A program made the position numbers and the translations under genes. A stretch of 64,000 nucleotides of DNA from an uncultured Pseudomonadota bacterium. Its GTDB lineage: Bacteria > Myxococcota_A > Bradymonadia > Bradymonadales > Bradymonadaceae. Positions 1 to 64,000 of the stretch are shown here, piece by piece. Numbering within the stretch: the stretch's first letter is position 1; each line of letters starts with the position of its first letter. Location: positions 62,001-126,000 of the forward strand of contig CAJXPB010000002.1 of assembly GCA_913057905.1 (NCBI GenBank), in the 5' to 3' direction. The notes beneath the pieces were generated by a model. It was not told where the DNA came from. It saw only the letters and a list, made by a program, of their open reading frames with translations, and searched no databases.

Positions 1-367
1 CCACCGATACTTCGTCGAAGTCCCTGTCGTTGTGCCAGCGCGAATAGATGAACCACCGATTGATCCATTCGTCGGCGAACTCCTCGACGATCCAGGCGAG
101 CGCCTCCATCAGCGGCGAGTCCGGAACCAACGACGTGGCGCCCCAGTCGATGGCGTAGCGAGCAATCTTCGTCGAGTCGTTTAGCGCCCACTCGCCGCGA
201 CGAAGCACCGGCACCATCGTCTTACCGGTCAACCGTTTGAGGACCGCGTACCGGGTGACGATATTCTGGGTCTCGGGCTCACAGGGAAAGCCCACGGACC
301 CCAACATGGCCGAGGCCTTGATCGAGTATGGACTCATCGAATTGACGTACAGTGTGTACTCCGACAT
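1..367 (-). CDS. glutathione S-transferase-like protein (N-terminal part, runs off window)
   Basis: Reading leftward from an ATG at 367 gives an open frame to the window edge (122 codons seen). The start, MSEYTLYVNSMSPYSIKASA, followed by a Pro-rich loop and MVPVLRRG, looks like the thioredoxin-fold N-terminal domain of GST-like proteins: SPYS sits where the CPYC/SPFS active-site motif lies, and the VPVL segment carries the cis-Pro of the glutathione site. The following helical part (ALAWIVEEFADEWINRWF) fits the beginning of the C-terminal helical domain. A GAGG ribosome site lies inside the end of the upstream gene, which stops 3 nt before this start, so the two are probably cotranscribed. 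The C-terminus is outside the window and substrate cannot be guessed. Confidence 0.6.
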   Translation of the reverse strand, partial: MSEYTLYVNSMSPYSIKASAMLGSVGFPCEPETQNIVTRYAVLKRLTGKTMVPVLRRGEWALNDSTKIARYAIDWGATSLVPDSPLMEALAWIVEEFADEWINRWFIYSRWHNDRDFDEVSV

Positions 368-370
368 CGG

Positions 371-874
371 TCATTCCTCCCGTTCGATCAGGCGACGGCG
401 ATCCTCTTCCATGGCCATCAGGTCGTTGAGTCCAAGCGTGTAGAGTTCGGCGGCCACGCGGTCGAAGGCTCGGCAGATCTCTTCGGTCAACCCGGCGGTT
501 TCGGCCCGCTTCCAAAGCGCATCGAGCTGCTGGACCGAGCGTCGATGGTCGGGTTCGAGCAGAGCCCGCGGCATCGGGCATCGTTTGAGCGACGCACCCG
601 TCACGGGGCACCCGGCCTCCGAGCTGTCCGATGCGACGGCGAGCGCCACGGGAGCCGATGACAGTAGCGCTCGCAGGGCGTCCTCGTGGGGCCCGTCGAC
701 GACGAGCCACCGGACAGCGAGCGGATCGACCGTCAGCCGGCCACGGAGGAGCTGTCCCCCGATGCCAATCCCATCACGTTCACCGTCATCTTCGATCGGT
801 GCCTCGAGGACATCAAACGCCTCCCCGAGCGGCACGGTCGGAGCCTGGCGCAATGTCTGCAACCAGTCATTCAT
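371..874 (-). CDS. hypothetical protein, 167 aa
   Basis: The frame starts at ATG 874, 16 nt after the ABC permease stop, and ends just before the GST-like gene, so it appears to be the third gene of a four-gene minus-strand operon. The protein has no signal peptide or membrane segment. It has an acidic N-terminal half, a Cys-containing middle (CPVTGASLKRCPMP) and a charged helical C-terminus (YTLGLNDLMAMEEDRRRL). I do not recognise a family. Position in the operon suggests a cytosolic accessory protein; nothing in the sequence ties it to the transporter. Confidence 0.6.
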   Translation of the reverse strand: MNDWLQTLRQAPTVPLGEAFDVLEAPIEDDGERDGIGIGGQLLRGRLTVDPLAVRWLVVDGPHEDALRALLSSAPVALAVASDSSEAGCPVTGASLKRCPMPRALLEPDHRRSVQQLDALWKRAETAGLTEEICRAFDRVAAELYTLGLNDLMAMEEDRRRLIEREE

Positions 875-890
875 CGATATCGCTCGCTGC

Positions 891-2234
891 TCATCGGCGC
901 GTCAATGCCTCGGCCGGGTCGAGACGACTGGCGCGCAACGCGGGCAGCAGCGCCCCGAGCCAACAGGAGACGAGCGCCGCCGTAAGGGCCACCGCCACCA
1001 TCCAGCCTTCGACCAGAAAAAGGGTGTCGGGCTTGAAGGGGAAGTCGGCCACGCGGGTGGCAAAGATCCAGTCGCCCAGTCCCATCAATCCGTACCCGAC
1101 CGCCAGGCCAGCGACTCCGCCGATCAGTCCGATCACCGTCGATTCACCCAGGATGAGCCAGCGAATCTCGGCCGGCGTCGCCCCGATGGCACGCATGAGC
1201 CCGATTTCGCCGCGTCGCTCCAGCACCATTCGATAGAACGTATGCATGATATTGACCGCGGCGATGCCCAGGATCACGATCCCGATGAGATTAAAGATCA
1301 GGGTCACCACATCGATGAGCCGGCCGGCCCGGCGTGCCTGTTGGTAGTCCCCGCCGAGTTCGAGATCCATGTCGTCGGTCAGCGTGCTGACGACATCGGA
1401 GATCGCCTTGTTGCTGCCGACCCGCACAACGATGGAGTGGTAGGTGTCCTGACCTCCTTGTTCACCGAACTGGGCGTTCAGGCGTTTGACGTATTCGATG
1501 GGCATGGTGGCCCCGAGATCGATCGCCTCGGCCGAGAATCCCACGAGTCGGAGTCGACGCTCCTCGGGGTCGCCACCGCGAGCGCTGCGTCCCAGGAAAC
1601 TCCGACCGAAGACGGCCCGGGCCTCCATGCCGACGAGCATCGACTCCGAGAGGTCGGGCAACTTCGACAACGCCCCCCGGGCCCCCGACATCGAGGTCTT
1701 CAGACTGCTGTTGTAGATCTCCAGGATCCGCGGATTGGCGATCACGGGAATCGGCTGACGACACGGGTCGGCCCCCTCGCCGCAGTCCTCGACGGTGAAC
1801 GTCTGCTGCAGATCTTTAGAGACGACGTCGGCGGGAATGCCGTCGGCGACGAGTTCCAAGACAAGGTCCTGCCCGAGAATGTCGCGGCCGCCGCGCACAC
1901 TCGATGGGAAGGTGAGTTTCATCCTCGGGTACGCTGCGGTCACCCCGTCGATCTGGCGAATACGCTCGAGAGTGTCATCGTCGAGGCCGGGTTCCCCACC
2001 TCCGAGCAGGCGATTGGCCATCGACTCCGCCACGCCCATCGACCGGGGTACGACCTCGAGTTGGCGGACCGAAAAGACATCCTCCAGGACCACGCCTTTT
2101 ACGCCGGCCCCCAGGGCCGTAAACAGCAAGAGAGTGCTGATGCCCACGACGATCCCGACCGAAGAGAGGACGACGTCTCGACCGCTTCGCCGTATCGACT
2201 GGCCCACCCACTGCAGCCCTTTTCGAATACGCAC
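891..2234 (-). CDS. ABC transporter permease, MacB/LolC-E (FtsX-like) type
   Basis: The 447-aa protein starts at GTG 2234 behind AGGAGG. It has the layout of MacB/Lol-family permeases: one N-terminal membrane helix (about residues 20-45), a large extracytoplasmic domain with a Cys pair (EDCGEGADPC), then three C-terminal membrane helices (about 290-440). The end PALRASRLDPAEALTRR is the usual FtsX-domain C-terminus, and ERRGEIGLMRAIGAT is the coupling-helix motif that contacts the ATPase. The ATPase gene is immediately upstream with an 11-nt gap. Such pairs use mechanotransmission to move lipoproteins, peptides or antibiotics, or to regulate periplasmic enzymes. No adaptor protein is next to it, so the substrate is unknown. 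Confidence 0.9.
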   Translation of the reverse strand: MRIRKGLQWVGQSIRRSGRDVVLSSVGIVVGISTLLLFTALGAGVKGVVLEDVFSVRQLEVVPRSMGVAESMANRLLGGGEPGLDDDTLERIRQIDGVTAAYPRMKLTFPSSVRGGRDILGQDLVLELVADGIPADVVSKDLQQTFTVEDCGEGADPCRQPIPVIANPRILEIYNSSLKTSMSGARGALSKLPDLSESMLVGMEARAVFGRSFLGRSARGGDPEERRLRLVGFSAEAIDLGATMPIEYVKRLNAQFGEQGGQDTYHSIVVRVGSNKAISDVVSTLTDDMDLELGGDYQQARRAGRLIDVVTLIFNLIGIVILGIAAVNIMHTFYRMVLERRGEIGLMRAIGATPAEIRWLILGESTVIGLIGGVAGLAVGYGLMGLGDWIFATRVADFPFKPDTLFLVEGWMVAVALTAALVSCWLGALLPALRASRLDPAEALTRR

Positions 2235-2245
2235 ATTGCCTCCTG

Positions 2246-2938
2246 TCAGTCCCGAATCGGCTCGTCTGATCGCTTGTCGGAGACGACGCCTCCGGCCTCC
2301 AGTCGAACGATCCGCTCGGCCATGTCGGCGATGTGTTCCTCGTGGGTCACCAGCACGATGGTGACGTCGTGTTCACGGTTGAGCCGCCCGAAAAGCTCGA
2401 GCACCTCAAGGCCGGTTCGGCGGTCCAGATTGCCCGTCGGTTCGTCGCACAACAGCACGGAGGGATTTCTGTACAGCGCTCGGGCGATCGCCACGCGCTG
2501 CTGCTGTCCCCCGGAGAGCCGGGCGGGGCTGGCGGCTCCGGTGTCTTCCAGGCCGACCTGCTCGAGCAACTGCTCGGCTCGATCGCCCGCGTCGTCGCCG
2601 CCGAAAAACCCCGGCAGGCGCACGTTCTCTTCGACGGTCAGGTGTTCCAGCAGATGAAATTGCTGAAAGACGAAGCCGAAGGTCCGGTTGCGCAGGTCAG
2701 CGATCTCGGATTCGCCGAGCTGTTCGAGGTCTCGTCCGCCGACCTCGACCCGTCCAGAGTAGTCACGATCGAGGCCGCCGACGATGTTGAGAAGCGTCGT
2801 CTTTCCGGAACCGCTGGTACCGACAACTGCGATGAATTCAGCCGGGTCGACGACGAGATCGATGCCGCGAAGGGCGTGGATCTGACGGGTCCCGTCGTCG
2901 TATCGCTTGTGCAGATCAGTTGTCTCGATTCCCGACAC
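2246..2938 (-). CDS. ABC transporter ATP-binding protein, LolD/MacB family
   Basis: The 230-aa cytosolic ATPase shows Walker A (GTSGSGKTTL, about residues 41-50), the Q-loop (FVFQQFHLL), the signature LSGGQQQRVAIARAL, Walker B with catalytic Glu (VLLCDEPTGNLD) and the H-loop (VLVTHEE). The signature and GNLD end are typical of the MacB/LolD/FtsE clade. The start is GTG at 2938 with a strong GGGAGG 5-6 nt upstream. It is the first gene of the minus-strand operon and is divergent from the lipoprotein gene at 3138, so the 200-bp region between them should hold promoters for both directions. It powers the FtsX-like permease encoded next. Confidence 0.93.
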   Translation of the reverse strand: MSGIETTDLHKRYDDGTRQIHALRGIDLVVDPAEFIAVVGTSGSGKTTLLNIVGGLDRDYSGRVEVGGRDLEQLGESEIADLRNRTFGFVFQQFHLLEHLTVEENVRLPGFFGGDDAGDRAEQLLEQVGLEDTGAASPARLSGGQQQRVAIARALYRNPSVLLCDEPTGNLDRRTGLEVLELFGRLNREHDVTIVLVTHEEHIADMAERIVRLEAGGVVSDKRSDEPIRD

Positions 2939-3059
2939 CAGGTCCTCCCGAGCAACACATCTTACCGCACGACAAAACGCCGCGTGGCGCGCACCTTACG
3001 AGACGCCACTCCTCATCACAACGCGCCATCCGTACACACCTCCGGGTCGGCCTGGCTTG

Positions 3060-3073
3060 CTTCAAATTTGAAG
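3060..3073. promoter_or_regulatory. 14-bp perfect palindrome, candidate operator
   Basis: CTTCAAATTTGAAG reads identically on both strands. It lies in the divergent region between the ABC ATPase and the lipoprotein gene, about 65 bp before the ATG at 3138, with a -10-like TATAGA at 3084-3089 just downstream. No well-spaced -35 is visible. A dimeric repressor site is the simplest reading, but no regulator gene is adjacent. Confidence 0.35.
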
Positions 3074-3137
3074 ATTGCTCCAGTATAGAGGGTGGTCGTG
3101 ATTGAAAGTTGATGTCACTCGTCCACAAGGAGAATCC

Positions 3138-4079
3138 ATGGTCACGTTGAACCGGCCCCGACTTACCGTACTCGTCGCCACGCTTTTGTTCGTCGCCGGC
3201 CTCGCCTCGGGCTGTTCAAATCCAAAGGAGAAGGTCAAAAAGAAGATCACCGGAGAGGTTGAAGAGTGCCAGAACGGCAAGGGGACGTTTCACGACGTCA
3301 AGATGTCGGATGGCTCCACAAAGCGGGTCCTGCGCGCGACGTGTTCCGAGAAGATGGGCCGGGTTCAGATGCCCGACAGTCTGACCGGCAAGATGCAGGT
3401 CGGCCCCTACACGTGGCAGGTCGGCCAGGATGCGGAGACCGGGCTGTGGGTGCTCGAAGGCGTGAGTTGGTCGCCATTGGACAGCGCGCTGAATCGGATG
3501 GACCGAGACAGCGATGACCTCAACGTGATCAACTCGCTCATCTCGAATCTCGAGAAGGCCAAAGAGGAATTTCCTTCGAGCGAATGGATTCGGCTGAAGC
3601 TGTTCGAGACGCGACTCGAGGCGCGCCGGATCAAATGGAATGAGGTCGACGACATCGACCCGATGTCGCTGGGAGAGGCAGTCAACTCCCAACTCGAATC
3701 ACTCGAGAAGTGGGCGATGGACAACGACAATCCTTCGCTGGCGGCCGAGGCCCGTCTGGCGGTCGGCGATTACTACGGCAAATACATCGATTCGTTGAAG
3801 ATGCAGAAATCGTCGGTCGCCTCGGATTCCGTCGAGGTGCGGCTCAAGAAGTCGGCCGAACTCGCCGAAGAAAAGGGCAACGACAAAGAGGCCAAGGAGT
3901 ATCGCGAGGAGCTCGAGAAATTGCGCAAGGAGCGTCCCAAGAAGATCAAGGCGCTGGAAGAAAAGGTCGCAGAGGCCACCGACAAGATGTGCGAGGTCAT
4001 CATGGGGATCGAGACCGAGGGGCTCAGCGAGGAAGTCGCCGACACCGTCTCGAAGCGGCAGGCGACCCCGGACTGCTGA
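3138..4079 (+). CDS. hypothetical lipoprotein with coiled-coil C-terminus
   Basis: The ATG at 3138 is preferred over an in-frame upstream TTG (3102) because AAGGAG lies 6-7 nt before it and the protein then begins with a standard lipoprotein signal: basic MVTLNRPR, a hydrophobic core and the lipobox LASGC, predicting lipidation at about Cys25. The 313-aa product has an N-terminal region with two further Cys (EECQ and ATCSE) and the motif GPYTWQVGQDAETGLWVLEG, followed by a long charged helical part with heptad character (EYREELEKLRKERPKKIKAL). No enzyme motif is visible. It is monocistronic, convergent with the hydrolase gene, and divergent from the ABC operon. Confidence 0.75.
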   Translation: MVTLNRPRLTVLVATLLFVAGLASGCSNPKEKVKKKITGEVEECQNGKGTFHDVKMSDGSTKRVLRATCSEKMGRVQMPDSLTGKMQVGPYTWQVGQDAETGLWVLEGVSWSPLDSALNRMDRDSDDLNVINSLISNLEKAKEEFPSSEWIRLKLFETRLEARRIKWNEVDDIDPMSLGEAVNSQLESLEKWAMDNDNPSLAAEARLAVGDYYGKYIDSLKMQKSSVASDSVEVRLKKSAELAEEKGNDKEAKEYREELEKLRKERPKKIKALEEKVAEATDKMCEVIMGIETEGLSEEVADTVSKRQATPDC

Positions 4080-4097
4080 GCGCCTACACACAAAGGA

Positions 4098-4964
4098 CTA
4101 CTGGAGGAAGCCCCGGATCGACGAGGTAAAGTCGGCCGGGGCGTCTTCCATTGGGCAGTGGCCGACCCCTTCGAAGACCGACAACTCGGAATCCGGAATC
4201 ACCGAGTCGAGCAATTCGACGGCGTCCAGCGACACCAGGTGGTCCTTGTCCCCGGTGATCAGCAGCGTGGGTATCGAAACCCGATGGGCGCCCGGCAGGC
4301 GGTCGGGTTCGCTGACCATGTCGGCGCCCAGCGACAGGATGAAGTCGAGGCGATCCGGGTCCTTGAGCGGCCGCAGGTAATCCTCCATCTCTTCGCCGTC
4401 CATGCGGCTCTGACGCCACTGGATCGGTTCGTAGAGTCGCATACCCAGCCGATTGGTGCCCAGGCTCGCCAGGGGACGCGGCAGCATCTCGATGAGCTGC
4501 GAGGTCCAGGTGGGCACGCCGATCCGAATGCCCGGGCTGACCAGTACGACCCGGTCGATGGAGCGAAACCGGGGTTGTTCGCGAGCGGCGACGAACGTCA
4601 AAAGCGCGCCCAGCGAGTGACCGACGACATCGACCGACTCGTCGCCGGGAGCCACGGTCTCGAGCAGGCAATCGAACCATTCGATCAAATCGTAGATCTC
4701 GGGCCCCAGATGGGGCGACCGAAAGGTCCGGTCGCGTCCGTGGGCCGGCAGATCGGGGATGATCACCCGATAGGAATCGGCCAGCGTGTCGAGCACGCGG
4801 CGATACGCCATCCCATGGGCCATGAACCCGTGGACCATGACCACGGTTTGACCGTCTTCGGGCCCCGCCTCCAGCCAGTGAAACGATTCGTCGTGGATGG
4901 GAGAGTAGCGATAGACCGACCTCACCGAGTGGCGGGTCGTGTCGGAACCGGTACTGTAAAACAC
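4098..4964 (-). CDS. alpha/beta hydrolase
   Basis: This 288-aa protein has the complete alpha/beta-hydrolase signature: oxyanion loop VMVHGFMAHG (about residue 43), a strand ending in VIIPDLPAHGRD, nucleophile elbow VVGHSLGAL (Ser in GHSLG), acid LITGDKDHLV and the catalytic His in GVGHCPMED. Length is typical for a single-domain enzyme with a cap. There is no signal peptide. The family covers esterases, haloalkane dehalogenases, C-C hydrolases and others, so substrate cannot be assigned. The gene stands alone, convergent with the lipoprotein gene and divergent from the outer-membrane protein gene. Confidence 0.9.
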   Translation of the reverse strand: MFYSTGSDTTRHSVRSVYRYSPIHDESFHWLEAGPEDGQTVVMVHGFMAHGMAYRRVLDTLADSYRVIIPDLPAHGRDRTFRSPHLGPEIYDLIEWFDCLLETVAPGDESVDVVGHSLGALLTFVAAREQPRFRSIDRVVLVSPGIRIGVPTWTSQLIEMLPRPLASLGTNRLGMRLYEPIQWRQSRMDGEEMEDYLRPLKDPDRLDFILSLGADMVSEPDRLPGAHRVSIPTLLITGDKDHLVSLDAVELLDSVIPDSELSVFEGVGHCPMEDAPADFTSSIRGFLQ

Positions 4965-5041
4965 ACTACGTCCGTGGAGCAGATACTGAACTCGCTGGCC
5001 CCCGTCTTCGCGTTATTGTACAGAAGGCGTCACCTGAATGA

Positions 5042-5074
5042 CAAGTTTTCAATGAGATATCGGCCCAAAACTTG
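5042..5074. promoter_or_regulatory. inverted repeat upstream of outer-membrane protein gene
   Basis: CAAGTTTT (5042-5049) and AAAACTTG (5067-5074) are perfect 8-bp inverted arms separated by 17 bp, about 75 bp before the ATG at 5147. The right arm overlaps a -35-like TTGACG (5072-5077). It could be an operator or a hairpin near the transcription start. The nearest -10-like TGATAC (5092) is spaced too closely (14 bp) to call a promoter. Confidence 0.3.
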
Positions 5075-5146
5075 ACGATTTTCGGGGGTGTTGATACCCA
5101 CGAACCAAGAGTCTGGTGGCTTGATTGGGTGATGCAGAGGATCGAA

Positions 5147-6103
5147 ATGGCGCGGACGAGACACACCCTGGCGGGGCTGGCGACAGCGGTGCTGTGCGCG
5201 ACGATCACGCTGTTTGCCGCGCCCACGCCGGCCGTCGCCGCCGACTACGACATCAACCTCTCGCGGTTCGCCGATTTCGACCGCCCCAGCAACAATCCCT
5301 GCGCGCCGCAGGTCTGCGGAGAGGCCGACCCGAACAATGCCCTGTTCAACGACCTGGTTCGCGACTTCGGCCAGGTCATGGCTCCGGCGCTGGCGGCTCC
5401 ATCCAAGACGCTCGGTCAGGCCGGGTTCGCCGTGCAGTTGATCCCGGGGATGAGCATCATTCCCGCCGAGGAACGCCACTGGCAACTCGCCGTGCAGCAA
5501 AACTCGTTTCCCCGCAATTCCGACGGAAGTCTCCCGCAGGACCCGACCAATGCCGATCCCGGGCCCGGGCCGGTGCTTTTTACGCCGCAGGTGATGATAC
5601 GGAAGGGCCTGCCCTTCTCGTTCGAGATCGCGGGGACGTTCTCCCACATCGCCAAGAGCAGCATGTTTACCGTGGGAGGCCAGCTCAAATGGGCACTCTT
5701 CGAGGGATTCGAGAAATGGCCGAACATCGCGGTCCGCGGAACGGTCAACACGCTGGTCGGCTCCCGAGACCTGCAGATGGTGACGGCCGGCGGCGACGTC
5801 TCGATCTCGAAGTCGTTCGCCATCGGCAGCACGTTTGCGATGACCACCTACGCCGGGTACCAGAACCTGAATGTCTTCGGCTGGTCCCGGCTTTTGACCA
5901 CACGGCCTCAAGATCCGAGGCCGCCGCAGGAGATCAACGGTGAAACCTACAACCCCCTGTTTGCATTCGAGTCCCGTCACCGCATGATCCACCGTGGGTT
6001 CGGGGGCATCCGCTTCGACTTCTGGGCCTTCGACCTCCTGGGCGAAGCGGTCATCGGCGAGGGGATCTACCAGGTGAACCTGTCGGCGGGTCTCAACTTC
6101 TGA
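5147..6103 (+). CDS. predicted outer-membrane beta-barrel protein
   Basis: The ATG at 5147 has AGAGG 6 nt upstream and gives a clean Sec signal (MARTRHTLAGLATAVLCAT followed by an Ala-rich APAVA-type cleavage region). The mature protein of about 285 residues alternates polar and aromatic or hydrophobic residues and ends in YQVNLSAGLNF, a typical C-terminal beta-strand with terminal Phe recognised by the Bam complex. An N-terminal segment contains a Cys pair (NPCAPQVCG). Family identity is not recognised. It is transcribed toward the zinc-ribbon protein gene 26 nt downstream, possibly in one operon. Confidence 0.7.
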   Translation: MARTRHTLAGLATAVLCATITLFAAPTPAVAADYDINLSRFADFDRPSNNPCAPQVCGEADPNNALFNDLVRDFGQVMAPALAAPSKTLGQAGFAVQLIPGMSIIPAEERHWQLAVQQNSFPRNSDGSLPQDPTNADPGPGPVLFTPQVMIRKGLPFSFEIAGTFSHIAKSSMFTVGGQLKWALFEGFEKWPNIAVRGTVNTLVGSRDLQMVTAGGDVSISKSFAIGSTFAMTTYAGYQNLNVFGWSRLLTTRPQDPRPPQEINGETYNPLFAFESRHRMIHRGFGGIRFDFWAFDLLGEAVIGEGIYQVNLSAGLNF

Positions 6104-6129
6104 ACACACCACGGTCTACGAGGTATTCG

Positions 6130-7320
6130 ATGAACATTCGGTGCCCCGAATGCTCCACGGAGTTCGATGTTCCCGATAAATCCGAAGACGCGTCGCCCCG
6201 GGAGGTCTTCTGCCCGGGATGCGGCCACGGCTTCGAGTTCGACGGCGCGGGCGGTCAAAACCGGAACAAGACCCAGTTGGGGGCGATGGGTCACATCGAC
6301 GCCGAGGAGGACGCCCCGGAGGCGACTTCGAACGAATCCACGACCGACACCGGCCCCGATAAAACCCAGATAGGCACACCGGCCGGCAAAATCCCCTCCC
6401 CGGGTCAAGTCGCCGATGACGCCCCGGAGCCGACCGATGAATCCGCGGATCGTACCGACGACGCCGATTCGATCCCCGAGAGCACGTCCCCGGACTACAA
6501 CCCGTTTCCGCACGCCAAGGAAGACGTGTCGACATCGCCCGGCCGCCCCACGCCCGGTCAAGAGGAGCCGAAGACCGACGACCAGCAGGACAACCCGTCG
6601 GACCCGAGCTTCGGGGCCGTCGAAGCCGAGTCCGGAGAGTCGAGCACCGCAACCCCCTCGACATCGAACTCCTCTGCACCCGTCGACTCGGGGGGTTCAG
6701 CCGAGGAAGACGACTTCTGGTCGTCGGACTCCGGGGACGAATACGATGCGTTTTCCCCGGACACCGGCATGGATCCGTCGTTCGACGAGGACCGGGAGTT
6801 CTTCGACCCGGACGCACCGGGCTCACGCACCGGCGGCTCTCGGAACGAGAAGTCTCAAAAGGAGCCGTCCCAGCCGGACGGCGGGGCCAATAGCCCTAAA
6901 CCGGGAGGAGCACCCGGGTCGGTCCGGAACCAATCCGCGTCAAACTCCAACTCGGGTTCTTCGTCGAGCAGCCAGCCACCAAAGCAGCCGCCTTCGCCGG
7001 GCCTCCGTTCGGACAGCAAGACGACGTCGACACGGACGACACCCGGCAGCCAGAGTCAGACGTCGACGTCTTCGGAGGATGGGGACGATCGTTCGTGGAC
7101 GGGCGACAAGGAGCCGGCGGTCCGCTCGGGGAATTCGACGTCCCTGGCCCAGAAGGTCGCCCATCTGGCGTTGATCGTCCTGTTGGTCGTCAACGGCTTG
7201 CTCGGCTGGGTCGCCTACAAAAACGACTGGATGATAGACTTCGTGAAATTCGAGCAGATGCTCGAGGTCGCCTTCGAAGGGGGCACCTACGAGCCCCGGG
7301 AGGAATGGCTCAAGGAATGA
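6130..7320 (+). CDS. zinc-ribbon protein with long disordered region and C-terminal membrane helix
   Basis: The 396-aa protein opens with a zinc ribbon (CPEC at residues 5-8 and CPGC at 28-31), the MJ0042-type finger common at the start of Myxococcota regulatory and motility proteins. Residues about 50-335 are Ser/Pro/Asp/Glu/Thr-rich and almost certainly disordered, with repeated PTPGQ/TPS-type segments. One membrane helix (ALIVLLVVNGLLGWVAY, about residues 346-362) precedes a short charged tail. The start has GAGGT 5 nt upstream. Topology is probably cytoplasmic N-terminus with a single anchor. Its stop overlaps the next start in ATGA, so the two products are translationally coupled and probably act together. 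Confidence 0.75.
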   Translation: MNIRCPECSTEFDVPDKSEDASPREVFCPGCGHGFEFDGAGGQNRNKTQLGAMGHIDAEEDAPEATSNESTTDTGPDKTQIGTPAGKIPSPGQVADDAPEPTDESADRTDDADSIPESTSPDYNPFPHAKEDVSTSPGRPTPGQEEPKTDDQQDNPSDPSFGAVEAESGESSTATPSTSNSSAPVDSGGSAEEDDFWSSDSGDEYDAFSPDTGMDPSFDEDREFFDPDAPGSRTGGSRNEKSQKEPSQPDGGANSPKPGGAPGSVRNQSASNSNSGSSSSSQPPKQPPSPGLRSDSKTTSTRTTPGSQSQTSTSSEDGDDRSWTGDKEPAVRSGNSTSLAQKVAHLALIVLLVVNGLLGWVAYKNDWMIDFVKFEQMLEVAFEGGTYEPREEWLKE

Positions 7321-8111
7321 CGACTCCCCTGGACCGAGTGCGCAACCGCTACCGGTCTCGCATCCGCCAGCTCGATCGACTGCCGGACATTGGAATGCAG
7401 GCGGCGGCGCTGCGCGAAGCGGTCACCGAGCGCACACCTCACCAGGCGATCGTGTGGCTCGACGAACTCGTCCGCGGCGCGCTGTGGGGCCATCGCCCCG
7501 AGATGTCGATCGTCGTCGCGCTCGCCCACTGGTTGATCGAACGGGACCGAGACGACGAGGACTACGCCTTCTTCGAGGCCGTCTACCGGACCTGCCACGA
7601 GCACGACATTCAGACCCTGCTCTTCCTTTTGCGCGACCCGCCGCCTCACCGCGAGCTCCCCGACCCTTCGGACCTACCCGATATCCGACTGCCGCTGGAC
7701 CGAGACGATATCACGGTCGGAGAGCGGCGAGCCCTGGCCCGTGGGTCGGATCGCGATGTGCTGGACCGCCTCGTCATGGACCCCGATCCGAAGGTCCTGG
7801 ACGTCCTCCTCGGGAACCCGTCGATCACCCAGACCGAGGTACTCCGGGTCGCCTCACGCCGGCCGACGACCGCGCACCACCTGCGCACGGTGGTCAGCCA
7901 CCTCGATTGGTTGCAACTGCCCGAGGTCCGAAAGGCGATCCTTCTGAATCCTTACTCCCCGACCGGGATTTCACTGAAATTGCTGCCCACGCTGGGCATC
8001 CACGAACTCCGGCGGGCCTCTTTCGGGTCGGATCTCCACCCGATGGTCATCGAGGCCGCCGAGCTGCTGGTCGACCTGCGCGAGACCCGCACCTACCCCT
8101 GGGAGGTCTGA
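7317..8111 (+). CDS. hypothetical helical protein coupled to the zinc-ribbon protein
   Basis: The ATG at 7317 overlaps the upstream stop by 4 nt (ATGA), strong support for this start and for translational coupling. The 264-aa soluble protein is Asp/Arg/Leu-rich. Its second half reads like helical-repeat units (LDRLVMDPDPKVLDVLLGNP; EVLRVASRRPTTAHHLRTVV), similar in style to HEAT or leucine-rich-variant repeats in which each unit carries a DP or NP turn. No catalytic motif is seen. Its 3' end overlaps the 3' end of the convergent phosphomannomutase gene by 19 bp. Confidence 0.7.
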   Translation: MTTPLDRVRNRYRSRIRQLDRLPDIGMQAAALREAVTERTPHQAIVWLDELVRGALWGHRPEMSIVVALAHWLIERDRDDEDYAFFEAVYRTCHEHDIQTLLFLLRDPPPHRELPDPSDLPDIRLPLDRDDITVGERRALARGSDRDVLDRLVMDPDPKVLDVLLGNPSITQTEVLRVASRRPTTAHHLRTVVSHLDWLQLPEVRKAILLNPYSPTGISLKLLPTLGIHELRRASFGSDLHPMVIEAAELLVDLRETRTYPWEV

Positions 8112-9493
8112 GCGATCTGGCGCTTGGCTCGGGCAACTGAATCCTCCAGTTGTTCGAGGTACGCGTCGCGCTCCTCCTCAGAGAGAGCCTCGGCGCGCAA
8201 CACCAGCTTCGGCTGGGTGTTGCTGGCTCGCACCAGCCCCCACCCGTGCTCGAAGGTGATCCGGGCCCCGTCGACCGTCGAGACGTCGTGGCCTCGCTCG
8301 GAGAATTCCTCGGCCACCACTCCGGGGATCTGGAATTTGAGATCCTCGTCGCAGTCTCGGCGCAACTCCGGCGTCGCGAAGGTCTCGGGTACGTCATCCA
8401 ACAGCTCGCCGACGGATTCGCCCGTCTGAGAGATGATCTCCATGACTCGGCACGTCGTATACAGCGCGTCGTCGAACCCGAAGTACCGGTCGTTGAAGAA
8501 GATGTGACCGCTCATCTCGCCGGCGAGTTCCGCGCCGGTCTCCTGGATCTTGTCCTTGATGAGGCTGTGACCCACCGCCGCCATGATGGCATTGCCGCCG
8601 TGCGCCTCGATATCGTCGAACAATGTCTTCGAACACTTGACCTCGCCGATGATCGTCGCCCCGGGCCGCTCGGCCAGGACCTTGCGCGCCAGCAGGATCA
8701 TCAGCGTGTCGCCCCAGATGATGTCGCCGTCGGCATCGACCACGCCGATCCGGTCTCCGTCGCCGTCGTAGGCAACTCCGAGATCACAGTCCTCCTCGCG
8801 GACGACCCGCCGGAGGTCTTCGAGATTCTCTTCGACCGTCGGATCCGGGTGGTGATTCGGGAACGTCCCGTCCGGCTCCGAATACAGCTCGATCGGTTCG
8901 GTATCGAAGACGGCGCGAACGAGCTTTGGAGCGGCGACGCCGGCGGTTCCATTGCCGCTGTCGAGGGCGACCTTCACATCGTAGTCACCGACGTCGATAT
9001 CGTCGGCCACCCACTCGATGTAGTCGTCGATCAACTCGGGGTGGGCCCATTGGCCGCCCGGTTCGGCGTCGACGAAATCCTCGCGGATCATCGCCTCTTT
9101 GAGCGCCTGGATGTCATCGCCGAATAGCGGCGCATGCCCCTGCATCATCTTGAAGCCATTGTACTCGGCGGGGTTGTGGCTGCCGGTGATCTGAACCGAG
9201 CCATCCAGGTCGAGCTGATGGGTTGCGAAGTAGACCAGGGGCGTGGGTACCACACCCAGGTCGACCACATGACAGCCGGTGCGGCGCAGCCCCGTCTCGA
9301 GGGCGTCGAAGAGGCGGTTGCTCGAATCGCGGATGTCGCGTCCGACGCCCACGCGCAATCCTTCGCCGACGTCGTCGGCCCTGCGCACGAGATGGGAGCC
9401 GTATGCGCGGCCAAGCTTCTCGACGGTCGCATCGTCGAGGTCCCGTTCGGCCACGCCGCGGATGTCGTATTTTCGAAAGATATGGTCGTTCAT
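8093..9493 (-). CDS. phosphomannomutase/phosphoglucomutase
   Basis: The 466-aa protein has all four conserved loops of the alpha-D-phosphohexomutase family: the phosphoserine loop TGSHNPAEYNG (Ser at about 105), the metal loop YDGDGDRIG, the sugar-specificity loop GEMSGHIFF, which matches the dual PMM/PGM (AlgC/ManB) clade, and the C-terminal phosphate-binding RASNTQPKLVLRAEA. It interconverts mannose- or glucose-6-phosphate and the 1-phosphate, feeding GDP-mannose or UDP-glucose synthesis for surface glycans. ATG 9493 (MNDHIFRKYDIRG) is chosen because family members begin just before the YDIRG motif. It may supply the export and GT-C loci elsewhere in the window. Confidence 0.95.
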   Translation of the reverse strand: MNDHIFRKYDIRGVAERDLDDATVEKLGRAYGSHLVRRADDVGEGLRVGVGRDIRDSSNRLFDALETGLRRTGCHVVDLGVVPTPLVYFATHQLDLDGSVQITGSHNPAEYNGFKMMQGHAPLFGDDIQALKEAMIREDFVDAEPGGQWAHPELIDDYIEWVADDIDVGDYDVKVALDSGNGTAGVAAPKLVRAVFDTEPIELYSEPDGTFPNHHPDPTVEENLEDLRRVVREEDCDLGVAYDGDGDRIGVVDADGDIIWGDTLMILLARKVLAERPGATIIGEVKCSKTLFDDIEAHGGNAIMAAVGHSLIKDKIQETGAELAGEMSGHIFFNDRYFGFDDALYTTCRVMEIISQTGESVGELLDDVPETFATPELRRDCDEDLKFQIPGVVAEEFSERGHDVSTVDGARITFEHGWGLVRASNTQPKLVLRAEALSEEERDAYLEQLEDSVARAKRQIAQTSQG

Positions 9494-9557
9494 CGTCGGT
9501 GATCCCGTGTAATGAGAAAGACTCGGGGATTGGGTGTACGACCCGTCCAGATCACGG

Positions 9558-10382
9558 TCAAGCGGGTTGCAGCGAAAGGCGCATCCAGACGCGTCGCCAA
9601 TGGACGGGCACGTCCACAAGATCCGCGTTGAAGGTCAGCTCGACCCAGAGGTCGATAGCATCGGTTTTTCCTTGAGCCAGCGTCCAGGGAAGCCGCTTGA
9701 GCGGAAAGGAGAGATGGACCCGCCGGCCCGAGACGCGTTCGGGTTCCAGCGGCTCCGGGTCCGTCAGCGGAACCCACTGGACCCCGATATCCGCGAGGTC
9801 TTCGCGCGGAACCCGTCGTCCGGATTGGCCGGTACATCGGGCGGCCCAGAGCGTCGACGACGTGAGATCGTCGAGGACGTTTCTGCGGCCTGAGGCCAGA
9901 TAGCGATTGCCCTTTGTCTCGAGCGCGGCCTCGACCGTCACTCCCCCGTCATTGGGTCCCACGAGCGTGCCGGCACCGGCGATCCTGGAGGTCGGCACGC
10001 CCTCGAGCCCGTCGCCGGAGTTTCGCGCCATTCGGCGTCGCACCTCATCGCGGTCGAGTTCGACGGCGGCCCAGGTCGACGAATCCCGGTCGCCGTATCG
10101 TACGATGCCCACGCAGGGTGCCCGTGAGAGGGCCGCGTAGCCGAGCAATTCCCGCTCGCAACTCCACGCTCCCGCAACCAGCTCGACCAGATGATTCGCC
10201 GACGAGGGGGCGCAGCTCGATGCGTAGGTGACGTGGTCGCCTTCGCTGCGAATTCGACGAAAATTCGTGCCGTCGGTTCCGTATAAAGTGGTCCGCAGAC
10301 CTTCACCGTTTTCGTCTGCGTCCGACCGATGTCGCACGAACAGGTAACATTCGCTGAATGTCTGACGCCGACGTCGCGGCAC
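9558..10382 (-). CDS. hypothetical protein, 274 aa
   Basis: This frame lies 64 bp upstream of the phosphohexomutase gene on the same strand. The start is uncertain: GTG 10382 has GGAG 6 nt upstream, while a TTG at 10394 would add four residues. The product has no signal peptide or membrane helix and several Cys (SECYLF, SSCAPS, SCERE, APCVGI, ARCTG). The C-terminal segment is beta-rich with many Trp (DIGVQWVPL; AIDLWVELTF; VHWRRVWMRL). It does not match a family I recognise. Composition and codon third positions are like its neighbours. Confidence 0.5.
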   Translation of the reverse strand: MPRRRRQTFSECYLFVRHRSDADENGEGLRTTLYGTDGTNFRRIRSEGDHVTYASSCAPSSANHLVELVAGAWSCERELLGYAALSRAPCVGIVRYGDRDSSTWAAVELDRDEVRRRMARNSGDGLEGVPTSRIAGAGTLVGPNDGGVTVEAALETKGNRYLASGRRNVLDDLTSSTLWAARCTGQSGRRVPREDLADIGVQWVPLTDPEPLEPERVSGRRVHLSFPLKRLPWTLAQGKTDAIDLWVELTFNADLVDVPVHWRRVWMRLSLQPA

Positions 10383-10534
10383 ACCCGTCTCCAAACTTCA
10401 TCTCGACTGCAGTCGCCCAACGCATTCTAGCAACGTGTTGCACTTTGTGAACCGTGTATTCCGCAAAAATTGACTCCGGCGCCGGCAGGGCATATCCACA
10501 AATAGGCTTTCGTTTTAACCACCCAGACGATGAG

Positions 10535-12463
10535 ATGACTGTGACGTCTTTCAGGTGCCTCGCGCTCGTCGCTTGCCTCGCCACGTGCCAACTCGCGCTC
10601 GCGGGCTGTAAGTCCCCAGGCAGTGCCGACAAACGCCAGCAGCCGGCCGATCCGACCGACGAAGCCTCGGATGAACTCCCCTTCGACATCGAACCGCTGG
10701 TCGAGCAGGTCGAATCCCTGCGAGACCGTTCCTTCAAACAGGAACCCTCCGCACGTCCACATGACGGGCCTATCGACCATCGTGCGGAGATGTCGCCGGA
10801 GGCCCGCCGTGAACGGAGTCGACTGGCACAGGTGTTGTTCGGGCTGCAGCTCCAAGAGCAGCCCCGATCTTCGAAGCCCGAGCGGCTGGCGACATATCGT
10901 CCCGAGGCGAACCGGATCGACGTCGCCACCTCGGCCGGAACGCGAGCGGAGTTGAAGACCGCCGTGCGCATGGCCCTGGTCTCGGCCCTGGATCACCAGC
11001 ACTTCGGGAGTTCGTCGGACGCGTCGACCTGGGACGGGGCTCTGGCCGAACGGGCCGCACGCATCGGCGACCGCGTGTTTGTGGCGGCATTGGCCGACAA
11101 ACCCGACCGACTCTCAGCCGCCGAACTCGCCGCGCGACCCGAGGTCGTCGGACGGCTGAATCCCCTTGAACAATGGCTCGATATCGGCGGCGGCGACTCG
11201 CCGTCGATGATCCAGACCGCCGAGGATCTCGATCACCGACTCTCGGCTTTTACCCTGCGTGAAGGATTGTCGCTGGCCGCGGCATTTCACCGTGGAAGCG
11301 GCTGGTCGGGCGTAGAACTGCTGTTTTCGCGCGATCCCGACTCCACCCGCGATGTCGTCAGCCCGAACCGCTGGATCGACGGCGAAGGCCTGGGCACATG
11401 GAGCTGGCCCGATTCCAACACCGACACGTGGACGGTCGTCGCCGATGGCCGGGTGGGGCCGGCGCTGACCGCCACGTGGGTGGCGCAGACCGTGCCGCCA
11501 AAGCTGGCTCGAACCATCTATACCGGCTGGACCTCGGACGCCTACCGGCTGCGGCGCGCCGACGGCGATTCGACGCGATGGCAGTTCGAGTGGCTGACCC
11601 ACTGGTCGACGCCCCACGGCGCCCGTCAGATCGCCGCCGCCTTCGAACGTATCATCAAAGAGGAGCGCAAGGATGGACGACCCGACCTGTCTGGCAGCGT
11701 CGTCCGCCGCGGACTCAAAGTTTCGTTGGTCCTCCGGCGAGGCGGCCAACCGGCGACGGCCGACGGCGAGTCCAACGACGATACTGCAGGCGAGTCCGAG
11801 CAGGAAGGCAGTCTGCAGAAGCTGGCGACCCGACTGCTCGGGGCGGGCATCCGATTTCAGCCCCGCCGACGCTTACCCATCGGTTTTGTACCGACCCGTC
11901 GTCAGACCTACGAGTCCGAGATGAAGAAGGCCGACCTGACCGACAGCTCGTGGTCGGACCCCGCCTCGGGCATCGAGGTCGACCTGAGCCCACTGTCGGA
12001 CTGGAAAGTTCTGCGCAGTCAGACGTCGCCGCTTCGGTGGTTTGCGCGCGGCCCGGATGGCACCCTCCTACAGGTGTCGACGGAGCTTACCGATCCCCTG
12101 GGCCCCGACTTCGGCAGCGACGCTTACCTGACATCGTGGCGGTCGGGGTTCGAATCGAGTCTCGAGAACGCGTCCTTGTCCGACACCGAGCGTCTGCAAG
12201 AACCCGTCGATCCAACCCTGAGCTTTTCGATGGAGGGCAAACGCGAGGGTCAATCCATTCGGCTGAAGCTGTGGCACTTCCTGCGCGACGATGTCCTGGT
12301 GACGGTGAGCCTGCAGGGTCCGCGCGGCACGTTCGGCGAAGTCGAACCCGCGGCCACCTCGGTACTCTCGGGCATCGAACTCGACGAGAGCCAAGATCAG
12401 CCGGCCGACGGGGCGTCGGACGACGACGGCGGCAGCATCGAGTACGAACTAAACTCCGATTGA
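10535..12463 (+). CDS. large lipoprotein resembling a metallopeptidase without its HExxH motif
   Basis: ATG 10535 gives a lipoprotein signal (MTVTSFRCLALVACLATCQ, lipobox LALAGC). In the 642-aa product, residues 140-160 (VRMALVSALDHQHFG) line up with the zinc motif region of a widespread secreted metallopeptidase-like family, which from memory typically reads HELTHALQDQHFD. Residues 243-282 (GLSLAAAFHRGSGWSGVELLF, then a DPDSTRDV segment) match its downstream GWxAV...DPPxST motif. The two zinc His and the catalytic Glu are absent here, so this looks like a pseudoenzyme. The last 150 residues form a separate beta-rich domain (SPLRWFARGPDGTLLQVS). Family assignment rests on remembered motifs and is moderately sure. 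Confidence 0.7.
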   Translation: MTVTSFRCLALVACLATCQLALAGCKSPGSADKRQQPADPTDEASDELPFDIEPLVEQVESLRDRSFKQEPSARPHDGPIDHRAEMSPEARRERSRLAQVLFGLQLQEQPRSSKPERLATYRPEANRIDVATSAGTRAELKTAVRMALVSALDHQHFGSSSDASTWDGALAERAARIGDRVFVAALADKPDRLSAAELAARPEVVGRLNPLEQWLDIGGGDSPSMIQTAEDLDHRLSAFTLREGLSLAAAFHRGSGWSGVELLFSRDPDSTRDVVSPNRWIDGEGLGTWSWPDSNTDTWTVVADGRVGPALTATWVAQTVPPKLARTIYTGWTSDAYRLRRADGDSTRWQFEWLTHWSTPHGARQIAAAFERIIKEERKDGRPDLSGSVVRRGLKVSLVLRRGGQPATADGESNDDTAGESEQEGSLQKLATRLLGAGIRFQPRRRLPIGFVPTRRQTYESEMKKADLTDSSWSDPASGIEVDLSPLSDWKVLRSQTSPLRWFARGPDGTLLQVSTELTDPLGPDFGSDAYLTSWRSGFESSLENASLSDTERLQEPVDPTLSFSMEGKREGQSIRLKLWHFLRDDVLVTVSLQGPRGTFGEVEPAATSVLSGIELDESQDQPADGASDDDGGSIEYELNSD

Positions 12464-12464
12464 T

Positions 12465-13922
12465 CTACGAGCCGGAGTCCTCCGAAAAGCCGACGCTGGC
12501 GCCCACGCCGACGGTCCATCGATTGACCACGTCGTAGCGACCCGTGTCGCGGAGTTCCCAGAGGCGACTGTAGCCGGCCTTGCCGTACAGCGGGCCCCAA
12601 ATCTGGACCCGCGTCTCACCGACAAACAGCATCGAGTCGCCGTCGACGATACCCTGGGCGCCATCGAACGATTGCGTGTAAAAGAACGCGCCGAGCTGAA
12701 AGCGCTCGATCGGGTCGACGCGAAGCTGCGCAGTCAGGTTCGAGTTGGCCGCGCCCTGATGGTCTGCATAGCCGATCGACAGGTCAAACCAGTCGAAGAC
12801 GCGCGCCGAGATCACACCGTGGCCGCCGTGTCGAATGCCGCTCGGCTGGGTGGCGGCGACGCGCTGCTTTGGCGCCGGCAGACCGACGTCCCAGCCGTAG
12901 TACTGATATCGGTCGATCTCGTAGAGCGTGCCAAAGTAGTTCGGGAGGTAGTCGTTGCCGAGAAGGCGATATTCGAAGGAGCCCTCGAAGACGAGGTCGT
13001 CCGTCGGCTCGACGCGCAGATCGAACCCGGTGTGCATGCCTCCGCCGAGCTGAAAGTGGTAATTCCCGTCGATGTAGGGGGTCAGAGACCACGTCTCGGT
13101 GTCGACCGCGTCGACCGACAGATCGACGCCCCCGATGGTCGCGGCGCGCTGCTCGGCGACCGCCGGGCGTCGAGCCGGCCCGATCACCGGGGTATTGTTC
13201 GGCTGTCTGTCCAAGGTATAGGGCGCATCGACGTCCGAGGCGACCGTCAGACCCACCGTGACTCGATTCCATTCGGACTCGCGATCGAAAAACGCCGCCG
13301 GCCGCAGATACGCACGACCGCCGATCAGATCCGGATTGGCCAGGTTGTCGACCAGAAGCTGTCCGCCACCCCAGGGCGTATCCGAGGTGACGTTGAGTCC
13401 GAGTTCCCAGTAATCGGCGGTCACCACGTTGTAGTAGTCCCCGACGATGCTCCCGTGGCCGATGTCCAGGTCGCCCAGTTCCCCGAGCCGGCCGTACAGG
13501 GCTTCGCCGTCGCGGCCGTATTCAACCCGGCGCAACACCCGCAGATAGTCGGCGACTTCGTCCCAGTCGGCGTCACGAATCGCGCCGGAATCCTGAGGGT
13601 CACGATCGACAACCCGCAGCCGAAGGGGAAGCTCGAACTGCCCGAGAAGCCGCGTCCAACACTCCGAGGCGTCCGGGCACATCACCTTTGGGACGGGCAA
13701 CTGAAAGCCGCCCTTGGCTCGCAGGCCGATGTAGTCGTCCTCTCCGAGCCCCTCGTACCCCACTTCGCCGGCCACAAAGCCGCTTCGCGTTGGCTTTTCG
13801 CCGTCCCCTTCGGCAGCCCGGCTCGACGTGGGCAACATCAGTACCACTGAGATCGCGCACGCCAGCCAGGCGACGGCCCCGACGCTTCGCGCCCACGACC
13901 GTTTCGTCTCTCCTTGTTTCAT
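12465..13922 (-). CDS. predicted outer-membrane beta-barrel protein, porin-like
   Basis: Starting at ATG 13922 the protein begins MKQGETKRSWARSVGAVAWL, a Sec signal ending in an ASR/AAEG-type cleavage region; an ATG 15 nt upstream is possible. The mature chain of about 450 residues is built from alternating strands rich in Tyr, Trp and Gly (YFGTLYEIDRYQYYGWDVG; FQLGAFFYTQSFDGAQG), consistent with a large beta-barrel. One Cys pair (VMCPDASECW) sits near the N-terminus. The extreme C-terminus (GASVGFSEDSGS) carries a short tail beyond the usual terminal aromatic (Phe). It converges on the lipoprotein gene with 1 bp between stops and is divergent from ribF. Confidence 0.7.
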   Translation of the reverse strand: MKQGETKRSWARSVGAVAWLACAISVVLMLPTSSRAAEGDGEKPTRSGFVAGEVGYEGLGEDDYIGLRAKGGFQLPVPKVMCPDASECWTRLLGQFELPLRLRVVDRDPQDSGAIRDADWDEVADYLRVLRRVEYGRDGEALYGRLGELGDLDIGHGSIVGDYYNVVTADYWELGLNVTSDTPWGGGQLLVDNLANPDLIGGRAYLRPAAFFDRESEWNRVTVGLTVASDVDAPYTLDRQPNNTPVIGPARRPAVAEQRAATIGGVDLSVDAVDTETWSLTPYIDGNYHFQLGGGMHTGFDLRVEPTDDLVFEGSFEYRLLGNDYLPNYFGTLYEIDRYQYYGWDVGLPAPKQRVAATQPSGIRHGGHGVISARVFDWFDLSIGYADHQGAANSNLTAQLRVDPIERFQLGAFFYTQSFDGAQGIVDGDSMLFVGETRVQIWGPLYGKAGYSRLWELRDTGRYDVVNRWTVGVGASVGFSEDSGS

Positions 13923-14104
13923 CGGTATGCCATCCATGGCAAAGTGCAATATCCGTGGCTCGATTATCGAGGTGAGCGGTGTCGATGCAATTTTTCCGGC
14001 CCGCAACGCGCCCCGAGCCGAACGAGCGAATGGATCAGACTCCCGAAGATGTGATAACCCGTTCGGGAGACGAAGCCTCTCCCTCTGCACGCCGATTATC
14101 AATC

Positions 14105-15043
14105 ATGGGTCCAACCGGGATCTTTCACGACCTGGAGACCGCCCGCGAAGCGCTCTCGAACCCGGTCGTGACCATCGGAAACTTCGACGGGGTCCACCGA
14201 GGACACCAGACGATCTTTGAATGGGTCGTCGAAACCGCACACGAGCGGTCCGTGCCGTCGGTGGCCCTGACGTTCGTGCCGCACCCGGTGCGGTACTTCA
14301 AGCCCGACGCCGACGAATTCCGGTTGACCACCGACCGCGAGAAGTTTCGCCTGATCGACGCGGCCGGCCTCGACGCCATCGTCGCCCTCACCTTCGACGG
14401 CCACGTCGCCTCGCTGCAGCCCGACGAGTTCGTCGCACGCATTCTGCACGAAGGCCTGGGAGCCGGCGCCGTCGCCGTCGGCGCGAACTTCCGATTCGGA
14501 AAAGGCCGCGCCGGCACGACCGATGATCTGAAGCGGCTGGCTGACAGCCACGGCATCGACCCCAAGATCTTCAGCGAAGTCACAGTCGACAATCAGGCCG
14601 TCAGTTCCACTCGCATTCGCGACGCTCTACGAGAGGGCCAAGTCGCCCAGGCCGAACACCTCCTCGGCAGGCCCTATCGACTCTCGGGCACCGTCGTCCG
14701 CGGCGAGCAACGGGGACGCGAGCTGGGCTATCCCACGGCCAACATCGAATCCGAGCATCTGGTTCCCGGCCATGGGATCTACGCCACCGAACTGATCCTG
14801 GATGACCAGGCGTACCCCGCTGCCACCAGCATCGGCGTACGCCCCGTCTTCGAGGGCTCATCGCGCACCGTCGAGGCTTTTGTCCTCGACGCCCCCTCCG
14901 ATTTTGACATCTACGACCGAGAGGTCGACCTCGACTTCCACGCATACATCCGCGACGAACGCGACTTCGAGTCCGCGGATGCCCTGGTGGCGCAGATGGA
15001 TCGTGACATTACCGACGTGAGACAGGCGTTGGGGATCGCATAG
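14105..15043 (+). CDS. ribF: bifunctional riboflavin kinase/FAD synthetase
   Basis: The 312-aa protein has the two-domain RibF layout. The N-terminal FMN adenylyltransferase domain has the nucleotide-binding GNFDGVHRGHQ (residues 25-35) and a later SSTRIRDALREG segment equivalent to the ISSTRIR motif. The C-terminal flavokinase domain has GRPYRLSGTVVRGEQRGREL followed by GYPTANIE, whose PTAN binds Mg-ATP. It makes FMN then FAD from riboflavin in the cytosol. ATG 14105 is chosen because the resulting N-terminus (MGPTGIFHDLETAR) has the usual length before GNFDG; a longer in-frame form from 14030 is possible. No clear ribosome site is seen for either. It is single-gene and divergent from the barrel gene. 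Confidence 0.96.
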   Translation: MGPTGIFHDLETAREALSNPVVTIGNFDGVHRGHQTIFEWVVETAHERSVPSVALTFVPHPVRYFKPDADEFRLTTDREKFRLIDAAGLDAIVALTFDGHVASLQPDEFVARILHEGLGAGAVAVGANFRFGKGRAGTTDDLKRLADSHGIDPKIFSEVTVDNQAVSSTRIRDALREGQVAQAEHLLGRPYRLSGTVVRGEQRGRELGYPTANIESEHLVPGHGIYATELILDDQAYPAATSIGVRPVFEGSSRTVEAFVLDAPSDFDIYDREVDLDFHAYIRDERDFESADALVAQMDRDITDVRQALGIA

Positions 15044-15065
15044 GTGGGGCGGGCCGCGTGGGCGC

Positions 15066-15210
15066 GGGCCGCGTAGGACGTACGAGGTACGACGGGATCC
15101 GCGTGGCACGGGGTCGTGGGCCGCGTAGGACGTACGAGGTACGACGGGACCCGCGTGGCACGGGAGCGCGGGCCGCGTAGGACGTACGAGGTACGACGGG
15201 ATCCGCGTGT
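15066..15210. repeat. 52-bp tandem repeat, about 2.8 copies
   Basis: Copies begin at 15066, 15118 and 15170 with GGGCCGCGTAG; the third is cut at about 15210. All share GTAGGACGTACGAGGTACGA, which contains a near-palindromic GTACGAGGTAC core, then GGGAYCCGCGTG. Copies differ at only a few positions (for example GGATCC versus GGACCC, and GGTCGT versus GAGCGC at the copy ends). A shortened, diverged copy (GGGCCGCGTGGGCGC) precedes the first. There is no variable spacer, so this is not CRISPR. Confidence 0.85.
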
Positions 15211-15471
15211 GGAGTCGACGTGGCTGGGTCTTCGTGCGCTGGGACACCCCCGGGCTCGACGGCGCCCGAAAGCGCCGCCAGCACCGGGGGTCACGAAACC
15301 GCGGCACGCCGCGCGATCGCCCGCCTCGACCGAAGCGCCCTGAGGCCAGGGCGCGAGGGAGACCGGGGGACCATCGTGCGAACGCCACACCTCGCCCGTG
15401 CCGGAATCTTCAGCCGCCTGAAAACCCCGCGAGCACGAACTCCTGCCCCGCCAACTTCAGAAAGGAAAACC

Positions 15472-15634
15472 GAATCGCCGATCGGGAGGACCCGCCGTTC
15501 GCTCGCGACGGACTGAGTGGGGAGGTCAAGGAGACGAACGGAGGCGATGCCGGAGGCATCGTCGAGGCTCGCTCGACGAAGAGATCGCCGCTCAGAACGA
15601 GCGAGAAGCGGTGAGGGCTCCCGATCGGCGATTC
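15472..15634. repeat. 163-bp inverted-repeat element with internal hairpins (MITE- or structured-RNA-like)
   Basis: A perfect 17-bp inverted repeat bounds the element: GAATCGCCGATCGGGAG at 15472-15488 and its complement at 15618-15634. Pairing can extend inward with small interruptions (CGCTCG on the left, CGAGCG on the right) to arms of about 37 nt. Inside are two strong hairpins: CGATGCC-GGA-GGCATCG (15545-15561) and TCGTCGAG-GCTCG-CTCGACGA (15560-15580). No target-site duplication is obvious. The right end lies 2 bp from the stop codon of the export lipoprotein gene, so the element will be at the 3' end of that message. Confidence 0.7.
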
Positions 15635-15636
15635 AA

Positions 15637-16266
15637 TCAGTACGCGCTCTGTGGGACGTAGACGACGTCGCCGGGTTGCAGGCGGATGTTCTTTTGCCGT
15701 CCCTCGACGACCTCCTGCATCGGCACGCGGACCTGAACCTCTCGGCCATCCATCTCGCGGGTCAGCTTCGTGCCGTTGGTCGCGGCGCGGTTCGTGGCGC
15801 CGCCGGCGAGTGCAAAGGCCTCGACGATCGTCAGGGTGGCTTTGTAGGGATAGGAGCCGGGTTCCTTGACCTCGCCGAGCACATAGATCCGTTTGGAGTT
15901 GTACTCTTCGATTGCGCAGGTGACATCGGGTTTTTTCAGGTACCCGTCTTTGAGCCCCGTGGTCACACGGTCCTCGACGTCCGCGCAGGTCATCCCCTCG
16001 ATATCGATACGCCCGATGTACGGGTAATTGATGGTCCCGCCCTTCGAGACGGAAAATTTCCCGGTCAGGTCCTCTTCGCCAAAGACACGGATCGAGATGA
16101 TGTCGCCCGGTCCGAGTTCACCGGCGGTTCCCGATTCGTCGGAGCTTTCGGCCAGCGCGGTGTAACCGGGATCGACCGGCTTCTGGAAGAGCCCGCAGCC
16201 AGTGAATCCGGCGCAGGCGACCAGGATCAAAAGGGTCCGTGCGAGATGGCGCGCGTTTGGTCTCAT
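15637..16266 (-). CDS. outer-membrane polysaccharide export (OPX/Wza-like) lipoprotein, short form
   Basis: The 209-aa protein has a lipoprotein signal (MRPNARHLARTLLILVACAG, lipobox FTGC), then the polysaccharide export sequence domain (GPGDIISIRVFGEEDLTG; a VSKGGTINYPYIG strand), and one SLBB domain (RIYVLGEVKEPGSYPYK; TIVEAFALAGGATNRA), ending in LQPGDVVYVPQSAY. It lacks the long C-terminal part with the amphipathic membrane helix of E. coli Wza. From published classification of OPX proteins, such short forms rely on a separate beta-barrel porin. That fits the gene directly upstream on the same strand (16362-17711). It would bridge periplasmic polymer to the outer-membrane exit pore. Confidence 0.9.
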   Translation of the reverse strand: MRPNARHLARTLLILVACAGFTGCGLFQKPVDPGYTALAESSDESGTAGELGPGDIISIRVFGEEDLTGKFSVSKGGTINYPYIGRIDIEGMTCADVEDRVTTGLKDGYLKKPDVTCAIEEYNSKRIYVLGEVKEPGSYPYKATLTIVEAFALAGGATNRAATNGTKLTREMDGREVQVRVPMQEVVEGRQKNIRLQPGDVVYVPQSAY

Positions 16267-16293
16267 GTTCGAATCGGGAGGTGTCGGTCAGTC

Positions 16294-16326
16294 AAAAATC
16301 CAACGCCCGCACCGTGGAGACGGGCG
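16294..16326 (-). terminator. hairpin with T-run between porin and export genes (weak terminator or attenuator)
   Basis: On the minus strand CGCCCG (16326-16321) pairs with CGGGCG (16309-16304) around an 11-nt loop. After the 5-nt spacer TTGGA (16303-16299) come five T residues (16298-16294). It lies between the porin stop and the export-lipoprotein start. It could reduce readthrough and set the ratio of the two products. The stem is short and the loop large. Confidence 0.4.
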
Positions 16327-16361
16327 GGCGCCGGGTCAACACTGGAATGTTCTGGCGAGCA

Positions 16362-17711
16362 TCAGTATTTGACCGTCGCCTTGAGCTGCACGACGTGTTG
16401 CTGGAATTCGCGCAGCGCGGTGACGTTTTCGGTGGGCGCTCGGACTTGGTCGTCGGTGAAGTTGCCCCAGAAGTTGTAGGACAGCTCCAGGGAACCCCAG
16501 TCGGCGAAGTCGCTCATGATCGCCGCGTTGATGTTCAGAATGTTGTCGTTCAAGCCGAAGGGAATGCGAATATCGTTTCCATTAGCGTTACTCACGATGT
16601 AGTAGCGCGGCTCGGTGTTTGGGCCGGACGGTCCCGTCCTGTCAGCATCGAGATCGGCGTAGTCGCGCAGGATGTATTTTGCGCCGGCGCGTAATCCAAA
16701 CGCCTTGTCGAAGAAGTTCTGCTGAACTTCGCCACCGACCTCGTGGCTGCCATAGTAGTTACCGAGTGTGGAGTCGTCGAAGCTTCGCTCGTAGTGGACA
16801 CCGATGCCGCTATCGAGCGACAGGTCGCCCCACTTGAATCCGAACTGCGCGCGGCCGATCGGCTCGGAATAGTCCGGGCCCGACTCGTAAATTCCCCATT
16901 CCCAACCGAACAGAAGTTTTGTGCTCAGACGGCGGCTGATGAGTCCGCTGAGCCCGCCCTTTACGTTGACGGGCATGCTGTCGGTATTGGGCAACCCGGA
17001 GCCCTGCGCGCCGCGAGTCGGCGACTCGTAGCGGTTGACCTCGAGGTCGCTCTCGAGGATGAACGCCGTCTTGGGCAAAAACCTCCACGTCATGTCGAAC
17101 GACGCGACGTGTTGCTGTTTGTCGAGATCGAGCCCGGTGTCGAAGTAATACCGGTTGATGTTCCAGTGGTAGCCTAGGTCGATCCGCAGGATATCGTCAC
17201 CCGGGTGGATGCCGATGATTCCGCCCACGCTGTTGCGCAGCCAGTTGCGTTCGTTGGCGGTCGAGACCGTCGGCTCTTCACTGTTGTGCGTGAAGTCGTT
17301 TTCAACGGTGAAGCTGAAGCCACCGTTCGGATTTAGCTCGGCGCCCAGGTAGGCGTTTCCGGTCAGCCCGGTCTGGGCATCGACGGCATTGTCGCCGCCG
17401 AAGAACTGTTCCCAGACCAGCTCTCCATCGAAGTTGAGGTCGAGCGCCTGGGGATCATCGGTCTGAATACCGAGACCCGGAGCGATGTAGAGGATGGGAG
17501 CCGAGGGCAGGTCGGATACCCCGGTCTCCGCGGTGGTTCGACGAAAGACGTTTGTGTCGTACTCACCGGTCAGACTCAGGCGCGGATGAACAACGAGATT
17601 GCCCGCTTGAAGTCCATCCCCCGGGCCCGCGAGGCCCGTCGCCGGCCACAGCATGAATGCTGCGACCGCCAGACCGGCCAAGGGTGCTAGAACCGAACTT
17701 CTTTTGATCAT
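16362..17711 (-). CDS. outer-membrane beta-barrel, probable polysaccharide secretion porin partner
   Basis: ATG 17711 begins MIKRSSVLAPLAGLAVAAFM, a Sec signal ending near GLAGPG; an in-frame TTG at 17723 would lengthen it by four residues. The mature 420-odd residues open with the LTGEYDTNVFRR motif of BBP2-type barrels of exopolysaccharide loci and continue as alternating strands (AYLGAELNPNGGFSFTVEND; YYGSHEVGGEVQQNFF). The chain ends in VVQLKATVKY, an aromatic-terminated strand. It is followed by the short OPX lipoprotein gene. The pair fits the known arrangement in which a large barrel supplies the outer-membrane channel for a short OPX protein. The sequence shows no substrate specificity. 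Confidence 0.8.
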   Translation of the reverse strand: MIKRSSVLAPLAGLAVAAFMLWPATGLAGPGDGLQAGNLVVHPRLSLTGEYDTNVFRRTTAETGVSDLPSAPILYIAPGLGIQTDDPQALDLNFDGELVWEQFFGGDNAVDAQTGLTGNAYLGAELNPNGGFSFTVENDFTHNSEEPTVSTANERNWLRNSVGGIIGIHPGDDILRIDLGYHWNINRYYFDTGLDLDKQQHVASFDMTWRFLPKTAFILESDLEVNRYESPTRGAQGSGLPNTDSMPVNVKGGLSGLISRRLSTKLLFGWEWGIYESGPDYSEPIGRAQFGFKWGDLSLDSGIGVHYERSFDDSTLGNYYGSHEVGGEVQQNFFDKAFGLRAGAKYILRDYADLDADRTGPSGPNTEPRYYIVSNANGNDIRIPFGLNDNILNINAAIMSDFADWGSLELSYNFWGNFTDDQVRAPTENVTALREFQQHVVQLKATVKY

Positions 17712-17812
17712 AGACAAACCCAATCCTCAATATACACAGGTCATCGAGCCCTGAAGTCAGTCATCCATTCAGCGAAGTGTAATCAGGGCCGACGTTGTTC
17801 AACTGTGTTAAT

Positions 17813-18412
17813 CTACTGATACGGCGTCAACTCCGGAAGGTCCATAACCCCGATTGCCTGGTCATCTGACAGATACTCGGGGTCCTCTGGCATTTGACCG
17901 TCGACGTTCATCTCGACGTTCGTCTCATCGGAGTACCGCTGAATATCGCCAGCACACATCTGGGCCTCCTGGGTCAATTTATCGACCTTTTGGTGGGAGA
18001 CTGCAATGAGTGTGTAGTGATGTTTCGCCGCCTGGCCGTCCCCTTCGTCGGTCGCCTCTTTGAGTTTGACGTAACTCTGTTCGGAGACCTTCAGGAACCC
18101 CTTGATGGCGGCCTGTTTGTCGTTGATGCAGTTGATCTTGCCGATGTCCTTGTCGTCGGCGCGCGCCGAATCCAGCATCGAGTTGGTGTTTCCCAACTTC
18201 GTTTTCGCTTGTTTGATCTTCTTCTGCGCGCGGTCGAGCATCTGCTGATTGCTGAGCGCGTCGATATCCTCGTCGATGAGGTCACGATTCTCTTCAGCAA
18301 GGGTCTTGGCCCGGGAGCGCTGTTGATTTTGCGCGACGGACGGACCCACCAGCATAAACACAGCCAGTCCAACGGCCCCGGTCAAGAGCCACTTCAGACG
18401 TTGTGTTTGCAT
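17813..18412 (-). CDS. secreted helical (coiled-coil) hypothetical protein
   Basis: ATG 18412 has a strong AGGAGGT 5 nt upstream and starts a Sec signal (MQTQRLKWLLTGAVGLAVFM, cleavage after SVAQ). The 199-aa product is mostly charged helix (QQMLDRAQKKIKQAKTKLGN; LKVSEQSYVKLKEATDEGDG) with a Cys pair (INCIND and AQMCAGD) that may form a disulfide. A short Pro-containing acidic tail (MPEDPEYLSDDQAIGVMDLP) ends it. It is likely periplasmic and monomeric or coiled-coil. It lies upstream of the porin/OPX pair on the same strand with a 101-bp gap, so cotranscription is possible but unproven. Family not recognised. Confidence 0.7.
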   Translation of the reverse strand: MQTQRLKWLLTGAVGLAVFMLVGPSVAQNQQRSRAKTLAEENRDLIDEDIDALSNQQMLDRAQKKIKQAKTKLGNTNSMLDSARADDKDIGKINCINDKQAAIKGFLKVSEQSYVKLKEATDEGDGQAAKHHYTLIAVSHQKVDKLTQEAQMCAGDIQRYSDETNVEMNVDGQMPEDPEYLSDDQAIGVMDLPELTPYQ

Positions 18413-18705
18413 CGTGCACCTCCTCTCGGAAACTTGGCCTGCGAGACCAAGACTATATGCGTCATCGGACACGGACTGCTCCCAACGTACCACTCAACGA
18501 CCAAATTTCAAATTGATCGCCACCGGTAGGTGCCCAAGACGGCAATACTCTAACGTCGGAGCCCTTGATAACTGGCCTATCCCCGCGATTCAAGTCCGTG
18601 AGATGATTGCATTCCAGAAGTCCACACACAAAAGCGGCCAGCATGGAGACGCCCAATTAGGCGATCCATACCGGCCGTTTGAGGTCCACGCATTCAAGCG
18701 CGGTA
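18413..18705. other. 293-bp intergenic region, no gene seen
   Basis: This gap separates the end of the Glt/Tol-like operon from the secreted helical protein. Only short frames occur. A -10-like TATAGT on the minus strand (18452-18457) lies 40 bp before the ATG at 18412, without a well-spaced -35. No strong terminator hairpin was found for the operon end. Confidence 0.4.
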
Positions 18706-20115
18706 TCAGCCACCGGACTCGAAGACGAAGGTCTTGTTGATCATGACCTCGCCACCCTTGGGTTTCGGAAATCGAAGTCCCTGGATGACGTTCGAGACGC
18801 ACTGGCCGACGCCGCCGCCGACGCTGTCTTCGATCGATTGCGACTTGGTGACGCGGCCGGCCCGCCCGATGGTGAAGTTGATCACGACCTTCCCAGATGC
18901 GGACTGATTGACCTTGAGTTGTCGTTCGTAGCAGCGTTGAATTCTGGACTGATACCGCTTGAGGGTATTGGTCACCGACGAGGAGTCGAGAGACCCAGTC
19001 CCGGCTTTGGTCTCGGGCGTCTTCAGATCGACCCGTGCCTGGACCTTTTCCTCTTCTTTTTCACCGGTCTCGACGCCACCCTCGGCCTCTTTTGACCCAG
19101 AGGTCTTGTCGAGGTCCCCGATCCCAGCGGTCTTCCCGCTGCCATCGGCATCCGACGAGCCGGTCGGTAGGCCACTCTTTTCGCCGGGACCCGCGGTGAT
19201 GCCCTCGGAGTTTTTGAACGCAGACTCCATACTCGTCTCCCCGGCTCCCTCCGATAGGACGTCGGCCACACTTCCTTCGCCGTCCTTGGTCATGGACCCG
19301 ATCTGGCCGAGGATGGTTTTGTTCTGCACTTCCTTGGCCATCTGCCGCTGCTTCTCGGCCTCCTTTGCAGCCTGCTCCTCTGGAGACAGTTCTTCTTTCT
19401 TTTCTTCTTTTTGCTCCGGTTCCTCTTGCGGATGGGGCTGCGGCTCGGTCTTTTGCTTCTCTTTTTCGGAGGGTCCTTCGTCCGATTTTTTCTCTTTTTT
19501 CTTCTTAAGATCGAGCTTCTCCTTTTCTTTGTCGCGCATGATGTCGACAAAGCGATCGGGAACCTCGGAGTTCAGGTTTTTGGGTTCGGGCCAATCACGT
19601 GTCTGCAGAAAGACGACGAATCCGATCTGCAGGAGGGCAGAAACCCCGATGACCAGCGCGAAGATCGGCTCCATGCCTCGGATCCATCCGCCCCGCATCG
19701 ACGCCGGAAGCGCCGGTCGAGCGCGTTTTGGAGGGGCCGCGACAAACTGGAACAGGAGGGTCACTTCGCCGAGTTGAAGTCGCCCTCTGGCGGAGGGGGG
19801 AAGCTCGACTTCATACCCCGACTTCGTCTTATTGGCCCGGCCGGATTCGACCAGGCTCTCGAGGGTCTCGACTCCGCCTCCGGCGGCGATCTTGCCGCCC
19901 ATCTCCGAATTGAAGTGAAGGACGTACGAGCCGTCCCGGTTTTCGAAGATGCGGAACGAGTCCGGCAGGTCCGACACGGGGACGACAAACTGATTGCGCT
20001 TGAAGTCCTGGCCGACGGAGATGTCCTCCTGCTTTCGCATCAGCCGTTCTTCAACGATCTTCCCGTTACGGATGAGACCGATGCGCAGGACCTTTTTGTC
20101 GGACTGCTTGGACAT
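18706..20115 (-). CDS. FHA-like/TonB-like protein with AgmX/PglI-type C-terminal domain (GltG-like)
   Basis: The 469-aa protein has four parts. Residues 1-130 form an FHA-like cytosolic domain (KVLRIGLIRNGKIVEERLM; SVGQDFKRNQFVVP; LQLGEVTLLFQFV) resembling the N-terminus of Myxococcus GltG/PglI. A single membrane helix follows at about 150-172 (FALVIGVSALLQIGFVVFL). A long Lys/Glu/Pro-rich periplasm-spanning stretch follows. The C-terminal 90 residues are an AgmX/PglI TonB-like domain with its two conserved Cys (IQRCYERQL; VGQCVSNVI) and FPKPKGGEV end. It should transmit energy from the ExbB/ExbD motor to outer-membrane partners. It is the last gene of the cluster. Confidence 0.87.
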   Translation of the reverse strand: MSKQSDKKVLRIGLIRNGKIVEERLMRKQEDISVGQDFKRNQFVVPVSDLPDSFRIFENRDGSYVLHFNSEMGGKIAAGGGVETLESLVESGRANKTKSGYEVELPPSARGRLQLGEVTLLFQFVAAPPKRARPALPASMRGGWIRGMEPIFALVIGVSALLQIGFVVFLQTRDWPEPKNLNSEVPDRFVDIMRDKEKEKLDLKKKKEKKSDEGPSEKEKQKTEPQPHPQEEPEQKEEKKEELSPEEQAAKEAEKQRQMAKEVQNKTILGQIGSMTKDGEGSVADVLSEGAGETSMESAFKNSEGITAGPGEKSGLPTGSSDADGSGKTAGIGDLDKTSGSKEAEGGVETGEKEEEKVQARVDLKTPETKAGTGSLDSSSVTNTLKRYQSRIQRCYERQLKVNQSASGKVVINFTIGRAGRVTKSQSIEDSVGGGVGQCVSNVIQGLRFPKPKGGEVMINKTFVFESGG

Positions 20116-20204
20116 GAAGCTAACCTTCCTGGAAAACTGCCTCGGGGGCCATCGGCAACTCGTCTCGGCGGCCCCCGTTTACCTCGCTCAGACGCGCCCG
20201 GGCC

Positions 20205-20807
20205 TCAACCGCTGCCGGCAACGCCCAGCATGGAGCGCTCGGATTTGATGACCGCGAACTTGAATTTGCTCAGACCAGCCTGGCCGGCGGTGTACATGAC
20301 CTCGGTCAGCAGGCGGTACTTGATGGATCGGTCAGCCACGATCGTGACGATCGGCTCGAATTCCGAGCCCATCTGTTTGGCCTGGCGTTTCTGAACCTCG
20401 ATGATCTCGTTGAGACGGTCCATCAGATCGATGATCTCGAAGCCGGCGTCGCCGCCGCGCTTCTGACTCTTGTCGACCGGGACGTCGTTGACCTTCTCGT
20501 CGTTAACGAGAATCGACGAACGAGAGACCGTGATGGTCATCATGTCTTCCGGCGAGAGTTTCGTCGCCGATTCAGGCACCTTCAAGTCCTGCCCGGTCGC
20601 CTGGATCGTCTGCTCGCCGTAGCTCTTCAGCAGGAAGACGAGCAGAATGACCATGATGTCCATCAGGGAGTTGATGTTGACGGACCCCTCTCCGCCATCA
20701 TCCCTCTTCGAGCCGCGGCTCTGGCGGCGCTGCTTGCGCTTGCGCTGCTCCTTGAGCCACTCCTCTTCCTCTTCGCTGAATCCTTCTGGAGTCTCCTGCT
20801 CCGTCAT
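20205..20807 (-). CDS. ExbD/TolR-family proton-channel protein with the catalytic Asp
   Basis: The 200-aa protein has a basic cytosolic N-terminus (LKEQRKRKQRRQSRG), one membrane helix (SLMDIMVILLVFLLKSY) and a periplasmic ExbD fold ending near GLSKFKFAVIKSE. Asp50 in SLMD aligns with the protonatable Asp25 of ExbD (PLVD/PFID), so this subunit can carry protons. GGAG lies upstream of ATG 20807, and the gene is 15 bp downstream of the second exbD-like gene. With the ExbB protein it should form the inner-membrane motor that drives the TonB-like protein encoded next. Confidence 0.92.
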   Translation of the reverse strand: MTEQETPEGFSEEEEEWLKEQRKRKQRRQSRGSKRDDGGEGSVNINSLMDIMVILLVFLLKSYGEQTIQATGQDLKVPESATKLSPEDMMTITVSRSSILVNDEKVNDVPVDKSQKRGGDAGFEIIDLMDRLNEIIEVQKRQAKQMGSEFEPIVTIVADRSIKYRLLTEVMYTAGQAGLSKFKFAVIKSERSMLGVAGSG

Positions 20808-20822
20808 CGTAATCTACTCCCG

Positions 20823-21503
20823 TTACTTTGCGACGGCGAGCACCGGGTCGTTGAACAGCGGCTGCGGGATTTCCTTGCCACCCTTCACTTCGACCTCGGC
20901 GTCGGCCGCCCAGAAGTCTTCCATATTATCGTACGACTCTTCTTCGAGCTTGTATCGGGCCACGTCGAGCACCCGGACCACCATCGTAAACGGGATGTTC
21001 GGATCCCCGGAGACGTTGATGACCGTTTCCTCTGGGTACTCTTTTTTGATCTCCATCAGTTTATTGTAGAGGCCCATCCAGTCGTAGGCGTCACTGGCCT
21101 GGCGGAGCAACTTCTCGCCCTCTTCTTCGTTGCCGTTCTCATAGGCCTGGCGAGAGTTTTTGATCAAATTACCCACCTGGACGGACGTGTCGGCCAGACA
21201 GATGCTCGGGCCCGTCTCCGGACAGTCGCCCTGCGGTGGCAGAACCGCACCCGTGGCAGCGACGCGGAATCCATTGGATCCGACGCCGACCGTCAGGTTC
21301 AGCGGCTCTTCGTCCGTCTTCTTTTTCTTCTGGTCCGTCGGCGGTCCCACCGAGAGTTTAGGCGCGGTGATGTTCACCACTCCGATCTTCAGGAAGACCA
21401 CTGACAGAAGCAGCAGGGGAATGAGAATAACGACCATGTTCATGAAGGGAGCGAGGTTTAGCTCTTCGTGTTCGCTCCCTCCGGCGTCTCTATTGCGCGG
21501 CAT
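20823..21503 (-). CDS. ExbD/TolR-family protein with Asn replacing the channel Asp and a periplasmic insertion
   Basis: The 226-aa protein begins with the ExbD pattern LNLAPFMNMVVILIPLLLL, but position 22 is Asn (codon AAC at 21440-21438) where ExbD/TolR have the proton-carrying Asp. The periplasmic part is longer than usual, with an inserted segment containing a Cys pair (GDCPETGPSICLAD) and a helical KNSRQAYENGNEEEGEKLLR stretch before the core (ETVINVSGDPNIPFTMVVRV). GGAGG lies 4 nt before ATG 21503. Paired ExbD-type genes are normal in Myxococcota Agl/Glt systems. Here the pair would give a heterodimer with a single protonatable residue. Confidence 0.9.
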   Translation of the reverse strand: MPRNRDAGGSEHEELNLAPFMNMVVILIPLLLLSVVFLKIGVVNITAPKLSVGPPTDQKKKKTDEEPLNLTVGVGSNGFRVAATGAVLPPQGDCPETGPSICLADTSVQVGNLIKNSRQAYENGNEEEGEKLLRQASDAYDWMGLYNKLMEIKKEYPEETVINVSGDPNIPFTMVVRVLDVARYKLEEESYDNMEDFWAADAEVEVKGGKEIPQPLFNDPVLAVAK

Positions 21504-21610
21504 GCAACCTCCTCAGTCGTGCAAGGACCCGCTTGGCAACTCCGCAGACTCCCTGAGCGGGCGGCCGTATTCACGCGACCGCCCGCCGGGGGTGTACGGA
21601 GGAACAGACA

Positions 21611-22261
21611 TCAGTCGAGCGGGTTAGTTCCACCCTTGCCACGCGTGACGAGCAAGTTCTCGAGTCGCACGCTATACTGGTCTATCTCGTCGAGGATCTT
21701 TTTGACCATACCCGACAAAAGCAGGTGAGCGGTCATCGTGGGGATCGCGACGATAAGACCGAACGCGGTCGTGTTCATCGCCAGGGAGATACCGCGTGAC
21801 AGCGCCTGCTGTCGTTTCTGCGGGTCCTGGACCTTCTCCAGCGAGGCGAAGGCGTCGATCAGACCGATGATGGTTCCGAGCAGTCCAAGCAGCGTGGCGA
21901 TGTTCGCGATCGCGTTCAATGCGCCGACGCGCTTCTGGACCTTCGGCACGACCTCAAGGGTCGCTTCTTCGATAGCGTTCTGAATCTCGACCTCGCCCTT
22001 GTTGGCGCGGGTGAGACCGGCTTTGATAACCTTGGGCAGCGCCCGAGACGGGGCCGCGTTGCACAGCTTGATGGCTCGGTCGATGTTATCGGCCATCACC
22101 ATCTTCTGGATGCGAGCCATGAAGGCCTCGCCGTTGATATTGTACTTGAAGAAAAGGAAGATGAATCGCTCAATCGCGATTCCGATGGAAAAGATACTCA
22201 CCCCGAGGATGAGGTACATCCAAATTCCGCCCTGGCGAAATGCTTCTGCGATTCCAGCCAT
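21611..22261 (-). CDS. ExbB/TolQ/MotA-family proton channel protein
   Basis: ATG 22261, with GGAGG 8-9 nt upstream, gives a 216-aa protein of normal ExbB/TolQ size. It has an N-terminal membrane helix (GIWMYLILGVSIFSIGIAIE), a cytosolic helical region, and the two conserved pore helices: ANIATLLGLLGTIIGLIDAF and SLAMNTTAFGLIVAIPTM, whose Thr residues line the channel. It assembles as a pentamer around the ExbD-type pair and converts proton motive force into work in the periplasm. A good promoter candidate lies about 145 nt upstream, so motor genes may be expressed separately from the TPR genes. Confidence 0.94.
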   Translation of the reverse strand: MAGIAEAFRQGGIWMYLILGVSIFSIGIAIERFIFLFFKYNINGEAFMARIQKMVMADNIDRAIKLCNAAPSRALPKVIKAGLTRANKGEVEIQNAIEEATLEVVPKVQKRVGALNAIANIATLLGLLGTIIGLIDAFASLEKVQDPQKRQQALSRGISLAMNTTAFGLIVAIPTMTAHLLLSGMVKKILDEIDQYSVRLENLLVTRGKGGTNPLD

Positions 22262-22413
22262 TTCGAGTTTCCTCCGTACGAACTGGTATGGGATCGAAGT
22301 CTGGGTTCTGATTCGATGACTATGTATCAGGTCCGCATGGGACCTTGCAACGGTGGTGGTTCGGACCTCACGTCCGACCGACCACTCGGTGGAACCCGTA
22401 CAAATTCTGAGTG

Positions 22414-22441
22414 GTATAACACAACAGGAACAACCCAACAA
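22414..22441 (-). promoter_or_regulatory. sigma70-type promoter candidate for the ExbB/ExbD genes
   Basis: On the minus strand TTGTTG (22441-22436) and TTATAC (22419-22414) are separated by 16 bp, close to the consensus -35/-10 layout and in a locally AT-rich stretch. It would start RNA near 22406, leaving a leader of about 145 nt before the ExbB gene. No hairpin with a T-run separates it from the upstream small-protein gene. Confidence 0.45.
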
Positions 22442-22500
22442 TGCCGATTCAGCTTAAAGCATGGCTTCGGGAAATCGTCCCGCATCGAGCGGTCGGTCGA

Positions 22501-22752
22501 CTAAAACGGGTCCCGGTCGACCGACTTCAGGAGCTCATCAATGAATGATCTTTTGGGTTCGATCTCTTCGTAACTCAGGTTGGCGTGCTGAAGGATGTAG
22601 AAGGCCTCTGGCTTCTGGATGCGGCCCTCGATGACCGTCTCATCGAGGTTAATGACGCCTCCCTGGTCCTGAGCCATCGCCGTGCCGTTCGCCCCCAGCC
22701 ACAGTGCGGCTACCGTCAGCACCGCCAGACATACGCTCGTCAGTTGTCTCAT
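22501..22752 (-). CDS. small secreted protein of the Glt/Tol-like cluster, 83 aa
   Basis: ATG 22752 has GGGAG 6 nt upstream and lies 22 bp after the TPR lipoprotein stop. The product has a Sec signal (MRQLTSVCLAVLTVAALWLG, cleavage after AMAQ) and a mature peptide of about 55 residues with ETVIEGRIQKPEAFYILQ and a charged helical end (RSFIDELLKSVDRDPF). I recall similar short VIEGRIQKPEAFYIL proteins beside ExbB/ExbD genes in Myxococcota, which suggests a conserved periplasmic subunit of the machine. No characterised function is known to me. Confidence 0.75.
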   Translation of the reverse strand: MRQLTSVCLAVLTVAALWLGANGTAMAQDQGGVINLDETVIEGRIQKPEAFYILQHANLSYEEIEPKRSFIDELLKSVDRDPF

Positions 22753-22774
22753 GGTTTTCTCCCGTGCGTGTGGA

Positions 22775-24271
22775 CTAGTTGGAGCCGTCTTGGCCGGATC
22801 CGTTCTGCGGGGTGCCCTCTTGCGTTCCACTACTGTTCTGCTGGGTCTGCGATGAGCCGTCCCCGGACTCGTCCGACGAGTCACCGCCGGAATCGCCGCT
22901 GGAGTCTCCACCTGACTGCTTCTTTTGCATCTGTCGCATCATCTTTTTGCGCTGTTTCTCTGCATCGATCTGTTTTCTCGCCGCCTGGATGTATTTGTCG
23001 GCGGGGTCGTCTTCGCCGAGTTGGCCCCGCGAGACGCGTTTGTACTCGTTGAGCATCTCGATGGCCTTCTGAAGCCTGGGGATCTTGTCCATCCCGGGTA
23101 CGCTGGCGTCCAAATACAGGATCCCGAGGTTGAAGTAGGCATCGGCGTGGTCGCCTTTGATCTCCAGCACTCGTTGAAAACTAGCCTCGGCTTTCTTCGG
23201 TTTGCTCAGGTTTTTGTAGGCGTTGCCCAGATTCAGGTGTGCGCCCGCGAATTCGGGGTAGGCATCGATGGCGGCCTGATACTCCTCGGCGGCGGCCTGG
23301 TAGTCGCTGGCCTCATCGTACAGCAGGCCAAGGTTGTTGTGGGCCTCGGGGAAGCGTGGCGCGTACTTGATCGCCTCCTTGAAGTTGGCGATCGCCTTGG
23401 AGGTCTCTTCGTTCTCCATGGCGATCAATCCAAAGAGGAAATAGAGGTCGGGGCGTTCCGGGGACAGTTCGGAGGCCCGATTCAGCACGGCCCGGGCCAA
23501 CTCAAAACGTCCCATTTTGTAGTTGGCAGTCGCCAGGGCCACCATCGCCTCGACGTTGCGTTCGTCTCGCTTGAGGATCGACTTCGCCTGCTGGACGACA
23601 TCGTTGTACTGCTCCTTGGCGAGCATCACCTCGAGCTGGACGGCCCGGTGGCTCATGTTTTGAGAGTGGTTTTCGGCATATCGCCGCGCCACCGAGTCCG
23701 CCTTCGAGAGGTCGCCCCGGCGCAGATGGAGTCGCACGAGATTCATCAACGCGGGAGTAAAGGTCCCGTCCTTCTGCAGCGCCGATTCGTAGTGGGACTG
23801 AGCCTCGTCGAGGTTCCCCTGCTTTTCGGCGACGACCCCGAGGTTGTAGGCAGCCAAAAACCCCTGATCGGAGTCGAGGGCTCGCTCCAGCCGGCGGATC
23901 GCGACGGTGTAGTTTCCGCTGTTGGCGGCGTCGACCCCGTTGGCGATCGGCGAGATCGCCGGGCCCCCGTCGGAGTCGGTAGCCTTTGTATCCTTCGCAG
24001 GCTTGGCGGCTCTCTTCTTGGAGTCTTTTCCCTTGTCTGCCGCCTTCTTTCGGGTATCGGCCGGTTTTTCGGCCCCTTCTTTCGATGTCTCCGCTTCGTC
24101 GGGTGCATCCTCCTGGCCCGAGGCTTCCATCGCCTCGGCCTCACCGGATGTGTCGGACGTCTCCTGCGACGACGAAGCGCACCCGGAGATCAGCAACAAT
24201 CCTGCGGTGAGCAGGAATGCTGCGAGCGTGCCAGGTGCCGGTCTCGAAGATGGTGTCGACTCTCGAATCAC
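22775..24271 (-). CDS. TPR lipoprotein, AglT/GltE-like
   Basis: The start is GTG 24271 (AAGGAG 4 nt upstream), overlapping the previous stop by 4 nt (GTGA). The 498-aa protein has a lipobox (LLISGC, Cys at about 31), an acidic Lys/Ala-rich linker, then about eight TPR units between residues 110 and 430 (NYTVAIRRLERALDSDQGFL; EEYQAAIDAYPEFAGAHLNL), and a low-complexity Gly/Ser/Asp/Gln tail with a Lys/Met/Gln segment (KQRKKMMRQMQKKQ). An outer-membrane TPR lipoprotein next to ExbB/ExbD and a GltG-like protein matches AglT/GltE of the Myxococcus gliding (Glt) complex. It probably docks periplasmic partners at the outer membrane. Confidence 0.85.
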   Translation of the reverse strand: MIRESTPSSRPAPGTLAAFLLTAGLLLISGCASSSQETSDTSGEAEAMEASGQEDAPDEAETSKEGAEKPADTRKKAADKGKDSKKRAAKPAKDTKATDSDGGPAISPIANGVDAANSGNYTVAIRRLERALDSDQGFLAAYNLGVVAEKQGNLDEAQSHYESALQKDGTFTPALMNLVRLHLRRGDLSKADSVARRYAENHSQNMSHRAVQLEVMLAKEQYNDVVQQAKSILKRDERNVEAMVALATANYKMGRFELARAVLNRASELSPERPDLYFLFGLIAMENEETSKAIANFKEAIKYAPRFPEAHNNLGLLYDEASDYQAAAEEYQAAIDAYPEFAGAHLNLGNAYKNLSKPKKAEASFQRVLEIKGDHADAYFNLGILYLDASVPGMDKIPRLQKAIEMLNEYKRVSRGQLGEDDPADKYIQAARKQIDAEKQRKKMMRQMQKKQSGGDSSGDSGGDSSDESGDGSSQTQQNSSGTQEGTPQNGSGQDGSN

Positions 24272-27200
24272 GATTCTCCTTTTTCGTTCGTCCCGGAGGC
24301 CGATTCGTCGCTCTGTGTTCCGGAGGCCTGATCCCCGGAGTTGGATTCGTCGCTGTCAGTGCCGGAGGAGTCACCGCCCTCCTGAGTGCCGTCCCCTTCT
24401 TCCATGCCACCGCCGCCGTCTTCTTCGAAGCCGGTTCCGGTCTCGAGGGTCGGGACTTCACTCAGCAACGACCGTCCGGTCACGATACTGCGCTGGCGAG
24501 CCTGCCTGGCCTCTTTATACAGAGGGTATTCCTCGGGGCGATACTTATTGAGTTCTTCGAGTGCCCGTTTGGTCCACTTGTTGACGACCTTCGCCTCGCG
24601 CGCCCTCTCGATGGTCTGCGCGTAGCGTTCGACCGCCTTGTCCTCCAGGGGGATGGCGATGTCTTCGAGCTGGGTCCGGTAGATGTTGTAGCGCTCGGTT
24701 CCGGGCTCGAAGGGGATGGGTACCTGGTAGAGCGACTCCGCGAAGCCCTGAAAGAGGCTGCCGAGCCGGAAGCCGGCCGCCAGCGTCCACTCCAGGTTTT
24801 TGTAATTGAAGACCTTCCGATAGACGGCGGCCACATCCTTTTGACCCTGGACCTTCTTCTGGAGTTTGGATTTCTGTTCGTCCAGGGAGCCGTCGATGGT
24901 GATCTCGCTCCATTCCGCGTACTCGCGCTCGGCGAGTCGGAACTGCGCCTCGGCGGCGTAGTAGGCGGCGTCGGTGCCGGTCGGGGATCCTCGCTTCTGG
25001 AACTCCTCGAGGATCGAATTGTACATCTCGACGGCCTCGTCGGTGTCGCCCTCTTTTTCGCGGTACTCGGCGATCCGCATCATGCCCTCGAGGACCCGTT
25101 CGGTCCGGTCCTTCGGGGCTCCGTAGTTGTTTCGGTACTTCTGGATCGCGGCGACCATTCGTTCGGGTCGGTCCGCCTTCTTCCATGACTCGGCCGCCTG
25201 CCACTGGGCCAGGTGAGCATCCTCGCGGTCGGGGTATTCGGAGACGTACTGTTCGTAGCGGCGCGCCGATTCCTCGTAGCGCTGGAGATTTTCGGCCAGT
25301 ACCGCCGTATTCAGCAGTGCGCTGGCGCGTTTCTCCGACACTTCAAAGCCCATCTTCTCGAGTTCCGGCGGCGACTCGCCTTCAAATTTGTCGTAGAACA
25401 GCCGGTAGGTCTGGATCGCATTGTCGAAGTCGAAGTACCGCTCCGAGTTCACTCCCACGCGGTACAGCGCGTAGCCCGCCAGAGGACTGTCGGGATACTC
25501 GCGGTAGACCCGCTGGTACAGCTCCATGGCGGACTCGTACTTCTTGATGTTTTCGTAGGCGACCGCTGCGTTGTTCAGCGCCCGTGGGGCGTTTTCGTGG
25601 TCGGGGGCCTGGTTGACCAATTTCACGTATTCGGCCGCGGCCTTTTCGTACTTTTCGTTGCTGAAGAGTTGTTCGGCGGTCTTGAACATGGCGCCGAGCT
25701 TGAACTCCCGGACTTCCTCGCGGACGGCCTCGGCCTGTTCGCCCTTGAGCACACCCTCCAGGCGCGTCGCCCACTTGGCGAGCATGTCGTAATTTTTCTC
25801 CTGTCGATACGTCTCCAGGATCAGGCTACCCGCCAGATACGCCTCTTCGCGCTCGGGGTAATTGTCGACGATCCATTCGAATCGCTCACGCGCACGATCG
25901 TAGTGCTGGAAGTCGTAGAACAGTTTTGCGGCGTTGAAGGCAAATTTCGCATCCAGCGCCTGCTGTTTTTCGTACTCGAGCTGCAGGACCACATAGCGGT
26001 CCATCGCCGTGATGTACTGTTGGACCAGATCCGGGATTTCCTCGGGTTCGATCTCGACGGACCCACCCTCCTGGGTGCCCTCGCCGTCCTCGGGGGTCTT
26101 TTGTTGCTGCTGGGCCGTCTCGCGGGCCTCCTCCCGATTTTGCCCGGGCATCACCTGCGATGGAAGCTCGCCCTTTTTGACGAGTTCTTGGATTCGGAAC
26201 TCGAGGCTCTTGACCGCGTTGAAGGCGCTGGTGGCCTGAAATTTGTTGTCGGCGATGTCCAGCTCGCGGACCACTTTGTACTGGTCGTACGCTTCGGCGT
26301 ATTGCTGTGAGTAGTACAGAGTCTCGGCGTAATAGAAGTTCCAGCGGTAGATGTCCTTGTCGTTCGGATACCGCTTGAGGAACCGCTTGTAGGCCTCGGC
26401 CGCCTTCGCGTAGCGCTGGCGAGCCGTCGCAAGCATCTCCGCATTCTGTTTGACCCGCGCCTGGTCCATCCTGTCCTGGGCCTGTTCGTGATACCAGGTC
26501 GCCGCCTGAATCAGGTTCTCCCGGATCAGGTTGTCGCTGAATTCCAGCGCTTCTTCGTGGCCGGCCTTTTTCTGGTTGGCGTACCAGTCACTCTCGGGCC
26601 CGTACTGTTCGATCAGAACCCGCCGCTCCTCGAAGGCCTGCTCGCGGGTCTCTTGCTGGCGCATCAGGGCGGTGATCATCCGCTCGTGCAGACGCGGATT
26701 CTTGCGGTGCATCGGATACTGATCCAGCGCGTACTGGATGACGTTGACCGCCACGTCGAATCGCTCGTTTTCGAACAGATAGTCGACGAGCTGGGTCATC
26801 ACCTCGCGCTGGTAGTCCCCCTCGCCGTCCAGGTATTTTTTGACCCTGGGGAGCCCGAAGTTCTCATCGACCTTCCGGTCGAGGTTCCAGTCGTCCTCGG
26901 CCAGGCTGACGGCCACGTACTTGACGGCTTCGGCACGAAGCACCGAGCCCGACTCGCCGGTCTCGCGCTTCATGCGATCGCTGTATTCGACCAGGCGCTT
27001 GAACTCCTCGATCGCCTTTTCGAAGTTGTCGAGCCGGTAGTCGGCCCACGCCAGTTTGTAGAGAGCCTTGTCGAAAAAGCGGCTCTCTTCGTACTTCATC
27101 GCCTGCTCGTAGGCCTGGCGCGCCAGCTTGATCTCTTCGGGATTGTCGGAGCGGTCGAAGTGGTACTCACCGATCCGGATCCAGGCCTCGGGGACGAACT

Positions 27201-28095
27201 CGCTCTGGGGTCGCTTGACGATGAGTTCGGCAAACAGGTCCCGGGCCTTGCGGGCATTGCCCATCTGGTCGTTGCAGTAGGCGAGAAGGTAATAGGCGCC
27301 ATCGAGCAGTCGGTAGTCGGGCCACTCGCTGACGAGCTCGGAAAAGGTCGCGATCGTGTCGCTGTAATCCTTGCGGGGCGCCTCCGGAGCCGACGGCCGC
27401 CGGCCCGCCTGGTAGCGCTCCATCTCCCGCTGATACCGTTCGTCGGCCAGAAGGTAGTCGTCATTTTCCTTCTCGAAGTACAGCTCCGCCAGCCGAAACA
27501 TGGCGTCCGGCGTGTACTGGGGATGGTCCGGGTAGCGCTTCAGAAACTCCTTGAACTCCTCGATCGCATCGAGGCGGCGCTGGCGTTCGGCCTGGGTCAA
27601 CTGTTCGGCGCGGCGGTCGTAGCGGGCGTTGATCTGGGAGCGACGCTGGCTGTAGGCCGACGAGACGATCGAGTCGATCGTCGATTGATAGTCCTGGATT
27701 TCGTTTGAGTACCGCTCGTAGGCCTGCCGGTAGGCGGTCATCGCCTCTTCGGGCGCGTCGGCATTCGGGCTGATCTCGGGCTGATCGGGAATCTCCGAGG
27801 CGGCGCCGTCGGCCTCATCGGACTGCTCGCCCTCCTGGCCGTCCGTCGAATCGCCCCCGTCATCCTCCCCGTCGGTCTCCGAATCGGGAGCCGATGGCGG
27901 CCCCTCGGGACTCTCGGGCGGAGCCGGCTGGTCAGGAGCCGTCTGATCGGCATCTGTCTGATCGGCAGCCGGCTGCTCCCCGGAGGTCTCCGACTGGGCG
28001 AACCCGGTCGACGAGACCCCCAGCACCAGCCAGAAGGCCGACGAGACGAGAGCCAAGGTGATCCAACTCTGTTGTGTGCATCTTTTCAGCACCAT
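24268..28095 (-). CDS. very large periplasmic TPR protein, Glt/Tol-like cluster
   Basis: From ATG 28095 the 1275-aa protein has a Sec signal (MVLKRCTQQSWITLALVSSA, cleavage near GFAQ), an acidic Asp/Glu/Pro/Ser-rich segment, then TPR-like helical pairs over almost its whole length (IEEFKEFLKRYPDHPQYTPD; AKAAEAYKRFLKRYPNDKDI; YDQYKVVRELDIADNKFQAT). It ends in an acidic Gly/Ser/Glu tail. A scaffold of this size can span much of the periplasm. Its stop overlaps the AglT-like gene start, so the two are translationally coupled. A match to a named Glt/Agm protein (for example the AgmU/GltD group) is possible but not certain from sequence alone. Confidence 0.85.
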   Translation of the reverse strand: MVLKRCTQQSWITLALVSSAFWLVLGVSSTGFAQSETSGEQPAADQTDADQTAPDQPAPPESPEGPPSAPDSETDGEDDGGDSTDGQEGEQSDEADGAASEIPDQPEISPNADAPEEAMTAYRQAYERYSNEIQDYQSTIDSIVSSAYSQRRSQINARYDRRAEQLTQAERQRRLDAIEEFKEFLKRYPDHPQYTPDAMFRLAELYFEKENDDYLLADERYQREMERYQAGRRPSAPEAPRKDYSDTIATFSELVSEWPDYRLLDGAYYLLAYCNDQMGNARKARDLFAELIVKRPQSEFVPEAWIRIGEYHFDRSDNPEEIKLARQAYEQAMKYEESRFFDKALYKLAWADYRLDNFEKAIEEFKRLVEYSDRMKRETGESGSVLRAEAVKYVAVSLAEDDWNLDRKVDENFGLPRVKKYLDGEGDYQREVMTQLVDYLFENERFDVAVNVIQYALDQYPMHRKNPRLHERMITALMRQQETREQAFEERRVLIEQYGPESDWYANQKKAGHEEALEFSDNLIRENLIQAATWYHEQAQDRMDQARVKQNAEMLATARQRYAKAAEAYKRFLKRYPNDKDIYRWNFYYAETLYYSQQYAEAYDQYKVVRELDIADNKFQATSAFNAVKSLEFRIQELVKKGELPSQVMPGQNREEARETAQQQQKTPEDGEGTQEGGSVEIEPEEIPDLVQQYITAMDRYVVLQLEYEKQQALDAKFAFNAAKLFYDFQHYDRARERFEWIVDNYPEREEAYLAGSLILETYRQEKNYDMLAKWATRLEGVLKGEQAEAVREEVREFKLGAMFKTAEQLFSNEKYEKAAAEYVKLVNQAPDHENAPRALNNAAVAYENIKKYESAMELYQRVYREYPDSPLAGYALYRVGVNSERYFDFDNAIQTYRLFYDKFEGESPPELEKMGFEVSEKRASALLNTAVLAENLQRYEESARRYEQYVSEYPDREDAHLAQWQAAESWKKADRPERMVAAIQKYRNNYGAPKDRTERVLEGMMRIAEYREKEGDTDEAVEMYNSILEEFQKRGSPTGTDAAYYAAEAQFRLAEREYAEWSEITIDGSLDEQKSKLQKKVQGQKDVAAVYRKVFNYKNLEWTLAAGFRLGSLFQGFAESLYQVPIPFEPGTERYNIYRTQLEDIAIPLEDKAVERYAQTIERAREAKVVNKWTKRALEELNKYRPEEYPLYKEARQARQRSIVTGRSLLSEVPTLETGTGFEEDGGGGMEEGDGTQEGGDSSGTDSDESNSGDQASGTQSDESASGTNEKGES

Positions 28096-28174
28096 AGTGA
28101 ACCCGGTGTCCCCGCGGCGAATCGACGGCGAATCGAAAGCTCGATCGCGTCTCACAACGAGGGGCGAGGTGTGG

Positions 28175-30502
28175 TCAGCGAACTTCTTCGAACGAATCTC
28201 TGAGCGCTTCCAGCTCCGAGCGGCGATTCTCCCGGAGCTGGTCGATCTTGTCGGTCATCCCTTCCTTTTCCCGCCATGCGACGTCGATCAGTCCGACGTC
28301 TCCGCGAAGGACGATCTGGTCGAACTTATTTTTGACTTCGGCGTAGTTGCGCATGGCCATGCCCGCGATGGTTCCTTCGGCGGAGCTTCTCAGGTTGGCG
28401 AGTCGCTCTCTGCGCCTGTCGAGCATCTGTCGCTCTCGAGCGATGGTCTCGCGGAGGTCGGCAGCCTTTTCACTGGCGATGGAATTCATCTCGGTGAAGA
28501 ACGTCTGCAGCCGCTCATCGACGGGAGGCAACTGACTCCAGGCCTGTTCGATCCGATCGAGCGAATCGCGGCGACTGGCGGAGACGCGGTCGTGGAAGCG
28601 CTCCAGGAATGCGCGTCGGTCGGCCAGCAGATTTCTATATCGCTCCCGAAGGGCCCGTTCCTTGTCGGTGACCGCGTCGCCGACGCCCATCTTCTGACGG
28701 CTGACGGCGAGCTCCTGGCGCATCGCCTTTTCGCGCTCCTCGAGTTGGCGGATGTTGTTTCGAACCTCGGCGCGCAGCTCTTCGATCCGCTGGCGACGCT
28801 TCTGGCTCATGGTCCCTTCGAGATTCTCCCGAACGAACTGATTGATGTCCTTGAGCTGCTGGCGCTGTCCGTCGATTTGCCGGCTCAGGCGGTCCAGCTC
28901 GGCGCGCATCTGTCCGAATTCTTTGCCCAGAAATTCCTCGCGTGCCTGCACTTCTTGGCGGGTGTGAGGCGCCGCTTCATAGCGCTCCTGGACATCTTGC
29001 ATCTGTTTGCGCATCCGGTTCCAGGTCTCGCGCTCGGCCTGGCTCATCTGCGGCTTCAGAAGTTCGTACTCCTTTTTGAGCAGCTTTTCGCGCAACTCGA
29101 CCAGTTGGCTCTCGAGCTCGATCCCCACGCTGATCCCCTCGGCGATCCGCGGGAATGAGCGCACCCGCGATCCCGAACCGAGCCGCGCCTCGATCTCCTC
29201 GATCGCGGCCTGGGTCGTCTCGATCTCGTCTTCCAGTCGGTTGATATCCTCGACGGTCAATCGGACGTCCTTCATTTCAACATTTTCGTCGACGTATTCA
29301 CGGACGTCCTCGGGCAGGTAGGTCGGATCCTGGCCTTCGAACTCCTGTTCGACGAGCTTTTTGAAATACTCGCGGACGGTCTCGCCGCGGTCGATGAACC
29401 GGACCATCGAAGACTGGATCGGCTCGAAGGTCTGGCTGGCGTTTTTGTAGGCGGTCTTGGCGTCCTCGTATTCGTCGAGCCGAAGCATCAGATCGGCCTT
29501 CAGAAGCCGGATCTCGGGGATGAAGGTCTTGTCCGGGTTCGACAGGTACAGGAAGATGTCGGCGTTTCGGCTGGCGGAGCGATATTCGCCCTGCGAGACC
29601 AGCACCCAGGTCAACTCGTACAGCGCCTGGTCGAAATGCTCGCTCTCGCGCGGCAGTTGTTGATAGGCGTTGATCGCCGTATCGAGATTGCCGGTCTCGT
29701 AGGCGATCCGGCCCAGCGCCAGGTGGCTGAGATGTTTGATCGACCGGGACTCTGCGTCGCCCTTCCCGATCCGCTCGATCAACCGTCGATACGTCTCGCG
29801 GGCCTGCTGATAGTTCCCCTCGGCCGCCTGGGTCACACCCTTCAGATACGCGACCTTGTGGGCCAATTCGTCATCGCGGGCTGCATCGGCCAGAAAGCGA
29901 CGCGCCTCTTCGTACTTCTCCTGTCGATACAGGGTTTTGGCACGCATGTAGCTGACACCCGCCGACAACTCCGTCTCGTCGACGCGCTCGAAGAGCCCGT
30001 CGACCCCGTCGTAGTTGCCCGTCTCGACGGCGATCTCCAGCAAGGTGACCACCGAATCCTGGTAGTACTCGCCGGGGCCGAGATCGATGACGCGGCGCAG
30101 ATAATTCTGAGCGGCCAGGAAGTTTCGCTGCTGGTAGAGGCTGTCACCGAGCAGATACAGCGCACGGCGATAGCTGTCGAACTCCCGGGGATCGGCGTCT
30201 CGAACCACGTCGACCAGGAGGAGACTCGCCCGGTCGTAGTTCTCCAGCAGGTACTGAACGCGGGCATCGTTAAACCGCGTCTCGAGCTTGTAGCGCTCCT
30301 CGAGGATCGCCGGCTTGAGGTATTGCTGCTCGAGCCGGTCGACCCGCTGGTCGAACCGATCAGCCTGTCGCACCAGCTCCTGCAGGTCCTGGGCCGTCGC
30401 CGACTGGGAGAGCCCCAGCGAGACCGCCCAAAACGCGGCGGCGACGGCCACCCACCTCGCCAGCCGTCGCGCCTCTGTTGCTTTGGGTTGCTGATATGTC
30501 AT
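28175..30502 (-). CDS. periplasmic TPR/coiled-coil protein, Glt/Tol-like cluster
   Basis: ATG 30502 gives a 775-aa protein with a Sec signal (ARRLARWVAVAAAFWAVSLG, cleavage after SATAQ). The N-terminal half (about 40-360) has TPR-like repeats (ARVQYLLENYDRASLLLVDV; AGVSYMRAKTLYRQEKYEEA). The C-terminal half is long coiled coil (INRLEDEIETTQAAIEEIEA; AELDRLSRQIDGQRQQLKDI; VRNNIRQLEEREKAMRQELA). There is no membrane helix. It is the second gene of the cluster, 58 bp after the first and 79 bp before the giant TPR gene, consistent with a single transcript and a joint periplasmic complex. Confidence 0.85.
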   Translation of the reverse strand: MTYQQPKATEARRLARWVAVAAAFWAVSLGLSQSATAQDLQELVRQADRFDQRVDRLEQQYLKPAILEERYKLETRFNDARVQYLLENYDRASLLLVDVVRDADPREFDSYRRALYLLGDSLYQQRNFLAAQNYLRRVIDLGPGEYYQDSVVTLLEIAVETGNYDGVDGLFERVDETELSAGVSYMRAKTLYRQEKYEEARRFLADAARDDELAHKVAYLKGVTQAAEGNYQQARETYRRLIERIGKGDAESRSIKHLSHLALGRIAYETGNLDTAINAYQQLPRESEHFDQALYELTWVLVSQGEYRSASRNADIFLYLSNPDKTFIPEIRLLKADLMLRLDEYEDAKTAYKNASQTFEPIQSSMVRFIDRGETVREYFKKLVEQEFEGQDPTYLPEDVREYVDENVEMKDVRLTVEDINRLEDEIETTQAAIEEIEARLGSGSRVRSFPRIAEGISVGIELESQLVELREKLLKKEYELLKPQMSQAERETWNRMRKQMQDVQERYEAAPHTRQEVQAREEFLGKEFGQMRAELDRLSRQIDGQRQQLKDINQFVRENLEGTMSQKRRQRIEELRAEVRNNIRQLEEREKAMRQELAVSRQKMGVGDAVTDKERALRERYRNLLADRRAFLERFHDRVSASRRDSLDRIEQAWSQLPPVDERLQTFFTEMNSIASEKAADLRETIARERQMLDRRRERLANLRSSAEGTIAGMAMRNYAEVKNKFDQIVLRGDVGLIDVAWREKEGMTDKIDQLRENRRSELEALRDSFEEVR

Positions 30503-30560
30503 CGAATGCCGTCTCTTATCGGGTCACTACGGACGTGTCTGCGGAAAGCGGCCGTGCGCA

Positions 30561-31538
30561 TCACTGCGAATCGTCGCCGGGCTGCTCGGCCCCGGAGCCG
30601 GCCGCCGACGCGGCGCTTCCATCGGCCGCCCCCGACTCCAGATCGTCCATGGTGTCTTCGGTCAAATCCTTCGTGGTGATCTCGCAGCGGATGTCGGCCT
30701 TTTTCTCCATGTCCGAAAATGCGCCGCCGCCGCGAACCGCCTGGATTTCGATCATCGTCGCCTTTCCTTCCTGGGCATCGAAGGGACACGAGGACCGGAC
30801 CTTAAACTGGTATCCCTTCATGTAACTGAAGATCCCGACCGGGCCCCCTTCGTATTCCAGCAGAATCGACACGTTGTGATTGCCGGCGGTCACCGAGCTG
30901 TCGAAGACCTTGATCTTGTCGGATTTCTTGAGGCCTCCACCCTCGCGGGACTCGTTGAAGACCCGGGATCCGTCCAGGCTGTACATCGCCCGTTTGAGCT
31001 TGAAGCGCGGTCCAAGTTTGTTCCTGTGGACGATAACCGCGCGACTTCCCGACAGATTCCCGCCGAGTACCGTCTCTTTGAGGAGGACGACGCGCGACTT
31101 CGACTGAAAGACTTTTTCTTTGAGGTCGTCGATCTTGGTCTCGAGTTCCTGAAGCCTCATATCGTAGGCCTCAGAGGGAGCTCCCTCACCCTCGAATTCA
31201 AGACCCTCGATGCGATCGGTCTCCATCTTCGACTGCATCGCCTCGTCGGTGCCGGGATAGTCCTCGCGCATCTCACGACCGCCCGGGCCCTTGGAGGGCT
31301 TCGTGTCGCCGGACTGCTTGTCAGCGGACTTCTTGTCGCCCGATTGTGTACCGGCGGCGTCTTCGGTGGCCGACGTCTGGTCGGACTCAGCCTGCGAATT
31401 CGCAGAACTCGATTCCGACTCCGCCTCACCGTTGTTGGAGGACGCATCCGACTGCGCCCCGACCACCCCGGGAATCGTCACGACCGAGAGGCCGACGACG
31501 ACGGCGAGCTTCAAGGCTTTTGAGCTCAACGATTCCAT
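30561..31538 (-). CDS. secreted protein, first gene of the Glt/Tol-like cluster
   Basis: The 325-aa product has a Sec signal (SKALKLAVVVGLSVVTIPGV, cleavage after VGAQ), a low-complexity Ser/Asp/Glu/Lys region to about residue 115, then a folded domain starting with a coil (LQELETKIDDLKEKVFQSKS) and SRAVIVHRNKLGPRFKLKRA, GNHNVSILLEYEGGPVGIFS, MKGYQFKVRSSCPFDAQEGK. From memory, related Myxococcota proteins in the same setting are often misnamed dihydrolipoamide acetyltransferase because of their low-complexity part; no lipoyl or catalytic domain is present. AGGA precedes ATG 31538. The promoter for the nine-gene cluster should lie in the 299-bp divergent region upstream. Confidence 0.82.
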   Translation of the reverse strand: MESLSSKALKLAVVVGLSVVTIPGVVGAQSDASSNNGEAESESSSANSQAESDQTSATEDAAGTQSGDKKSADKQSGDTKPSKGPGGREMREDYPGTDEAMQSKMETDRIEGLEFEGEGAPSEAYDMRLQELETKIDDLKEKVFQSKSRVVLLKETVLGGNLSGSRAVIVHRNKLGPRFKLKRAMYSLDGSRVFNESREGGGLKKSDKIKVFDSSVTAGNHNVSILLEYEGGPVGIFSYMKGYQFKVRSSCPFDAQEGKATMIEIQAVRGGGAFSDMEKKADIRCEITTKDLTEDTMDDLESGAADGSAASAAGSGAEQPGDDSQ

Positions 31539-31744
31539 GCGTTCGTCCTATCTTACGTCCGCAAATAAATTGGCACACCCACACATTCTCGATGCTTGCC
31601 CCTGGCGGAATCATGCTGGAGCGACAGGGGTGCGTCAAGTTGGTGGGGACATCCATCGAGGGAACGACCCCGAGGTTGCTAAACATTGTTCGCATGGGAC
31701 CATAGTTGATAATCGCCTTCAAATCCAACGGAAGAACCCACCGA

Positions 31745-31781
31745 AGACGCCCGGCGTTGCTGTCCAACGCTCGGGGCGTCT
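31745..31781. promoter_or_regulatory. strong hairpin in the divergent region upstream of polX
   Basis: AGACGCCC-GGCGTTG and CAACGCT-CGGGGCGTCT can pair to a long stem with one or two mismatches around a 5-nt loop. The flank GATAATAG follows. It has no T-run in either direction, so it is a poor intrinsic terminator; it may be a leader structure of polX (start 31838) or a protein site. The rest of the 299-bp region 31539-31837 contains no credible gene. Confidence 0.4.
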
Positions 31782-31837
31782 GATAATAGACACACGCTCA
31801 GGGTCTCAGTTCCCCTCCGTCACCCCGCTTTCAGACG

Positions 31838-33544
31838 ATGGACAACAAACATTACGCCTCGGTGCTCGAAGACGTCGGCGCACTGCTGCAGATCAAAGGG
31901 GCCAACCGATTCAGGGTCCGCGCCTTCGAGAATGCCGCACGCACCATCAGCCGGCTGTCGGAGTCGCTGGACAGCTACGTCGAGGAGGACCGGGTCGAGG
32001 AGATCGACGGCATCGGCGAGAGCATCGCCGAGGATCTCCGCCAGATCCATAAAACCGGCACCTGCAAGGCTCGCGAATCGCTGCTCGAGGAGCTCGATCC
32101 CGGGCTGCTCGATATCATGAAGATCCAGGGGCTTGGGCCGAAGCGGATCAAAAAGATCTACGAGGAACTCGGGATCGCGACCATCGACGCACTCCGGCAG
32201 GCGGCCGAGGCCGGCGAGGTCTCGAATCTCAGCGGGCTCGGGGCCAAGACCGAGCAATCGATCCTCGATGAGATCGATCGGCTCTCGAAGGACTCGGGAC
32301 GCACGCCGCTCCCGGCGGCTCAGCGCACCGCCGATGCCCTCAAAGACCGCGTCGCCGATCTCCCCGCCGCCGAGCGCGTCGAGATCGCCGGGTCTCTGCG
32401 CCGCGGCCGCGAGACGATCGGCGACATCGACATTCTGGTCGCCACCGAGGACCCCGAGGCAGTCGTCGAGGACTTCCTGGATCATCGCGAAATCAACGAC
32501 GTTCTGGCCCGCGGCACAAAGAAGACATCGGTGCGCACCTCCGATGGCCAGCAGGTCGACCTGCGACTGGTCAAACCGGAGATCTTCGGCTCCGCCCTGC
32601 ACTACTTCACCGGCAGCAAAGAGCACCACGTCCAGCTTCGGACCCGGGCCAAACGCCAGGGGCTCAAGATCAGCGAATACGGCGTCTTCGAGCAGGGTGA
32701 AGACGAGCCGATCGCCTCGAAGACCGAAGAGGACGTCTTCGACGCTCTGGGGCTCGACTACATCCCGCCGGAATTGCGCGAAGCCGCCGGCGAAATCGAA
32801 GCCGCCGAAGAGGGGTCACTGCCGACGCTCATCGAGGCCGACGACGTCCGCTGCGACATCCACATGCACACGACCGAGACCGACGGCAGCGCCTCGATCC
32901 GCCAGATGGGCGAGGCGGCACGCGAGCTGGGCCACGACTCGATCGCCATCACGGACCACTCTCAGGCGGTGACGGTGGCCAACGGCATGACGCCCGATCG
33001 GTTTCAGAGCCACATGGATGCCATCGCCGAGGCAAACGAGACCATCGACGGCATCGAACTGCTGGCGGGCATAGAGGTCGACATCCTGAAGGATGGCAGC
33101 CTCGACATGGATCACGATCTATTGGCCGAGGCCGACTGGGTCGTCGGCAGCATCCACAGCCACTTCAACCTCGAGCCGAAGGCGATGACCGACCGGCTGC
33201 TTACGGCTCTCGAGACCGGCCTGCTCGACGCCATGGGCCATCCAACGGGCCGAATCCTGGGCGGCCGCGACGGATATCGATTCGACTACGACGCCATCCT
33301 GGAGGCGGCGCTGGAGCACGAGGTGGCCATGGAGATCAACGGATCGGCGGGGCGGCTCGACCTGAATGCCGAGATGGCGCGGACCGCCCGGGCCCGGCAG
33401 GTCAAACTCGTGTTGGGCTCGGACGCCCATTCGACGCGCGGTCTCGGAGAGATCCGATACGCCCTACAACAGGCGCGTCGAGCATGGCTCGAGGCCGACG
33501 ACGTATTGAACAGTTGGTCGCCCGACGAGCTGCGCGACTGGTAG
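31838..33544 (+). CDS. polX: DNA polymerase X family protein with PHP domain
   Basis: The 568-aa length and order match bacterial PolX. Helix-hairpin-helix segments come first (EIDGIGESIAEDLRQIH; IQGLGPKRIKKIYEELG), then the nucleotidyltransferase core (IAGSLRRGRETIGDIDILVA with the GDIDIL metal Asp pair and a third Asp in VDLRLVKP), then the thumb (ALHYFTGSKEHH). The C-terminal PHP domain has its metal ligands: DIHMHTTETDG, AITDHSQ, GIEVDIL, GSIHSHF, LGSDAHSTR. Such enzymes fill short gaps in base-excision repair, and the PHP domain gives Mn-dependent 3'-5' exonuclease or AP-endonuclease activity. No strong ribosome site precedes the ATG. It is monocistronic. Confidence 0.95.
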   Translation: MDNKHYASVLEDVGALLQIKGANRFRVRAFENAARTISRLSESLDSYVEEDRVEEIDGIGESIAEDLRQIHKTGTCKARESLLEELDPGLLDIMKIQGLGPKRIKKIYEELGIATIDALRQAAEAGEVSNLSGLGAKTEQSILDEIDRLSKDSGRTPLPAAQRTADALKDRVADLPAAERVEIAGSLRRGRETIGDIDILVATEDPEAVVEDFLDHREINDVLARGTKKTSVRTSDGQQVDLRLVKPEIFGSALHYFTGSKEHHVQLRTRAKRQGLKISEYGVFEQGEDEPIASKTEEDVFDALGLDYIPPELREAAGEIEAAEEGSLPTLIEADDVRCDIHMHTTETDGSASIRQMGEAARELGHDSIAITDHSQAVTVANGMTPDRFQSHMDAIAEANETIDGIELLAGIEVDILKDGSLDMDHDLLAEADWVVGSIHSHFNLEPKAMTDRLLTALETGLLDAMGHPTGRILGGRDGYRFDYDAILEAALEHEVAMEINGSAGRLDLNAEMARTARARQVKLVLGSDAHSTRGLGEIRYALQQARRAWLEADDVLNSWSPDELRDW

Positions 33545-33563
33545 AGCCGCTGGTATTCGACGC

Positions 33564-35933
33564 CTAATAATTGACTGAAAACGACAGTTCGGGAACGGCA
33601 TCGCCGTCGTAGAGTCGCCGGTACGCCCACCAGTGAGTCAGTGCCATCTTTACGTATTTGCGCGTCTGCCCGTACGGGATCGCCTCGACCCACATATCCA
33701 GAGGCTGATCGCCCCGGCGGCGCAGCCAGTCCGACACATTGCCCCAACCGCCGTTGTAGCCGGCGGCGATCAGGGCCGGATGCCCATCGCATCGATCGCC
33801 GAGATCCTCCATGTAGGCCGTCCCCAGCCGCACGTTCAGCTCGGGCTGCAGGATCGTCCAGTTGTCCACGCCGTCGACACCCTGGCGTCTGGCCATCATG
33901 TCGGCGGTGCCCGGCATCAATTGAAGCAGCCCCCGCGCCCCGGCCCACGACTTGATGCGCGGCGTAAAGGCGCTCTCCTTTCGCATGATCGCCCACACAA
34001 ACGAGGCGGTTAGCCCACGCTCATCGCTCCATTTTCTGACGATCCGCTCGAAGGCCCGGGGATACGAGATCTCCCAGAGCCGACGGGTCTGGTCGGTGGG
34101 ATATGCCTGCTTCCAGCCGTCGATCCGATCGGGCAATCGATGGGCCATCGGGTGGGCACCGGCCTGACTCAGCAGGTCGGCCAGACCCTTCAGGGCCGAG
34201 TCCTGCCCGCCGAAGGCTTCAAACAGCGCTTTTAACTCACCGCGGGCTAGCTCCTGCAGGCCCAGGTGCAGAAGTGCGACACCCTTTTGAAATCGCATGT
34301 CTTTTTCGACCTCGCCCGGGACCGAATACTCCCGGACGGGACCATCGACGGTCCGGCAGACGGCGGCATCTTCGCGCTGACACCAGTCTTGCCAGTCGGC
34401 TCCCGAGGCTTCGACCGAATCACGCAGCCGGTTGCCTGCCAGCAGTCCGTAATAGGTCATCGGCGCCGCCTCGGTGACCCGTCGGTAGGCGTCGCGCGCC
34501 GCGTCGCTGCGACCCATCTTCTGCAGGGAACGGGCCCGCATGTAGCCGAGCCGGCCGATCGTGTCTCGGTCCTCTTCCCCGGTCGACTCCAAACCGTCGA
34601 CGTAGTCGATGACCCCGGACCAGTTTTGGGCCTCCATCATCTCGCGTACCAGAAGCCAGTGCGCCTGGGCGGCCATGTCGCCGTCGGGATGTTTTTTGAC
34701 CTGCTCGCGCAGGATCGCCCGCGCCGCTTCGCCGTCGTTTCGTTCCCGGTGGATGCGTCCGGCGAAGTACATGGCATCGTCGGCAAAAGAGTGGTGGTCG
34801 AATCGCGTCCACAGGGTCTCGAAGATCTCCAGGGCCTTCTGACGCTCGCCGACGTTCCAGTAGCCGCGCCCAGCGTTGTACAGCGCCATGCGCTCCCAGG
34901 GCTCGATGCCGCGGCACTCCTCGAGGACCTTCTGATACCAGCTCGCGGCGTCGCGGTGATCCCGCAGTTTGGTGTGGGACTTGGCCATCCAGTACAACCC
35001 GCGGCAGCGATGCTCAGTCCCGGCGGTCCACCCTTCGAGCGGGTCGGCCAACTCGTCGATCAACCGGCGACTGTGGTGGCCATCGAAGAGGGCCTGAAAA
35101 TAGGCCATCGTGAACTCGCGCGGCGGCGACGAGACGATGTCGCGCTGCGCGTCGGTCAATTTGCTCAGGTTTTCTTCGAGCAACGACCGCGCCTTCTGGC
35201 CGACGTCGCTGAGCGGATGGCGCTTCCAGACCTCGATCAACTGCTCGGCCGCCTCCTGCCAGGAGCCCTCGGCAGCCAGGGTCTCGCCGAGCATAAACCG
35301 AACCTGTCGGGCCGCACCGCCGGCCACCATCTCCAGGTACCTGTGCATCACCCGGATCGCCCGTTTGACGTCCGAGGCGCCGCCGGCATCGAGAAGGGCT
35401 CGCCCCAAAAGGCCCAGCCCCGGGCCGTACTTCAGACTCGTGGGCGGGATCTGGGCGGCCATCATCACGGCCCTGTGGGGTTCGTCGGCCTCCAGCGCCG
35501 CCTTCGCCCCAAGATAAAGAGCGTAATCGACGAGCTTGGGCGCGCGGGCCGCAAGCGACTCGAACCTCCCGGCCGCTTCGGCGGCGTTGTCCATCTTGAA
35601 GGCCACGTAGGCATCCACAAACGAGAGTTGCCAGTCCGGCTCGCCGCTGGCGTCGGCCTTCAACCCGTCGATTCGATCGCGCGCCGCCGACCAGTCTTCG
35701 GCGCGCAGGTCGTCGAGGAGTGCATCGGGCAACGTCGGGGTCGACTCCGCCTTCGATTCGTCGGGAAAGCGTTCGATGACACGGAAGTTGGCGTCGCCCC
35801 CGGCGCTCTGAAGCCCGCGGTTGCGTTGTTGCGCATCGACGATCGTCGTCCAGAAAAGTGTCACGGCCAAGGCGATCCAGCCGGCCATTCGAGCGGCCGC
35901 CGGTCGGCGGGCCTGATCCAGTCTGGTCATCAT
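33564..35933 (-). CDS. soluble lytic murein transglycosylase (Slt70-like)
   Basis: Starting at ATG 35933 the 789-aa protein has a Sec signal (AGWIALAVTLFWTTIVDA, cleavage near AQQ), a long alpha-superhelical U/L domain of TPR-like helices (VELA-type repeats such as DGEAARAILREQVKKHPDGD), and a C-terminal family-1 transglycosylase domain. The catalytic Glu is in MRKESAFTPRIKSWAGARG, followed by LLQLMPGTA and IAAGYNGGWGNV. That last motif differs from the usual AYNAG by Gly for Ala. It cleaves peptidoglycan to 1,6-anhydromuropeptides in the periplasm. It is divergent from yjbQ with only about 100 bp between starts, so promoters are shared or closely packed. Confidence 0.92.
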   Translation of the reverse strand: MMTRLDQARRPAAARMAGWIALAVTLFWTTIVDAQQRNRGLQSAGGDANFRVIERFPDESKAESTPTLPDALLDDLRAEDWSAARDRIDGLKADASGEPDWQLSFVDAYVAFKMDNAAEAAGRFESLAARAPKLVDYALYLGAKAALEADEPHRAVMMAAQIPPTSLKYGPGLGLLGRALLDAGGASDVKRAIRVMHRYLEMVAGGAARQVRFMLGETLAAEGSWQEAAEQLIEVWKRHPLSDVGQKARSLLEENLSKLTDAQRDIVSSPPREFTMAYFQALFDGHHSRRLIDELADPLEGWTAGTEHRCRGLYWMAKSHTKLRDHRDAASWYQKVLEECRGIEPWERMALYNAGRGYWNVGERQKALEIFETLWTRFDHHSFADDAMYFAGRIHRERNDGEAARAILREQVKKHPDGDMAAQAHWLLVREMMEAQNWSGVIDYVDGLESTGEEDRDTIGRLGYMRARSLQKMGRSDAARDAYRRVTEAAPMTYYGLLAGNRLRDSVEASGADWQDWCQREDAAVCRTVDGPVREYSVPGEVEKDMRFQKGVALLHLGLQELARGELKALFEAFGGQDSALKGLADLLSQAGAHPMAHRLPDRIDGWKQAYPTDQTRRLWEISYPRAFERIVRKWSDERGLTASFVWAIMRKESAFTPRIKSWAGARGLLQLMPGTADMMARRQGVDGVDNWTILQPELNVRLGTAYMEDLGDRCDGHPALIAAGYNGGWGNVSDWLRRRGDQPLDMWVEAIPYGQTRKYVKMALTHWWAYRRLYDGDAVPELSFSVNY

Positions 35934-36033
35934 GCGTCTCACCGGTATCGTGGGGTCGCGGGTGCGATTCACCCGTGGGTCGTGCGATACTAACAGCGGC
36001 CGCGACGATCACCCAACGAACAACGTGTCGACC

Positions 36034-36441
36034 ATGATTGAACGCATCACCATCGAGACGCCGGAACAGGGGCTCTTCGAGATCACCGACCGCATCGACG
36101 CCCTCGTCGAAGACGCCGATCTCGACGAAGGCCTCTGCACCCTGTTTTTGCAACACACCTCGGCGAGCCTTCTCATCCAGGAAAACGCCGCCAGCGCGGC
36201 CCGCCGCGACCTGGAGGACTTCTTTATGGACCTCGTCCCCGAGGACAACAGCCTCTACACCCACACAGCCGAGGGGCCCGACGACATGCCCGCCCACATC
36301 AAGGCAGCCCTGACCCAGACGAGCCTACAGATCCCCATCACCGATGGCGAACTCGCGTTGGGCACCTGGCAGGGGATCTTTTTGTTCGAGCACCGCTGGG
36401 ACGGCCGGCGGCGCAATCTGGTGGTTCACCTGGGGAAGTGA
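36034..36441 (+). CDS. yjbQ: YjbQ/UPF0047 family protein
   Basis: ATG 36034 gives a 135-aa protein of normal family length. The conserved features are CTLFLQHTSASLLIQENA, the Asp-rich DLEDFFMDLVPEDN, the HTAEGPDDMPAHIKAALTQ metal-binding segment with conserved His, and LGTWQGIFLFEHR at the end. YjbQ proteins form trimers; E. coli YjbQ can complement loss of thiamine-phosphate synthase, but the physiological role is unsettled. An in-frame upstream ATG (35932) would add 34 non-conserved residues and overlap the divergent gene, so it is rejected. No clear ribosome site is seen. Confidence 0.93.
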   Translation: MIERITIETPEQGLFEITDRIDALVEDADLDEGLCTLFLQHTSASLLIQENAASAARRDLEDFFMDLVPEDNSLYTHTAEGPDDMPAHIKAALTQTSLQIPITDGELALGTWQGIFLFEHRWDGRRRNLVVHLGK

Positions 36442-36453
36442 CACGGATGTCAC
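36438..36453. terminator. perfect hairpin over convergent stop codons (possible terminator)
   Basis: GTGACA (36438-36443), a CGGA tetraloop and TGTCAC (36448-36453) form a perfect 6-bp stem spanning the stops of yjbQ (36441) and of the convergent lipoprotein gene (36450). CGGA is not a GNRA loop and no T-run follows, so termination efficiency is doubtful. Confidence 0.3.
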
Positions 36454-37346
36454 GGGCTCTGGCGAGCGATGACGACCTTGGCAGAGGGGGGACTTCCATA
36501 GGCGCACCATCCACCGGCGCCGGTCTCCAAGTTCGCCGGATCCGATACATAGTCGTTATTGTGACGCTGCGCGTAGACGTTCCAGAACTCATATGAGCCG
36601 CCCGCGGCCGGTATCTGCGCATTCGTTCCCATCTCAATAGTCACTGTGCTGTCTCCGGAAACAGTCAGCGGTTCCATTCGATGGACGCCCGGACAGTAGT
36701 AATAGGTCACACAGGTCGCAGTCTCCGGATCGGAGTAGTCGGCTTTCATCTCAATCTGCAGGGGCCCGATCTGCTCGGAATAGGAGGTGTCAGAGTAGTC
36801 CGGATCTCCTCGGTGGGGCTGTCCGACTTGCCCGACGTGCAGGAGAAGCCTCGACGACTGCTCGACGTTAACCTGTAGAGAACCGCGATCGTCGATAACG
36901 CGCAGTTTGGTGCCCTGCGAGGGAAGATCGAGTTTGGAAAGTGGCACCGGCACCGAGAGGTAGTAAATCTGGGACTGTCCCCCTTCTGAAACCTTGAGTT
37001 TCAATCCCTGATCGGTCTGACACACAAACCCCGCCGAATCCATGTGGCTCGGGCAATCCAGATCGGCCGCCGAGTCCAATGTTTCGATCCCGTGGAAGGT
37101 CGCCTCGAAGTCGAGGTCCTCTCCCACCTCCCGGTCGACGCCCTTCCACGCCCATCGGATGTTGTTGTTCGTCGATCTGTTCAACGGAAAGAACTCCGGA
37201 ATTTCGGCCTTGCAGTCATTTGGAACTACCTGGGCCGGGCCCGTCTCAGAGTCCGAGCCATCGGGCGTCGGCTCGCCGCCGACATCGCCGCATCCAGCCC
37301 CAATTAACATGAGTGCGATTGCCGTCGTGCCGAGCCAGCGTATCAT
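36450..37346 (-). CDS. hypothetical lipoprotein, 298 aa
   Basis: ATG 37346 (GGGG 5 nt upstream) begins a lipoprotein signal: MIRWLGTTAIALMLIGAGCG, lipidated Cys at about 19. The mature chain starts with a short acidic linker (TPDGSDSETGP) and is beta-rich with six or so Cys likely paired (DCKAE; LDCPSHMD; FVCQTDQ; TCVTYYYCPGVH; GWCAYGS). Segments such as STVTIEMGTNAQIPAAGGSY and SRLLLHVGQVGQ suggest beta-sandwich folds. No family is recognised. It is divergent from the first GT-C-like gene (115 bp between starts), so it could be controlled with that cluster. Confidence 0.65.
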   Translation of the reverse strand: MIRWLGTTAIALMLIGAGCGDVGGEPTPDGSDSETGPAQVVPNDCKAEIPEFFPLNRSTNNNIRWAWKGVDREVGEDLDFEATFHGIETLDSAADLDCPSHMDSAGFVCQTDQGLKLKVSEGGQSQIYYLSVPVPLSKLDLPSQGTKLRVIDDRGSLQVNVEQSSRLLLHVGQVGQPHRGDPDYSDTSYSEQIGPLQIEMKADYSDPETATCVTYYYCPGVHRMEPLTVSGDSTVTIEMGTNAQIPAAGGSYEFWNVYAQRHNNDYVSDPANLETGAGGWCAYGSPPSAKVVIARQSP

Positions 37347-37461
37347 CTCGTCCCCAGTGCGTTCGAAGCGCATGAAGTAGCGGGTGCACCTTCGAGAGTA
37401 GAGAATGCCAGACCGGGAATCAATCGAAGGAATTGCCCGCCCAGCGGGCCCATGATAAGCC

Positions 37462-39690
37462 GTGAAAACCACCATGGGAGATTTTCTCAAATCGCTGGAC
37501 CGCGCGAAGCTATACTGGACGGCCGCCGGACTCATTGGGTTCTTCTACACCCTCGGCTGCCTCCACGAAGTTGCCAACTACTGGCAGTGGGGACACAACG
37601 GCTACATCGGGTCGTCGTATATGCAGGCCGCCGTCAACTCGCTGCGGTTCGAGATCTTCGGTCAGGTGAAATTCCACACGGGGCTGGAGGCGCCTGGTGC
37701 CGAGGATATCTATACGCACCATCCGATGTTGATCCATCTGCATCTGGTGCCGCTGGTCTGGTTGGCCGGCCCCATTGAATGGCTCGGCCGACTCGTTCCG
37801 GCCATCTACAGCATCCTGAATCTCGGGATGCTCTTCATCCTGGTGCGACGCCACTACGGGGATGCCGTCGCGCTGATCGCCGCCGCCTCCTTTGCATTCC
37901 TGCCGATCAACCTGGTCTATGCCAACATGATCGGCCACGAGCAGGGAGGGATGTTCTGGTGCCTGGTGACGCTGTACACGTACACTCGCTGGGCCGAGAC
38001 CTACGAGCGGCGATATTTCATCGGCACGATGATCGCCATCACCCTGGCGGTCCAGTTCGAGTGGTTCGGCTATTATATCGCCCTGTTCACTGTCCTCCAT
38101 GCCTTCTATCAGGGTTTTCACCGCGCAGAAGAGATCGAATGGCGCCCGGAGTTTACCTTCGTCGTCGTCTTTTCGATCGTGGTGCTGGCCAATGCCGCCG
38201 CCTGGTTTGGCTACATCTACGTGGTGCGCGAGGGCTTCGGCGACATGTCGCAATCCTTCAGCGCGCGGACTTCGTCGCCGAAGGGCTACTGGACGGTCCT
38301 GTGGACCCAGCTCAAGAGTCTGTATGGCGTCCTGCCGATCAGCATCCTCATCGTCTGGCTGTTCGTTGCGACGATCCGCCTGGCCCGCTGGGATGTTCAC
38401 TACGGGGACCTGATCCCGATCTTTTTTCTGCTCGGTCAGGCAATCCGATCGTCGGTCTTTCAGCAGGCCGGCAAGGTTCACTACTTCTGGATATACTTCC
38501 TGGGGCCCGCCGTCGCCGTGGCCACCGGACATCTTCTCTGGTCGGCGGTCAAGACGGCTCGAACTCTCCTCGAGCGGTGGGAGGATTCGGAGGCGGCAGC
38601 CCGGGACCGGATCCCGTGGCCGCCAGACGCCGCGACGATCGTCTTGATCCTGGGACTGGTAGCAGCCCCGCTGGCGGTGCAGGCTCAATACGGCTACCGC
38701 CAGATGGAGCGCGGAGCCGCCGTCGCCGGAGCGATGAGCTACGAGACCTACGACGACCAATTCGACGACATCATGTGGGTCCAAAAGCTGACCCAGATCT
38801 ACGATCGCTCCGACACCGACTTTTTGATCCACTTCGACAACAAATACCGCATCGAGTGGTACTTTTATCTGGATGCCCCACACCGCAGGTGGCGCCGCCT
38901 CTCGTTCCCGGAGTCGCTCCGAGAGAAGGAGCGCAAACAGGTCCTGTTGGTCGACCTCAGGCAGGTCGAAGATCGCGCGCAGCTCAATCGGCTAGTGCAT
39001 CGCTACCGCACGACGATGTTCGACCGGACGTTTCTGGCCATCGAAGCGACCGAGCCAGGAGGATCCTTCGAAGCGTACGACCGCACCGAAGGTGAGCCGA
39101 GCTTTCTGTGGAAGTGGTTCGTCAACGGGCGTCGGCCGCCGGTCGAGTGGGTGCCCGATGATCGCTTCGCGGACCCCTCGCGGATGTTCCCCAAGACGCC
39201 CGATCTGAAACCAAACTTCGCGGTCGGTGGCTCGGGCGGTGAACCCACCAAATGGAACTGTCCGGTCGAGATGACCCTGCAGGGATTGAATATCGGTCTT
39301 CGGGACCCATCCTCGCCGAAGGTCGAATGGTTCGAGCCGATCTGCGTGCCCGGCGGCCCCTCTTCCAAGGATGAGGATCGCTACGTCGGCCCGGTGTTTG
39401 GTTTGAAGCCAGCCGGCAAAACGGGGCGCCAGAATCTGTGCCCGCCAGAGACATCGGCGGTCGGGTTACACGGGCGCGCCGGCCGATTTGTCGATGCTCT
39501 CGGGATCACCTGCCAGACCTCGGATGACGCCGAGACCAAACGCGAGATCATAGGTGGACCTGGCGGCGACTCGTTCTCTAAACGATGTCCCAGAGGAACT
39601 GTCGCCTGGGGGATCCGCGCACGAACCGGCAATTGGGTCGACGGTGCGGGCCTCGTCTGCCGTGAACTCGAGGAATTCACCGGTCGATGA
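37462..39690 (+). CDS. GT-C membrane glycosyltransferase-like protein with lectin-like tail (protein A)
   Basis: The 742-aa protein (GTG 37462; ATG 37474 is equally possible) has about ten membrane helices over residues 15-410. The first outer loop carries EDIYTHHPMLIHLHLVPL, and ARLVPAIYSILN-like GRLVPAIYSILNLGMLFILV follows, a pattern of GT39/GT83-type (PMT/ArnT-like) enzymes that use polyprenyl-linked sugars. A periplasmic region follows. Residues about 583-742 hold three repeats with Cys pairs: GGSGGEPTKWNCP, GLHGRAGRFVDALGITC, and GGPGGDSFSKRCPRG with GNWVDGAGLVC. The tail is shared with proteins B to D although the membrane domain differs. Its stop overlaps the start of B (ATGA). Confidence 0.8.
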   Translation: MKTTMGDFLKSLDRAKLYWTAAGLIGFFYTLGCLHEVANYWQWGHNGYIGSSYMQAAVNSLRFEIFGQVKFHTGLEAPGAEDIYTHHPMLIHLHLVPLVWLAGPIEWLGRLVPAIYSILNLGMLFILVRRHYGDAVALIAAASFAFLPINLVYANMIGHEQGGMFWCLVTLYTYTRWAETYERRYFIGTMIAITLAVQFEWFGYYIALFTVLHAFYQGFHRAEEIEWRPEFTFVVVFSIVVLANAAAWFGYIYVVREGFGDMSQSFSARTSSPKGYWTVLWTQLKSLYGVLPISILIVWLFVATIRLARWDVHYGDLIPIFFLLGQAIRSSVFQQAGKVHYFWIYFLGPAVAVATGHLLWSAVKTARTLLERWEDSEAAARDRIPWPPDAATIVLILGLVAAPLAVQAQYGYRQMERGAAVAGAMSYETYDDQFDDIMWVQKLTQIYDRSDTDFLIHFDNKYRIEWYFYLDAPHRRWRRLSFPESLREKERKQVLLVDLRQVEDRAQLNRLVHRYRTTMFDRTFLAIEATEPGGSFEAYDRTEGEPSFLWKWFVNGRRPPVEWVPDDRFADPSRMFPKTPDLKPNFAVGGSGGEPTKWNCPVEMTLQGLNIGLRDPSSPKVEWFEPICVPGGPSSKDEDRYVGPVFGLKPAGKTGRQNLCPPETSAVGLHGRAGRFVDALGITCQTSDDAETKREIIGGPGGDSFSKRCPRGTVAWGIRARTGNWVDGAGLVCRELEEFTGR

Positions 39691-41759
39691 ACGATCTGAC
39701 CGAGAGATTCAGTCGTGAGGATTTGGCCTTCTGGGGCGCCCTCGCTGCGTCCCTGACGGTGCTTATCTGGCCGGTCTGGATGGGCCCGATCTTTCCGGCC
39801 TGGGACTGGGGCGGCCACCTGGCGATGGCCGACGCCTGGGCCCGACTCGAAGAGGTCGAGCTCTACGGTCAGATCTACGAACGCCGCTCGGGGATCGTCC
39901 CCAACATCCTGTCGGCGCGGTTCGTCGGGTGGATGTATCCGCTGTTGGACCCGCTGGCGGCCCTGCGACTCTTCACCAGTCTGGTCATGCTCTCCACGGT
40001 CGCCGCTCTGTTGGCGGTGGCGCGGACTTTCGACCGATCCCGCTGGCTCGTCTTTTTGTGCCTGCCCTTTCTGTGGAACGGGTCATTTTACTTTGGAATG
40101 ATCAACTACGTGGCCGTCTTCCCCCTTTTGTTTGCCGGCGTGGCGCTGTCGGCTCGGACGGCGGAGACGGGCGAGTGGCGCTACGCCGTCGGGCTGGGTT
40201 CGGTGGTGACGGCGAGCTTCTTCGTCCACGGGCTCGGCTGCCTCTTTACGGTCGCCTCGGGCGGGCTGATCTATATACTTTCGCTTCGACGCCCACGGCG
40301 GGTCTGGGGCCTGTTGCTCTTTGCGCCGGCGATCGCTCTGTGGATGTACTGGCGAGCAAACATCGACGGACAGGGACTGCCATCTTCTGGGATCATCGAA
40401 ACCCTGCAAAACGCAGCCTGGTTCGGTCCCGTCTGGATCCTCGAGCGCGCCTACAAACACTCCCTGGACGTCACCTCGCTGCCGTTTGAATCATGGGTCC
40501 TCGGCGGACTCGGCCTGGCCTGGGTGATGGCCGCGGTGGCCGCACTGCAAGTCGACTCACCGTCGACTGAAGACGACTCTCCTGGTTTCTTCTACGAGTA
40601 TCGCCTGCACCTGCTGGCCTTCGCCCTGGTGCTCGCTGTGTTTGCAACCCCAGGATACATTCAGCACACAAACATCAACACCCGGTTCGTGCCGCTGGCC
40701 CTCTGGGCGTTGGCGCTGGTTCCCCGAGCCCCCACCCGGCATCTCTTGACCCGGTGCACGGCGGGGTTGGCGATCGTCGTGAGCCTCTCCTTTGGCGTAC
40801 ACCTCGTTCAGAACGTCGAGCGGCTACACCGCCAGGAGTTCGACTCGCTAGTCGAGTTGATCGACCAGATTCCTCCGCAGAGTACCGTCGACTGCATGCA
40901 GGTCGGCTACGGGACAAACCCGGTCTTTCGGGGACGCGCTCTCCAGCACAACTGCCCCGGCCTTTTGCATGTGCGCCGGGACTCCTACGGGGAGTTCGGC
41001 TTTCCCGACACCGCTTTCAACCCGATCACCTTTCGACGCAAAGACTTTCCGATTCGAAGCTCCCTGGGCGGGTGGCACGATCTGGGTGGGCTCCAGACCT
41101 TCGGCTACCTGATCATCCGCGGCGACCACCACCCTCCGCCGACAACGGTCACCCGTCGCGCCGCCCGCGCTGGCGGCCGACCCGACCCAGATTTGGAGCC
41201 CGGTCGGACCCATACGACGGAATGGACCCTCTACAGAGTACTGAACCAGGAATTCGATGCGACGCATCGTGAGGTGTCCGGCGGCCCTGGGGGACACCCG
41301 TTTCAGTGGACCTGCCCGGAAGGCGCGTCCTTGGACGGTTTCTCAGGGCGTATCGACGCCAACGAGACCGTCACCAGCCTTCGGCCAACCTGCCAGGCAT
41401 CCGAAGACGGCCGAAACGCAACGCGGGGGCCTCAAATCGGAGCCACCGGGGGCGCGCATCGACGGATATCTGCCCGATGCCCGGACGGCAGCGTCGCAGT
41501 CGGACTCGAGGGTCGGGCCGGGAGGTTCGTCGACCAACTGAACCTGCTGTGCGCGCCTATCGAGACGGCCACCGAAACGGGCGCTCCTCGATGGAGCGAA
41601 TCGAAGCTCGAGACCATCGAGGGCGGTGGTGGCACCGGCGGCGAACCGTTCCGGATCACCTGCCCGACCGACAGCGCAGCAGCGGCTCTGACGGGACGAA
41701 ACGGCGCGCGGATTGACGCCGTCGGCGTGGCATGCCGGGCGTTGACCTCATCTCGGTAA
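39687..41759 (+). CDS. GT-C-like polytopic membrane protein with lectin-like tail (protein B)
   Basis: The 690-aa protein starts at ATG 39687, overlapping the stop of protein A by 4 nt. It has about ten membrane helices. The first outer loop has DWGGHLAMADAWARLEEVEL, where the Asp/Glu could play the acid role typical of GT-C enzymes, followed by GIVPNILSARFVGWMYPL and PFLWNGSFYFGMINY. These motifs recur in proteins C and D, so B-D are paralogs. Residues about 340-525 form a periplasmic domain. Residues 530-690 hold three repeats: GGPGGHPFQWTCPEG, GLEGRAGRFVDQLNLLC, and TGGEPFRITCP ending GARIDAVGVAC. Its 3' end overlaps that of the convergent gene by 12 bp. Confidence 0.78.
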   Translation: MNDLTERFSREDLAFWGALAASLTVLIWPVWMGPIFPAWDWGGHLAMADAWARLEEVELYGQIYERRSGIVPNILSARFVGWMYPLLDPLAALRLFTSLVMLSTVAALLAVARTFDRSRWLVFLCLPFLWNGSFYFGMINYVAVFPLLFAGVALSARTAETGEWRYAVGLGSVVTASFFVHGLGCLFTVASGGLIYILSLRRPRRVWGLLLFAPAIALWMYWRANIDGQGLPSSGIIETLQNAAWFGPVWILERAYKHSLDVTSLPFESWVLGGLGLAWVMAAVAALQVDSPSTEDDSPGFFYEYRLHLLAFALVLAVFATPGYIQHTNINTRFVPLALWALALVPRAPTRHLLTRCTAGLAIVVSLSFGVHLVQNVERLHRQEFDSLVELIDQIPPQSTVDCMQVGYGTNPVFRGRALQHNCPGLLHVRRDSYGEFGFPDTAFNPITFRRKDFPIRSSLGGWHDLGGLQTFGYLIIRGDHHPPPTTVTRRAARAGGRPDPDLEPGRTHTTEWTLYRVLNQEFDATHREVSGGPGGHPFQWTCPEGASLDGFSGRIDANETVTSLRPTCQASEDGRNATRGPQIGATGGAHRRISARCPDGSVAVGLEGRAGRFVDQLNLLCAPIETATETGAPRWSESKLETIEGGGGTGGEPFRITCPTDSAAAALTGRNGARIDAVGVACRALTSSR

Positions 41760-43358
41760 CTTCGCTTCTTCGCGCACGAAGAATTCACCGAGTTCCTTGA
41801 AGTCGGCGACCCGCTTTTCGTCCCAGTCCGAGCCTACCGCACGGATGCCGGCCACACCGACCAGAAACGTCGTCGCGCAGACGAACGCGACGCCGATCCT
41901 TCGGAGTCGGAATCGGTGGTGTCGGATGAGACCACGGCCCACGACGATCCCCGCGACAACGCCGACCAGCACAGCCAATGGGAGCAGGGTGATGACACCG
42001 GAGAGATCGGTGTAGTGGGTCAGCCAATTCGGGGCGACCAACCCGTTGTTCCACATGACCGCAAGCGCCTCCATCAGGGGATTTTGGGAGTCCGCAGGCA
42101 GCTCCGGGAAGAGGGCTCCGACAAGTTGGTGGCCCAGAAGCCCGAGAAGCACCAAGCCCCTGGCCAATCCCGAGGCAAACCACCGACGAAGACACCAGGC
42201 CAGCCCGGCCGCCGTCGGGATCATGGCCACGCCCATCATCGCCACCAGATGCCGGGGGCCGTATCCCCATCCGCCCTCCCACAGCGGCCACGAGGCGATG
42301 AATGCGATGTAGTAGAGGACGATTGCACCGGATGTGACGCACAACGCGCGCCGCCCACGCCGCCAAAGAAGCCACAGTCCCGGGATGATGAGTACAAAGA
42401 ACGGTGAGGTGCCAAGCCAGCCGCGATGGAGGCTGAAGACGCCACCTAAAAACCACTCCAAGTGGGGCCATTTCAACCCGCCAAGTCCCGAAGTGTGGAC
42501 CTCGTCGAAATTCTCGTTGACCAGATGGAAGTACGGCAGCTCGAGCGGACCACCGAAGGCCACCGAATGATAGACAAATAACCCGACGGCGAAGGGGAGC
42601 GCCCCGGCGGCGAAGGCCGCCAGACTCCCGACGTCGCGTCGAATCAGCACCGTTGTGGCGTACATCGCGATCATGATGCACGGGATCGCGGCCGGATACT
42701 CCGTCATCCCGGCGACGCCGGCTGCCATCCCGCCGCCAAAGGCGACAGCCCGCGCGGCCCACTTCCCGCCAGAGCTCAACCGCTTCTGACAGCGCACCAA
42801 TCCGACGAACGCGCCCAGCAGGCCGACGGCCACGATTTGATGTCCGAAGAAGGCATTGCTGTAGTGGAAGGCCGACGATCCCAGAATCCAGGCCAGCGAC
42901 GCCACGTCTACGGCCGGCGGATCGAGGCCGATATCCCGCAACACCATGCGAAGAAGGAGAAACCCTGCCACGCCGATCGGCAGCATCAGCCAAAAACGCA
43001 TCAGATCGAGCAGTTCGCTCTTGGTCCACGCATCGGCGGCTGACGCCAGCCGTGCTGCCCCGTAGACGACAGCTCCAAGAAGACCGGCGCCGGGAGCCTT
43101 GTCGCTTCGGTGCGACCCCTTCACCTTCGCAACATCGAGAATGCCGCCGTAGGTCTCTATGGGTTTGTCGATGGCAACAGTCCCATGATCGACCAGCGCC
43201 ACGCTCAAATAGATCCGCGAGCGTTCATTCGGCGCACTCGCCCGACGAAACATCCATGAGTAGCCGAGGGTCAAGGCGACAAGCAGACACAGCAGCGCCT
43301 CGCGGCCCCACCACCAGCGCCCGGAGGTCGTGCTCGTGTTGTCGGCGGTCTGTCCCAT
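41748..43358 (-). CDS. polytopic membrane glycosyltransferase-like protein (GT39-like)
   Basis: The 536-aa protein (ATG 43358 behind GAGG; an in-frame ATG at 43403 is the alternative) has about twelve membrane helices. The first outer loop has NERSRIYLSVALVDHGTVAI and then GSHRSDKAPGAGLLGAVVYG. The SDKAPG motif is common in bacterial GT39-like polytopic glycosyltransferases. Further motifs are GMTEYPAAIPCIMIAMY and GWGYGPRHLVAMM, the latter with an Arg-His in a late outer loop. It has no lectin-like tail. It lies between B and C on the opposite strand and is divergent from C by about 95 bp. Donor and acceptor are unknown. Confidence 0.78.
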   Translation of the reverse strand: MGQTADNTSTTSGRWWWGREALLCLLVALTLGYSWMFRRASAPNERSRIYLSVALVDHGTVAIDKPIETYGGILDVAKVKGSHRSDKAPGAGLLGAVVYGAARLASAADAWTKSELLDLMRFWLMLPIGVAGFLLLRMVLRDIGLDPPAVDVASLAWILGSSAFHYSNAFFGHQIVAVGLLGAFVGLVRCQKRLSSGGKWAARAVAFGGGMAAGVAGMTEYPAAIPCIMIAMYATTVLIRRDVGSLAAFAAGALPFAVGLFVYHSVAFGGPLELPYFHLVNENFDEVHTSGLGGLKWPHLEWFLGGVFSLHRGWLGTSPFFVLIIPGLWLLWRRGRRALCVTSGAIVLYYIAFIASWPLWEGGWGYGPRHLVAMMGVAMIPTAAGLAWCLRRWFASGLARGLVLLGLLGHQLVGALFPELPADSQNPLMEALAVMWNNGLVAPNWLTHYTDLSGVITLLPLAVLVGVVAGIVVGRGLIRHHRFRLRRIGVAFVCATTFLVGVAGIRAVGSDWDEKRVADFKELGEFFVREEAKLPR

Positions 43359-43452
43359 AAACCTCACGATGAATGTTGCGGGATCCGCAGCGCGTCGTAC
43401 CATACTTTGCCGTCAGATCGAGCCTTTCACGTGTGTTTTAGACCAAACCGCG

Positions 43453-45525
43453 ATGACATCCTCCCTGCGTTCGTTTCTCTCCAATCTGCGCACTTCCAGC
43501 CTACGGGCCGTCGCGTTCTGGGGGCTGCTCATTGTAGCCACGGGGTTTTTGATCTGGCCCGTTTGGGTCGGACCGATGCCTCCGATGACCGACATCGGTG
43601 GGCATGTAGCCAACGCCGACATCTGGGCGCGCTACGATGAGGTCGAGCTGTATCGAGAGATGTTCGTGCTGCGCACGGGAATCTCGCCGAACACACTTTC
43701 GGCCCGGTTCGTAAGCTGGTTGTACCCCCTGGTCGACATCATCACCGGGATCCGGCTGTATATCACGCTGATGATGCTCGCCACGGTGGCCGCGTTCATC
43801 GGTGTCACCCACGCATTCGGACGTTCCCGTTGGGCTGTCTTCTTGGCGGTCCCGTTTCTTTGGAACACCGGCATGCACTGGGGCATGGTCAATTTCGTCG
43901 CCTTCTTCCCCTTCTTTTTCGCGGCCATCATCTTTGCTCGCCATGCGGGGGAATCCGGCGAATGGAGATGGGGCCTGGCGCTGGGAGTCACGACCGCGGT
44001 CAGCTTTTTCGCCCATGGGCTCGGACCGCCGCTGGCGGTCGGTGCCGCTACCTTCGTGCTCGTGTGTTCGCTGACGCGACCTGCGCATCTCATCCACCTG
44101 ATCACCATGCTGCCGGCCGTCGTCATCTGGTTTTGGTGGAAGGCCGGTGCATCTGGAAAGCACGGGGTCCCTGGCGATAGCCTTTGGGAGATGCTTACCG
44201 AACACTCGACGTGGCATCCGCCGCTCAAGAAGATCGAAGTCCTGGTCGAGCATGCCTTCAATGCCACAACGACCAACGTCGAATATTTCATTCTGGCCGG
44301 GCTGATTGGGCTGTTCATCCTCGCGATGACCATTTCAAAACCCGCCCCACAACAGGAAGGGTCCCGGGCACGAAGACACACCCTCCTGTGGACCGTCCTT
44401 TGCCTCTGGATCGCCGTCTGGGTCTTTCCCTCTTACTACGGCTACACCAACATCGCGACGCGCGTCTGCGCGGCGTTTTTGATGGCCGCCGCACTCCTGC
44501 CGAGACTGGATAGAAAAGCCCCATTGACCTACGTCATCGCCGTGGCCAGCGTGTCGATCTGTGTCGGTTTTGGTCTATTTGTGGGGCAAACCTTCGAGCA
44601 GTTTCAGCGTCAGAATCTTCGGCCGATCGACCGACTCTCCAGCCACGTTGAACCGCAGTCCCGGGTCGAGTGTTTCGGGCTTCCCGGCTACATGAACTCA
44701 AGGATCATCGTCTCTCCCCTTCGAAACAACTGCGTCGGCCTCGTTCAAGTCAGGACGGGGAGCTTCGGCGGCACCTCCTTTGCGCACAATCCATTCAATC
44801 CAGTTGGGTTCCGTCGGGGGTACGAATACAAGGGCATCGAGAATCATGGGCTCGACAATATCGGCTATCTTCAGATGTGGGACTACCTGTTGACCGACGG
44901 TCCGTATCCCAAGCCCCCGACGGATCTGACCAACCTAGTCGCCACCGAAACGAGCCCGGGAGACGAGGCGCCTGTCTGGAACCTCTACCGAGTCGAGTCC
45001 TTCGAAACAGACTGGACGCACAAGGCGACGACCGATGCGAAGAGTGGGGCGCCGTTCACGTGGAGGTGTCCGACGGGTCACGCGCTGGCGGGTTACCGGG
45101 GCCGACACACGGGCGGCGGAGCCGTCTCGAGTCTTCGACCGGTCTGCCGACCATTGAAGGCGGCCGACAACGGAAATGGCCCAACCGTTGGCCCAAGGAT
45201 CGGTAAAGTCGGGTCCGCAGAGAAGACGTTTGCCCACATGTGCCCACAAGGGACCCACACCGTCGGCTTGGAAGTTGCGGCCGACAGCCCCGTCCGAGAC
45301 CTCGCCATCCGATGTGCGCCGGTCTCCGATTCGGGGTGGTCCGAGGCCGACAGTCAGCTTGTCGGTGAGGTCGACGCTACCAAGTCCAACGCGACGCGAA
45401 CGGCGTTTAGTTGCCCCCCCGACAGCGTCGTCACGGGCGCGATCGGCCGAAACGGCATGCACGTCGACGCGCTCGGTATCGGCTGCGAATCGATCCGTTC
45501 AGTCACCGAAGGACAACAGAACTGA
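43453..45525 (+). CDS. GT-C-like polytopic membrane protein with lectin-like tail (protein C)
   Basis: The 690-aa paralog of B starts at ATG 43453. The N-terminal core aligns closely with B and D: MTDIGGHVANADIWARYDEV, GISPNTLSARFVSWLYPL, FGRSRWAVFLAVPFLWNTG, HWGMVNFVAFFPFFFA, SFFAHGLGPPLAV. A periplasmic domain with RVECFGLPGYMNSR and NNCVGLVQVRTGSFGG follows the last membrane helix. Residues 527-690 contain three tail repeats: SGAPFTWRCPTGHALAGYRG, EKTFAHMCPQGTHTVGLEV, and TAFSCPPDSVVTGAIGRNG with MHVDALGIGC. Its stop overlaps the start of D by 1 nt (TGATG), so C and D are coupled. Confidence 0.78.
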   Translation: MTSSLRSFLSNLRTSSLRAVAFWGLLIVATGFLIWPVWVGPMPPMTDIGGHVANADIWARYDEVELYREMFVLRTGISPNTLSARFVSWLYPLVDIITGIRLYITLMMLATVAAFIGVTHAFGRSRWAVFLAVPFLWNTGMHWGMVNFVAFFPFFFAAIIFARHAGESGEWRWGLALGVTTAVSFFAHGLGPPLAVGAATFVLVCSLTRPAHLIHLITMLPAVVIWFWWKAGASGKHGVPGDSLWEMLTEHSTWHPPLKKIEVLVEHAFNATTTNVEYFILAGLIGLFILAMTISKPAPQQEGSRARRHTLLWTVLCLWIAVWVFPSYYGYTNIATRVCAAFLMAAALLPRLDRKAPLTYVIAVASVSICVGFGLFVGQTFEQFQRQNLRPIDRLSSHVEPQSRVECFGLPGYMNSRIIVSPLRNNCVGLVQVRTGSFGGTSFAHNPFNPVGFRRGYEYKGIENHGLDNIGYLQMWDYLLTDGPYPKPPTDLTNLVATETSPGDEAPVWNLYRVESFETDWTHKATTDAKSGAPFTWRCPTGHALAGYRGRHTGGGAVSSLRPVCRPLKAADNGNGPTVGPRIGKVGSAEKTFAHMCPQGTHTVGLEVAADSPVRDLAIRCAPVSDSGWSEADSQLVGEVDATKSNATRTAFSCPPDSVVTGAIGRNGMHVDALGIGCESIRSVTEGQQN

Positions 45526-47687
45526 TGAGCAGCGCGCTTCGCCACAAAGAGTCATTCTTTTGGATCCTGCTCGCCGTCGCGGCGGGCAGCCTGATCCTTC
45601 CGATCTGGATCGGCCCGATCCCGCCGATGCCCGATGTCGGGGCGCATGTCGCCAACGCCGACGTCTGGGCGAAGTTCGATCGAGTCGAGCTGTACAACCG
45701 GATGTTCGAGCTTCGCACCGGGCTCATTCCAAATACACTGTCGGCACGGTTCGCGAGTCTCTTGCACCCGATGTTTTCGACCATCGCCGGCATCCGACTC
45801 TACATGACCCTGGCGCTTGTCGGGACGGTCGCCGGACTCATCGCGACCGCCCGGACCTTTGGGCGCTCGAAATGGGTGGTCTTTCTGGCCCTTCCGTTTT
45901 TGTGGAACACGGCGCTCCACTCGGGGATGGTCAACTTCATGGCCCTCTACCCGTTTTTCTTTGCGTCGCTCGCTTTGGCCGGCATGGCCGCGAGGACCGG
46001 GGACTGGGAATGGGGAGTCGCCCTCGGCGCGACGACGGTCGCGAGTTTCTTCGCGCACGGACTTGGCCCGCCGCTGTGCGCATCGGTTGCTGCGCTGGTC
46101 ATCGTCGTTTCGGTCCGCCGTCCCAGGCATCTGGGTCAACTCGCGAGTCTGGCTCCCGCCTCCTTGCTGTGGTTTTACTGGAAAGCCGGCGCCCAGGGGA
46201 GCTACGGAGTCCCGGGGAAAGGCATCCCGGATATGTTGGTCAATCACAGTCGTTACCAACCCCCTCTGGAGAAGGTCCGTCGACTGGTCGACCACGGATT
46301 CAATGCAACCACGTCACCCGTCGAAGTCTACATCTTCGCCGGGATCGTGGGCCTGTTCATCCTCTGGATGGGCATCTCGAAGTCGGATGCCGACGACAGG
46401 CACACTCTGGTCTGGGTGACCCTCGCCCTCTGGGCTGGATTCTGGGTGCTCCCTTCGTATTACGCCCACACCAACATCGCCACACGCGTCGGAGCGATGT
46501 TCTTCCTGACGGCCGCGCTTCTTCCACGTCCCGACGAGGACGACATTCTCAGCGGAGCCGCGGCGGCTCTGTGCGTACTCACGTCGATCGGCTTTGGCAT
46601 CTACGTGACCGACACGGTCGATGAGTTTCACGACAGGCACCTGAGGCCCGTCGCCGAGCTCTCCGAACACATCGAACCCCAGTCGCGCGTCGATTGTTTT
46701 GCCCTCCCCGGCTACAACCAAACGAGCATCCGGGCTATCCCCCTTAGACACAATTGTCCCGGCTTAATTCAAGCCGCAACGTCGAGCTTTGGCGGGAACC
46801 ATTTTCCCAGATATCCCTTCAACCCCGTCGGATTCCGGGATGGCTACGACTACGAACCGATCGACGAGCACGGGCTCGACGACATCGGGCATCTGCAGAT
46901 GTGGGACTACTTGGTCACCGACGAGTCGCATCCTCGCCCCGACCGGGAGCTCGCCGAGCTGGTCACGACCGTCGAGGGTCGAGGCGACGAGGCACCGGAA
47001 TGGCATCTCTACCGGGTCAGGAAATTCGAGCGGCAGTGGTCTGCCCGTGAAGTCGGGAGCGAAACAGGCGGGGCCGCTTACACATGGAGTTGTCCGAAGG
47101 GCCACGCCTTGGCCGGCTACCGCGGCCGACGCACGAACAAAGGTGTTGTCTCAAACCTCACACCGGTCTGCCGAGAGGTCCAACCGGGTGTAGTCCCTGG
47201 TATTGGCGCGAACTCTAGCCGCCCGCGACCGAATCTGCCCGCGGTGCCCGATCCAACCCGGATTCTTACGCCGGAGCCGCTTTTGCCGAACCCAAAACCG
47301 GTGCAACCACCCCGGGTGCAGGGTGCTCGGATGAGCGGACCGATGATCGGGCATCTAGGGGCAGGGGAGAGCGGATTCGAAGCAGTCTGCCCGGAAGGGG
47401 AGTTCATGGTCGGTCTGGTGGGAGTTCGCGGCGACCTCGTGCGCGACCTCGCTGTGCGCTGTTCCGGCGTGAAGACGACGGTCGATCGCAAGACGGGGCG
47501 CACGCTCTTTACGTGGTTGCCGGCCGAGAGTCACCGTGTCGGCTCCGTAACGGCCGAGGGTGAGAAATTCTCGTGGAGCTGCCCCCACGACAGCGTCGTG
47601 ACCGGAGCACTGGGACGCAACGGACAGCACATCGACGCGGTGGGGATTGGCTGCCAGCGGGCCGACGAGCTCACGGAGATGCCGTAG
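45525..47687 (+). CDS. GT-C-like polytopic membrane protein with lectin-like tail (protein D)
   Basis: The 720-aa protein starts at ATG 45525 within the TGATG overlap. It is the closest relative of C: MPDVGAHVANADVWAKFDRV, GLIPNTLSARFASLLHPMF, PFLWNTALHSGMVNFMALYP, FFAHGLGPPLC and, in the periplasmic part, HGLDDIGHLQMWDYLVTDE. The tail starts at about residue 512 with AAYTWSCPKGHALAGYRG, followed by a Pro-rich linker of about 50 residues not seen in B or C, then GFEAVCPEGEFMVGLVGVRG and KFSWSCPHDSVVTGALGRNG with HIDAVGIGC. Conserved Cys pairs in each repeat suggest disulfides in the periplasm. It converges on the GT22-like gene with 7 bp between stops. Confidence 0.78.
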   Translation: MSSALRHKESFFWILLAVAAGSLILPIWIGPIPPMPDVGAHVANADVWAKFDRVELYNRMFELRTGLIPNTLSARFASLLHPMFSTIAGIRLYMTLALVGTVAGLIATARTFGRSKWVVFLALPFLWNTALHSGMVNFMALYPFFFASLALAGMAARTGDWEWGVALGATTVASFFAHGLGPPLCASVAALVIVVSVRRPRHLGQLASLAPASLLWFYWKAGAQGSYGVPGKGIPDMLVNHSRYQPPLEKVRRLVDHGFNATTSPVEVYIFAGIVGLFILWMGISKSDADDRHTLVWVTLALWAGFWVLPSYYAHTNIATRVGAMFFLTAALLPRPDEDDILSGAAAALCVLTSIGFGIYVTDTVDEFHDRHLRPVAELSEHIEPQSRVDCFALPGYNQTSIRAIPLRHNCPGLIQAATSSFGGNHFPRYPFNPVGFRDGYDYEPIDEHGLDDIGHLQMWDYLVTDESHPRPDRELAELVTTVEGRGDEAPEWHLYRVRKFERQWSAREVGSETGGAAYTWSCPKGHALAGYRGRRTNKGVVSNLTPVCREVQPGVVPGIGANSSRPRPNLPAVPDPTRILTPEPLLPNPKPVQPPRVQGARMSGPMIGHLGAGESGFEAVCPEGEFMVGLVGVRGDLVRDLAVRCSGVKTTVDRKTGRTLFTWLPAESHRVGSVTAEGEKFSWSCPHDSVVTGALGRNGQHIDAVGIGCQRADELTEMP

Positions 47688-47694
47688 GGCAAGT

Positions 47695-49125
47695 TCAGTC
47701 GCAGCCCCCGGACCTCATATAGACGCACGTCTTCCCAAAACACCGTTTTCGGTCGAAACCGGCGTGGTGCTCACGCTCAAAGTCATCGACCACGAATGCA
47801 TTGAAACGGGGAGCATCCTGAGGAATCGCGTCGGGATGTGGCATGTGCTGAATCTCGACATCGTGATGAAGGTAGCTGTAGCCGCCCGTCGCGATCTGTC
47901 TAAACCCTACGCGCGCCACTGCGCAGACATCCCGTCTGCTCAGGTATCGGTAGGCCAGAAGTTTATCTTGAGCCATCGTCCAGTTGGGGGCCTCGTGGAC
48001 CTGGCCGTCCGGCCCCAGCCTGAAGTTAAGCCCTCCGACGACCGATGCCGTACACCAGCAAGCCAGGAGTACGGACAGCGTCACGAGCCGTGCTCGCCGA
48101 AAGCGAATCTTCATTCCAACGTACTTGGCGAGAGCCGCCGCCTCGAGCCCTACGATCATCGAGGAGAGGGCAACGACCGGATAGGCAAACCGATACTCCT
48201 TGTGCGGGATCGCACAGTGTGCGGCCAGAATGGCCAACGCCGGGCCCGCCAGCATCGGATAGCGGACAATCCCCGTCAGCAGTGCGACCCCCATCGCCAC
48301 CGACCCAGCCGGTGAGACATCCCACGCCCACGCGAAATACTGCCACCACGGGAAGGTACCCCACTGGCTGGCTTTTCCCTCAATGACGTTTGTGTGGAGG
48401 TTCACGATGAGCGAATGGAATGGAACCCCGTACGCGACTACATCGACCAATCCAGCGATGCCAGCTCCGGCCACAACGCCCGTCGCAAGCGCTGAAATGG
48501 AGACGTGGGGACGCCGAGCGTACATCGGTATCCATGCGGCCAGAACAATTGGAACGGGCGCAAGATGGGGGCGTGTGATGACGCAGATTCCAAGGACGAG
48601 CCCGCCACAGAAAGCGCGGAGCCAGCGCCCATCATCAAATCGCACCAGGAAAATCGCCGCCGCGACAAGGTGGATCGTGAAGGTTTCAAAGAGGCTCTTC
48701 GGCCCGAAATAGATGTTCTCGAACCAGAGGAGGGGAAAGAGCATCGCCACGACCGGCAACCAACCGCCGCCCCACTTCCGGCGAGCCCAAAGATAGGTCA
48801 CCGCCGGGGGAATGAGCGATATGAACGACAGAAAAAGGGTCGTCGCGGCGAGGTAGCCCGTAGACCCGTCGCCGAAGAACTGCCCAACCCACATCACACC
48901 GGCAAGCATTCCGGGGAAGACCCATGAACGCAGGCCCTCGGAGTACTCCCACATCTGACTTCCGTACCCGAAGGCCAGCCGATGGGCGGGCTCGAGGGTC
49001 TGATAGATCTCGTCGGGCCAATACATACTCGGGGAAAAGTGCTCGATGCCCGCTCGGACCAGCAGGCCCCCGACCAAAAGGAGCGATCCCACCACCCACA
49101 GTCGATTCGTTTCGGACGAGTTCAT
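47695..49125 (-). CDS. GT22-like (Alg9/PIG-B type) membrane mannosyltransferase
   Basis: The 476-aa protein (ATG 49125) has about ten membrane helices. The first outer loop reads PSMYWPDEIYQTLEPAHRLA and then QMWEYSEGLRSWVFPG, matching the HPDE.YQ.lE.AH....G...WE...g.RS..FP pattern of eukaryotic GPI and N-glycan mannosyltransferases (GT22). A later HKEYRFAYPVVAL matches the HKE.RF.yP motif of the same family. Asp and Glu of PDE are the likely catalytic acids. Known family members transfer mannose from polyprenyl-phosphate mannose. The C-terminal 120 residues are periplasmic with several Cys (VCAVAR; KRCFGKTCVYM; GGCD). Bacterial members exist but are poorly studied. Confidence 0.83.
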   Translation of the reverse strand: MNSSETNRLWVVGSLLLVGGLLVRAGIEHFSPSMYWPDEIYQTLEPAHRLAFGYGSQMWEYSEGLRSWVFPGMLAGVMWVGQFFGDGSTGYLAATTLFLSFISLIPPAVTYLWARRKWGGGWLPVVAMLFPLLWFENIYFGPKSLFETFTIHLVAAAIFLVRFDDGRWLRAFCGGLVLGICVITRPHLAPVPIVLAAWIPMYARRPHVSISALATGVVAGAGIAGLVDVVAYGVPFHSLIVNLHTNVIEGKASQWGTFPWWQYFAWAWDVSPAGSVAMGVALLTGIVRYPMLAGPALAILAAHCAIPHKEYRFAYPVVALSSMIVGLEAAALAKYVGMKIRFRRARLVTLSVLLACWCTASVVGGLNFRLGPDGQVHEAPNWTMAQDKLLAYRYLSRRDVCAVARVGFRQIATGGYSYLHHDVEIQHMPHPDAIPQDAPRFNAFVVDDFEREHHAGFDRKRCFGKTCVYMRSGGCD

Positions 49126-49209
49126 AGAACCAAATCTTTCAAAAGACCGAGTAAATCGGGGATGAATCGACAGACGGGCATCTAAACCCATCGTCGATCG
49201 GCATGCAAA

Positions 49210-50367
49210 TCAGAAGAGATATGCGCCGCCGACAAAGGCGGTCTGGCGGCGGTAGTCGCCGGTGGCGCCGAACTCCTCGATGAAGAGTCGGTAGCGGGCT
49301 TCGACCTCCCAGTGATCGCCGATGGCGCGGGCCAGTGACAGGGTCAGGGCGTTGCGGTTTTCTTCGTCGACCCGGAAGTCGGCGCCCACGAAGATGGGAT
49401 CTTCGTACTGGGTCCACTGCAGGCGAAGGCGGCCCGACAGGTAGAGTCGCCAGGGCAGCGGCGCGGTGACGTCGACCTCCGCGCCGTGGCGGACCAGGCC
49501 CTGGCCGTAGGAGTTCGAGCGATTCATCAGCAGCACGTAGGCGGCCTCCAGGATCAGGGGCCCGCGGTAGGTGCCGCCCAGGCGCAGGACGTGGAGCCAG
49601 TCGCGGCGTTCGCGGCCGGTGGTGTCGCGTTCGACCACGTCGGCCGAGGGATCCAGGACGAAGCGGACCGAATCGAAGATGCGCCGGGAGAGGTCATAGG
49701 AGCCGCGCACGCGAACGGGATCGGCGACCTGGACGCCCACGGACGCTGTCAGGTGCGGGCCGTGACTGCTCGACGAAGGGTTGGGTCGGAAGGCGAAGTA
49801 GCGCCAGCCGGCGCCGAGGCTGGTCGAGACATCGCCGAAGTCGGCGCTGACGGCGGTGCGCAGGCCGCCGCGGCTGTAGTCCTGGCGCGAGGTCCGCTCC
49901 AGCCGGTCTTTAAAGTGCGTCTGCACGCGTACCCCGAAGGTTTCGCCGAGACGCTGGCGCCAACGGGCGTCCAGCGAGGTCAACAGCGCGTCGGCCGATC
50001 CCGCGGCCGGGTACCACTTGCCGCCCTGCTGGAGTCGGAGCTCGAGGGCGGAGTCCTGATACGGTTCGAATTCGCCATCCAGGGTCAGAAAGTAGCGGCC
50101 CAGCCCGGCGATCCGATCGCTTTCGGTCAAACCCCGGAAGGCATTGGTGTCGTACTCGACGCCGGCACGAAGGGTGCCGCCCAGATTTGGCCGCTTCCCG
50201 TCCTTTTGGTCGCCGTCGTCCGAGCCCTCGCGGTCGGGATCGGCGGGGCCGGCGCCGATCCGATCGTCGTCGATGCCGGGGTCAGCGGCGGACTGTGCCA
50301 TCGCCGGCGAGGGCGGCCCCGCCAGCAGACCCAGAAAAAGCACGATGTATGCGGACCTCGGTGGCAC
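49210..50367 (-). CDS. outer-membrane beta-barrel protein at the end of the GT-C cluster
   Basis: The GTG at 50367 has GGAG 8 nt upstream and gives a Sec signal (MPPRSAYIVLFLGLLAGPP, cleavage after AMAQ). An acidic linker (DDDRIGAGPADPDREGSDDG) precedes a barrel opening with LRAGVEYDTNAFRGL, similar to the EYDTNVFR of the porin at 16362-17711. The barrel continues through strands such as YLSGRLRLQWTQYEDPIFVG and ends in TAFVGGAYLF with terminal Phe. It is 385 aa, about 60 shorter than the first porin. It could be the exit pore for a polymer made by the neighbouring GT-C proteins. It is divergent from the LolB-like lipoprotein by 92 bp. Confidence 0.78.
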   Translation of the reverse strand: MPPRSAYIVLFLGLLAGPPSPAMAQSAADPGIDDDRIGAGPADPDREGSDDGDQKDGKRPNLGGTLRAGVEYDTNAFRGLTESDRIAGLGRYFLTLDGEFEPYQDSALELRLQQGGKWYPAAGSADALLTSLDARWRQRLGETFGVRVQTHFKDRLERTSRQDYSRGGLRTAVSADFGDVSTSLGAGWRYFAFRPNPSSSSHGPHLTASVGVQVADPVRVRGSYDLSRRIFDSVRFVLDPSADVVERDTTGRERRDWLHVLRLGGTYRGPLILEAAYVLLMNRSNSYGQGLVRHGAEVDVTAPLPWRLYLSGRLRLQWTQYEDPIFVGADFRVDEENRNALTLSLARAIGDHWEVEARYRLFIEEFGATGDYRRQTAFVGGAYLF

Positions 50368-50459
50368 TGAATAGACTCCACTCGTGGTTGCCTGCGAAGC
50401 TACACTTTGCCATTGTCCGACCTCGCTGTTTCTTTGCAATCTTGCTGTCGACGCCCTCC

Positions 50460-51278
50460 ATGAGAGATATTCGCACCATCATCGCCACGCTGCTCGTTCT
50501 GGCGACGCTGCCGGGCTGCCCCAAAAACATCCCGCCGCCGGAGGGGATGATCGAGGAGCCGTCGAAGCTGCGGTCGGCCGTGGACGCCCGGCTCGGCAGC
50601 TTCGAGTCGGCGCGCTTCAAGGAAGTGGTGCTCGACTACTTCGGCAAGCGCGAGCGGATGAAGGTGCGCCAGCTCATTCTGGTGGAGGCGCCCGACAAGG
50701 TGCGCGTGCAGACGCGGCTGCCCGGCAGCAACGAGATCGTGAGTCTGCTGGTCACCGACGGCGACACCTTTGCGATGCACCGACGAGACACGAACGAGTA
50801 TCTGACAGGCGAGCCGACGCCCGACAACATCAACCGAATTTTGCCGGTCGATCTGTCGGCCCGCGACGTGGTGCGCGTGATGTTCGGCGGGGCGCCCTGG
50901 GACCGATTCGACGCCGAGCCGGGAGACCCGCAGATCAGTTGGGACCGCCGGACGGGGCGATACGTCTACAGCGTGGCCACCGCCGAGGGCGGCGAACTCG
51001 CGATGCAGGTGCGCCCCAGCGACTACGCCGTGGCGTCGGTGACGGAATACGGACCCGAGGGGGACGAGGTCTACAGCTACGAGACCGACAACTGGCGCCG
51101 ATACGGCGACCGTCTGCTGCCGACGTGGCGGCGATTCGTGTGGCCGGCGCGCGATCTTGACTTTTCGGTTGACGTCGGGAAGACTGAAGTCGACATCAGT
51201 CTGCCGAATCACCTGTTTCGGCTCGAACCCCCGCCGGGTAGCACTATCATGCGCCTCAAAGAGGGTTCGTCGCCCTGA
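50460..51278 (+). CDS. LolA/LolB-fold-like lipoprotein (DUF4292 type)
   Basis: ATG 50460 gives a 272-aa lipoprotein (MRDIRTIIATLLVLATLPGC, lipobox TLPGC). The mature sequence follows the pattern of LolB/DUF4292 proteins: ARFKEVVLDYFGKRERMKVR, an LILVEAPDKVRVQTRLPGSN segment, LLVTDGDTFAMHRRDTNEYL, then VDLSARDVVRVMFGG and a beta-rich end with YSYETDNWRRYGDRLLPTWR. These have a half-barrel that binds lipid or lipoprotein acyl chains. Being at the divergent promoter with a barrel gene suggests a role in outer-membrane assembly or in moving a lipidated product. Function is inferred from fold-level resemblance only. Confidence 0.75.
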   Translation: MRDIRTIIATLLVLATLPGCPKNIPPPEGMIEEPSKLRSAVDARLGSFESARFKEVVLDYFGKRERMKVRQLILVEAPDKVRVQTRLPGSNEIVSLLVTDGDTFAMHRRDTNEYLTGEPTPDNINRILPVDLSARDVVRVMFGGAPWDRFDAEPGDPQISWDRRTGRYVYSVATAEGGELAMQVRPSDYAVASVTEYGPEGDEVYSYETDNWRRYGDRLLPTWRRFVWPARDLDFSVDVGKTEVDISLPNHLFRLEPPPGSTIMRLKEGSSP

Positions 51279-51329
51279 CCGGGCCCCTCGCCCGGGCGAA
51301 GCGACGCCACCGACAGAACGCCTCTTTCC

Positions 51330-52406
51330 ATGATCGACGACTCCGAACTTGCCGATGCCCTCCGCAACCACGATCTGCTCGATCGTGGCGGACTTCGCCG
51401 GGCGATGGCGCTGAGCCAGACTCAGAATCGTACGCTCTACGCCACACTGATCGCCAACGAGATCGTCGACGAAGCCCGGCTCGTCGAGATCGTCTCGGAG
51501 ATGATGAACGTCGAGAGCGTGGACCTGACGTCGGTCGCCCCCCAAAAGGAAGCCCTGGAGAGGGTCCCGCGCTCGCTGGCGGTGCGCAACCGTGTGCTGC
51601 CGCTGGCGCTCGAGCAGGATCGAGGCATCGAGCGACTCGTACTCGCGATGAGCGACCCCCTCGACATGGTGGCGATGGATGAGATCGCCGACCACACGGG
51701 GATCGACATCCGTCCGCTGCTGGCCGGCCCCGGCATCCTGACGAAGACCCTGGAGCGGGTGTATCCCGAACCGAACGACGAGTCCGACATCGAGCTCGAT
51801 GCGATGATCGCCAGCTTTGTGGCCGAGCCATCCGAGATGTCGGAGATCTCCGAGGTCGATTCTCCAGACGTCACCGTCGAGGGCGATCCCGAACTGATTC
51901 AGGAGGCGGCCAACTCCTCGTTTTTGGCCGATGAATCGTCGGCGACGACGGCGCTGGGTCGGATCGCCGTCGAGAAGATCCCGGCGCCCGGCACCAACCT
52001 GGAAGACACATCGACCGGCCCACAGGACGAACAACACACGGAATTCAGCGGCAAACCCTCGCAGTCGTCAAAGTCGAAGTCGACGCCGAATCCTCAGACC
52101 GGCGACGAGCTAGACGCCCTGCTAGACCGGATCCGTCGCGACCGTGACCGGCCCAACCAGAAACGCGACGAGCCCGAGGAAGCCGAAGAAGCCGAAGAAG
52201 CTGAAGACGACGAGCCGTCCGAGGGCGACGAGGTCTCGACCGATCTCGCCCGACGCATCCTGGACGCCGAAGAGGAGTCCCCGCCGGAGGTCCGCAAACG
52301 CCTTGCGGAGGCCTCGCGCCGGGAGATACTGGAGAGCGCAGTAGTCGCGCTGGTGAAGGCGGATGTCGTATCGGCGCGGGATCTGGTCGCCGCCCTCGAC
52401 GACTGA
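51330..52406 (+). CDS. GspE/MshE N-terminal domain (MshEN) protein
   Basis: The 358-aa cytosolic protein has an N-terminal MshEN/T2SSE-N domain over about residues 1-140: LADALRNHDLLDRGGLRRAM, a YATLIANEIVDEARLVEIVS segment, PRSLAVRNRVLPLALEQ, and LAMSDPLDMVAMDEIADHTG with the usual P.l....ILT pattern (RPLLAGPGILTKTLERVY). Such domains bind c-di-GMP or ATP in some secretion ATPases. There is no ATPase domain. An acidic, disordered region follows (EEAEEAEEAEDDEPSEGDE), then a short helical end (SAVVALVKADVVSARDLVA). It converges on the phosphatase gene with 6 bp between stops. Solo MshEN proteins are common in Myxococcota. Confidence 0.82.
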   Translation: MIDDSELADALRNHDLLDRGGLRRAMALSQTQNRTLYATLIANEIVDEARLVEIVSEMMNVESVDLTSVAPQKEALERVPRSLAVRNRVLPLALEQDRGIERLVLAMSDPLDMVAMDEIADHTGIDIRPLLAGPGILTKTLERVYPEPNDESDIELDAMIASFVAEPSEMSEISEVDSPDVTVEGDPELIQEAANSSFLADESSATTALGRIAVEKIPAPGTNLEDTSTGPQDEQHTEFSGKPSQSSKSKSTPNPQTGDELDALLDRIRRDRDRPNQKRDEPEEAEEAEEAEDDEPSEGDEVSTDLARRILDAEEESPPEVRKRLAEASRREILESAVVALVKADVVSARDLVAALDD

Positions 52407-52412
52407 CTGGGT

Positions 52413-53669
52413 TCAATCCGAATCGTCGCGCTCTTTCTGAAGGTCGACCAATTTGGACGTCGTCTCCCGAAGCCGGTCGGCGGCGCGCGTCAACAGGTTT
52501 CGAAGTAGAGTGTTTCCGAGTTCCGGATCCTGAACCTCGGTCATCTCTCGGAAGTCCCCGCCCGTCATCTCGAGAACCAATACCTCTTCGGTGGGGATCA
52601 CATCGGCCGACCGCAACGCCCCGCCAAAGAGTGCAAGCTCGCCAAAATGTTCGCCAGGTCCGAGCGATCCGATGTCACTGCCCTCCGAGATCAGGTCGAC
52701 CCGCCCCTCGACGATCATGTAGAGCGAATCAGGGGCCTCGCCCTCCTGGACGATCGTGTCACCCGGCCCGAATTCCCGCCGGTAGATGATCGGCAGCACG
52801 CGCAACAGCTCCTGCGGTTGCAGGCCGCTAAAGAGCTCGATCTCTTCGAGAAACTCCAGTTTGCGCAGCGTATCGAGCCGATCGTCGGAGCGATCCACGT
52901 CGGCGAACCCGGCGCTCGCTTCGACCACGACTGCGGTCACGTTGTCGGTGCTGCCCTCTTCGGCCGCCGCCTCGGTCAACGCCCGCGGCCTGTCGGGGCC
53001 ATCGTGGGCGGCCAGGATTTCGCGCATTCGCTGTTCGCCGAGCGCATCGCTGACCCCGTCGCTACACAGGATGAACTGGTCGCCCGGCTGCACGTCCACA
53101 AAGATCGTATCCACGTCGACCCGCGGCTGATTGCCCACGCTGCGCGTCAGCATGTGGCGAAACCGATCGAGGCCTTCCTCGGAGTCGCTGCCGTGGGCGC
53201 GGCGCTGCGCCTTGAGTTTTTCGGCAAAGGTATGGTCGTCGGTCAGCCGCGTCGTCTGTCCGTCACGGATCAGGTACACCCGGCTGTCACCCACGTGGGC
53301 GATGTAGGCGGCGTTGCCCGAGACCGCCAGCACGTCGGCGGTCGTCGACATCCTGCCGCGGCCGATCCGAAAGACTTCGCCGTTGGCTTTCTCGATCTGG
53401 CTGTGCAGCGTGTTCAGGACGCGCTCTCGATGGCGCCCGTCCTCTCCTGAACCGCCGGCCCGGGCCAGCTCCCCGATGGTCTCGGCCTCGGAGCGGACCA
53501 TCTGCACCAGCACCTTGCTGGCGACATCGCCCCCTTCGTTTCCCCCTACCCCGTCGGCGACGGCAAAGACCCCATGTTCCGGGTCGACCAACCAACTGTC
53601 CTGGTTTTGCTGGCGGACGTTTCCGGTCTCGGAGTGCGCCCAGCCACGAATCGTCATTCCGGTCGACAT
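52413..53669 (-). CDS. PP2C-type phosphatase fused to a cyclic-nucleotide-binding domain
   Basis: The 418-aa protein joins two domains. Residues 1-250 are a PPM/PP2C Ser/Thr phosphatase with its metal Asp motifs: GNVRQQNQDSWLVD, VFAVADGVGGNEGG, AYIAHVGDSRVYLIRDG, FILCSDGVSD and STDNVTAVVVEA. Residues 275-400 are a Crp-like cyclic-nucleotide-binding domain (FSGLQPQELLRVLPIIYRRE; VQEGEAPDSLYMIVEGRVDL; LGPGEHFGELALFGGALRSA with the PBC-like GELALF but no clear Arg-Ser/Thr contact pair). It would be a cytosolic phosphatase gated by a ligand, opposing kinases such as the one at 60316. AAGGG lies upstream of ATG 53669. Confidence 0.9.
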   Translation of the reverse strand: MSTGMTIRGWAHSETGNVRQQNQDSWLVDPEHGVFAVADGVGGNEGGDVASKVLVQMVRSEAETIGELARAGGSGEDGRHRERVLNTLHSQIEKANGEVFRIGRGRMSTTADVLAVSGNAAYIAHVGDSRVYLIRDGQTTRLTDDHTFAEKLKAQRRAHGSDSEEGLDRFRHMLTRSVGNQPRVDVDTIFVDVQPGDQFILCSDGVSDALGEQRMREILAAHDGPDRPRALTEAAAEEGSTDNVTAVVVEASAGFADVDRSDDRLDTLRKLEFLEEIELFSGLQPQELLRVLPIIYRREFGPGDTIVQEGEAPDSLYMIVEGRVDLISEGSDIGSLGPGEHFGELALFGGALRSADVIPTEEVLVLEMTGGDFREMTEVQDPELGNTLLRNLLTRAADRLRETTSKLVDLQKERDDSD

Positions 53670-53842
53670 CGGATGTCCCTTGTTCCCGATTTATCTGTCT
53701 GTGGAATCTCGGTGACTCTCTGTCTGTTGTTTTAGTCGGATGAGGCGCTCTTCCATCTTGACTCGCGAGCCCTCACGTTTTTACGTTCCCGGCTGCATCG
53801 TTGGATGCCCGGTATCAACTCAATCGCATCGGAGTACCGACT

Positions 53843-54175
53843 ATGATTTCCCTGTCCGAAGACGCGGCAAGCCACGCGGTCGAAATGATGAACGAGCACG
53901 GCATCTCGCCCGACAGCGACTACGGACTGCGCATCGGCGTCGAATCCGGCGGCTGTTCCGGGCTGGAGTATGTTCTCGACATCGTGGATGGTCCCGACGA
54001 AAACGACCGGACCTTCCAGATCCACGGGGTCAGCGTCTACTGCGACCCCAAGAGCTATCTGTATCTGAACGGCACCGAGATCGACTACGAAAAAACGATG
54101 ACCGGCGGCGGGTTCAAATTCAACAACCCGAACGCCAAACGCTCGTGCGGTTGCGGAACGAGTTTCACGACCTAA
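53843..54175 (+). CDS. A-type iron-sulfur cluster carrier (HesB/IscA/ErpA family)
   Basis: The 110-aa protein starts at ATG 53843 with GGAG 8 nt upstream. It has the three family Cys: Cys38 in ESGGCSGLEY and Cys102/Cys104 in RSCGCGTSF, which bind or transfer an Fe-S cluster in the cytosol. The body (YGLRIGVESGG; YLNGTEIDYEKTMTGGGFKF; FNNPNAKRSC) is typical. An in-frame upstream ATG (53801) is rejected since the family starts at MI.LS. It stands alone, divergent from the phosphatase gene, and is followed by a strong terminator. Confidence 0.94.
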   Translation: MISLSEDAASHAVEMMNEHGISPDSDYGLRIGVESGGCSGLEYVLDIVDGPDENDRTFQIHGVSVYCDPKSYLYLNGTEIDYEKTMTGGGFKFNNPNAKRSCGCGTSFTT

Positions 54176-54198
54176 CCCGACGAATACACGACAGAATT

Positions 54199-54231
54199 AA
54201 ACCGCCTCCGGCGCCATGCCGGAGGCGGTTT
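54199..54231 (+). terminator. rho-independent terminator after the A-type carrier gene
   Basis: AAACCGCCTCCGGC (54199-54212) and GCCGGAGGCGGTTT (54218-54231) form a perfect 14-bp stem around the loop GCCAT, followed by GTATTTCTT. It lies 24 nt after the stop. The A-run on the left arm makes it likely to act on the converging transcript from 54252 as well. Confidence 0.85.
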
Positions 54232-54251
54232 TGTATTTCTTGTTCCGGCCG

Positions 54252-54551
54252 TCACAGCCCCAGCGCCGCCAGCGACAATACGCCGGCAACCACGAGGACG
54301 ATCACCGCGGCGGTCAGAAACACGCCGACCACGATGTTCACGATGCTCAACCAGAAGCCGATCTTGGCGATGGTCCGTCCCGAGGCGGGGCTCTCACCGC
54401 GCTCGATGCGATTCATCTCGATCCATCCGAGGACCGCGCCGACGACGGCCCCGAGCATCGGCAGCGCAAACCACGAGGCGATGCCCAATATCAGGCTGGC
54501 CACTGCCATGCCCGAGGGCGAAGCGTCGGTATCTTGGGGGTCGGGGTGCAT
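54252..54551 (-). CDS. DUF4190-type small membrane protein
   Basis: ATG 54551 (GGGAG 2 nt upstream, rather close) gives a 99-aa protein. A Pro/Asp-rich start is followed by MAVASLILGIASWFALPMLG, which is the DUF4190 pattern, a Gly-rich hairpin helix AVVGAVLGWIEMNRIERGE, and a second helix near the C-terminus (FLTAAVIVLVVAGVLSLAAL). Short proteins with two or three membrane helices and the RGES-SGR.-A..G pattern are widespread and of unknown function. It is 62 bp after the gene upstream on the same strand. Confidence 0.85.
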   Translation of the reverse strand: MHPDPQDTDASPSGMAVASLILGIASWFALPMLGAVVGAVLGWIEMNRIERGESPASGRTIAKIGFWLSIVNIVVGVFLTAAVIVLVVAGVLSLAALGL

Positions 54552-54613
54552 AACTCCCTCGCACTGTTGGGATAAATCCGCACCTAAAAAGGTAGTGCCT
54601 CTGTACCCGCCGG

Positions 54614-55306
54614 TCAATCCAGGGATCGCGGATCGGTATCGAGCCAGCTCGTCACGGTCGAAAAGTCGTCCGCGGCGACCAACGCGGGACGGTCGACGTG
54701 GTCGGCCTCCCAGGTCGGTCGTGTTTCGTCCTCGGAGGGGCCGAACGACCGGTCGCCGTGGACGATCCAGATGGTGTCGCTTTTGCGCTGGCTCGGCGGG
54801 GCGAGCTTCACGGCGAGTCGTCCGTCGTAGCTGCCGACCTCGACGATCTCGTCGCCATTGATCAGGACGCGGCGAAGTTTCTCGTCGCCGCGCTTCAGAA
54901 TGAGGCGGCGACCGTCGTATTCGAGCTCGCCAGCTCGGGTTTCGATGCGAAGTTGCGGGCCACGCAGCGCCTTCAGACGGCTCTGCAGACTCCGTTTTTG
55001 CGACTCCCGAAGCGGGATGACCAGCGCCGAGGCGGCGAAGAGACCGCCAATCAGCACCCATCCCACCGACCCACCAAAAATCATGGCGGTCGCGCCGACC
55101 ACAAAGGCGACGGCGCGGATCTGGGTGGCGGTCTGACGGCCGGTCTTGGTCGAACGATACGAGGGAAGGAGCGCGACGAACGTCTGTACGGGCCCCAGAA
55201 GCTTGGTCCAGAGGGGCACGTACTCGACCGTCTCCTCGAGCCGTGCGGGGACCGAGCCGGGGTCCGCCCCCGACTCGGTCTCATCCTGTGGCTTCGCTTC
55301 TCCCAT
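54614..55306 (-). CDS. membrane protein of unknown function, 230 aa
   Basis: ATG 55306 overlaps the nhaA stop by 1 nt (TGATG), so translation is coupled to nhaA. The protein has an acidic cytosolic start, then two close membrane helices at about residues 63-95 (IRAVAFVVGATAMIFGGSVG; WVLIGGLFAASALVIPL), and a soluble beta-rich C-terminal region (LRIETRAGELEYDGRRLILK; RVLINGDEIVEVGSYDGRLA; DTIWIVHGDRSFGPSED) that reads like a PH-type domain. No catalytic motif is visible. Coupling suggests a partner or regulator of the antiporter, but this is only inferred. Confidence 0.7.
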   Translation of the reverse strand: MGEAKPQDETESGADPGSVPARLEETVEYVPLWTKLLGPVQTFVALLPSYRSTKTGRQTATQIRAVAFVVGATAMIFGGSVGWVLIGGLFAASALVIPLRESQKRSLQSRLKALRGPQLRIETRAGELEYDGRRLILKRGDEKLRRVLINGDEIVEVGSYDGRLAVKLAPPSQRKSDTIWIVHGDRSFGPSEDETRPTWEADHVDRPALVAADDFSTVTSWLDTDPRSLD

Positions 55307-56556
55307 CAGTGACCGGCGGAGTCCGCCTCGGGGGCGTCGGCCGGGATGTACTGGGTATCGAAGACCTTCGAGAGGATGTAGGCGACTCCGGCGGAGCCGA
55401 AGCTCATCAAGGCACCCAGCTTGAGCATCGGCATGTACTTGCCGCCCGCGAACTCGGTCAGGCCGTATGTCGATCCAGCGACGGCGACCATGAAGAGGGC
55501 GACGGTGAATCCGATCCCGGCGATAGCGCCCAGGGCCGGCAGCTCGCGCATCTTCATGCCTTCGGGCAACGACAGGCCCAGTTTCTCGGCGACGATGCAA
55601 AACAGCGGGATCCCGACGGTCTTACCGACCACAAGCGACAGGAAGATGATCCACGTCGCAGATCCGGTCAGCGCCTCGCCGGTCAACACCACGCCGGCGT
55701 TGGCAAACCCGAACATAAATAGCCCGACGTCGACGACCGGCGCGAAGATCTCCTCGAAGTCGTGCATCGTGTCGTGGGCGTCGTCATCCTCGACGAACAG
55801 CCCGGCGTCGCGCTCGGCGTGGGGCATGAACGGAATGATGGGCACAAGCGCCAGCGAGGCGTGCACGCCGGCGTTAAAGAGTCCCAACCAGGCCAGCGGG
55901 CCTCCGACCAGGAGGTACGGCCAGAAGTTCTTGACACCGACGCGGCGCATGATTTCGCACAAGACCATGCCGACCAGCACCAACAGCAGCCACATGGGCG
56001 CCGGATTCGCCGTGTAATAGGTCGCGATGATCGCCATGCCGATCATGTCGTCGACGATCGCCAGGACCAGAAGGAAGGTCACGGCGGGGTGGCCGCGGCC
56101 GAAGATCAGGCCGGCGAACAACCATGCATATGCGATGTCGGTCGCCGCCGGGACGGCCCACGCCCCTTCGATGACCTCACCGGGCAACCCCAGCGCGAAG
56201 CTCAGTGCAAAGAACGTCCCGATGGGGACGACGACGCCGCCCAGGGTTCCGACCATCGGCATCGACGCCTTCTGCAGGCTCGACAGCGCGCCGCCGGGCA
56301 GAAAACTCTCGGAGACCTCTTTCCCGGCGATCCCGAAAAAGAGAACCATGAAGATGTCGTTCGCAAAGAAGTGGAAGTTCATCTTCAGGGCGTGCCCGTG
56401 GTATTCGAGCCACGGCACGGTAAACCACGTCCCCTCGATCAGGTGGTGATACCCTTCGTAGTCGATGTTGGCCCACAGAAGCGACAGGGCCGTACCGAAC
56501 AGCAGGAACGCCGAAAATTCGCGTAGGGTTCGAAAGCTCTTTTTCAGAATCGACAT
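55306..56556 (-). CDS. nhaA: Na+/H+ antiporter NhaA
   Basis: The 416-aa protein shows the NhaA pattern: LREFSAFLLFGTALSLLWAN, an ANDIFMVLFFGIAGKEV segment, WAVPAATDIAYAWLFAGLI (Asp equivalent to E. coli D133) and VLAIVDDMIGMAIIATYYTA with the ion-binding Asp pair D163/D164. The late FGFANAGV and VGKTVGIPLFCIVAEKLG motifs are also present, with Lys of GKTVGI. It exchanges cytosolic Na+ for H+. Length is slightly above E. coli NhaA because of an acidic loop (LFVEDDDAHDTMHDFEEI) before the FGFANAGV helix. It is the first gene of a three-gene minus-strand operon. Confidence 0.95.
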   Translation of the reverse strand: MSILKKSFRTLREFSAFLLFGTALSLLWANIDYEGYHHLIEGTWFTVPWLEYHGHALKMNFHFFANDIFMVLFFGIAGKEVSESFLPGGALSSLQKASMPMVGTLGGVVVPIGTFFALSFALGLPGEVIEGAWAVPAATDIAYAWLFAGLIFGRGHPAVTFLLVLAIVDDMIGMAIIATYYTANPAPMWLLLVLVGMVLCEIMRRVGVKNFWPYLLVGGPLAWLGLFNAGVHASLALVPIIPFMPHAERDAGLFVEDDDAHDTMHDFEEIFAPVVDVGLFMFGFANAGVVLTGEALTGSATWIIFLSLVVGKTVGIPLFCIVAEKLGLSLPEGMKMRELPALGAIAGIGFTVALFMVAVAGSTYGLTEFAGGKYMPMLKLGALMSFGSAGVAYILSKVFDTQYIPADAPEADSAGH

Positions 56557-56595
56557 GCGCGGATCCGTGCAGAATCAGCCAAACTATCTCGTCTT

Positions 56596-57348
56596 TCAGT
56601 CTTCGCGCGCCTCGGGGACGCTCTTGTACAGGGCTCGAAGCGGGTCCGGCTCGTCGCCGTAGATGTACCCGGGACCGAGCCCGATGGACTTTTCGCCAAA
56701 TCCGCCGACCAGCGACTCCGACGGGGATGCATCGTCATCGCGCCAACTGGCGCGCTCCTGGGCCTGGGCCTGCTCCCACTGGGCCTGCAGGACCATCAGG
56801 TCCTCGAGCTGGTCGGGGAGTCGGTCCTCGAAGGCATACAGGATGTGGCCGGCCACCTCGGCGTCGTGGGTCGCACGGTGAGCCTCCTCGAGCGGAATGT
56901 CGAGCAGGTCGGCGACGGTGCCGAGGTTTTTCTTTCGCTGATCTTTGAAGAACTGACGAGCCAGGACGAGCGGGTCGATGGTGGGCGCTTCGTCGGGCCA
57001 CGGATAGTCGAACCGCTCCAGCTCGCTTTTGATGAACTTTTTGTCGAACTCGAGGTTGTAGGCGACGATTCCGACGCCCTGCAACTGTTCGTGGACCTCG
57101 TCGGCGATCTCCTCGAAGGTCGGTTTGCCCTCCAGGTCCTCCTCGGTGATGCCGGTGATCTCGGTGACCCGTTCGGGGACGTCTCGCTCGGGGTCGACCA
57201 GTTGGCCGTAGACGTCGACCTTCTCGCCCTGCTCAAAACGGACGATCCCGACTTCGATGATCCGGTCGTCGGGCGGCTCGAAGCCCGTCGTCTCGACATC
57301 GACGACGGCCATCGGCAGGTCCATCCATTTGTCGGGCCAGTCGCTCAT
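56596..57348 (-). CDS. DnaQ-like 3'-5' exonuclease (DEDDh)
   Basis: The 250-aa protein has all DEDDh motifs: VVDVETTGFEP (ExoI, DxE), VAYNLEFDKKF (ExoII Asp) and HRATHDAEVAGH (ExoIII, HxAxxD). An upstream TTG was rejected in favour of ATG 57348. The last 60 residues are a non-catalytic extension (LQAQWEQAQAQERASWRDDD; GEKSIGLGPGYIYGDEPD). It could be an epsilon-like proofreading or a repair exonuclease. It lies 111 bp downstream of the DinG-like helicase on the same strand, recalling DinG proteins of other bacteria that carry a DnaQ-like domain fused at the N-terminus. Confidence 0.92.
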   Translation of the reverse strand: MSDWPDKWMDLPMAVVDVETTGFEPPDDRIIEVGIVRFEQGEKVDVYGQLVDPERDVPERVTEITGITEEDLEGKPTFEEIADEVHEQLQGVGIVAYNLEFDKKFIKSELERFDYPWPDEAPTIDPLVLARQFFKDQRKKNLGTVADLLDIPLEEAHRATHDAEVAGHILYAFEDRLPDQLEDLMVLQAQWEQAQAQERASWRDDDASPSESLVGGFGEKSIGLGPGYIYGDEPDPLRALYKSVPEARED

Positions 57349-57459
57349 CGAGCCGTCACATTGAGGGTCAAAAATGTCAGGAATCAACCTCGTTCGTCCG
57401 CCCGACGGTTTAGCATACGGCCCGCGCGGTGGAAAGACGATGGGCCACGTTCCGGTCGG

Positions 57460-59451
57460 CTACTCGACGGCTTCGACGTGGTGGTGCCACCAGGCTTTCA
57501 CGTCGGTGGCCTTCCAGTAGACCGGCGCATCGGGCAGCGACTGCAGAAAGTAGCTGCCGTAGCTCTTCTGGGCGATACGCGAGTCGAGGATCGCCACGAT
57601 CCCCTGGTCGGACCGCGAGCGGATCAGCCGGCCGAAGCCCTGCTTGAGAGACAGCGCCGCCGACGGCAGCGACAGGCTGGCAAAGCTGTTGCCGCCTCGG
57701 CCTTCGATAAGCTCCATCCGAGCCCGAGTCAGCGGGTCCGACGGGTTGGCAAAGGGCAACTTGTCGATGATCACCATCGACAGCGACTCGCCCTCGACGT
57801 CGACGCCCTCCCAGAACGACTGGGTGGCAAACAAGACCGAATGGGTGTCGGCGCGAAACTCCTCCAGTAGTTCGCGTTTGGGTTTGTCGCCCTGTTTGTA
57901 GGTCGGAAAGGGCAACTCGCCACCCAGCTTGTCCCAGACGGCATTCAGGTTGGCGTAGCTGGTAAACAGCACGAAGGCCCGCCCGTCGGTGACGTCGAGC
58001 AGGTACTCCGAGACCATGGCCACGTTGTCGGTGAAATCGTCGTCGGACGGCGGCGGCATCTTGCGCGGCACGTAGATGGCCGCCTGGTCGCGGTAGTCGA
58101 AGACCGACGGCAGGATCATCTCGTCGACGTCGGACATCCCCGCCCCGGAGCCCTCCTCGGCGAACTCGGCAAAGCCGAGCCGGCGTTTGAAGAAATCGAG
58201 GTTGCCCCCGGTGGCCAGGGTGGCCGAGGTGAAGACCATCGAATCGTGGGTCTCCAGAAGCTTGTGGCGAAAGAGGTTCGCCAGATCGATGGGCGCGGCG
58301 TGCATGAAGGTGCCGCGGCCTCGGATGTCCACGAAGTAGGCGTAGCGGTCGTCGTCGCGGCCGGTGACCAACTGTAGGTTCGACTTCAATTCGGCAGTGC
58401 GGCCTTGCAGCCGTTCGCCGCGCTCGCCGAGTTCGGCGCTGCCACCCAGCGCCGCCGCCAGATCCCGCAGGGCTTCGACGAACTCGTCGGTCGCCGTGTC
58501 GATGTCGTCGGAGTCGCCGCTATCGAGGGCGCGTTCCATGTTCCAGCGGCCATCGCCCAGCCCGAAGGAGACGAGCGAGAAGAACTCCGACAGCGTGTCG
58601 TCCACACGGTCCATCGCCTCCTCGATGGCCGAATCGACGACGTCCTCCTCGGTCAGCGCCAGGCGGATGTCGCCCAGCAGGTCGGTGACCCGGTAGTTCG
58701 AGACGTGGACGCCAAAAAACGACGTCGCCACGCTCTCCAGGTGGTGGGCCTCGTCGAAGATGACGGCATCGTACTCGGGCAAAATTTCGCCGACGCCGCG
58801 GTCCTTGAGCGACAGGTCGGCAAAGAAGAGGTGGTGGTTGACCACGATGATGTCGGCGTGGTGGGCCTCCTCGCGCACCTGGGTGACGTAGCACTCCTCG
58901 TAGTGCGGACACTCGGTGTGCAGGCAACTGTCGGAGCCGACCGACAGCTCGTGCCACAGGGCCGAATCATCGGGCAGCCCGTCGATTTCGGCGCGATCGC
59001 CGGTCTCGGTCTGGCGCGCCCAGCGTTTGATGCGCTCGAAATCTTCTTCGTCGCCGTGACTCAGCGACTTGGGCCCGTTGACGAACTCGTCGAAGCGCAT
59101 CTTGCACAGGTAGTTCGACCGCCCCTTGAGCAGCGTCGCCTCGAAGTCCTCGGGCCAGTGGCGCTCCAGAAAGGGAAGGTCCTTGTTGAAGAGCTGGTCC
59201 TGCAACGCCTTCGTGCCCGTCGAGATCACGACGCGCTGGCCGGATCGGAGCGCCGGGATCAGATACGCCAGTGTCTTGCCCGTACCCGTGGCGGCCTCGC
59301 AGATCAGCGGGCGGCGTTTGTCCAACGCATCCTCGACGGCCTGTGCCATCTCGACCTGCTTGGGCCGATGCTCATAGTTCGGGTGAGCGTCGGCCAACAG
59401 GCCATCGGGTCCCAGAATGTCAGAGATATCCTTCATGCCGGCGCCCTTCAT
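57460..59451 (-). CDS. DinG/YoaA-family ATP-dependent DNA helicase (XPD-like)
   Basis: The 663-aa protein has superfamily-2 motifs: RPKQVEMAQAVEDAL (Q-like), Walker A CEAATGTGKTLAYLIPAL, VISTGTKALQDQL, DEAH as VIFDEAHHLESVA, ATLATGG and the motif VI GFGRLIRSRSDQGIVAILD. Four Cys between Walker A and DEAH (NYLCKMRF; DSCLHTECPHYEECYVTQ) fit the Fe-S cluster ligands of XPD/DinG helicases. It should unwind forked, R-loop or quadruplex DNA 5' to 3'. ATG 59451 is used; a second ATG at 59436 is possible. It follows the membrane protein gene by 31 bp. Confidence 0.94.
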   Translation of the reverse strand: MKGAGMKDISDILGPDGLLADAHPNYEHRPKQVEMAQAVEDALDKRRPLICEAATGTGKTLAYLIPALRSGQRVVISTGTKALQDQLFNKDLPFLERHWPEDFEATLLKGRSNYLCKMRFDEFVNGPKSLSHGDEEDFERIKRWARQTETGDRAEIDGLPDDSALWHELSVGSDSCLHTECPHYEECYVTQVREEAHHADIIVVNHHLFFADLSLKDRGVGEILPEYDAVIFDEAHHLESVATSFFGVHVSNYRVTDLLGDIRLALTEEDVVDSAIEEAMDRVDDTLSEFFSLVSFGLGDGRWNMERALDSGDSDDIDTATDEFVEALRDLAAALGGSAELGERGERLQGRTAELKSNLQLVTGRDDDRYAYFVDIRGRGTFMHAAPIDLANLFRHKLLETHDSMVFTSATLATGGNLDFFKRRLGFAEFAEEGSGAGMSDVDEMILPSVFDYRDQAAIYVPRKMPPPSDDDFTDNVAMVSEYLLDVTDGRAFVLFTSYANLNAVWDKLGGELPFPTYKQGDKPKRELLEEFRADTHSVLFATQSFWEGVDVEGESLSMVIIDKLPFANPSDPLTRARMELIEGRGGNSFASLSLPSAALSLKQGFGRLIRSRSDQGIVAILDSRIAQKSYGSYFLQSLPDAPVYWKATDVKAWWHHHVEAVE

Positions 59452-59482
59452 AACGGTTGTCTCGCGCAGGCGCCAGACCCCT

Positions 59483-60139
59483 TCAATCGCCCTTCTTCTT
59501 TTTGTTCTGTTCCCGCAGCCGCCCCTGGAGTTTCGTGCGAAGGTAGCCCTCCAGGTAGGGCGTGTTGTCCAGGATCGGGCACCCCACGGTTTCGACCCAA
59601 ATCCCCTCGCCGCCGGGCAACGCCTTCGGCAGCGACTCTCGGGGCCACATCACCTGTTTGGTGCCAGCCACCCAGACCTGCTGGTCCTCGCCGATGCGCG
59701 CGACGATCTCCAGCCGCGGCATCTCGCGCTTGGAGCTGTCGTAGAACTCCGAGATGTCGGCCGCCGCCAGGCATCCGCCGCCCAGCTTCAACACGGCGTG
59801 GGACCCGTCGACGGTGATATTGAATGTTCGCGTCTGCTCGTCGGCCGACGTCACGATAGCCTCGGAGGTGCCGCCCACGAGTTCGATGTGGCGAAATCCG
59901 CGCGGCTCCAGGGTGTGGCTCTTGCGGCCCTCGACGGTGACGGTGTAGTTAGAGTCCCCAAGATTCACCGCGTAGAGGGTCCCGCCGTCGTAGGCAAATT
60001 GTCGCCAGCCGAACCAGCCCGTTCCGGCAAATTTGCCGACGGCGCCGATGCCGACCAAAACCAGCACCACCAGTAGACCGATCACGATCCAGCGCAGCAC
60101 CCGGCCCGACTTATCTACGTCGATGTCTTGTTCGTCCAT
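59483..60139 (-). CDS. single-pass membrane protein of unknown function, 218 aa
   Basis: ATG 60139 is preceded by an A/G-rich GAGAGGCAGAGG that abuts the ATG. The protein has a short acidic cytosolic start (MDEQDIDVDKSGRVLR), one membrane helix (WIVIGLLVVLVLVGIGAVG) and an extracytoplasmic beta-rich domain (FAYDGGTLYAVNLGDSNYTV; LEPRGFRHIELVGGTSEA; FNITVDGSHAVLKLGGGCLA), with two Cys that could pair (GGGCLA; TVGCPILD) and a basic end (LREQNKKKKGD). I do not recognise the family. It is the first gene before the dinG-like gene and divergent from the kinase gene by 176 bp. Confidence 0.65.
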   Translation of the reverse strand: MDEQDIDVDKSGRVLRWIVIGLLVVLVLVGIGAVGKFAGTGWFGWRQFAYDGGTLYAVNLGDSNYTVTVEGRKSHTLEPRGFRHIELVGGTSEAIVTSADEQTRTFNITVDGSHAVLKLGGGCLAAADISEFYDSSKREMPRLEIVARIGEDQQVWVAGTKQVMWPRESLPKALPGGEGIWVETVGCPILDNTPYLEGYLRTKLQGRLREQNKKKKGD

Positions 60140-60195
60140 CCTCTGCCTCTCGCGAGTCACGGCGACGAAACAAACTAGTTCAATAGATGTCCCTG

Positions 60196-60215
60196 AACCA
60201 AGGGCCTCTTTGGTT
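60196..60215. promoter_or_regulatory. inverted repeat in the kinase/membrane-protein divergent region
   Basis: AACCAA (60196-60201) and TTGGTT (60210-60215) flank an 8-bp GGGCCTCT centre. It lies about 25 bp left of the second palindrome at 60240. Either or both may be operators for the two divergent genes. Confidence 0.3.
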
Positions 60216-60239
60216 GATCGAAGACATACGTTTTTAAGC

Positions 60240-60253
60240 CTACCGCGCGGTAG
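60240..60253. promoter_or_regulatory. 14-bp perfect palindrome, candidate TetR-type operator
   Basis: CTACCGCGCGGTAG is a perfect palindrome preceded by an AT-rich TTTTTAAG, about 62 bp before the kinase ATG at 60316 and 100 bp before the divergent start at 60139. The TACCG-N-CGGTA layout resembles sites of TetR-family repressors. No such regulator is encoded in the window. Confidence 0.4.
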
Positions 60254-60315
60254 ATTATCTGGAGCTTTACTTCTATGATCGCAGTGACGATTCATCTGCC
60301 CTTCTGGACGCCGTG

Positions 60316-63300
60316 ATGTCCCCTTCCGAACCGACACAACCCTCGCGCTTCGACAACCCCGTATCACTCGGCCCCTTCCAACTCGAGCGCCCCCTGGGTC
60401 ACGGGGCCTCGGGCGTCGTCTGGCGCGCCCGGCACATGGACGAGGGCATCCCCGTGGCGGTCAAAATCCTGACTCGCCACTACGTCTCCCAGCGCCACTT
60501 TGTTGAAGAAGTACAGTCGGTCGCCACGCTGAGCCATCCCGGCATCGTGACCATCCTCGACTACGGTCGAACCAAGCCGGACGTCTCGAAAAAGAGCAAC
60601 GGCGTACTTCCCGGCGACCGGCCCTACCTGGTCATGGAGCACGCCGACCGCGGCACCTTCACCGAATTGGGGCCCGACATGGACTGGGGGCTCTTGAAGG
60701 ACCTGCTGCTCGCCGTACTCGACTCACTGTCGCACGCCCATGCGCACGAGGTCATCCATCGCGACCTCAAGCCGAACAACATCCTTTTGACCAGCTCGGC
60801 TGATAGCAGCCTTCAGATAAAACTCTCGGACTTCGGCCTCGCCTTTCGACGCGACGCCTATCTGGATCCGATGGAGGATCGAACCGAAGAGGCCGACTCG
60901 GGAGGCACCGCCGGCACCCCCCACTACATGTCGCCGGAGCAGTTACGGGCGCGCTGGCGCTACCTGGGCCCTTGGACTGACATCTACGGACTCGGGTGCA
61001 TGGCATGGCAGCTCTCGACGGGAGACTACCCCTTCGATGGGCCGTCGATGATGGCGATCGCGCGCGGTCACCTGATGGACGGATTGCCCGACTTCGAGCC
61101 AAACTTCCCGGTCCCGGAGCGGTTCACCAATTGGCTGAGCCGCACGCTGCAAAAGCGCCCGGAGAAGCGCTTTCGCACCGCCGCCGATGCCGCCTCGGCG
61201 CTCTTGAGCCTGGGCAATCCCCAGCCCGTCGACGGCTCCAGCGAGGGCCTCGGCGAACCGAGCCAACACTCCATCGACAGCGGCCGCATTCGGTTCCGGT
61301 CGATGAAGACGCTGCATCTGGACGACCTGGACGACACACCGACCGAACTCCCCGATGAGCTCCCCGAATCGGTCCCGGACGTCGGCTCCGGCAGCATGCC
61401 GGCCCCGATCCGGACCTCGCCGCCTTCTGTACCCGACGACTGGCGGCTTCCGGGCTCGTACCAGCCGCCACTCGCGTTGGTCGCAGCGGGGCTGGAGCTC
61501 TTCAGCCTCCGCCGCTTGGCGATGGCCGGCCGCGTCGAAGAACGCGACCGCCTCTGGCAGGGTCTCAAATCCGCGGCCACGGATGGCACGCCCAAACTCA
61601 CTTTCATCCACGGCTCGGCCGGCGTCGGCAAGAGCAGGCTGGCCGACTGGATCACCCGACGTGCCCACGAGGTGGGCGCTGCCACGGTGCTTCGCGCCTA
61701 CCACGAACCCGCCGGCGCGCCCCTGGACGGCCTGCGCTCGATGTTGGTCAAGTTCTTCGGCGTCACGGGCATGCAGGGCGAGGATCTGAGAGCCCGCGTC
61801 CGAGCCATCGTCGAGCGTTTCATCGTCGCCGACGAGGACGACGACGACGTCGAGGCCATCGCCGAACCCCTTGGAGTCTTCCTGGACCCGACGGTCAGCG
61901 GCGAGCTCGGTGGCCGCCAGCCGATCTTTCGGGCGATCGACACGATGCTGGAGCACCTCACCCGGGAACGCCCCGTGGTCCTCCACTTAGACGACCTTCA
62001 ATGGGGCGGCGAGACCGTCGAGTGGGCCTCCTCGATCGTCGACAACGACGATCTGCCCGTCTTCATTGCAGCGACCTACCGCGACGAGGACCTCTCGGAC
62101 CGTCCGAACGAAGCCCGCCTCATCGACGCGCTGCAGGACCACCCGGCCTGCACGGACCTGCCGCTTTCCGACTTGAAGCCCGGTGAACTGACCGAGCTTC
62201 TGGAACACAGCCTACGGCTCTCCCCGGCACTGACCCACGAGGTCGTCGACCGGACCGACGGCAACCCCCTGATGGCCGTGCAGATGGTCGACGACTGGAT
62301 CGCCCGGGGCATCCTGGAGTCGAGCGACGACGGATTCGTCCTGGCCGAGGGCCACGATCTGGAGATCCCCGAAGACATGCTCCAGACCTGGCAGCGGCGT
62401 CTGGAGCGCGTCCTCCAGGGGTTCGAAGATGAGATCTGGGACGCCGTCTCCGCCGGCTCCATCCTGGGCCGCGCCCCGCGCGAAGAAGACTGGCGCGCCG
62501 TCTGCGAGCGCCTCGATCTACCCTTTCCCGAAGATGCCATCGACGCCCTCTCCCGGGCGAACCTCGTCCGCGACACCGGAGAGGGCTGGGAGTTCGCCCA
62601 CAACATGCTCCGCCAGGCCTTTGAGAGGCGCGTCCGCGACGCCGAAGAATGGGCCCGAGTCAACCGCGCCTGCGCCGAAGTCTTCACGAAGGAACACGAC
62701 CTCGACCACCCGCGAAATCAGTACCGAGCCGCCCACTTCTGGCTGGCCGCCGGCGAGGACGAAGAAGCCCTGCCGCTGCTCTTGGACGTGGTCAACTACC
62801 ACGGCAAGATGGGCCAGTTCGATGCGGCGAGCTACCTTATGGAGCGCATCGAAGAGGTGCTAGAGCGATTGGACCTCGACGAAGACGATTCACGGGTGCT
62901 GGAGTATCATCTGAGGGCCGGGAGATTTGCGCTAACACGGCATGATCTTGACCGCGCTCAACATCATTTCAAAACAATCGTTGAATCGCCGACAGCGGGT
63001 CCGAATCGCGTTACGGCCCAGGCCCTCAGGGGCCTAGCGCGGGCCTCTACGCTCGCCGAAGACTACGTGAAAGCTAAGAGATTCTTGGATAGAGCGCTGG
63101 AGGATCACGCATCCATACTCGACAGTGCTGAGAAAGGCTCCTTGCGACGGATGTCTGCGTCAGTCGCATTCAACTTGGGTCAGCACGAAGAGGGGATTAA
63201 CTTAGCAAGAGACGCCGTAGCCCTCCACACCAAACACCCCATGGAACATGCAAAGAGCCTTGTCTCGTTGGCCGATCTCTTGCGCAAGAAAGTCAGTTAT

Positions 63301-63882
63301 GACGCCGCGAACCAGGCTTTGGACAAAGCCTATAGGATATTCGACGATCTCGGCTCTGACTATGGGAAGGGTAGGGTCGTCAGCCAGAAGGGCGAAGTGA
63401 GCCTAGCCCGCAACAATGTCAAAGACGCTTTCGAAAAATTTGAGCAGGCGGCCCGTCTGTTGTCTGGATCGCCCGAAGATATGGGATTGATGAGGCTGTC
63501 ACAGGCGCAGGCTGCGCTGAAGCTAGACAATCTAGAGACTGCCGAAGAATTGCTGACTCAAACGATGCAGATGACTAATGACCGGACCCAAGGCCGTCTT
63601 AAAAGCTTGGAAAGGGCGTTGAAACTCCACCTCGAATTGCACAGATCCAATGAGGACGCATCCAAAGAGATAATTCTAGAACTGGAGGATTTTGCCTCGA
63701 ACCGAAAATCGTTCAATGAGCAGCTTGGAGAGCTGCTGTACGAAGCCCTTGACATCGCGACGGATCAAAGGCTGGGTCCCGAACTTGTGCGCAGACTAGT
63801 AGAATTGGTTGCTCCGATGTACGAAGCCTCCGGGAGAATCTCGAAAGCCGAACAAATTCGAAGCCATCTCCCAGAGGCATGA
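60316..63882 (+). CDS. Ser/Thr protein kinase fused to AAA+/STAND-type ATPase and TPR region
   Basis: The 1188-aa protein (ATG 60316) has an N-terminal Hanks-type kinase over about residues 20-300: LGHGASGVVWRARH (Gly loop), VAVKIL (Lys50), VIHRDLKPNNILL (catalytic loop), LSDFGLAFR, GTPHYMSPEQLRAR and WTDIYGLGCMAWQLSTGDYP. A linker leads to an ATPase with Walker A FIHGSAGVGKSRLADWI (about 430) and Walker B VVLHLDDLQWGGE (about 555), as in PknK/MalT-like proteins, then winged-helix-type and TPR-like repeats to the end. It is cytosolic with no membrane helix. The last roughly 330 residues (after about 62,890) are encoded by DNA of clearly lower GC. Targets are unknown. Confidence 0.92.
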   Translation: MSPSEPTQPSRFDNPVSLGPFQLERPLGHGASGVVWRARHMDEGIPVAVKILTRHYVSQRHFVEEVQSVATLSHPGIVTILDYGRTKPDVSKKSNGVLPGDRPYLVMEHADRGTFTELGPDMDWGLLKDLLLAVLDSLSHAHAHEVIHRDLKPNNILLTSSADSSLQIKLSDFGLAFRRDAYLDPMEDRTEEADSGGTAGTPHYMSPEQLRARWRYLGPWTDIYGLGCMAWQLSTGDYPFDGPSMMAIARGHLMDGLPDFEPNFPVPERFTNWLSRTLQKRPEKRFRTAADAASALLSLGNPQPVDGSSEGLGEPSQHSIDSGRIRFRSMKTLHLDDLDDTPTELPDELPESVPDVGSGSMPAPIRTSPPSVPDDWRLPGSYQPPLALVAAGLELFSLRRLAMAGRVEERDRLWQGLKSAATDGTPKLTFIHGSAGVGKSRLADWITRRAHEVGAATVLRAYHEPAGAPLDGLRSMLVKFFGVTGMQGEDLRARVRAIVERFIVADEDDDDVEAIAEPLGVFLDPTVSGELGGRQPIFRAIDTMLEHLTRERPVVLHLDDLQWGGETVEWASSIVDNDDLPVFIAATYRDEDLSDRPNEARLIDALQDHPACTDLPLSDLKPGELTELLEHSLRLSPALTHEVVDRTDGNPLMAVQMVDDWIARGILESSDDGFVLAEGHDLEIPEDMLQTWQRRLERVLQGFEDEIWDAVSAGSILGRAPREEDWRAVCERLDLPFPEDAIDALSRANLVRDTGEGWEFAHNMLRQAFERRVRDAEEWARVNRACAEVFTKEHDLDHPRNQYRAAHFWLAAGEDEEALPLLLDVVNYHGKMGQFDAASYLMERIEEVLERLDLDEDDSRVLEYHLRAGRFALTRHDLDRAQHHFKTIVESPTAGPNRVTAQALRGLARASTLAEDYVKAKRFLDRALEDHASILDSAEKGSLRRMSASVAFNLGQHEEGINLARDAVALHTKHPMEHAKSLVSLADLLRKKVSYDAANQALDKAYRIFDDLGSDYGKGRVVSQKGEVSLARNNVKDAFEKFEQAARLLSGSPEDMGLMRLSQAQAALKLDNLETAEELLTQTMQMTNDRTQGRLKSLERALKLHLELHRSNEDASKEIILELEDFASNRKSFNEQLGELLYEALDIATDQRLGPELVRRLVELVAPMYEASGRISKAEQIRSHLPEA

Positions 63883-64000
63883 CCGGATTCTCGTGGAGCT
63901 TATCGAGGATTACGGCCTGTGCGCATCATTGTCCCCATGACCGTGCCAACTATCGGTTATGGTCCAATCTGAGGAATCATCGGTTTTCTCGAACTCGACG

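Follow-up and report, generated by a model that had tools for sequence, protein, structure and literature searches.

The locus described here raises the question of what four large membrane proteins with a common C-terminal tail do side by side in the genome of a Bradymonadales bacterium, and what the tail contributes. The window, that is the whole stretch of 64,000 nucleotides analysed, is part of a 4.25 Mb assembly, most likely from the class Bradymonadia (Myxococcota). A preliminary description had presented the four genes, A to D, as an array of GT-C-like membrane proteins with a triple-repeat, lectin-like tail that act on a surface glycan.

Genes and layout of the locus

37462..39690, + strand: A, 742 aa, PMT_2 (GT-C) group; multi-span membrane protein whose C-terminal tail is a predicted beta-prism (ORF, Pfam)
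39199..39687, + strand: tail of A, predicted single beta-prism domain with three Cys-pair repeats
39687..41759, + strand: B, tail-bearing 690 aa member of the B/C/D family of membrane proteins
41259..41756, + strand: tail of B, three-fold beta-prism in an AlphaFold model
41748..43403, - strand: E, 551 aa membrane protein, putative glycosyltransferase of LA_3751 type, tail-less (NCBIfam, below cut-off)
43453..45525, + strand: C, tail-bearing paralog of B and D (BLASTP)
45013..45522, + strand: tail of C
45525..47687, + strand: D, tail-bearing paralog of B and C
47043..47684, + strand: tail of D
47695..49191, - strand: F, 498 aa GT22 Alg9-type mannosyltransferase (GT-C), tail-less, convergent with D (Pfam)

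The frames of A to D are all open over these coordinates and encode multi-span proteins, which agrees with their description as large membrane proteins. The likely start codons of C and D are ATG 43453 and ATG 45525, which corrects the earlier positions. The stop of A and the start of B overlap (ATGA), as do the stop of C and the start of D (TGATG), an arrangement that suggests coupled translation within each pair. The four genes are on the plus strand, but they do not form an uninterrupted array; the minus-strand gene E sits between B and C, and neither E nor F, which follows D, had been mentioned before. E is weakly similar to the LA_3751 family of putative glycosyltransferases (NCBIfam NF047440, E 1.3e-5, below cut-off) and has no match in Pfam, and F matches Pfam Glyco_transf_22 with an E-value of 5.5e-31. 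Altogether, 11.7 kb holds six glycosyltransferase or glycosyltransferase-like membrane genes.

Divergent from A there is a probable lipoprotein gene (36450-37535, - strand). It has an internal start at MIRWLGTTAIALMLIGAGCGD, and read at full length its ORF runs into the start of A. A tRNA-Thr was called by ARAGORN inside the coding sequence of B (41071-41162, - strand). Rfam found no tRNA when the whole window was searched, and the call is probably a false positive.

The tail and its predicted sugar site

Three repeats of about 50 residues, each with its Cys pair, were found in every tail of A to D (12 of 12 repeats). This part of the earlier motif was recovered throughout, but the full GR.G..VD.LG form is present only in some of the repeats, namely repeats 2 and 3 of A (repeat 3 as ARTGNWVDGAG), repeats 2 and 3 of B, and repeat 3 of C and of D. 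Across 34 tails, each of the six Cys columns is conserved in 33 or in all 34, and the pairs presumably form disulfides.

A five-row profile of the tail, compared with all PDB sequences, matched jacalin-type lectins only, some of them jacalin domains entered under the names of dirigent or stress proteins, and the best match was the Parkia lectin 1zgr (4.1e-8). Protein A alone matched the same lectin (E 9.5e-8), and in the Parkia match the repeat aligns with GRAGYYLDALG, a segment of the binding loop. Of the five tail models made with AlphaFold, only one was confident; the tail of B (pLDDT 76.4, pTM 0.74) was modelled with eleven strands in a three-fold pattern, and a separate full-length run gave the same tail fold. 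Searched against PDB with Foldseek, the tail model matched BanLec, WGA16, the champedak lectin, ZG16 and artocarpin (E 4e-7 to 2e-5). The Pfam Jacalin model (PF01419) scored A, B and D at only 12-14 bits against a cut-off of 22, and C was not listed, but three relatives are above the cut-off: L059 (36.4 bits), an AftB-type membrane protein where the match (8.6e-9) extends over most of the model, and the secreted proteins L025 (23.2 bits) and L061 (23.1 bits). Jacalin, named earlier as the prime candidate, is thus supported by the profile match to solved lectins, by AlphaFold and Foldseek, and by Pfam in three relatives. By sequence profile and model, the tail is predicted to be one jacalin-related beta-prism I lectin domain, which implies that the three copies of the motif are the three Greek keys of a single domain.

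Two other candidate families for the tail were rejected. Dermatopontin gave weak Pfam matches only. Vitelline membrane outer layer protein I (VOMI, PF03762) is a beta-prism of three-fold repeats with disulfides, and this likeness is a lead only, with weak and not significant Pfam matches (E 0.11) in two relatives. In the tail of D (47043-47684) a long, Pro-rich linker separates repeat 1 from repeat 2, and the tails of L017 and L045 have long insertions between the prism repeats; in L017, repeat 3 is preceded by a tandem repeat of DDQGKAA.

In ZG16p and the mannose-type jacalin lectins, the sugar (mannose in ZG16p) is held by a GG loop together with a GXXXD motif near the C terminus (PMC4059138). 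By topology, the corresponding lectin site of the tails would consist of GG in repeat 1 and GXXXD in repeat 3. Across three catalytic families, GG is found in repeat 1 of 31 of 33 tails, and GXXXD in repeat 3 of 32 of 34, its Asp being present in all 34. Elsewhere GXXXD is found in repeat 2 of 9 and in repeat 1 of only 1 of the 34 tails. Since the fold and the Cys pairs are common to the repeats and the GXXXD site is not, repeats 1 and 2 function as an internal control. The first site is complete in A (GG loop, GNWVD), B (GGPGG, and GARID at G673-D677) and D (GG, GQHID). C has only the GXXXD (GMHVD), its repeat 1 being without the GG loop (DAKSGAP), and the repeat-2 site is also lost. A and B have a GXXXD also in repeat 2 and a GG in repeat 3, which by their sequence may form a possible second sugar site. 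From these residues we infer that the tails bind sugar, and the GG loop and Asp677 of B make up a predicted site that can be tested.

Membrane parts and distribution of the tail

Protein A matches Pfam PMT_2 (PF13231) with 29.4 bits, the cut-off being 26.1, in an alignment that spans residues 87-227 only, and the model is matched by 6 of 6 aligned A-family members (best E 2.5e-14). This membership suggests, by homology, that A is almost certainly a GT-C enzyme. The juxtamembrane site, read by eye from its position after TM1, is WQWGHNG in A and its relatives, with His-Asn where an acidic pair is expected, and GHEG in one of the relatives; the first juxtamembrane helix of A has no acid at its tip. 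The A family therefore agrees with the PMT_2 GT-Cs in matching the model but differs from them by HNG in place of the acidic pair and by the tail. Its relatives are present in 50 of 379 genomes. The membrane part of A has no match to B, C and D; its tail matches theirs with E-values from 1e-10 to 1e-19.

It was also possible to observe recurring neighbours of A-type genes. In three genomes (G070, G206 and G250) the A-type gene is directly followed by a GT2 gene (Pfam E 1e-27 to 4e-32), and the gene ends abut or overlap. The best solved relatives of the GT2 in the G070 copy are sll0501, ArnC and dolichol-phosphate mannose synthase, and these GT2 proteins appear, by sequence, to be polyprenyl-phosphate-sugar-synthase-like. 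A tail-bearing PMT_2 gene adjoins a gene of the B/C/D family in four loci, the window, L045, L098 and L101.

That B, C and D are paralogs, as first described, was confirmed by end-to-end alignment (BLASTP E 1e-133 or lower), with identities of 36% for B and C, 34% for B and D, and 50% for C and D, the last over 716 aligned columns. B, C and D each contain the motifs NxLSARF and PFLWN, but GGH.A.AD.WA is exact only in B and C, and D reads GAHVANADVWA in its place. The proteins have 7-10 predicted spans plus the soluble tail, which should lie on the extracytoplasmic side of the membrane. TM1 is followed by a loop of about 55 residues that starts with a conserved acid, D40 in B, and also contains His44. 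The acid is Asp or Glu in 15 of the 18 proteins of the family alignment. Two members of the family, L104 and L106, have Asn at this position and are possibly, judged by this residue, inactive or differently acting paralogs.

The GT-C assignment, proposed earlier for all four proteins, is supported for A by a PMT_2 match above the Pfam cut-off but not for B, C and D, where no Pfam or NCBIfam family model matched and the membrane model is weak. No GT-C model matched the other members of the 18-row alignment either. Full-length AlphaFold, run on an alignment of four sequences, gave a mean pLDDT of 46.6, with the membrane part mostly below 50, and predicted structure was at this confidence dropped as an argument for the GT-C fold, except for the positions of two helices. 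With the full-length model, Foldseek listed only matches to the tail and none to the membrane part. A low-confidence model of a B-family protein has helices at 39-54 and 74-83 in the loop after TM1, and GT-C enzymes carry juxtamembrane helices in the matching region. Comparison of the B/C/D and AftB families with hhalign gave 52% probability in a ragged alignment, and this match vanished once mis-started rows were trimmed, the cleaned alignment giving 2-12%; matches to other GT-C families likewise disappeared on cleaning, and profile-profile comparison was rejected as proof. The AftB-like and PMT_2 profiles, both accepted as GT-C, do not match each other either. The acid loop after TM1, the spans, the neighbouring accepted GT-C genes and the common tail suggest that B, C and D probably have the GT-C fold. 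A profile search of genome contigs with the B/C/D alignment found only one relative, in the Bradymonadaceae MAG LUM.15, and relatives of the B family are present in 76 of 284 genomes.

A fifth tail-bearing membrane protein is encoded in the same genome (L011 5679-8132). The tail-bearing multi-span proteins of Myxococcota fall into three families, F1 (B, C and D), F2 (L011) and F3 (A), and there is no BLAST match between families. The F2 profile matches AftB (9dlf) over nearly its full length with an E-value of 6.1e-112. F2 has a DD motif, with SDDGFI invariant in six members, and in AftB the Asp of the DD motif is catalytic (PMC12041299). That F2 consists of AftB homologs, and so of GT-C enzymes, is well established by homology. 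The homology to AftB stops before the tail, which implies that the beta-prism was added on. The 57 genomes of the class yielded 5 AftB homologs, all of them tail-bearing. Tail-less homologs exist for F1, with one in the same genome (L049, hhalign 100%, E 1e-39), and for F3. Judged by the length of their open frames, the best-scoring F1 and F3 matches are tail-bearing and most of the weaker ones tail-less. The tail is a modular addition, and in a tree the tails cluster by catalytic family (8 changes as compared to 12.6 when shuffled), with the deep branches unresolved.

The tail profile has matches in 121 of 379 genomes of the phylum. The tail is also found on secreted non-membrane proteins (L020, L022, L025, L052, L057 and L061), which implies that it is not specific to transferases. 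MopE-type copper-binding motifs are present in L025, L052, L057 and L061. There are also small secreted proteins that end in a single copy of the repeat (L010 682-1632, and frames of about 260-300 aa in many Myxococcota genomes); they match the tail query at positions about 118-163, and their lone beta-prism unit would have to oligomerise or pair. Plasmids gave no match to tail-bearing or tail-less homologs, and phages gave none to the tail.

Proposed function and known systems

Genes for a lipid-linked sugar donor were found in the same genome:

L120 6010-8221 (G000:C4): DprE1 and a DprE2-like SDR
L122 5228-6208 (G000:C3): DPPR synthase (decaprenyl-phosphate phosphoribosyltransferase)

DprE1 matches 4aut with an E-value of 3e-87, the next-best other oxidase being at 5e-17, and the adjoining SDR is, from its position and type, likely to be DprE2. 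DPPR synthase matches 8j8j with an E-value of 1e-38. These three make polyprenyl-phospho-arabinofuranose a plausible donor for the AftB homolog. In the class, DPPR synthase is present in 45, DprE1 in 36 and the AftB homolog in 5 of 57 genomes; co-occurrence was rejected as an argument, since the pathway genes are common with or without the AftB homolog and the association is not specific. Near DPPR synthase there is also a GT-C-like protein (L122 7878-9404), weakly similar to the MptA/MptB alpha-1,6-mannosyltransferases (NCBIfam 1.5e-6 and 4e-4, below cut-off).

On balance, we favour the explanation that A to D are GT-C transferases whose beta-prism tails bind the acceptor or the growing envelope glycan near the active site. 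The tails are lectin-like and at least one of the four proteins belongs to a known sugar-transferase family, which suggests that the tails probably hold the glycan under construction at the outside of the inner membrane. A to D would sit in the inner membrane as GT-C glycosyltransferases and, at its outer face, transfer sugars carried on polyprenyl phosphate to a glycan of the envelope. The C-terminal domain, held by its three Cys pairs, would be located in the periplasm. A single site of the mannose-lectin type, to which repeat 1 contributes the GG loop and repeat 3 the GXXXD, would bind the acceptor or the glycan as it grows. By analogy with the modules of EmbC, AftD and GT136, the tail may keep the glycan near the active site. 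Several results speak against this explanation: the missing GT-C model match of B, C and D, the His-Asn of A, the lost GG loop of C, Jacalin scores under the cut-off in the window, a single confident tail model, a GT136 module that was dispensable for activity, and tails on secreted proteins.

Another explanation can be that B, C and D handle the glycan without being GT-C enzymes, for example as a polymerase, ligase or flippase partner, with a tail that recognises the glycan, and that A and the AftB homolog do the transfer. The lack of a GT-C model match in B, C, D and their 18-row alignment, and a membrane fold not modelled with confidence, agree with this, and their genes adjoin GT-C genes as those of partners would. 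We nevertheless consider it rather unlikely, as the loop of about 55 residues has its acid (15 of 18) and His44, the low-confidence helices at 39-54 and 74-83 resemble GT-C juxtamembrane helices, and the tail is common to two accepted GT-C families. It is also conceivable, but improbable, that the tail is a structural or protein-binding beta-prism that binds no sugar. Secreted proteins with MopE motifs also carry the domain, and small secreted proteins a single repeat of it, and the tail-less homologs of A and B imply that it is dispensable in evolution; the lectin-site residues are however kept in 31 of 33 and 32 of 34 tails, while the equivalent positions in the other repeats drift. The His-Asn in place of the acids after TM1 in A, and the loss of the GG loop and the repeat-2 site in C, could even be taken as signs that A to D are decaying or inactive paralogs, duplicated without a common glycan function. 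This is very hard to reconcile with open frames, overlapping starts, Cys residues kept in 33 or 34 of 34 tails, a conserved site, and relatives of the A family in 50 of 379 genomes and of the B family in 76 of 284.

A further and more doubtful suggestion is that one beta-prism module, attached to three extracytoplasmic glycosyltransferase families unrelated in sequence, recruits them to one shared, undescribed Myxococcota envelope glycan. The lipid-linked donors of the families would differ, polyprenyl-phospho-arabinofuranose being among them, and the tails would be the address for the common acceptor.

The preliminary description knew of no system with this architecture, which was too broad a statement: EmbC, AftD and GT136 are GT-Cs with C-terminal carbohydrate-binding modules (PMC3044687, PMC11127046). 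The module of EmbC binds the acceptor and its mutation reduces LAM extension (PMC3044687), and the module of GT136 (Citrobacter youngae ORF12) binds unmodified O-antigen and was dispensable for activity under the conditions tested (PMC11127046). The mycobacterial arabinosyltransferases EmbA/B/C and AftD have the order proposed for A to D, with the GT-C membrane domain first and then a sugar-binding module in the periplasm, but their modules have lectin-like CBM folds. No sequence match was found between A to D and the Emb proteins. GT136 is likewise a GT-C with a C-terminal carbohydrate-binding domain but differs by its Ig-like module and its catalytic family, and its locus has three components, with a donor synthase and a MATE flippase. 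Neither an Ig-like nor a lectin-like CBM fold was found at the C terminus of A to D, which have a predicted beta-prism instead. AftB (GT89, 9dlf) is homologous to L011 5679-8132 and five relatives, a family distinct from A to D.

Jacalin-type beta-prism lectins are mostly known as free lectins of plants, animals and algae. The tails share the predicted beta-prism I, the three-fold symmetry and the first-site GG and GXXXD with the jacalin-related lectins (PF01419; BanLec, artocarpin, ZG16p, Parkia lectin), but differ from them by three clear Cys-pair repeats and by being carried on bacterial polytopic membrane proteins. In the open-licence papers searched we found neither a beta-prism module on a GT-C nor one module across three GT-C-like families. 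A GT-C with a C-terminal carbohydrate-binding module is known as a class; a beta-prism in this role, and its use by three families, appear to be new. The results point to an uncharacterised Myxococcota envelope glycan, with an arabinose pathway of the AftB/DprE1 type outside Actinobacteria, and isolated tails could serve as probes for identifying this glycan. A beta-prism in bacterial membrane glycosyltransferases, where EmbC and GT136 carry other modules, would be an independent solution to the same problem.
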